Shown piece by piece: positions 1 through 26,991 of a DNA stretch of 26,991 nt; the stretch's first letter is position 1; the number at the start of each line of letters is the position of its first letter. The notes beneath the pieces are model-generated. The model did no database searches and was not told the DNA's origin. It saw nothing but the letters and a program-made list of their open reading frames with translations. Source of the stretch: a virus; IMG/VR virus record IMGVR_UViG_3300030116_006165, positions 1 through 26,991 of that record. One strand, given 5' to 3'. Position numbers and translations under genes: made by a program.

Positions 1-3
1 GCA

Positions 4-162
4 TTATGAGTCATTTTGACAGTTTGAGAGGAGTTGAAGTTCTAATGTATTAGATAATCTGTTATAACCACTTCCCACATGTAATTGTCCAATAAGTACG
101 GAAAGTGTTGCTGCACCCCAGAAGATGTAGTACCAGGATGATTTAATTTGGTGTTTCTTCAT
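4..162 (-). CDS. Small membrane protein (52 aa), function unknown
   Basis: A complete 52-codon frame runs from ATG at 162 to TAA at 4-6. The protein starts MKKHQIKSSWYYIFWGAATL and has one membrane segment at about residues 11-28 (aromatic WYYIFW, then small and hydrophobic residues). A polar tail of about 25 residues follows. From memory, short proteins with a WYY-FWG membrane segment recur in marine cyanophages, but none has a function I know. Its ATG overlaps the stop of the preceding 34-codon ORF as ATGA, which suggests coupled translation. The membrane segment is clear and the role is unknown. Confidence 0.6.
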   Translation of the reverse strand: MKKHQIKSSWYYIFWGAATLSVLIGQLHVGSGYNRLSNTLELQLLSNCQNDS

Positions 163-263
163 TTACCAGTAAGTGTAATAGGTATATCCAAAGATTCTTT
201 AGTAGTTGGTGGTAGAATTGGGGATATAAGTATTAAGAGAGGGAAATTGATGTCTGAAGACAT
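159..263 (-). CDS. Very small hydrophobic ORF (34 aa)
   Basis: This 34-codon frame runs from ATG at 263 to TGA at 159-161. The product has a hydrophobic N-terminal half (FPLLILISPILPP) and a C-terminal part containing LDIPITLTGK. Its stop overlaps the start of the next small gene as ATGA, which is the main reason to believe it is translated. I see no good Shine-Dalgarno site. The ATG sits inside the loop of a long inverted repeat (238-292), and its first codons lie in a repeated 12-mer, so its translation could depend on RNA structure. It is too short for composition to prove coding. Confidence 0.4.
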   Translation of the reverse strand: MSSDINFPLLILISPILPPTTKESLDIPITLTGK

Positions 264-292
264 GTTTGTCTGAAGACAGCGTATTTCCCTCT
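238..292 (-). repeat. 10-bp inverted repeat enclosing two 12-bp repeats
   Basis: On the plus strand AGAGGGAAAT (238-247) is exactly complementary to ATTTCCCTCT (283-292), with 35 bases between. The loop holds two identical copies of TGTCTGAAGACA (251-262 and 267-278), each itself an imperfect palindrome. The minus-strand RNA could form an outer 10-bp stem with two small inner hairpins. No U-run follows, so it is not a standard terminator. Confidence 0.6.
251..278. repeat. Tandem direct repeat TGTCTGAAGACA x2
   Basis: Two perfect copies of TGTCTGAAGACA lie at 251-262 and 267-278, separated by 4 bases. Each has TGTCT/AGACA arms around a 2-base centre. Paired half-palindromic 12-mers could be a protein-binding site or two small RNA hairpins. 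They sit in the loop of the larger inverted repeat at 238-292. Confidence 0.7.
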
Positions 293-295
293 GTT

Positions 296-322
296 GGGGA
301 AAGGTCCACCCTTCCTCTCCCC
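296..322 (-). terminator. GC-rich hairpin just downstream of the large terminase gene
   Basis: In the minus-strand transcript GGGGAGAGG (322-314) pairs with CCTTTCCCC (304-296), giving a 9-bp stem with one G-U pair and a 9-base loop. It begins about 20 bases after the terminase stop. No U-tract follows, so termination is uncertain. It may instead be an RNA stability or processing element. Confidence 0.4.
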
Positions 323-341
323 TGTTAAGATGTCCTATCGC

Positions 342-2102
342 TCAAATCCAGGTAGGGACTGACTTTCCACCTTCTTTACTTCTAGCTTCCTCTCTTTGGT
401 CTTTATTCATACCAAAAACTAGGTGATTAGCGGAGCTCTGAGGGTTCTCTATGAAGTCTTCTAGCATAGAGTTCCATTCTTCTCTTTTACGGGTCTTAAT
501 GGCCTCGTCAGCGCTAATAGAGAGTGCATCTGTGTAATACTTTACTCCTTGTGCAAGGCAGTCGAGTCTGTCATCATGTTTAACAGCACCTTTTTCTCTA
601 CACATACGGGACATTTGATAGAAAAGCATATAGAGAAGACGAAGTTCTGGAGCTTCGTTTGCATTAGATTTATAATCCCATTCAACAACACTTTTATCAA
701 TACATAAACGATGTTGATTAAGAACTGGCTCCAAGCTATCAATGATTCTATCTTCTTTCCTAACGTTAGCACGGGTTTCTTCTATAAATATGTTTTGTTT
801 TGTCTGTTGAATATGCTTTTTAAATAGCTCTGCAACTATTCCATCACCAAAGTTTGATTCAATTAGGAGGGTTGTGGCGTTATATTTGTTACATCCTCGA
901 AGTATATCCAACAAGGTGCTGTCTGAGTATCCATCTCTGTAAGCTCGCATTTCATGCAAGTATAGGAACCCATTTCGTTGGGAGAGGTAAGCAGCTGTTG
1001 TTTCGTCTGAGCCTCGGCCTGAGGGATCAACGGAGCAAATTGTTTCGGTGTAGGAGTCCCAGTCTCCAACCATCTGCATTGGAGAGTAAAAATAATCTCC
1101 TGGGAGTCCAACTGTTGGTAAGTCTTTGATAACGTTTGAGGGATCGGAGCACCATACAATGGATTCGGGAGCTTTAGTGGGGTTAACACTAGTAACGACC
1201 AAATCAGCCATCTTAAGTGGGAATTTCTCTGCATCACTTAAACTCGTATCAAGTTGAAATTGAAGCATAAAGTTACTTCGACCCATAGATGCTTCACGTT
1301 CTATTAGGTCGTCATTATCAAAGCGATCATCTGTTGTTTCCCATTCTAGCACCCCTGAATCGAGGTCGGCCTGGATCTGAGGTGCTAGTAATCCTTCATA
1401 TTGAGAGAGCTTTGACTTACGGGGATATCTTGCTGGCCAAACGAACGGACGGTAGTTGCGCTCTGCCAACTTACGATAAACAGTAAAAGTAGTCTGAGGA
1501 GTCCCGAGATACATAATACGGCTATCGCTTTTGGGGGTAAGAATTGACTCTGCTTCCGTGCAGAGTTGAAGTAGTTTTTCACGCATTAACTCCGTCATGG
1601 AGTTTCCAGGAACCTCTATGTCGTCCAAAATCATTAAATCTGCGCGACTTCCTGTTAGCTGACCAGTTATGCCCACCGACTTTACGCTTGGGGCTTGGTG
1701 TGGAGAACAGTTTACGTCGAAGCTGATGCGACTCCAACGAGAGTCGTCCGATTTCGGTTGTAGGTGACTGAGCCATGGAGTTTCAATAATTAGTTTTTGT
1801 AAGAAGATTGACATGTTATCTGCTCTTTCTTTAGAAGCAGATATGATCATTATTTTTCTTTCTGGATCATTAAAGAGTGTCCAAAGAACAAAAGCGCCAG
1901 TAATCCAAGATTTACCAACACCTCTAAAGGCTTGGATCTGTAATCTTTTTGGTCCATTCTGTAAGTAATCAGCAATAGCGTACTGAGCACGTGTAGGGGA
2001 TGGAAGATCTAGTTGAGACCAAAGTGCTTGTAAGAATAATTTAAAGTCTTCCTGTAGAGCGAGTAAAGGATCAGGTGTTTTACGCTTTTTTGTTCTTGCC
2101 AT
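342..2102 (-). CDS. terL: Terminase large subunit (T7 gp19-like)
   Basis: This is the ATP-driven DNA packaging motor and nuclease, which docks on the portal and cuts concatemers. At 586 aa it matches T7 gp19 in size. The ATPase half shows a Walker A motif FRGVGKSW (about residues 59-66), a Walker B with catalytic acid LMILDDIE (156-163) and the coupling motif LGTPQT (199-204). The RNase H-like nuclease half shows acidic residues in CSVDPSGRGSDE (D359), LLIESNFGDG (E415) and HDDRLDCLAQG (D514). The ATG at 2102 lies inside the end of the preceding 52-codon gene (23-base overlap), so translation may be coupled. The small-subunit candidate is about 2 kb upstream, separated by a basic protein, an HNH-like protein and a 52-aa protein. 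Confidence 0.96.
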   Translation of the reverse strand: MARTKKRKTPDPLLALQEDFKLFLQALWSQLDLPSPTRAQYAIADYLQNGPKRLQIQAFRGVGKSWITGAFVLWTLFNDPERKIMIISASKERADNMSIFLQKLIIETPWLSHLQPKSDDSRWSRISFDVNCSPHQAPSVKSVGITGQLTGSRADLMILDDIEVPGNSMTELMREKLLQLCTEAESILTPKSDSRIMYLGTPQTTFTVYRKLAERNYRPFVWPARYPRKSKLSQYEGLLAPQIQADLDSGVLEWETTDDRFDNDDLIEREASMGRSNFMLQFQLDTSLSDAEKFPLKMADLVVTSVNPTKAPESIVWCSDPSNVIKDLPTVGLPGDYFYSPMQMVGDWDSYTETICSVDPSGRGSDETTAAYLSQRNGFLYLHEMRAYRDGYSDSTLLDILRGCNKYNATTLLIESNFGDGIVAELFKKHIQQTKQNIFIEETRANVRKEDRIIDSLEPVLNQHRLCIDKSVVEWDYKSNANEAPELRLLYMLFYQMSRMCREKGAVKHDDRLDCLAQGVKYYTDALSISADEAIKTRKREEWNSMLEDFIENPQSSANHLVFGMNKDQREEARSKEGGKSVPTWI

Positions 2103-2238
2103 TGATTTTTAATTTCTCACTTAAATCTCCTTCTGTCCACCAAGTTTTACCTGATTTAGTGTCCAGATATTTAATCATAAGAGTTTTGAATCCACGTGCA
2201 GAAGATTTTACTTTTCTGTCTACAATTTTAATTGCCAT
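2080..2238 (-). CDS. Small basic protein upstream of terL (52 aa)
   Basis: This 52-codon frame runs from ATG at 2238 to TAA at 2080-2082. It starts MAIKIVDRKVKSSARGFKTL and contains the stretch KYLDTKSGKTWWTEGDLSEK. It is lysine-rich, with an alternating pattern compatible with a small beta-rich fold. It begins 6 bases after the HNH-like gene ends and overlaps the terminase start by 23 bases, so it fills an otherwise unexplained gap in the packaging operon. I do not recognise its function. Its position suggests an accessory packaging role, which is inference only. Confidence 0.6.
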   Translation of the reverse strand: MAIKIVDRKVKSSARGFKTLMIKYLDTKSGKTWWTEGDLSEKLKINGKNKKA

Positions 2239-2244
2239 AATGTT

Positions 2245-3672
2245 TTAGTTAAGGACATAGTTTACTAATAATTGATGTACATTCTCATTTGGATTTTTTA
2301 ATATCATTTGTGTTAAAGCTGTAAAATCTGCTTTAGTCATGTTTTGTACTTTCTCAGCTAAATTAAAATCTATGAATTCTCTAGTTACCTGTTCATAAGG
2401 TATAAAGGTATCATTTTGTGTAGCTTTAATTAAAGCATCACCAGCATTAACTGACATTGCTTGTGCACCAGTCCTAGCATTTATATCACTTGGGATTATA
2501 GTTATATTCCACAATTCATCAGCACCTTTATTTTTAAATTTAGGAGCCTCTTTACTTAATTTAGCAAAATGCTGTACATCATGTATATGTTCTACTTGTA
2601 ATTCTTTCCAATTTTTTCTACCGAACTTTGCAATTCCTTCTGCATTTAGTTCTCTTAATTCTTCTTCTATTGCTGTATAAACTTTTCTATTAGTTTTCCT
2701 ATAACTTTCAACTAAATCTACGTTCGGATATTCAGACTGATATCTACTGAATTGAAACCTTAAAGTATCCTCATCTAGTTTTCGAGCTGCATTTCTATTT
2801 AGTGTTGCAATAGCTTTTCCTTCTTTATTCTTATAAACATATTTTGTCACACCAGTTTTTGATGATGTATAAGTACCTACAGTATAAATCTGACCATCTT
2901 TGGGATCTACAAATTTCTTATTAAAACCTGCTAGTGGGTATTTTTCACCTGCTTTTATTCTAGGTTCAGCATAATTTCTTGCAGCTTTATCTAAGTCTTT
3001 AAATGTTTGACTTGCTTTACCTTCTTTAGATATAGCAGCAAAGACATTCTGACCTAAACGATTATCTACACCTTGTTGTAAAAGACCACGATTAGATTGT
3101 ATACCAATAGTTTCATAGACTGGTTGTAAATAATTTGTATCTAAAGCTGCCTTAATATTAGATCTAAGTGGTTGTGTAGCTTCATCAAGTTTAGTTAAGC
3201 TTTTTTGAACAATAGGTATTTCACCAATAATCTTTTTAGCTGCATATTTTCCAGAGACTAAATCTACAACTTCCATAGATGCTTCTTTAGGATCTCGCCA
3301 ATTAACATCACCTACACTTTGAATAGCTCTAGCACCTATAGCACCTATATTGTGTGGTAAATTATACCATTCTTTAAATTCTTTAGTATCTTTCCAAGCA
3401 TCTCTTAATAAATGTCCTGTAAAGTTTAAACCCTTTTCAACATCTATAGCTCCTTCTTTGACACCTTGATCAGCAACTGATATTGTAGTATCTTCTGATG
3501 TATCTTCTTTTTCTTTAGCTCTTTTCTTAGCTTCTTGAGTCAAACCTTGGTCTTCAGAGATTTGTATTCTCTGCATTTTTTTCCATCGACTTTTTTTCCC
3601 TTTTCTTCTGAAATCTTCTGCTTTATCTAGGGATTTACGTCTAGGACCATCTATCCAAAGAGTTTCTGCCAT
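2245..3672 (-). CDS. HNH-nuclease-like protein next to terminase (475 aa)
   Basis: I do not recognise this family as a whole. The N-terminal 60 residues are highly basic and charged. Residues about 80-220 look helical. The C-terminal region at about 355-403 resembles an HNH/beta-beta-alpha nuclease: it has LQVEHIHDVQHF (E361, H362, H364, D365), then ELWNITIIPSDIN, then NARTGA, matching the usual pattern of His cluster, Asn and final Asn. No zinc-binding cysteines are seen. It starts at 3672 in a TAATG overlap with the basic protein before it and ends 6 bases before the 52-aa gene. Nucleases of this type often lie near terminases and can assist packaging in some phages (e.g. HK97 gp74). The nuclease assignment is inferred from the motif only. 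Confidence 0.6.
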   Translation of the reverse strand: MAETLWIDGPRRKSLDKAEDFRRKGKKSRWKKMQRIQISEDQGLTQEAKKRAKEKEDTSEDTTISVADQGVKEGAIDVEKGLNFTGHLLRDAWKDTKEFKEWYNLPHNIGAIGARAIQSVGDVNWRDPKEASMEVVDLVSGKYAAKKIIGEIPIVQKSLTKLDEATQPLRSNIKAALDTNYLQPVYETIGIQSNRGLLQQGVDNRLGQNVFAAISKEGKASQTFKDLDKAARNYAEPRIKAGEKYPLAGFNKKFVDPKDGQIYTVGTYTSSKTGVTKYVYKNKEGKAIATLNRNAARKLDEDTLRFQFSRYQSEYPNVDLVESYRKTNRKVYTAIEEELRELNAEGIAKFGRKNWKELQVEHIHDVQHFAKLSKEAPKFKNKGADELWNITIIPSDINARTGAQAMSVNAGDALIKATQNDTFIPYEQVTREFIDFNLAEKVQNMTKADFTALTQMILKNPNENVHQLLVNYVLN

Positions 3673-3917
3673 TATTTCCTTTTCGCACCTCCTCTACCAC
3701 GATTGATCTTCAAGCTTTCTCTTCTATAAGACCCATCAGGTTGTTTAGAAGCATCTTGTTTAGATCCTTTTTTAATGCCTAACTTCTTACGAGCTTTAGC
3801 ATGATCTCTTTTATACTTTTTAGAATGGGCGTATTTACCACCAGGGCTGTTATCACGTACATGCTTAGCACGTGATTTTGCATTCGTCCGATATGTGTCA
3901 GTTGATGATTTTGCCAT
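3672..3917 (-). CDS. Small, highly basic protein (81 aa), possible nucleic-acid binder
   Basis: The protein is 81 aa and strongly rich in Lys and Arg, with no membrane segment. The C-terminal half contains ARKKLGIKKGSKQDAS and ends in INRGRGGAKRK. This resembles the end of small basic phage proteins related to HNH nucleases (pattern G-x-K-x-D-x-S-H followed by N-R-x-R-G), but the usual His is Lys here (DASK), so catalysis looks unlikely. The gene overlaps the small terminase gene by 20 bases upstream and shares one base (TAATG) with the HNH-like gene downstream. A DNA-binding role in packaging is plausible and not shown. Confidence 0.65.
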   Translation of the reverse strand: MAKSSTDTYRTNAKSRAKHVRDNSPGGKYAHSKKYKRDHAKARKKLGIKKGSKQDASKQPDGSYRRESLKINRGRGGAKRK

Positions 3918-4143
3918 ACATTCTCCGTTTTACAAGTTCAGGATCAACTTTAGGAATTACATTGGCTAACTTATCTAAAGGACTACCTTCATAAGCTATA
4001 CCACTAATATCATTTGTTTTTAACCAGTCACAAGCTGCTTTTAAATCTTGTGTAGAAGCTGTACCACTTCGGACCCGTTGTAGGAATTCTTCTGTGACAA
4101 GGCTATGTAATTCATTAAACTGGTCTTCTGTGGCTTTCTTCAT
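3898..4143 (-). CDS. terS: Probable terminase small subunit (T7 gp18-like)
   Basis: This 81-aa protein is close in length to T7 gp18 (about 89 aa), the DNA-recognition partner of the large terminase. The sequence shows a helical N-terminus with FNELHSLVTEEFLQRVRSG, then a DLKAACDWLKTNDI segment. This layout (short helix, then alanine-rich helix ending in WLK-N-I) is shared by phage small terminases of this group. It sits between the holin region and the large terminase, where gene 18 lies in T7. It shares one base with the 51-aa gene before it (TAATG) and overlaps the basic protein after it by 20 bases. The call rests on pattern and position. Confidence 0.72.
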   Translation of the reverse strand: MKKATEDQFNELHSLVTEEFLQRVRSGTASTQDLKAACDWLKTNDISGIAYEGSPLDKLANVIPKVDPELVKRRMYGKIIN

Positions 4144-4298
4144 TAGCTAAATAGTTTTGTTTTAACAATTTCTAATGCTTTATCATCAAGTTTATTATCA
4201 GTTCTCTTTACATAAGCTTCTAGTACATCTACTAGTAATTGCTTAACAGAATCTGATTTAATAAAGGTGAGTAAGATGGGCTTGATTAATAATGTCAT
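4143..4298 (-). CDS. Small helical protein (51 aa), function unknown
   Basis: This complete 51-codon frame is short and easily missed. ATG at 4298 overlaps the stop of the secreted-protein gene as ATGA, and TAA at 4143-4145 overlaps the small terminase start as TAATG. The product begins MTLLIKPILLTFIKSDSVKQ and continues with VLEAYVKRTDNKLDDKALEI, ending TKLFS. It looks like two amphipathic helices, the first hydrophobic enough to touch a membrane. Tight overlaps at both ends strongly support translation. I know similar short proteins from cyanophages only as hypotheticals. Confidence 0.72.
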   Translation of the reverse strand: MTLLIKPILLTFIKSDSVKQLLVDVLEAYVKRTDNKLDDKALEIVKTKLFS

Positions 4299-4921
4299 TG
4301 TTTCAGTGGGCATTTAGTTTTAGGTTTTTGCCAAGGTTTATACCAAGGCTTAGGTGGGTTCTTACATTCAAGAACTTTTTTCTCTGCTTTCTTAAAGGCA
4401 GTTATAGGTATAACATCACTACATAAATGGTACACACGTGAACCAGGTAATAACATAAACCCTTTTTGTTGAAGTTTAGCACAGTTATCAATTCTAACTA
4501 GCTCATAATTCAACTTCATTTTATCATGTTGTGCTGCTGCTATTTCTCTACAGCGTTTTAAACCTTCTCTATCCAAAGGGATCATAAAGTTAATCTGACC
4601 ACCCCAGTTCTCCGCTAAAGTATAGCTAGCAGGGTTCATTATACCTTCATCAATATCCCAAGGTTTAGTATGATTACCCATATAAAATGGGGAGAAGGTC
4701 ATGGTAGCTCCATTACAGCTTATGTTTGGACCATAATGCTGCCTAGATGGAGCCCCATTATTTTGAAATTGGACGGCTTGGTTGGTTACATTGCCCGTTG
4801 CAGCCGCCACAGGATTAGATGTATTGTTTGTTTCTCCTTCATCAGCACGAACTGGTGCTACTGAGAGAAGACTGATAAGGAGACCGTAGTAGAAGTAGTG
4901 TCGATTTCTCTGTCGATTGAT
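4295..4921 (-). CDS. Secreted protein of unknown function with no canonical start codon
   Basis: The frame is open from 5221 to TGA at 4295, but only the part after about 4921 looks like protein. That part has a basic stretch (NRQRNRH), a hydrophobic core (YFYYGLLISLLSV) and an APVRA cleavage site before DEGE, which is a typical signal peptide. The mature part includes NVTNQAVQFQNNG, YGPNISCNGATMTFSPFYMG and paired cysteines. I believe this is a recurring cyanophage hypothetical family. There is no ATG, GTG or TTG just before the signal peptide. The coordinate given assumes initiation at ATC (4921), with GGAAG a few bases upstream. Alternatives are ATG at 5065, which would add a long tyrosine- and arginine-rich leader, or a -1 frameshift from the overlapping gene. 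The start is unresolved and the downstream coding part is solid. Confidence 0.7.
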   Translation of the reverse strand: MNRQRNRHYFYYGLLISLLSVAPVRADEGETNNTSNPVAAATGNVTNQAVQFQNNGAPSRQHYGPNISCNGATMTFSPFYMGNHTKPWDIDEGIMNPASYTLAENWGGQINFMIPLDREGLKRCREIAAAQHDKMKLNYELVRIDNCAKLQQKGFMLLPGSRVYHLCSDVIPITAFKKAEKKVLECKNPPKPWYKPWQKPKTKCPLKQ

Positions 4922-5229
4922 TCTACTTCCATAACTTGACTTGCAGCCCTCGTTACTATTTCTAGTGAGAAGGGGTCTCCAGCTGTATGTAGAGTAAAGA
5001 CTGAATCTGTATCTACTATACCTCCAGAGCTTGCTGAAGTATGTGTTATATTTTCTCCTGACCATTTGTTTAACGCTGACCCATACTTGGTGATAGTTAT
5101 GTCTTCTACTATCTCTTGAGTCGTTGTTGTTGTAGAGTTCATCGAACCCTGGGTGAATTGAGGTGTGACTAACTCTGCTCTTGCTACCGAGGGGGAGAAC
5201 AGTGCTAAGAGTAAAAGCCATTTCTTCAT
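4858..5229 (-). CDS. Secreted protein (123 aa), function unknown
   Basis: The start overlaps the holin stop as ATGA (5226-5229). A clear signal peptide is visible: MKKWLLLLALFSPSVARA, with cleavage before ELV. There is no lipobox cysteine. The mature part is about 105 aa, rich in Thr, Ser and Val, with a TTTTTQEIVEDITITKYGSA stretch. It looks beta-rich and ends LSVFSQ. Its last part overlaps the start of the next secreted protein in another frame. The neighbours are a holin-like gene and packaging genes, so the protein may act at the cell envelope during lysis or be a minor virion protein. The pair is not an obvious Rz/Rz1 spanin, since Rz1 is a lipoprotein. Confidence 0.75.
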   Translation of the reverse strand: MKKWLLLLALFSPSVARAELVTPQFTQGSMNSTTTTTQEIVEDITITKYGSALNKWSGENITHTSASSGGIVDTDSVFTLHTAGDPFSLEIVTRAASQVMEVESIDREIDTTSTTVSLSVFSQ

Positions 5230-5531
5230 TCTTCCTTTTTCTTTGCCATAGGACAGTTTACTGTGTTACTTTTATCTTTTGAATTACCAGTAGATAAGCC
5301 GAATGTTGCTAGAGCTCCAGTGAAGACACTGGCAACGAACGTGATATCTGAGTTACCAGATTTCTTAACTACAGGTAATTCTAAGTAATTTAAAGTTATA
5401 ATAAACCCAGACCAAACAACTACGCCAAGTCTGACGAAAGTTCCAAGTATTTGGATTTGAGCATCTTGATCCTCTATTCCGTCTTTGATTTTGGTGAGGA
5501 GTCCTTTTTTTTCTTCTGGTTTTCCTTCCAT
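5226..5531 (-). CDS. Probable holin (101 aa)
   Basis: Holins make the inner-membrane holes that trigger lysis. This 101-aa protein has a charged N-terminus (EGKPEEKKGLLTKIKDGIED) and two hydrophobic segments, about residues 28-50 (ILGTFVRLGVVVWSGFIITL) and 63-80 (ITFVASVFTGALATFGLS). It ends in a lysine-rich tail. Size and layout fit a class II-like holin, and the position just after the fibre gene matches T7 gene 17.5. The start at 5531 overlaps the preceding gene by 58 bases. The stop overlaps the next start as ATGA. I see no partner endolysin in the window. The assignment comes from topology and position. Confidence 0.6.
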   Translation of the reverse strand: MEGKPEEKKGLLTKIKDGIEDQDAQIQILGTFVRLGVVVWSGFIITLNYLELPVVKKSGNSDITFVASVFTGALATFGLSTGNSKDKSNTVNCPMAKKKEE

Positions 5532-5872
5532 TTATTAACTTTAGCTTGTAGTTGTTTTTGAACTTTCTTTTTAATTGGTTCAAATAATGATTGAGTAACA
5601 GAAGTAGTAGCTACTGCCACTACCGCTGTTGTTACTGCTGTCACCACTACAGCTGTTTCAGGTATTGGCATTTTAATATCCAATACAGGAATCTTTAAGC
5701 TGGGTGGTTCTGGTTGTTCAGATGTTTCCTCCGCCTTTACGTCCTCAGGAGCCTCCAAATCACTTGGGGGTATGATCATAGGTTTATAGGCTGGAACGTC
5801 CGCTGTAGGCGGTCTGAAGTACATCTGAGGGATATCTAAAGCTCTGGGTAATCTAGCTTTAGGTATATCCAT
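5474..5872 (-). CDS. Proline-rich membrane protein (132 aa)
   Basis: Residues 1-75 are rich in proline and acidic residues (IPQMYFRPP, YKPMIIPPSDLEAPED) and probably disordered. One membrane segment follows at about 77-97 (AVVVTAVTTAVVAVATTSV). The C-terminus is a highly basic helix (FEPIKKKVQKQLQAKVNKWK) ending in a lysine cluster. Related proline-rich proteins with one membrane span occur in cyanophages, in my recollection, without a known function. The gene starts directly after the preceding stop (TAA then ATG) and overlaps the holin start by 58 bases. A role in lysis or at the envelope is possible from its topology and neighbours. Confidence 0.68.
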   Translation of the reverse strand: MDIPKARLPRALDIPQMYFRPPTADVPAYKPMIIPPSDLEAPEDVKAEETSEQPEPPSLKIPVLDIKMPIPETAVVVTAVTTAVVAVATTSVTQSLFEPIKKKVQKQLQAKVNKWKENQKKKKDSSPKSKTE

Positions 5873-6184
5873 TTATGACCAAGGTATACCTACACCAGTA
5901 GTTGGTGTTTTTTGTTCATTTACACCTTTCTCTACTGATTCTTCAATTCTAGCGACAGTACCATCGTTATCAGCATCAAGTTTTGCTTTAACCCAACCTA
6001 GTACTGTTTCTTCTGTTAGATCTGCATAAGGTACAAGAGTATCAGGCTTAGGAAGAGCTACTTCACCAGTAGCTCTGAATTTATAAGTACCATCTTCTCC
6101 AGTTACTCTAAATACTGCTCTATAGACATACCCATCTGCTAGTTCACGTTGAAGGGTGTTGATTTGCCAAGTTTTAGTAGCCAT
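5873..6184 (-). CDS. Conserved cyanophage hypothetical protein (103 aa)
   Basis: The 103-aa protein begins MATKTWQINTLQRELADGYV. It contains YRAVFRVTGEDGTYKFRATG, then PDTLVPYADLTEETVLGWVK and a C-terminal PTTGVGIPW. I recognise this as a recurring small protein of marine cyanophages: the WQI-L-RE-DGYVY start, the IPYADLTEE-V-GWVK centre and the PW end are the signature. Its function is unknown. The first half looks like a beta-sandwich and the second half like helices. It lies 45 bases downstream of the fibre gene and directly abuts the next gene. It may be a fibre-associated or assembly protein, by position only. Confidence 0.8.
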   Translation of the reverse strand: MATKTWQINTLQRELADGYVYRAVFRVTGEDGTYKFRATGEVALPKPDTLVPYADLTEETVLGWVKAKLDADNDGTVARIEESVEKGVNEQKTPTTGVGIPWS

Positions 6185-6229
6185 TTTAAGTTTGTTTTAA
6201 ATAAATTGTTTATGTTTTAAGGTTTTGTC

Positions 6230-9200
6230 TTAACCACCCTCAAGGGCGGCAACTTTTGTTTTTAATGTTTCTACTTCTGCAGATAGTTCTTGTATTGCTT
6301 TTATTAATGGTGATATAAGTTCACTATAATTCAAACCAATTGGACCATCTGTTGGTATATTTAAAGCAGCAAAGTCTTGATCTGTTTTACCTTCAGTAGA
6401 TAATGTTTCTTCTACATCTTGAGCAATAAGACCATAATGAGTTTTACTATCATCTTTATTCCACTTATATGAAACTGGTTTTAATTTATTAACAAAATTA
6501 AGACCTAAATCAGATTCAACGATAGTATTCTTTTCGTTTTTATCGGATGTTTGGATAGTACCGTTTGTTGCATAAATATTATCCCATCTATTTGATGATA
6601 ACCCTAAATCGCTGTTATCATCAGAATAAGGGAAACAATTACCATCTATTTGTGCTTGTCCACTTACATCTATTCCATTTTGAGTTGTAGATAATTTCAG
6701 TAAGTTATTATGGTATAACTCAAATGTACCATCTGTTACACCTCTAGCTAACGTATTTCCACCACTAGATTGTAATCTAACGATACTACCAGAAATATTT
6801 AAGTCACCAGTACCAGTATCTTTAATATATGAGTTATCTTCATCGTGATAAATTTGAAGATCTGGCTGACCCCCGAACACAAGTTTACCATTATCTTCTA
6901 TATAAATATTCCCAGCAGCAGCGGAGCCTTCCGTTCCATCCATTTGGATGTAACCGGTAATAGTAACACCTCCGGAATGTGTGTGAAATTTTTTCTGCCC
7001 ATTATGATGAATCTCGGTTTGTGCTAAAGGATAAACAATAATGCTATCTTGATCTTCTCTAGCCCCTATTTTTACTTCATTTCCATTGCCATTTGTATTA
7101 CATAGACGAAGATCTCCAGTAACATTTTTCACCCATGACTCAGTACCATCGTGAAAAATTTCAAGATCTGGACCATCCCCTAATGTTAATTTACCTGAGT
7201 TATGTGGTACTTCTAAATAATATCCACCAGGTACAGAAAAGCCCGACGAAGTAGTTTCACATCTCTTTGAGCCATTATGATAGAAAGTATTAGCACCACC
7301 AGCAACAAATGATGCAAGAACCTCAAAGTTCAGTAATCCTGTACCAGTTCGTTTATGTAATATAATACCATCATTATCATCATGAACTTGTAAAACTAAA
7401 TTTCTACCTGATGCAGAGCTTATATAGTTTGTATTTTCATCAGTACCTGAATTACTTTCTCCATGCCATATTTGAAGATCTCCAGCATCACCCATTTTTA
7501 ACTTTTCATCATCATCTGCTAGATAATGACCAGTTATTGAAACATCACCCGTTACATGTATTCCGTCGGCATGTGTCTCAAATTTCGGGTTAGTGGAACC
7601 ATCGTAATAGAGTTTTACTTCACCATTTCCACTGTCGTTGAATTTAGCAAAAGTTTCACTGTGATCTGCTGATTCTATATATACCCCTGATCCACCAATT
7701 GCAAGAACACCTGTTCCACCATCAGTAATCTTAGAGTTATTCCCATCATGATAAATTGAAAGATCTCCTGAACTGCCGAGCTTTATTTTTCCTGTACCAT
7801 TAGGTATTGTGAAATGTCCGTCATGCGTCAATCTCGCTCTTAAAGAACCACCAGTAGAAAAATCAATCGTTCCATTAGCACTACCAGAATCACCCGCTAG
7901 CAACCAAACTCTTCCTTCATTACTTGAGTATTCATTACCACCTAACATTATTCCACCGCCTCTACTCTGAGAAGCGTCTCCACCACCATTAATGTTTAAC
8001 CATTTACTATCGGAACCATCTGATGTATCTAAAACTATTTTCGATTGAGTTGAATTATTAATCGCTAAGTTGCCCCTTAATGTAGCCCCCGTACTAGTTG
8101 TCTCAAATTTCGGGTCAGTAGCACCAGCGTAAAAGAGTTTTACTCCTCCATTCTCTGTAGCTCTGAATATATCTTCACTAAAATCTGAGTTACCTACTGA
8201 AAATGATTTATTATCACCTAGATATACATTTAAGTGACCATTAATAGCTTTAATATTATTATTACTTCCGTCACTAAAAATTTCAAGATCAGCTGAAGTT
8301 CCAAATTTAATCTTCTGATCATTATCTAAACGTATTTCATCTATATATGCTACACCGTCAATATAGAGATCTTTCCATTCGTAATCAGAACTACCAAGAT
8401 CAAGGTGGTTATCTTCATCAGGCTGACAAGTTCTGTAGAAACTAATACCACTAGTAGTATGGAATGATGCTAATGGATCAGAACCTGCATAAATATTAAC
8501 AACTCCAGCACCAGACTTAAGATTTATAGGTCTACTACCTGTTTCAATATAGGCTTGACCACTAGAGGCATCGGTGAAGTAAATATCGAAATCGTCAGCA
8601 GTAGATCCTAACTTAATCTTCTGATTATCATCTAAAGACACTTCATCTAAGTAAGCTACACCGTCAATATAAAGATCTTTCCATTGAAGTGAACTTGAAC
8701 CTAAATTATGAGTATCATCTTGATAAGGTAACCAGTCATCATCTATCAAACCACCAAGGAAGCTATATCCAAATTTAAAAGCACCATTATTGGTAACACT
8801 AAATGATGCATTACCTGTCTCTACAACAACTCCTTTGTCAGAATCAATATAGAAAGTATTCTCGTTATACCATATTTCACCGTCATCATCATCACCAAAT
8901 AGAAGTTTTCTATTATCTGCATTTAAGTGGATATGTTCACTACTAGTGAATGCATCAGTTGCATCAACCCAATTAAATGTTTTATCAGTTGCACCTTTAA
9001 TTGTTATACCACCACCATCAGCTGTTGTATCTGTAGGAGTTGATACTTTTGCTAAAGTTATATTTTTATCTTCTACTTCAAGGGTACTTGTATTTATAGT
9101 TGTTGTTGTACCAGTAACATTAAGAGTACCTTGAACAGTTAAATCCTCAGGTATTACTACATTACCATGTTGATTAACTTTCAGACCAAGTGTACTACTA

Positions 9201-12200
9201 TCTCCTGCATAAATAAATACTTCACCCGTTGTAACTGCACCACTATATAAGTATAAATTACCTTCATTAGTTGCTTCATTACCAGACAAGGAAATCGTAG
9301 CACCTCTAGCATTACTAGTACCACCTCCACCACATAGATGAAGATTTTTAATATCACTACCGTCATCAGTGTCTGCGCTAATCTGCCCAACTGTTGTAGA
9401 TAATTTTAATGTAGTAAATGTACCAGCAACTGAAGTATTAGCACCTATAGTTGTTCCGTCTATGCTACCTGAATCAATATCTACTGAATCTAAGTAAGCT
9501 GTACCGTCAATGTATATATCTTTCCATTGAGTACTTTCTGAACCTAAGTCATAAGTATCGTCGGCTCCTGGTATAATAGGCCAATTAGCATTAATTTGTT
9601 CCGCAGTACTATGAAGCTGGAAACGTATTGTGTCTCCTACATAGAAATTTTGAGTTGAATCTGATTTTATATCTAAAGCATCATCTGCATCTATTATAAT
9701 ATCATCATCTGATTTTAGAGTTAATGAATTTCCAGTAAAGTATATTTCAGAATAATCAGTAGAATCAGTTCCTAACTTAATCTTTTTATCGTCAGGTAAA
9801 GTCAAATGGTTAGCTATATCTACATCACCGTCTTTATTAACAGTTAAACCAAGTGTACCATCTGGTCCAGCATATATTTCTACTTTACCAGTGGAAGTTG
9901 TACCACTAGCTATTGATACCTTACCAGCCTGAGTATGCTCATTACCGTAGAGATGAAGTTGACTACCTCTGCTAGCAAGAATATCACCACCACCACTAAT
10001 GAATAATTCCTGATTATCACTACCATCAGAAGTATTTGCGACAATTTTATTTGGGTTTGAGGTACCGTCATCTATAATTAGCTTAGTAAAACTACCTTCA
10101 GCTCGAGTAGTAGCTCCTATAGTTGTACCATCTATGTTACCGCCATTAATATCAGCTGTAGTTATAGTACCTGTAGTAAACGTACCAGCTGCAGCTGAAT
10201 TAGCTCCGATAATTGTACCGTCTATGTTACCATCATTAATATCCACTGCATCTAGATAAGCAGTACCATCAATATATAAATCTCTCCATTCAAGATTTGT
10301 TGCACCTAAATCATGTTCACCGTCTTGCATTGGCACGATAGGCCAACTTGTTTGAACCGAGTCATTACCATCGTTGATCATAAATCTAACGATGTTATCT
10401 ACCATAAATTCCTGATTATGATCTGTCTTTACAGTTAAATTACTACCGTCATAATATATCTCAGTCTCACCATTAGATCCTAACTTAATCTTTTGATCAT
10501 CTAGTAAATTTACTTCAGTAAACGTTCCTGCGGCTGCAGTAGTAGCACCAATAATTGTATCGTCTAGATTAGATGCAGTTAAATCAGTGAATGTTCCAGC
10601 CGCTGCAGTAGTGCCACCGATAGTTGTACCATCTATAGCCCCACCATTTATATCAGCTGTAGGTATTACTGCTTTACCGTCTTGATCAACAGTTAAACCA
10701 ATTGTAGTACTAGGTCCAGCAGCAAGTACTATTTTACCAGTAGAAGCTGTTCCACTATATATAAGCACTTCACCAGAGTTAGCATTAGCTTCATTTCCAT
10801 ATAAACCAATTAAAGCTCCTCTATCCTTATCATTATCCCCACCTCCACATAGTAATAAAACTTTATCATCATCACCATCAGAAGTGTTTGTAGTAATTTT
10901 AGGTAAAAGTGATGTTAAAATGACATCAGTGAAAGAACCTGCTGCGGGAGTTGTAGAACCAATAGTTGTTCCATCTATATTACCACCGTTTATATCAGCT
11001 GTAGGGATTACTGCTTTACCATCTTTATCAATAGTTAAACCAAGTGTAGTACTAGATCCAGCAGAAAATGTTATTTTACCATCTGTAGTTGCACCACTAC
11101 GTATAAATACATCACCAGGATCAGAAGATGCTTCATTACCATATAAAGCAAGTAAACCACCTCTACTTGTAGCAGTATCGCCACCACCACAAATCCAAAC
11201 TCCTTTATCATCACTAGCATCAGAAGTATTTGAATGGATTCTACCTGGATTTTGTGTTAGAATTATTCTATCTAAGGTTCCAGTTGTAAAAGTACCAGCG
11301 GCTGCAGTAGTAGCACCAATAGTTGTATCGTCTATGTTACCGCCATTAATGTCTGCTGTATCAGCTACTAATGAATCGATGTTTGCAGTACCATCAATAT
11401 ATAAATCGTTAAACTCTACTCCATCTGCACCTAAATCAATATTCCCATCAGTAAGGGGTATGATATGAGCATCAAATCTACCAGTAGGTGTAATGCTATC
11501 AGTAGCAGCATTTCCAAGATCTACATCACCAAGAACAGTTAGATCTTTTATTTCAGCTGTATCATGTATATAAAGATTTTTCCATTTATTAGTACTATCT
11601 CCTAAACTAGATGTTGAATAATTAGTACCGTTGGCGTCTGATCCAGCAGGTATAAGACTACTACACTTTGCCAGGAATCCAACAGTATCATCATCTATAC
11701 TATCACCTATTATTAAGTTCCCACTCACTTGGAATTGGGAATCTGTTGTTAATTCTAAACTAGTAAATCTACCTGTTGCTGGAGTTGTAGCACCAATAGT
11801 AACTCCATTAATTGTACCTCCTTCAAAATCAACATCCCATAGAGGTTGGTCTTTTTCTTCTTGTAAAGCGTATAAAGCTTGATCTACATTATTATTTAGA
11901 TCAGCTGCACGTATAGATGAACCAGCTGCAAATACACCTTTAGGGTTATCTACTTCTGTATTTCTAAATACTCTTACTTTAACTCCACTTTTCGGAGCTC
12001 CAGTATTTTCTTGTACAGTATTATCAATACTAGTATTGTTGAATGTTATTTGAGCTGGTGAGAGGGATACTGTATACTTTGTTGCTGCTTGTAACCCCCC
12101 ATTTAAAGCAACTTTAACATCTTCAGTTTTTAATACAGGAAATGGATATATAAATACTAGATCTGATCCATCACCTGTGTGTTCTTGATAAGTTGTAGCC

Positions 12201-12202
12201 AT
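6230..12202 (-). CDS. Tail fibre (T7 gp17-like anchor) with S74-type C-terminal chaperone
   Basis: This is the receptor-binding fibre, 1990 aa against about 550 in T7 gp17. Residues 1-120 match the T7 fibre anchor domain: MATTYQEHTGDGSDLVF at the start, VKVALNGG, then VRVFRNTEV and IRAADLNNNVDQALYALQEE. Residues about 125-1850 are a long series of beta-rich modules: five copies with a GGGD-x-x-x-x-RG core and LYGNE, and six sites like W-DLYIDGTAYLD. The last 105 residues are an S74 intramolecular chaperone. It starts at SDKNEKNTI (S1886 and K1891, placed like the Ser-Lys dyad of endosialidase chaperones), has GLIAQDVEE, and ends in a coiled coil (IQELSAEVETLKTKVAALEG). Self-cleavage before S1886 is expected. 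Host range probably depends on the modules. Confidence 0.92.
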   Translation of the reverse strand: MATTYQEHTGDGSDLVFIYPFPVLKTEDVKVALNGGLQAATKYTVSLSPAQITFNNTSIDNTVQENTGAPKSGVKVRVFRNTEVDNPKGVFAAGSSIRAADLNNNVDQALYALQEEKDQPLWDVDFEGGTINGVTIGATTPATGRFTSLELTTDSQFQVSGNLIIGDSIDDDTVGFLAKCSSLIPAGSDANGTNYSTSSLGDSTNKWKNLYIHDTAEIKDLTVLGDVDLGNAATDSITPTGRFDAHIIPLTDGNIDLGADGVEFNDLYIDGTANIDSLVADTADINGGNIDDTTIGATTAAAGTFTTGTLDRIILTQNPGRIHSNTSDASDDKGVWICGGGDTATSRGGLLALYGNEASSDPGDVFIRSGATTDGKITFSAGSSTTLGLTIDKDGKAVIPTADINGGNIDGTTIGSTTPAAGSFTDVILTSLLPKITTNTSDGDDDKVLLLCGGGDNDKDRGALIGLYGNEANANSGEVLIYSGTASTGKIVLAAGPSTTIGLTVDQDGKAVIPTADINGGAIDGTTIGGTTAAAGTFTDLTASNLDDTIIGATTAAAGTFTEVNLLDDQKIKLGSNGETEIYYDGSNLTVKTDHNQEFMVDNIVRFMINDGNDSVQTSWPIVPMQDGEHDLGATNLEWRDLYIDGTAYLDAVDINDGNIDGTIIGANSAAAGTFTTGTITTADINGGNIDGTTIGATTRAEGSFTKLIIDDGTSNPNKIVANTSDGSDNQELFISGGGDILASRGSQLHLYGNEHTQAGKVSIASGTTSTGKVEIYAGPDGTLGLTVNKDGDVDIANHLTLPDDKKIKLGTDSTDYSEIYFTGNSLTLKSDDDIIIDADDALDIKSDSTQNFYVGDTIRFQLHSTAEQINANWPIIPGADDTYDLGSESTQWKDIYIDGTAYLDSVDIDSGSIDGTTIGANTSVAGTFTTLKLSTTVGQISADTDDGSDIKNLHLCGGGGTSNARGATISLSGNEATNEGNLYLYSGAVTTGEVFIYAGDSSTLGLKVNQHGNVVIPEDLTVQGTLNVTGTTTTINTSTLEVEDKNITLAKVSTPTDTTADGGGITIKGATDKTFNWVDATDAFTSSEHIHLNADNRKLLFGDDDDGEIWYNENTFYIDSDKGVVVETGNASFSVTNNGAFKFGYSFLGGLIDDDWLPYQDDTHNLGSSSLQWKDLYIDGVAYLDEVSLDDNQKIKLGSTADDFDIYFTDASSGQAYIETGSRPINLKSGAGVVNIYAGSDPLASFHTTSGISFYRTCQPDEDNHLDLGSSDYEWKDLYIDGVAYIDEIRLDNDQKIKFGTSADLEIFSDGSNNNIKAINGHLNVYLGDNKSFSVGNSDFSEDIFRATENGGVKLFYAGATDPKFETTSTGATLRGNLAINNSTQSKIVLDTSDGSDSKWLNINGGGDASQSRGGGIMLGGNEYSSNEGRVWLLAGDSGSANGTIDFSTGGSLRARLTHDGHFTIPNGTGKIKLGSSGDLSIYHDGNNSKITDGGTGVLAIGGSGVYIESADHSETFAKFNDSGNGEVKLYYDGSTNPKFETHADGIHVTGDVSITGHYLADDDEKLKMGDAGDLQIWHGESNSGTDENTNYISSASGRNLVLQVHDDNDGIILHKRTGTGLLNFEVLASFVAGGANTFYHNGSKRCETTSSGFSVPGGYYLEVPHNSGKLTLGDGPDLEIFHDGTESWVKNVTGDLRLCNTNGNGNEVKIGAREDQDSIIVYPLAQTEIHHNGQKKFHTHSGGVTITGYIQMDGTEGSAAAGNIYIEDNGKLVFGGQPDLQIYHDEDNSYIKDTGTGDLNISGSIVRLQSSGGNTLARGVTDGTFELYHNNLLKLSTTQNGIDVSGQAQIDGNCFPYSDDNSDLGLSSNRWDNIYATNGTIQTSDKNEKNTIVESDLGLNFVNKLKPVSYKWNKDDSKTHYGLIAQDVEETLSTEGKTDQDFAALNIPTDGPIGLNYSELISPLIKAIQELSAEVETLKTKVAALEGG
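7860..11300 (-). repeat. Repeated modules inside the tail fibre gene
   Basis: The fibre gene contains repeated coding modules rather than short tandem DNA repeats. Five module cores encoding GGG(D/G) followed by RG lie near 11180, 10840, 9990, 9325 and 7982. A linker encoding DINGGNIDGTTIGATTAAAGTF recurs with small changes, mostly between 9400 and 11400. A third motif, (W)KDLYIDGTAYLD or similar, appears near 11572, 11400, 10285, 9520, 8672 and 8368. Uneven spacing suggests modules were duplicated, lost and interleaved. Confidence 0.75.
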
Positions 12203-12239
12203 TAATCATGTTTTCAGTTGTTATAATTGGCGGGTGAAT

Positions 12240-15200
12240 TTATTTTGCTATGTTTAAAGTTTCTTGTAATCCTGCATCTTGATATAGTTGATCTATATTA
12301 CCAGCTTTCTGGTTATAGTCTGCATTGATCTTCTCATATTCACGTTCTCTAATACCAGATCTCATTGGTTCGTCTAGATTATCTTCTGCAAATCGTTTAC
12401 ATTGAGCATAAGCTAGAGTAAGTCTAGCAAAAATATTAGCATATTTAGTGCTATCTAATACTTCAGAACTAATCCAACCTCTACGTTGAGCTTGGATGAT
12501 ATTTTGAAAACCTTTATAAACGGTACCATCAGGTCCAGTATGAGTCAATTTATTAGCATCTTTCATTATTTCATTAATTTTCTGCTTATAAATACCTTGC
12601 TCACCAATCTTAGAATTAATAGCAGCAATCTCATGGTTCTCTAAAATGACACCTCTTTGACTCATTCTCATAGTAGGTGAGCTATTAAATTCTATATCAA
12701 TTAAGAATTGTCTTTCTTTAGAAGGACGTGAGGTTACTTTCATTGGTCCTCTATTAAATACTCTTAAGAACCAGTTATCCTCTTTACCAATCTCTTTACC
12801 ATCAATAGGATCAACTACAGAAGGTAATGCACGTGTAGGATCTACAGCATCTAACCAAGCATTTCTATTTCTTAAATGATCGTCAAGTTCAGAACGTATT
12901 TGACGTAATTGAGGATATAGTAATTTACCTAGTTCATTTCTTAAACTACCTAAAGGTGCAAAGTTATTACCAAATGATGTTGCCCATCTTGAAGCTGCAG
13001 CACCGTTACCTTGTAAGACATCAAACATTGGTTCTAATTGAGATAGAACTGATCTATTAGTAACAGCTGAACCTAATACAAATGTCAATTTATTAAATAA
13101 ATCTTCTTGTATACTAGATGATAGACTATCAAAGTTATCAACAACATCAACTGTTAAAGATAACCAGTCTCCTATTGGACCCATCCATTCATAACTAACT
13201 TGTTTATTAGTACCAGGTACTTTACATGACTTAGCTTTCCAACCACTTCTAATACGTTGTTTCTGTACAGCTTTATTATAATGTCCTGTACCAGTACATC
13301 TGTCATTAACCATAGCCATTCCAGCCATAGTAACAGCTAAACTTCCTATAGCAGCTTTACCTTTAACTTCATATCTAAGAGTTTCAAATGTATCTAAAGC
13401 AAATTCATCTACTAGTTTACCTTTACTTTTTAGAATTTCAGATATCTCATCAAATGAAAAGTCACTAACTTTCTTCATCCCTAATGGACCCCACATCTTT
13501 TGATAGTCAGCAGATAATATACCAGCTGGACTCCACTTACCAAATGTATCTATAACATTAGCAGTGGTCTTAGGGAACCATATAAAGGATCTAGCAGCAG
13601 GGAAACGTTTAATGAATTCATTCATCCCTTCTGTAATAGGTGAGTTAGCATTAAGTGCGATTTCACTTGTTGAATAATCTACAGCATCACTTTTAACCAA
13701 TCCATTAGAATCAATGAATGTATCATAGATCTCATCAGTAGCCTGTTTAAAACTTTTCTCTGTTATTTCATCACCTGATTGAGCTAGTTTATTGAATGCA
13801 CGATATTTAGCTTCTGTACTAGCAAGTACTGATTTAGAGAATCCGTCTAATGCTGACATACTATTACCACCAAACCTGAGAACAGGGTCTTTAGCTAAAG
13901 CATCAAGATCATCATAGACACTAAGTAACATAAGACCACCATCTTCACCATTTTCTGAAGCTGCGAATGCCCATGATCTAAGTGCGTCTAAACCTTTAAC
14001 TTCTTGTATAGCAATATCATCACGCATTATATAAGATACTTCGTTTGGATTAGTAGAAGCTTTTCTAAAGACTAATCTTAAATGATCTGTAGCTTTCTGT
14101 AAGGTATCATCTAATGAGAAATGAGCTACCATAGCTTTCTTAGCCTTAACTAAATCACCATGTGCTACAGCCCCAGTAATAGTAGCTGCACCTTTACCTA
14201 ATAAACCAGTTAAGTTACCTACACCAGCATTTAGAGGAGTTGACATAGCTGATAGTGCAGAGTTAAATAAGTTACTCCACATAGCTTTATTAATTATAGA
14301 AGGTACTTGTGGATTACCATCATATAAAGCTTTTTTAAATGTAGCTAGATTATCACCTGCCCAATTATGTAGTTTCCATAGTTTATCTACATCACCATCT
14401 GTAAACTCATTAGCTAATAGAAGTGGTCTAAGGAATTCTGGATTCTCTCTAGCTACTTCTTTTATTGTACTAGACCATTCTTTTGCTCTAGGTATAATCT
14501 CTGTTAATTTAGCATTAGAATTAGCTAAGATTGTATCAGCTGTAGCATTCATGATTTCTTTATCACCTGTTTCTACAGCATTCTTCCAATCAGTCATATT
14601 AGAAAGCATAGACCTTGCTTCAAAATTAGCAAGTCCTTTCTCTACTTGTAATACTTCTAATCTATCTGCCATAGCATCTACGGTTCTAAGAACAGAAATG
14701 TTATCTTCCATCAATCTAGCACCTTCTGAGAAGTCTGCTATCTGACCAGCTTCTGATGTTACTAGATATGCTCTAGCTTTCTGTACATCTAAATCAGCTA
14801 GTTGTAATTTTAATTCCTTAACAGCTGCATTAATACCTTTTTTACCTGTAAGTCTAATAGGAGATCCTTCTATAGAACGTTTAAATTCATCTAAGATTCC
14901 TATGATTTCATCTGTTGATACTCTTGGATCTAAGATAGTAGCTGCTAATCTTTTGCCTGCAGCATCCATCATGTTAGCAGAGATTGTTTTAGTATTTCTT
15001 AATCTTTTACTAGCAGGTCCAGCTTCTTTTAATTGACTAGAAAGTTCTGATACAAGTGTTCGGTTGGATAAGTTTTGTAATTCAATACCTTCTTTTCTAG
15101 CAGCTTCATGTACTAAGTTACCAATACGACCCCAACTAGAATCTATATTATTTTGAATTTGAGCAGCATCAGCTTGAGCACCAAGAATACCATCAGCATC

Positions 15201-16175
15201 TTTTGTTCTTACTAATGTTTCAGTTTCATCAAACTGATTCCAATCAATAGCAGGTTCACCTTTACTAATATAGTATTCGTTTAAAAGATTAAGTTCTTTC
15301 TCTTTTCTAGCATATCCTCTAAGTACGTTATCTTCGATTGCTGTGTCAGAGAATTTAATATCTGAGAATTCATCTCCAACTTTAATCTCTTTACCATCTT
15401 TACCGATGAATTTAGAAGTACGTTTAATACTTCTACCTCCTTTAATTAGATAAGCAGCACCTTCAACTATACTAGCAAGTACGTTAAATATAGCACCTTC
15501 TGCTACATTCTTAGCACGTTTTTCACCTGGACTATCATCAGCAGTTGTAGCCCAACTATCAGGTATCCATTGAAAAGTTTTAGGGAAGTAAGCTTTTAAT
15601 ATACCAAAGACATTATCATCTTGTTGATTCTGTTTAGATATATAATCTACTGTAGCACCAGTACCTACATCAGCACCAAACTTAGCAAACCATTCAAATG
15701 ATTTACTGTTACCTAGGTTCCGTAACCAAGGTGCTGCTTGTCCTGCTGCGTGTGCCTTAGCACCAGCTTGTAGTAATTTAGCTCTAATACCTAATGATGG
15801 TATTACAAGACCTGAGATGTTACGAATAGCTTCTACAGTATCACTTTCATATTTAGGTAGTTTAGGTATGTCAGGACCACCAGCAGATAACATATTAATA
15901 GTATCTATTATAGTATCTGAGATACCTACAATAGGTGCTGCATCTTCATATAGATCTTGACCTACACCTTTTATAAAGTCACCTACACCTGATGTAGGAG
16001 CTTCTTCTTGTCCTTCCGTAGAAGGTTGCTGTTCTAACTCAGGTTGTATAGGAGTATCCGTAGATACTTCTGGTTCTGGTTGTACAGTTCTATTCATAAA
16101 AGTACCTGCCTCACGAAGCTTTTGATCTAAATCTTCTTGAGACATTCCTTCTATATTTAAATTAATTTCTGACAT
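12240..16175 (-). CDS. Internal virion protein gp16-like (1311 aa)
   Basis: In T7, gp16 (1318 aa) is an ejected core protein that crosses the cell envelope and pulls in the first genome segment. This 1311-aa protein has the same length and place in the gene order. Residues about 30-65 are acidic and disordered (QPEPEVSTDTPIQ, EGQEEAPTS). The rest is mostly helical, with hydrophobic segments such as AIGSLAVTMAGMAMV and glycine-rich stretches (NAGVGNLTGLLGKGAATITG). I find no lytic transglycosylase domain at the N-terminus, unlike T7 gp16. It follows gp15 directly (TAA then ATG) and precedes the fibre by 37 bases. Confidence 0.85.
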   Translation of the reverse strand: MSEINLNIEGMSQEDLDQKLREAGTFMNRTVQPEPEVSTDTPIQPELEQQPSTEGQEEAPTSGVGDFIKGVGQDLYEDAAPIVGISDTIIDTINMLSAGGPDIPKLPKYESDTVEAIRNISGLVIPSLGIRAKLLQAGAKAHAAGQAAPWLRNLGNSKSFEWFAKFGADVGTGATVDYISKQNQQDDNVFGILKAYFPKTFQWIPDSWATTADDSPGEKRAKNVAEGAIFNVLASIVEGAAYLIKGGRSIKRTSKFIGKDGKEIKVGDEFSDIKFSDTAIEDNVLRGYARKEKELNLLNEYYISKGEPAIDWNQFDETETLVRTKDADGILGAQADAAQIQNNIDSSWGRIGNLVHEAARKEGIELQNLSNRTLVSELSSQLKEAGPASKRLRNTKTISANMMDAAGKRLAATILDPRVSTDEIIGILDEFKRSIEGSPIRLTGKKGINAAVKELKLQLADLDVQKARAYLVTSEAGQIADFSEGARLMEDNISVLRTVDAMADRLEVLQVEKGLANFEARSMLSNMTDWKNAVETGDKEIMNATADTILANSNAKLTEIIPRAKEWSSTIKEVARENPEFLRPLLLANEFTDGDVDKLWKLHNWAGDNLATFKKALYDGNPQVPSIINKAMWSNLFNSALSAMSTPLNAGVGNLTGLLGKGAATITGAVAHGDLVKAKKAMVAHFSLDDTLQKATDHLRLVFRKASTNPNEVSYIMRDDIAIQEVKGLDALRSWAFAASENGEDGGLMLLSVYDDLDALAKDPVLRFGGNSMSALDGFSKSVLASTEAKYRAFNKLAQSGDEITEKSFKQATDEIYDTFIDSNGLVKSDAVDYSTSEIALNANSPITEGMNEFIKRFPAARSFIWFPKTTANVIDTFGKWSPAGILSADYQKMWGPLGMKKVSDFSFDEISEILKSKGKLVDEFALDTFETLRYEVKGKAAIGSLAVTMAGMAMVNDRCTGTGHYNKAVQKQRIRSGWKAKSCKVPGTNKQVSYEWMGPIGDWLSLTVDVVDNFDSLSSSIQEDLFNKLTFVLGSAVTNRSVLSQLEPMFDVLQGNGAAASRWATSFGNNFAPLGSLRNELGKLLYPQLRQIRSELDDHLRNRNAWLDAVDPTRALPSVVDPIDGKEIGKEDNWFLRVFNRGPMKVTSRPSKERQFLIDIEFNSSPTMRMSQRGVILENHEIAAINSKIGEQGIYKQKINEIMKDANKLTHTGPDGTVYKGFQNIIQAQRRGWISSEVLDSTKYANIFARLTLAYAQCKRFAEDNLDEPMRSGIREREYEKINADYNQKAGNIDQLYQDAGLQETLNIAK

Positions 16176-18395
16176 TTATTCATCTTGTGTTGATAAAATT
16201 TCAATTAATATTATTTTATCCTTTGGCGTGAAATAATCCCAACCTTGGTATTTTAACTTACTCCTAAGTTTTTGGATTAATGCTTTTTGAGAACTATCAG
16301 ATGCTTCCTTAAATACTGTATCTAATCCATCCTTTAATTTACGGTGAGCGTTAAGATTAGCCTTTGCCTCAGAAGGTAATTTTTTAAAGTTATGAAGTTT
16401 AGCAAAGTCAGAGTCCATACTCTTTAAAGCTAAGTCAAAAGCTTGAGGAAGTGTTAATTTTTCTTTTCTAGCTATATACTTCATATCTTCACTGAAATAT
16501 CCATTCTGTTTAAATCCTAACATCATTCGATTAGTAAAGATTGCTTCAGGTTTTTCACGTCTTTCATCTACACTTAGATTAGAATTATCTCGTAATATTT
16601 TATTATACTTACTCTCTATATTAGCAGACGGTTTATTATGGTTGTAAGTACCATATCCTAAATCAATATCAACTTGATTTATATTTACCCACTTGTGCTC
16701 ACCCCATTTTGATTTATCTAAGGAGAACATACCACCTTCTTCTGTACCCCATCCGTTTCCTATTTTGAATGCATCGACATCTTTCTTAATAAGAGCTGCG
16801 ATATTAGGAGTTGTTGTACCATTTTTTCTATCTTCCCCAAGGTAGTAAGCTAATCTCATTTCACTGAAATCTACTAATTTCTGAACAACTGCACCGTCCT
16901 CTTGAGTGATCGGTTGACCTGGTTCTAATGATCTAGTTGTTCTTAATTTATAAACTTCATTCTTAAATAGATCTGTGTTATAACTATGTTTATTATCAGA
17001 TTTCCATTTCTCTTTATCTTTTTTAATTTTTACCCATTTATCCCTCATAGCTCTATTAGGCTCTTGATTCAACTCTTCTATAGAAGGTAGTTTTCCTCTT
17101 AATTCTAAATCAGTATAATATTCATCTCTTTCAGTTTCATAAGATTTAGATTGTTCTTCAGGATTTATACGTTCATAATCTGCATACTGTTCTTGAGTTA
17201 ATAAATCTCTACCTATTAATGGACGCATTAATTCATCAGCTTCGTCATATTTACCTTGAGTTTTTAAGAGCCTAGCTTTTTCATATATACCTTGATCTAT
17301 TTTTGTTTGAACGTCAAGTACACCACTCTGACCTTCATCTAGTGCTTTAGTTAGAAGGCTGAAGTGTTTACTATCTTTTTTGAAAAAAGCATCAATAACA
17401 CTAGCCTTACCATTCTTACCTGCAGGATGTGGGAATTTATAATCTTCTAAACCTGCAAATGCACCATTTGGTATGAAACTATTTTTACTTAAATGTATTA
17501 AATCACCTATAACACTTTCAGTAGCTCGTTGTAATCTAGTATCTCCATCTTTAATATGACTGAAATCCTTTCCAGCTGTTAATATAATTGCCTCATGTAC
17601 AGCTTGAGGTAATGCTTTAATATCTACTGAACCTCCAGATACTTCTAAAATAGATAATTGTAATGCATGGTTTTGCTTAAATAATTTATCATTAGTTGAA
17701 GTAGTACGAGTACCTTTAATAGTTTCAGTTTGCCTTTTTAATTCACCTGCTAGAATTGCATTAGCTGCTTTTTCACTTATACCAAATCTTGCTAATTGAT
17801 CGGTTTTATATCTATTTATTTCAGTTATTTCTTGTTCATCACTAAAATTTTCCCACTTTTCTGGATCTTTTGCTTTTTCAGCAGCTGCCCATTTTTCCGA
17901 TAGAAAAGGTAATTGAGTAGAGAATTGTCTAGCAAGAGTTTCTTGGAAAATAATCATTCTCCTTGGATCTTGTTTTAATATAGCTTGTGCAGCTTCTCTA
18001 CTTTTTTCAGAAAGTGATGCTAATAATGGATCAAAAAATTTAGAATCCTTCCATATATCATTACGATCTCCTTCATACTCCGATATACTCTTAATAAAAC
18101 CTTCACTTAATTCAGGATTTAAACTGAATATATTTGATAATTCCTTTTTATATTCTGAATCTTTCTTCTCTTGTCTAACTTCATTTGCTTTAACTGCAGC
18201 TCCTATTGAACTAGAGAACCCAGCAAGACTTGAAAATACTTTAGCAATGTTCTCATTCTCAGCCTTTCTGACCATCTGTTGATCACGTTGTCTAAGCTGA
18301 TCGTGATGTCTTTGTAATTGTTCTGATTGTTTAGCATAGATCTTTTCTAAAGATGTAGTCCAATCAGTGGGTGTTTGAGGATAGTATTTAGCCAT
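16176..18395 (-). CDS. Internal virion protein gp15-like (739 aa)
   Basis: T7 gp15 (747 aa) is an ejected core protein that lines the DNA channel in the cell envelope. This protein has nearly the same length and the same place between gp14 and gp16. It is mostly helical and charged, with a coiled-coil-like start (LEKIYAKQSEQLQRHHDQLR). I chose ATG at 18395 (MAKYYPQTP) instead of the TTG two codons upstream at 18401, because GGGAGG at 18402-18407 is correctly spaced only for the ATG. The gene overlaps gp14 by 8 bases with this start. Assignment rests on order, length and helical character. Confidence 0.85.
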   Translation of the reverse strand: MAKYYPQTPTDWTTSLEKIYAKQSEQLQRHHDQLRQRDQQMVRKAENENIAKVFSSLAGFSSSIGAAVKANEVRQEKKDSEYKKELSNIFSLNPELSEGFIKSISEYEGDRNDIWKDSKFFDPLLASLSEKSREAAQAILKQDPRRMIIFQETLARQFSTQLPFLSEKWAAAEKAKDPEKWENFSDEQEITEINRYKTDQLARFGISEKAANAILAGELKRQTETIKGTRTTSTNDKLFKQNHALQLSILEVSGGSVDIKALPQAVHEAIILTAGKDFSHIKDGDTRLQRATESVIGDLIHLSKNSFIPNGAFAGLEDYKFPHPAGKNGKASVIDAFFKKDSKHFSLLTKALDEGQSGVLDVQTKIDQGIYEKARLLKTQGKYDEADELMRPLIGRDLLTQEQYADYERINPEEQSKSYETERDEYYTDLELRGKLPSIEELNQEPNRAMRDKWVKIKKDKEKWKSDNKHSYNTDLFKNEVYKLRTTRSLEPGQPITQEDGAVVQKLVDFSEMRLAYYLGEDRKNGTTTPNIAALIKKDVDAFKIGNGWGTEEGGMFSLDKSKWGEHKWVNINQVDIDLGYGTYNHNKPSANIESKYNKILRDNSNLSVDERREKPEAIFTNRMMLGFKQNGYFSEDMKYIARKEKLTLPQAFDLALKSMDSDFAKLHNFKKLPSEAKANLNAHRKLKDGLDTVFKEASDSSQKALIQKLRSKLKYQGWDYFTPKDKIILIEILSTQDE

Positions 18396-19278
18396 TAGCA
18401 ACCTCCCTAAAATCTACATCAATAAGATTGTAATTAACACGATAGAAACCATCATCAGCTAATATAGCAGCTTCTGGTACAACTTTAATTACTTCGTCAG
18501 CCATAGCTCCAATGTATTGTTTAGCCTTACCAATGTAGTTAAACTTGTAAACACCTAAACCAGAGATAGATTCACCTATCTTTTTGATGTTTTCTTTTAG
18601 TCGTCGGTCACTAGCCATAGGTCCGGCGCCTTGACCAATTGGAGCTGTATTAATGAATGAACCTTTACCTAACCCTGGGAAAGCACTTTTTATTGAACCT
18701 ACTCCTGTAGCAATAGTTGCAATAGAACTAGCTATACTTAAAGCATCCATAAACGATGCCATACCTACATTCTGATATACAGGTTTAGGAGGTGCAAGGT
18801 CAGGGTTCTTGATAACATTATTGTTTGCAAACATTTGCATCTGTTCTGATCTAGTTTGTGCAGCAGCTTTAGCTCCTTGTTCACTGAGCTTTCTACCTGC
18901 TTGTGTTAATTTATAAGCTCTACGTGATCCTTTGGCTAAATAATTACCTAGATCAAGTGCAGCTATTCTATCAGCAGATCGACCTGTTCTACCGCTAGCA
19001 GCTAGCTTAGTTCCTGTATTGTTTTGAAGGAATTCTTTCCATTCAGCTTCATTCTGTTGGAATGCTTGGTCAATTAATTCCCCATGTTTCTCTTGTATTT
19101 CGGAATAAACGTTAGCTAACCCAAGGTTGCTAGCATCTATACCTTGTTTATATTGGATACGTTCAAGGTTAGTTATACTTAATGTCTGCATCCAATCCCG
19201 CTCTCTTTTATCGAGCTGGTATTCATAATTACGCCTTGCTGCTTCGTTGGCAGCTCTGGCTTGGGCTCCTAAACACAC
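18388..19278 (-). CDS. Internal virion protein gp14-like with C-terminal S74-like domain
   Basis: T7 gp14 (196 aa) is the ejected core protein that forms the outer-membrane pore. This version is 296 aa. It starts at GTG 19278 as MCLGAQARAANEAARRNYEY. T7 gp14 also begins MC, which supports the GTG start. The first 150 residues are helical and alanine/glutamine-rich, with a later hydrophobic segment (FMDALSIASSIATIATGVGS). From residue 223 there is an S74-like domain: SDRRLKENIKKIG, then VYKFNYIG, IGAMADEVIKVVPEAA, DGFYRVNYNLI. Ser223 and Lys228 are spaced like the catalytic dyad of S74 chaperones. There is no trailing coiled coil. It overlaps gp13 by 50 bases and gp15 slightly. Confidence 0.85.
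   Translation of the reverse strand: MCLGAQARAANEAARRNYEYQLDKRERDWMQTLSITNLERIQYKQGIDASNLGLANVYSEIQEKHGELIDQAFQQNEAEWKEFLQNNTGTKLAASGRTGRSADRIAALDLGNYLAKGSRRAYKLTQAGRKLSEQGAKAAAQTRSEQMQMFANNNVIKNPDLAPPKPVYQNVGMASFMDALSIASSIATIATGVGSIKSAFPGLGKGSFINTAPIGQGAGPMASDRRLKENIKKIGESISGLGVYKFNYIGKAKQYIGAMADEVIKVVPEAAILADDGFYRVNYNLIDVDFREVANG
18402..18407 (-). promoter_or_regulatory. Strong Shine-Dalgarno site for the gp15-like gene
   Basis: The minus strand reads GGGAGG, followed by six bases and then ATG at 18395. It lies inside the end of the gp14-like gene. It is the best ribosome binding site I see in the window and decides the start of the gp15-like gene. Confidence 0.65.
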
Positions 19279-19702
19279 GGCAAAATTCTATAAAGGTTAG
19301 TTGGTTAGGTCCATGTTTCAACTCACGAAGAAACTTAAACCCAAGGAAGCGAAGTAACTTAAGGTGAACAATATTGCGTTTATCTACAATATTCCAAAGT
19401 AACTTTTCATTTCTACTTTCTATATAACGCTTTGCTTCCCGTGCAAACGTTAATGGATATTCATGAATAGCGGGTGTACATAACATCCAGATTCGACCAC
19501 CTGGATCTACTCCAGCCATTCCGGCAGTCTTGCCGTTAGGCGCTTTAAAGTACACGCAGGAGCTGCTCTGAGCCACTGAAGTTAAGTGTTCTATAGGATC
19601 TACCCCATAGCCCTCTTCGGCTTCTCTACGGTCTTCTGGACGTAGATTAGAGGCCACCTCAATGGCAGCCTCCAATGTAATTGAGTGGATATATTTAGAC
19701 AT
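19229..19702 (-). CDS. Internal virion protein gp13-like, GNAT-related (157 aa)
   Basis: T7 gp13 (138 aa) is needed for assembly of the internal core. The match is visible: residues about 95-140, with EKLLWNIVDKRNIVHLKLLRFLGFKF, align in order with the T7 segment containing LWNYVWVGNTSHIRFLKTIG. The central WMLCTPAIHEYPLTFAREAK matches the place of WFVTSDQVWRLSGKAKRKFR. The fold is acetyltransferase-like, as judged by this pattern, but I see no clear acetyl-CoA loop. The last 15 or so residues (FRSPSQSCQRSSKA) are encoded over the start of gp14 in another frame. Start ATG at 19702 overlaps the end of a 53-codon gene by 8 bases. Confidence 0.85.
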   Translation of the reverse strand: MSKYIHSITLEAAIEVASNLRPEDRREAEEGYGVDPIEHLTSVAQSSSCVYFKAPNGKTAGMAGVDPGGRIWMLCTPAIHEYPLTFAREAKRYIESRNEKLLWNIVDKRNIVHLKLLRFLGFKFLRELKHGPNQLTFIEFCRVFRSPSQSCQRSSKA

Positions 19703-19856
19703 GTGATAAATGTACTTTCAATCTATCCATTGTATCTGACATCCATGATCTCCATGGGTTTCCTAATGGACAATAAGTAGGTTCATAGAACTTACGTCTA
19801 GCTAATGTATCGTAAAAGAATTGAACCTCATGTTCATGTAATTCTATTTTACACAC
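19695..19856 (-). CDS. Hidden small gene between gp12 and gp13 (53 aa)
   Basis: A 53-codon frame fills the gap between the nozzle gene and gp13. It starts at GTG 19856, overlapping the end of gp12 by 8 bases, and stops at TAA 19695-19697, overlapping the gp13 start by 8 bases. The protein begins MCKIELHEHEVQFFYDTLAR and continues RRKFYEPTYCPLGNPWRSWM. It is rich in aromatic and charged residues, a composition unlike random AT-rich DNA. The only in-frame ATG is too late to make a useful product. I do not recognise the family. It lies among ejected-protein genes and could be a small virion or assembly protein. Confidence 0.65.
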   Translation of the reverse strand: MCKIELHEHEVQFFYDTLARRKFYEPTYCPLGNPWRSWMSDTMDRLKVHLSHV

Positions 19857-22800
19857 GTTGATAATAATTGGTAGTATATGCTCCTTCCCAAGACATAGAA
19901 TATAATGTCGCAGGTGTAGGATGTGTCGATTTAACTATTAAATTAAAGTTTTTATTTTTTTCATATACTGGTATTGTTTGTGTTATTAAATCATTTACAG
20001 CTATTTTATCAGCAGTATATGAATCAGCTAAAGGTGATTCTCTAGATTCTGTATAACTTGAACTAGCTTTACCAGTTCTATCTAATGTAGTAATATAAGA
20101 TCCTGAACCTCCAAAGTTTATTTTTAATCTATGTACAGTTAATGAACCAGTAGTGTCTACTTTAATAGCATCACCTGTTTGTTGAGTATAATATATGGTA
20201 GGGAATTGAATTTCCATATCATAGTTATAACCAGCAAAAATATTGGTACTTCCCATCCAATCACCAGTTAATTCAAAATTAGTTGTTCCTAATAATGGGA
20301 TATAATCACCAGTATCAGAGAAAGCATAGATTGATTTATCACTATTATTGAATCCATCTGGTTTTTTGGCAAGACTTTTATTATCAATACTATCGTACAT
20401 AAATGTAGTTATATCTGAACTGGAATTATCACTAGCATTTACTTGAACATATCCAAAAGCTTTACCATCACCATCTAAAGGTAAATTATTTAATAAATCA
20501 GCATTAGAAGAATTATCAAAAACACTACCAGGATGAATAGGTTCTATTCTTACATAACCACTATAATTACCTTTAACTTCATAAGTCGTACCATTTGTAG
20601 CATTAAGCGTAGCTAATGTTGGTTGGAATATTAAATTAACATTAGTACCAACATTTCCTAGATTATCAGTTGTATATACATCTATATAATCAGCACTACC
20701 ATTCCATGTGAATTTATAAGCTTTGTCAGGGAATTTATATGTATTATCTAAATATACTCTATAAGTAACATCATCACTAGCATCAGTAGTACCTTTATCA
20801 TCTACAGAAATATGTGTATCATCATCTATTTTTATAGCTATTTTCTGTAAAGTATCTTTAGAGTTATTACGTAGTACTACAAATAATGCATCATCTAATA
20901 CTGCAATATGCTGTATAGCCCCTGCTAATTCCCAAGTAAACCAAGATTGTTGTAAACGTTTCTCACTAGAATTGAAGTACTTATAACCATAAATAGTTGA
21001 ACTATCTTTCTTAGTAAAGAATATGATTGAGTTTTCCCTTGAATTAGCAATTAAGTTTAAATCTTTGTCAAATAATTTACTAACAACTTTTGTTTGATCA
21101 ACTACAACAGGTTCACCTTCACGTAATACATTAGCCATTTCCCATAATCTAGAATACTTACCAGCATTATCTAAGAAAGCAGTAGTAGTACCTAATGATA
21201 TAGGGTTAGTATTAAAGTTAAAGTTATAGGTAGAAATAGTATTAATCTTAGCTGTCTGAGGACTTAAGACATCACTATCAGTTGTTACTAAGTATTGTTG
21301 ATTCTTACTAAATAATAAAAGACCACTATTAGTCTGTACTCCATCATAAATAATAGCTGGGAACTCAGAGCTAACTGATATATCAATAACATCTGAAGCT
21401 GTATATGTAATAGCAGACTTAGGCCAGTAGTTAAAGTATTCTCCAGGTTGAGACATTATGACATTCTCATCACTGAGTAATACCATCCTGTTTCTCCAGA
21501 ATAGCATCTTATTTATTGTACCTACATAAGTATTGCTATTTGATTTCGGTAGTCCATCACTTGTTTTTATAAATGATGGTTCAGGTACAGTATCTGTATT
21601 ACCAACTAAACAAATTTGCCAATCTATTTCATCAAGAGTAAACGTACCATCAGCATTTCTTACCAATTTAATTGGCATTGTATTCTCATCAAATGCTACC
21701 TTTCTACCAGGTTTAGGGCATTCTTCCCATACACCTGTACCATCACGACCATTATCTGATATGAATCTTACATAATAATCATCTTCATTAGCTTCACTAT
21801 TTCTTATTTTAACTGTATAACCATCTACACATTGATTAGGTAAATCAGCTATATCTTGTACTTCATTAGTAAATACATTTAATAAATCAGGTGAAGGTGT
21901 ATTGATATTGAAATCATTTGTTTCTTCCCCATTTCCGTTAAGAATAGATGGTCTAGTTATATGTAATCCATTACCAATTTGTTTTACATTGTCAAAGTTA
22001 GCACCATCATCAGCATCTATAGCAGCCCTTAAATCACCTAGTATACTTTCAGCTGTAACAGTTGTTTTAGTATCAAATGATGTTGGTGTAGTACGTATTA
22101 ATCCAAGATTAGCTTGTACTTTAGATACACTAACTTCTTCAACTGTTACGGTATATAGACCATTTTTCATAGTTATAATTATTTCATCACCTACTTCCCA
22201 ACCTGATCCACCATGTAATAAATCATGGGTAGTAGTATAACGACATTGATATGCTGGTGATGAATCAGTACCACTACCTTCAGGTACAGCTTGACCTGTT
22301 GTGGTTAATCTAAAATATAAGTCTTGCTTACTATTATCTATTGTACCTGTTAAAGTACTTTCTAATTCACCATATTGACCATCTGTATCCTCAATAGTTC
22401 TAATATCACCACCTGAAGTATATTGTCTAGTTAGTTCTGTAGTAGTAATAGGTTTAGCTCCAGGGTCTTTATAAATTATATCGAACTCCTCTGTACCTAC
22501 ATATATAATTGAAAATGGTAATTTAGTATAATGTGTATGTTCTTGCCATCCAGTTATAAGATCGTGGAGAGTACTATAGGTGGCATTTTCAACTGTAAGG
22601 GTAATATGTGTATCATTATGTATATATTTCCAAGTATTACCACCTATAGTTTGCGTACCAGTAGATACACTAGGTGCGGTTGAACCTGTAGAGGTACCAC
22701 TTGTTGTTGCTTTATATATCTTAGAATTAGCTGATACATAATCTCCAACATTATAAGCTGTACTCCCAGCCCAAGCTGGAGGAGTATATATGAATTTATA

Positions 22801-23556
22801 AGTACATGCGGTATCAGTTATAATAAAATCTGTACCCTCGGTAGTACCTATTACAATATCTTTTACTTTATGTTTAGAATGTAATCCACCACTTTTATTA
22901 AATATTTCAGTACCTACATTTGGACAGTAACTATCATTATCTAAATCTTCAGAAATTATTTTTAATCTAGTAACAGTGGAAACTGTCTCTGGATCTCCAT
23001 CTGTATTATCATAAAGATTTAAAGCATACTGACTAGCATAAGCTACTTTTTTTAATTCAACAAAAGCTTCTGGATTTCTTATTGGGTTTTTATTAGATTC
23101 ACCATCATACACATTCGGAGAAGTAGTATCTAAAGCTTTCATTTCAGTAGCTTTAGTTCTATTTGTTATATAGGTATAGTCATTTAAAGTTAATGTTTGT
23201 AAATCAGCATCAGCAGTATGTGATAAATAAGAATTTGAAGATAGATTATTTGTTACTGTTTTCTCAGCACCTGTGGCACAATCCCACATTCTAACTGTAC
23301 CTGTTTGACTTATCTGGCCTACATATTGCTCATTCTCATCTCTATAATAGTGGAACCATTTACCATGGGTTTCGGAGTTTGCAGAACCATCACTTAAAGA
23401 TGCTATTAAATTACTTCCAGGTCTTTTCTTTAGACCTTCTACTACATCAGGTAATACGTTCTTAGCTGTAACAAGTTGTCCTGGTAATTTCTTTTCATCT
23501 GGTTGCTGAGAAATACCACCTATGTAATTATCTATTGTTTGAGTAATACTTGTCAT
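19849..23556 (-). CDS. Tail nozzle, T7 gp12-like tail tubular protein B (1235 aa)
   Basis: This protein forms the tip of the short tail and binds the fibres. T7 gp12 is 794 aa and this one is 1235. The N-terminus is typical: QTIDNYIGGISQQPDEKKLP, then NVLPDVVEGLKKRPGSN. Later regions keep nozzle signatures such as NRMVLLSDENVIMSQPGEYFNYWPKS and DVIDISVSSEFPAIIYDGVQ. Part of the extra length lies at residues about 261-312 (AWAGSTAYNVGDYVSANSKI, YKATTSGTS, GNTWKYI), a short module like carbohydrate-binding CBM5/12 repeats. The start at 23556 shares one base with the gp11 stop (TAATG). The end overlaps the hidden 53-codon gene. Confidence 0.92.
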   Translation of the reverse strand: MTSITQTIDNYIGGISQQPDEKKLPGQLVTAKNVLPDVVEGLKKRPGSNLIASLSDGSANSETHGKWFHYYRDENEQYVGQISQTGTVRMWDCATGAEKTVTNNLSSNSYLSHTADADLQTLTLNDYTYITNRTKATEMKALDTTSPNVYDGESNKNPIRNPEAFVELKKVAYASQYALNLYDNTDGDPETVSTVTRLKIISEDLDNDSYCPNVGTEIFNKSGGLHSKHKVKDIVIGTTEGTDFIITDTACTYKFIYTPPAWAGSTAYNVGDYVSANSKIYKATTSGTSTGSTAPSVSTGTQTIGGNTWKYIHNDTHITLTVENATYSTLHDLITGWQEHTHYTKLPFSIIYVGTEEFDIIYKDPGAKPITTTELTRQYTSGGDIRTIEDTDGQYGELESTLTGTIDNSKQDLYFRLTTTGQAVPEGSGTDSSPAYQCRYTTTHDLLHGGSGWEVGDEIIITMKNGLYTVTVEEVSVSKVQANLGLIRTTPTSFDTKTTVTAESILGDLRAAIDADDGANFDNVKQIGNGLHITRPSILNGNGEETNDFNINTPSPDLLNVFTNEVQDIADLPNQCVDGYTVKIRNSEANEDDYYVRFISDNGRDGTGVWEECPKPGRKVAFDENTMPIKLVRNADGTFTLDEIDWQICLVGNTDTVPEPSFIKTSDGLPKSNSNTYVGTINKMLFWRNRMVLLSDENVIMSQPGEYFNYWPKSAITYTASDVIDISVSSEFPAIIYDGVQTNSGLLLFSKNQQYLVTTDSDVLSPQTAKINTISTYNFNFNTNPISLGTTTAFLDNAGKYSRLWEMANVLREGEPVVVDQTKVVSKLFDKDLNLIANSRENSIIFFTKKDSSTIYGYKYFNSSEKRLQQSWFTWELAGAIQHIAVLDDALFVVLRNNSKDTLQKIAIKIDDDTHISVDDKGTTDASDDVTYRVYLDNTYKFPDKAYKFTWNGSADYIDVYTTDNLGNVGTNVNLIFQPTLATLNATNGTTYEVKGNYSGYVRIEPIHPGSVFDNSSNADLLNNLPLDGDGKAFGYVQVNASDNSSSDITTFMYDSIDNKSLAKKPDGFNNSDKSIYAFSDTGDYIPLLGTTNFELTGDWMGSTNIFAGYNYDMEIQFPTIYYTQQTGDAIKVDTTGSLTVHRLKINFGGSGSYITTLDRTGKASSSYTESRESPLADSYTADKIAVNDLITQTIPVYEKNKNFNLIVKSTHPTPATLYSMSWEGAYTTNYYQRV

Positions 23557-24386
23557 TAGCGTGATAATACTTGATATGGTTGATAAGATTGATATCTAGT
23601 CCCATGCTGTGTACCAAAGAATGAATTATCCCCTTTATCACATTCGTATTCTATACAAGCAGCTCTTGATATTGCTTCTTGTGATTGTAATAATTGTACA
23701 AGTTGTGGGTTAGAGACAAGTTGTGTAGCTGCTCTTACTGCAGATCTATAGGTTATATATCTTTGAAATGGATTAGGTAAATCTTCAAAAGGATATAAGG
23801 TTACTGCATCTATATAATAATCACCTTTCTCAAAGGTAGAAGTATGCTCAACTAAATCATATAGTTTACCACTTCTTGTAACTACATCGTATAGTTTATC
23901 ATTCAACCCATCATGAAAATCATACCTTAATGTATTAGCAGGTACAGTTATTTCACCAGCAGAAGATAGTGTTAATTTTATATGATGCTCTGTATTGAAA
24001 TGCCATCCTTCATTCTGTACATCCTTATTAACTTCACATAATATATTATATATAAATGAAATTTCAGGATTCTCTAATGTATTATACTTCTCTTCTTCTC
24101 TATAGATTCTAATAGTATCACCAGCTGTTTGAGCAGCAACGGTTACATTACTTCCTGATACTGTAAAACTAATAGCTGTACCATTCTTGGTAACTTTTAT
24201 CTGTGTTGCACTAGGAAATGTAAACCCTATAGCAAATGATGTTTGGTTAGCTGTAGCTGTATATGTTGTTTCTGATATTAATTCAGTATAAGAACCTAGA
24301 GTAGTAACAGGTGATTGACCTATGCTACCCAGTATTGAGTTCACAGCGGATAGTTCGGTATCGGTGTCAATTGTCGAGGTAGCCAT
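23556..24386 (-). CDS. Tail adaptor, T7 gp11-like tail tubular protein A (276 aa)
   Basis: This is the ring protein joining portal and nozzle. T7 gp11 is 196 aa and this one is 276. Residues 8-32 (TDTELSAVNSILGSIGQSPV) match the T7 start (AAELSAVNDILASIGEPPV). Residues 107-131 (FIYNILCEVNKDVQNEGWHF) match the T7 segment INRQIQSRGWTFN, and the C-terminal PFQRYITYRSAVRAATQ and ECDKGDN parts also match. Between these, residues about 40-98 are an extra beta domain: TTYTATANQTSFAIGFTF, then IKVTKNG and GDTIRIYRE. This is the pattern of phage fibre N-terminal domains. The gene is the first after the intrinsic terminator that follows the capsid gene. Confidence 0.93.
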   Translation of the reverse strand: MATSTIDTDTELSAVNSILGSIGQSPVTTLGSYTELISETTYTATANQTSFAIGFTFPSATQIKVTKNGTAISFTVSGSNVTVAAQTAGDTIRIYREEEKYNTLENPEISFIYNILCEVNKDVQNEGWHFNTEHHIKLTLSSAGEITVPANTLRYDFHDGLNDKLYDVVTRSGKLYDLVEHTSTFEKGDYYIDAVTLYPFEDLPNPFQRYITYRSAVRAATQLVSNPQLVQLLQSQEAISRAACIEYECDKGDNSFFGTQHGTRYQSYQPYQVLSR

Positions 24387-24400
24387 AAAGTTATATAAAT

Positions 24401-24428
24401 AAAAAAAGAGGGAGCCCGAAGACTCCCT
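24401..24428 (-). terminator. Rho-independent terminator after the capsid gene
   Basis: In the minus-strand RNA, AGGGAGUC (24428-24421) pairs with GGCUCCCU (24416-24409). This makes an 8-bp stem with one U-G pair and a UUCG tetraloop closed by C-G. CUUUUUUU follows. It sits between the capsid gene (gp10) and gp11, where T7 has its Tphi terminator, so it probably lowers expression of the tail genes relative to capsid. Confidence 0.92.
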
Positions 24429-24454
24429 GTATATGTTGATTGAAAATAAAAGGT

Positions 24455-25627
24455 TTAGAAAGCAGCAGGTTTTGTTGCTGTACCAGCGTATAGCTCAACA
24501 CAAGCAGCAGGGTTGAGGTAGTCAGCACCCATAGCCATGCGACCTAAGATCACATCACCTTGATAGATAACTGAAACATCACCTGATGTTACTTGTACTT
24601 GAGGTCCGATAGCTTCAACAACTCCAGCACCTTCACGTTGGAATATAAGTCCACATGAGTTTGCGAATTCTGTTTCTTCACCGTACTCATTATTGATTCC
24701 AGCTACATCAGCTGCAGCGTCTTCAATAGCAGCACTTACGAAAGAACCTGTATTACCAGGATCAGTTACGTTAGTATCAACTGCATCATTATTACCAGAG
24801 GAAGGTGTGTACTTAGTACCATACTTGCTGAAGAACGGAATGTTCATCGACTTGTATAGTTTGATACCAGCAATTTCTAATACACCTTTACCAGACTGCA
24901 AGGCTGAACCTTGTACGTCACGGTTAACAAGTCCGTTAGAAATAACACCAGCACTTACATCATTGATTAATGCATAGTACTGTCTAGGTGATATAACACC
25001 TACTCTTCCTTCAGAGCTAACACCCTTTTCATCTAGGGCTGCAGCTGCATCATAGAAGGCTGTCACGAGGTTAGTACCAACTAATGCATTATGAGCATCA
25101 GCAGCTGTACCAACACGAATCTGAGTTCCACCTGGTTCTACTTTGTTTGTAGCAGATACAGGGCTAGCTGTACGAGCACCACGTGTTAGGGCACGGAAGA
25201 TTAAACGGTCATACTTCTCAGCGAGAGCAAAACCAATCTTCTTAGAGATCTCTCCACGAAGCTCATAATGAGATAGAGTTTCGTCTAGGTCATACACGAA
25301 AGCAGAGCTGATTAAGAGGTCATCCATTTGGATGGTCTTCTCAGCTACTGGCAGCGCATTCTCATTTCCCAAGATAGGTGTACCTGGAACATGATAGTCT
25401 GCGGACATGCGACCTGTGTAGATGAACTGTAAAGATTTCCCATTCTTAAGTGTACGCTTCGTAACTAGGTCACGTGCGATTGTATTAGTCTGGAATCCTT
25501 TAAACAGCTCACCACTAAATAGCTTTAGATAGGTTCCGTACTTGGTATCGTAAGCAGTGTTAAGTGCTAACGGAGTTGACGCAGTACTATTAATCCTACC
25601 CAGAGCGGTAGTCAAAGCGTTTGTCAT
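24455..25627 (-). CDS. Major capsid protein (T7 gp10-like)
   Basis: This is the shell protein, 390 aa (T7 gp10A is 345). Visible family traits include the N-terminal KYGTYLKLFSGELFKGFQTN, then DLVTKRTLKNGKSLQFIYTG, the DDLLISSAFVYDLDE segment and the helix KKIGFALAEKYDRLIFRALT. RVGVISPRQYYALIND follows. The C-terminal half has GVLEIAGIKLYKSMNIPF. This order is that of T7/cyanopodovirus capsid proteins with the HK97 fold. The gene looks less AT-rich than the tail genes, as expected for a highly expressed gene. There is no obvious Shine-Dalgarno site before ATG 25627. A strong terminator follows 27 bases after the stop. Confidence 0.95.
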   Translation of the reverse strand: MTNALTTALGRINSTASTPLALNTAYDTKYGTYLKLFSGELFKGFQTNTIARDLVTKRTLKNGKSLQFIYTGRMSADYHVPGTPILGNENALPVAEKTIQMDDLLISSAFVYDLDETLSHYELRGEISKKIGFALAEKYDRLIFRALTRGARTASPVSATNKVEPGGTQIRVGTAADAHNALVGTNLVTAFYDAAAALDEKGVSSEGRVGVISPRQYYALINDVSAGVISNGLVNRDVQGSALQSGKGVLEIAGIKLYKSMNIPFFSKYGTKYTPSSGNNDAVDTNVTDPGNTGSFVSAAIEDAAADVAGINNEYGEETEFANSCGLIFQREGAGVVEAIGPQVQVTSGDVSVIYQGDVILGRMAMGADYLNPAACVELYAGTATKPAAF

Positions 25628-25700
25628 TTTAAAGAATTAAATTTAAATATATACGTTTCTCAGCTGAAATTTTTTGCGCGATTTTTTGTGGTCTATCCCA

Positions 25701-25712
25701 CCGTCTAGACGG
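25701..25712. other. 12-bp perfect palindrome between tRNA and capsid gene
   Basis: CCGTCTAGACGG is fully self-complementary, and weaker CCC/GGG pairing extends outwards on both sides. No U-run follows on the minus strand, so it is not a classic terminator. It lies in the 118-base leader between the tRNA and the capsid start. It could be an RNA processing hairpin separating the tRNA from the capsid mRNA, or a protein-binding site. Confidence 0.5.
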
Positions 25713-25745
25713 CTGAGGGTATCCTGCGTACAGGGCCAAAGCCAA

Positions 25746-25816
25746 AGCGAGCAATCGGAATCGAACCGATGACAATAGCTTGGAAGGCTATAGTTTTACC
25801 GCTAAACTATGCTCGC
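25746..25816 (-). tRNA. tRNA-Gly (anticodon UCC)
   Basis: The minus strand folds as a complete cloverleaf: acceptor GCGAGCA/TGCTCGC (perfect 7 bp), D arm GTTT-AGCGGTA-AAAC, anticodon arm ATAGC-CTTCCAA-GCTAT, and T arm ATCGG-TTCGATT-CCGAT. The anticodon is UCC, which reads GGA and GGG. The discriminator base is U, as usual for bacterial tRNA-Gly. CCA is not encoded. At 71 bases it is normal for this tRNA. It lies in the late region just ahead of the capsid gene and probably supplements the host pool. Confidence 0.95.
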
Positions 25817-25934
25817 TGGAAGTATACTCTTCCTTATGAAATTGTAAATGTGAATATTCTATGTAGATGAAGATGAGCAGCAGCATGAAAACCGCTGCCC
25901 ATAACTCATTGAATTTAATAAGAAGGTTCTTCAT
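25788..25934 (-). CDS. Possible small membrane protein overlapping the tRNA (48 aa)
   Basis: This 48-codon frame runs from ATG at 25934 to TAG at 25788. It begins MKNLLIKFNELWAAVFMLLL and continues IFIYIEYSHL, which is a clear single membrane segment at about residues 12-26. GGGG lies six bases upstream of the start. It overlaps the end of the 33-codon acidic ORF by 20 bases. Its last nine codons lie inside the tRNA-Gly gene, which is odd: either the protein simply runs into the tRNA or the ORF is chance. I do not recognise a family. Confidence 0.42.
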   Translation of the reverse strand: MKNLLIKFNELWAAVFMLLLIFIYIEYSHLQFHKEEYTSSEHSLAVKL

Positions 25935-26016
25935 CGTCAACCCCTATTGGTTGATACTCGCAAGGTGCGGTATCTAGTTCCTCGTCTTGAGGTTCTTTTT
26001 CATCAGGGTCTGACAT
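25915..26016 (-). CDS. Possible small acidic protein (33 aa)
   Basis: This 33-codon frame starts at ATG 26016, two bases after the stop of the outer-membrane-like gene, and ends at TAA 25915-25917. The product is strongly acidic (MSDPDEKEPQDEELDTAPCE, then YQPIGVDDEEPSY). The close spacing to the upstream gene and the overlap with the downstream ORF suggest a small operon. Length and low complexity make it hard to prove, and no function can be assigned. Confidence 0.42.
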   Translation of the reverse strand: MSDPDEKEPQDEELDTAPCEYQPIGVDDEEPSY

Positions 26017-26018
26017 TT

Positions 26019-26375
26019 CTAGAACTTAAACTTAGCACCTATCTTAGTGCCATATGCTGTATCTGCAGTCTCATCAGTTTTAAATGAGATCTCTCCATAC
26101 ACACCGAGTTTCTCTGATGCTGCTACGGAACCTCCGAGTTTACCTGAGAAATCTGTGCTACCATCTACTCCGTCAGCTGCAGTGAATGCAGGACCACCTT
26201 GAACATAATATCCAAGTGAACCTACCTCACCTTCATAACCAACGTGAATGTCAGTTGTTCTGGAAGTATAGTCATTACCTGTATAAGATGCATTTGACTC
26301 GGCATTAACATAGACGCCAGCCATTGCAGGAGTCGAAGCGATAGATGCCGCTAGGGCTAGTGCAATTTTTTTCAT
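26019..26375 (-). CDS. Secreted outer-membrane beta-barrel-like protein (118 aa)
   Basis: There is a clear signal peptide (MKKIALALAASIASTPAMA, cleavage before GVYVN). The mature part of about 99 residues has alternating polar and hydrophobic strands (DIHVGYEGEVGSLGYYVQGG, KLGGSVAASEKLGVYGEISF) and ends in KFKF. A terminal phenylalanine with alternating strands is typical of outer-membrane proteins, although about six strands are few for a full barrel. Very similar proteins occur in marine cyanophages, where I recall them as uncharacterised or virion-associated. It lies between psbA and the capsid gene. Possible roles are modifying the host surface or acting as a virion component; neither is shown. 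Confidence 0.75.
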   Translation of the reverse strand: MKKIALALAASIASTPAMAGVYVNAESNASYTGNDYTSRTTDIHVGYEGEVGSLGYYVQGGPAFTAADGVDGSTDFSGKLGGSVAASEKLGVYGEISFKTDETADTAYGTKIGAKFKF

Positions 26376-26384
26376 GTAAATAAA

Positions 26385-26480
26385 TTAAATATTTTTTGTG
26401 TAAGTTACACCACGATACCTTAGTTTTACTGACATAGTAAATCTCCAGTACCACACCCCCGTTCCATGATGTGGTTTCAT
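26385..26480 (-). CDS. Small ORF downstream of psbA with YRG motif (31 aa)
   Basis: This 31-codon frame begins at ATG 26480 with AAGG four bases upstream and ends at TAA 26385-26387. It contains MKPHHGTGVWYWRF followed by MSVKLRYRGVTYTKNI. The second part resembles the start of short cyanobacterial proteins of the DUF4278 type (K-L-x-YRG-x-Y). An internal ATG at 26435 has a good GGAG site and could be a second start. The frame is the same as psbA, separated by its stop codon. The aromatic and basic content looks like real protein. Function is unknown. Confidence 0.45.
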   Translation of the reverse strand: MKPHHGTGVWYWRFTMSVKLRYRGVTYTKNI

Positions 26481-26483
26481 GCG

Positions 26484-26498
26484 ACCTTCAAAGAAGGT
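26484..26498 (-). other. Small hairpin covering the ribosome site after psbA
   Basis: ACCTTC (26484-26489) and GAAGGT (26493-26498) form a 6-bp stem with a 3-base loop. In the minus-strand RNA its 3' arm contains the AAGG used as the ribosome site for the 31-codon ORF. It could lower translation of that ORF or protect the psbA 3' end. No U-run follows, so it is not a clear terminator. Confidence 0.45.
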
Positions 26499-26513
26499 TG
26501 AACGGACGTGGTG

Positions 26514-26991
26514 TTAACCGATTGACTTGATCTCTTTAGCCGCTAGATCGAGCGGGAAATTGTGTGCGTTTCTTTCATGCATAACTTCCATACCTAAATT
26601 GGCGCGGTTGAGCACGTCAGCCCAAGTTGGAACCACCTTTCCAGTGGAAGAAACCACTGATTGATTGAAGTTAAAACCGTTGAGATTAAAAGCCATAGTG
26701 CAGATTCCCATACTGGTGAACCATATGCCCACGACTGGCCAAGTAGCAAGGAAGAAATGAAGAGCACGGCTATTATTAAAGCTAGCATATTGGAAAATCA
26801 ACCTACCGAAGTAGCCATGAGCAGCGACGATGTTATATGTCTCCTCCTCTTGACCAAATTTATAGCCATAATTCTGAGATTCAGTCTCAGTTGTTTCACG
26901 GATAAGCGAAGAAGTAACAAGACTTCCGTGCATAGCAGCGAATAAAGCTCCACCGAATACCCCTGCAACACCGAGCATGTGGAAAGGATGC
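26514..26991 (-). CDS. psbA: Photosystem II D1 protein, C-terminal part (runs off the window)
   Basis: D1 is the photosystem II reaction-centre subunit, here phage-encoded. The visible part covers about residue 195 to the end, including the P680 ligand H198 (HPFHMLGV), H215 and H272 at the iron/quinone site, and S264 in QYASFNNSR at the QB site. All visible manganese-cluster ligands are present: H332 and E333 (MHERN), H337, D342 and A344 (HNFPLDLA). The tail removed by the CtpA protease is short here, AKEIKSIG (8 residues), against about 16 in most cyanobacteria. The 5' part lies beyond 26991. Expression during infection would replace damaged D1 and sustain energy supply. Confidence 0.97.

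Follow-up and report, generated by a model that had tools for sequence, protein, structure and literature searches.

Start codons embedded in gp166 as the probable translation starts of the overlapping cyanophage gene gp165

The window, the whole stretch of DNA analysed here, is a virus record of 26,991 bases from IMG/VR in which profile searches identified TerL and TerS packaging genes of the T7-like kind. A pair of overlapping genes on its minus strand belongs to the cyanophage gp165/gp166 families (PHROG 848/1755 and 650, respectively; T4-GC 235/236), with significant matches over most of each protein: gp166 matched PHROG 650 across residues 1-123 (E 6e-32), and gp165 matched PHROG 848 (E 5e-57) and PHROG 1755 (E 6e-54). 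Pfam DUF6322 is matched by a T4-like relative of gp166. The features of the locus are collected in Table 1. The gp165 frame is -1 relative to gp166, 364 nt of the window are dual coding, and the gp166 stop codon falls within the hydrophobic core of the gp165 signal peptide, which begins at 4900 and reads HYFYYGLLISLLSVAPVRA followed by DEGE. At the other end of the overlap, the TGA of an upstream gene lies inside the gp166 ATG and the first gp165 ATG (ATG1) follows 8 nt downstream of the latter (local sequence ATGAAGAAATGG), so that 11 nt bring together three genes, each in a frame of its own. Elsewhere in the window, an ORF of 475 residues (2245-3672, minus strand) between the TerS-like and TerL genes had no PHROG or Pfam match.

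Table 1. Features of the gp166/gp165 locus in the window.
Feature	Position	Strand	Remarks
Upstream gene	5226..5531	-	DUF6450, PHROG 2714/721; TGA inside gp166 ATG (ATGA)
AAGGA, possible shared ribosome-binding site	5233..5237	-	3 nt before gp166 ATG, 11 nt before ATG1
gp166-like gene	4858..5229	-	123 aa, ATG start, plain N-terminal signal peptide, PHROG 650
gp165-like ORF	4295..5221	-	308 aa from ATG 5221; PHROG 848 and 1755
ATG1, inferred gp165 start	5219..5221	-	formed on gp166 Lys-Trp
ATG2, alternative internal gp165 start	5063..5065	-	on conserved gp166 Trp codon
Dual-coding overlap	4858..5221	-	gp166 in frame 0; gp165 leader and part of its signal peptide in frame -1
ATC proposed earlier as start, rejected	4919..4921	-	ATC in 1 of 83 clade loci
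gp165 signal-peptide core HYFYYGLLISLLSVAPVRA	4844..4900	-	cleavage, by eye, before D at 4843
Mature gp165, predicted exported	4298..4843	-	conserved cysteines

The original prediction had described two overlapping genes for secreted proteins, the second without a nearby ATG, GTG or TTG, and this description holds for the ORFs 5229-4858 and 5221-4295. None of the three codons occurs in the gp165 frame of the window between the ATG at 5065 and the core, and the sole near-cognate codon within 60 nt of the core is the ATC at 4921. The ATG at 5065 is the nearest ATG, as had been stated, but the in-frame ATG at 5221 had been overlooked.

A tblastn search with gp165 matched 453 of 50,697 phage records, nearly all of them cyanophages, both T7-like and T4-like. 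For a comparison of loci, we took the best 80 from each of four IMG/VR scans together with 23 GenBank regions and the window, 344 in all, of which 334 hold both genes; the ten without matches to both were left out. Four clades (window, T4-like, S-SBP1 and P-SSP7) were assigned by the best-scoring gp165 query and not by a tree. Of 329 loci, 288, the window among them, lack a standard start at a distance of up to 12 codons from the core, and its absence from the window is therefore not a sequencing error; 40 of the 41 loci that do have one belong to the P-SSP7 clade. A conserved ATG in relatives, which had been named as evidence that would overturn the original prediction, does not occur beside the signal peptide; the conserved ATG is found further upstream.

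The gp165 frame is in the -1 phase of gp166 in 331 of the 334 loci. This constancy and the length of the overlap are what a programmed -1 frameshift from gp166, giving a gp166-gp165 fusion, would have in its favour. However, no slippery heptamer of the form X_XXY_YYZ is present in the overlap of the window, just as had been reported, and none is common to any clade. In the three exceptional loci gp165 lies either in the other phase (P-SCSP1c, L093) or apart from gp166 (L120 and L138). The open stretch begins at start codons formed on Trp codons, where the wobble base persists only as long as the start is used, and in a fusion the core would presumably end up inside the protein, as a membrane segment downstream of a signal peptide that is cleaved off. 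The frameshift suggested earlier thus finds no support, and we hold it to be very unlikely.

In the podovirus P-SCSP1c, gp166 occupies 827-1187 and gp165 1132-1662, and the gp165 ATG stands directly at the signal peptide, 9 nt before the core. In the T4-like contigs L120 and L138, an antisense HNH-type endonuclease gene (1253-1786 and 1331-1864, respectively, both on the minus strand) splits the pair and leaves gp166 and the gp165 signal peptide readable. Its profile matches were to phrog_3322 (E 3e-31) and, for the L138 copy, phrog_374 (E 1e-10), and a Pfam search gave no match for either gene. Both contigs carry a gp165 ATG right at the signal peptide (MSLLKLFIHNKSYKYLLAIG). As the gp165 frame is also open further upstream (ATG 1580 and 1658), this endonuclease-split control is suggestive only. 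Upstream of gp166, the same two T4-like loci encode a secreted protein (307-838 in L120, 393-885 in L138) that by eye resembles a distant paralogue of gp166, and the gp166 of another locus, L104, has a weak match to phrog_564 (E 4e-4).

Initiation at ATC 4921, one of the options put forward earlier, would yield a textbook signal peptide, as would a start at some other near-cognate codon close ahead of it. The comparison contradicts it: the ATC is private to the window among 83 window-clade loci, the others having AGA (48), AGT (21), GGA (6), AAC (4) or CGA (3) at this position. Only 61 of 329 loci have any near-cognate codon at all at a distance of up to 12 codons from the core, and an ATC start does not account for the avoidance of stop codons 50-105 codons upstream. 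We find this reading barely credible. Because the ATC is private to the window, no heptamer is present and gp165 is in the other phase or apart in 3 of 334 loci, neither ATC initiation nor frameshifting explains the family.

Instead, the compared sequences make it very probable that translation of gp165 begins within gp166, at a standard start codon read in the -1 frame. An ATG, GTG or TTG lies upstream of the core in all 314 complete -1-phase gp165 frames (17 further frames run off their contigs and stand outside this number), and every first start within gp166 falls on a Trp codon (NTG followed by G; 313/313). An NTG in the -1 frame requires a TGN codon in gp166. Cys is absent from the last 66 residues of gp166 in all 319 loci scored, and in 71 of 77 window-clade loci this part holds neither Trp nor Cys. 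With no late Cys and few Trp residues, the gp165 start has to lie on a Trp codon; where the C-terminal part of gp166 has neither residue, no start is possible near the signal peptide, which is why it appeared to be missing, and translation must first pass through a leader that is about 8 to 107 residues long. The "long unusual leader" that had been offered as one option was thus the right one, with a standard start upstream and a leader frame free of stops.

The site of the first start, given in nt before the end of gp166, differs from clade to clade. It is an ATG at -166 in 78 of 79 T4-like loci, and in the S-SBP1 clade an ATG at -193 in 75 of 80 loci and at -112 in five. The P-SSP7 clade has ATG, GTG or TTG at -112 in 61 of 78 loci and ATG at -67 in 12. 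In the window clade, 49 of 73 loci have ATG at -364 and six have their first start at -208, and the rest start mostly further upstream. These six are closed above ATG2, which is their first start.

A -1-frame stop arises where a gp166 codon ending in T precedes AA, AG or GA, and we counted such stops over all members of each clade. In all four clades they are present in the upstream part of gp166 and drop to about zero from the clade's own start site onward: after about -180 in the T4-like clade, -193 in S-SBP1, -112 to -90 in P-SSP7 and -208 in the window clade. Against synonymous shuffles, the observed and expected numbers are 0 and ~134 in the T4-like clade (bins from nt -180), 5 and ~246 in S-SBP1, 1 and ~72 in P-SSP7 (bins from nt -90) and 0 and ~151 in the window clade. 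As a control, T stands before AA, AG or GA at a frequency of 0.41-0.46 in the upstream gene; for the part of gp165 outside the overlap the figure is 0.45-0.56. Both are similar to or higher than the values for other contexts, so that the neighbouring genes show no stop avoidance. Stop avoidance, its clade-specific boundaries and the control genes together indicate that selection maintains both frames. An open frame produced by the composition of gp166 would draw on the Thr/Ser-rich codons of this gene and on the fact that shuffling leaves about a third of the sequences open between ATG1 and ATG2. Yet the synonymous shuffles retain the composition and still give many stops, and the neighbouring genes lack the avoidance; the probability of such an artefact appears negligible.

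Within the window clade, all 65 unique gp166 genes leave the gp165 frame open between ATG2 and the core against ~4 expected from synonymous shuffles, a figure derived from open fractions of 0.067 (59 sequences) and 0.023 (six sequences). From ATG1 to ATG2 the frame is open in 59 of 65 against ~22 expected, and the six closed genes hold 15 stops in this stretch and none after ATG2. The division into open and closed sequences was made on the stops themselves, the per-clade bin counts and shuffle fractions being the unbiased versions. On these counts, ATG 5221 is the likeliest start in the window, with ATG 5065 second, and ATG2 is the likeliest in the six closed relatives. The codon at ATG1 is ATG in 64 of 65 unique window-clade coding sequences. 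It is nonetheless conceivable, if unlikely, that the same mechanism operates from ATG2 in the window as well, with a leader of 55 residues and with ATG1 and the open frame above it as by-products. ATG2 occupies the gp166 Trp column that holds the -193 start of the S-SBP1 clade, the annotation of P-SSP10 takes it as the start, and six window-clade loci are closed above it. The openness from ATG1 in 59 of 65 clade members speaks against this alternative, as does the ATG2 codon itself, which is ATG in 53 sequences and GTG (11) or CTG (1) in the other 12 of 65.

The wobble base of the codon before a Trp decides whether ATG, GTG, TTG or CTG is formed, and it provides natural experiments on start-codon use. 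The Ser codon ahead of the start-forming Trp in the S-SBP1 clade is TCA in 76 of 76 open frames and AGC in all five closed ones, and exactly those five loci carry ATG at the next Trp site. At the same Trp in the P-SSP7 clade, all four open frames have ACA for the preceding Thr, and the 73 closed ones have ACT (35), ACG (25), ACA (9) or ACC (4). The 39 P-SSP7-clade loci without a -67 start have GTG (30), ATG (7) or CTG (2) at -112 and never TTG; among the 31 with ATG at -67, 28 have TTG at -112, 11 of these being closed. One locus of this clade has its sole start at ATG -355 and another (L256) runs off its contig; the two fit the CTG pair and may be those loci. On the S-SBP1 tree, this trait shows three changes, and in 3 of 3 pairs the other site shifts in the opposite direction. 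On the P-SSP7 tree, 4-5 of 6 supported pairs change in opposite directions and about 0 in the same one, and in both clades the start-swap tests on trees comprise too few pairs to reach significance. Column-level tests concerning relatedness gave p values of 0.0037, 0.0003, 0.024 and 0.022. Conservation of the Lys codon AAA at ATG1 was dropped as evidence, since the P-SSP7 clade, where the frame is closed, has AAA fixed to the same degree (71/72). AAA at ATG2 in the window clade is hardly above background (41/51 versus 883/1207).

What is conserved in the leader is its openness and not its sequence. Synonymous diversity of gp166 is mostly 0.4-0.6 across the overlap, falling near the core and mildly across the T4-like overlap, and such high diversity through most of the overlap indicates that the leader is not conserved as the sequence of a protein would be. 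The earlier impression that these residues are a shadow of gp166 was apt: their identity is largely unconstrained, yet they are kept free of stops. The signal peptide itself stands out: in each of the four clades its h-region is more hydrophobic than all of 100 stop-free shuffles, and in three of them its n-region also has a higher charge than the stop-free shuffles. From its sequence, gp165 has the marks of a Sec signal peptide, namely a basic n-region, a hydrophobic core and a small-x-small motif before the cleavage site. Selection holds the leader open and, immediately ahead of the hydrophobic core, basic, with hardly any other constraint. It is unusual for a signal peptide to follow 50-107 residues, and the leader might be regarded as an over-long n-region. 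Export would proceed through Sec, signal peptidase would cut after VRA, and leader and core would then be discarded.

In the window, two standard starts in different frames, ATG 5229 and ATG 5221, follow one AAGGA in a single initiation region, an arrangement found in the window clade only. AAGGA precedes ATG1 in 29 of 56 unique window-clade sequences, and the ATGA junction, preceded by an upstream frame of 60 codons or more, occurs in 66 of 70 window-clade loci. Translational coupling between the upstream gene and gp166 at this ATGA is likely from the sequence, and the AAGGA and the kept ATGA make reinitiation, or a shared initiation feeding both genes, plausible. Ribosomes that end the upstream gene at ATGA (5229-5226), or that bind at AAGGA, could start gp166 at 5229 or gp165 at 5221, so that one initiation region would feed both genes, and a minority of relatives would use the position of ATG 5065. 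Shine-Dalgarno matches are enriched before the S-SBP1 (-193) and T4-like (-166) starts, part of which may be forced by the residues of gp166 itself. No Shine-Dalgarno-like match of at least 4 was found before the P-SSP7-clade starts.

Exported or membrane proteins encoded in overlapping frames are familiar in phages from the spanin genes Rz/Rz1 and from D/E of phiX174, and the gp166/gp165 pair resembles them in this respect. It differs from Rz/Rz1 in that gp166, which begins MKKWLLLLALFSPSVARAELV and contains no Cys, has no lipobox cysteine, and homology was not detectable. The longer protein of the Thermus rnpA-rpmH pair carries an N-terminal extension whose sequence is set by the gene nested in it. 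This pair is the closest known case, with genes nested in different frames and two AUGs a few nt apart (5'-AUGGAUG-3'; PMC9841429). It shares with the phage pair the nesting of one gene in another frame of a longer one and the neighbouring starts; unlike it, the phage starts are 8 nt apart, the extended protein, gp165, is predicted to be exported by Sec, and the gp165 start of other clades lies on other Trp codons of the nested gene gp166. The same source (Kohl et al. 2022, PMC9841429) reports experiments in E. coli on ambiguous initiation at AUGUG/GUGUG and on termination-reinitiation at AUGA, which likewise involve neighbouring starts in two frames and AUGA coupling; the overlap of starts there spans a few nt, whereas gp166/gp165 has 364 nt of dual coding conserved across phage families. 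A literature search of titles and abstract openings found no paper on the gp165/gp166 overlap.

Structure and profile matches gave no clue to the function of either protein. AlphaFold2 models were too weak to use (gp166, pLDDT 78 and pTM 0.36, with two strands of 22-23 residues; gp165, pLDDT 64 and pTM 0.38). No PDB fold matched them at E 0.001 or better, structure searches with gp166 returned only uninformative viral relatives, and profile searches of the PDB gave nothing below E 0.2. The gp166 model has two very long strands (28-49 and 99-121) around a small beta domain, and the C-terminal F-S-Q of the protein is invariant; the model, of low pTM, would allow an oligomeric barrel or fibre. 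A weak likeness of gp166 to beta-barrel pore stems (E 0.07 and above) was not used. Both proteins are predicted from their sequences to be exported, and this, with their position beside genes for small membrane proteins, suggests as a guess a late-infection role at the envelope.

Among sequenced marine cyanophages the pair has hundreds of carriers, which belong to two morphological kinds, and gene annotations often miss the true start of gp165. In 23 GenBank records, gp165 is annotated from upstream of the signal peptide in 11 and from inside or after it in 11, and the S-RIM32 record omits the gene; in these last two groups export is hidden. The record of ACG-2014a (L100, KJ019116) has gp165 annotated from the upstream ATG and gp166 unannotated.

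In a wider sense, the pair offers a clean natural experiment in which selection keeps a nearly free frame open and starts switch on the codons of another gene, and the embedded start gives concrete predictions for leader peptides and start-codon mutants. More tentatively, the design may be a virus-wide one: an exported protein would take its start from the Trp codons of another gene, with a stop-free, content-free leader of variable length as a by-product and with starts that hop between -364, -208, -193, -166, -112 and -67 nt. A shared initiation region might then set the ratio of the two exported proteins, and the discarded leader-plus-signal peptide could possibly remain in the host membrane as a third product.
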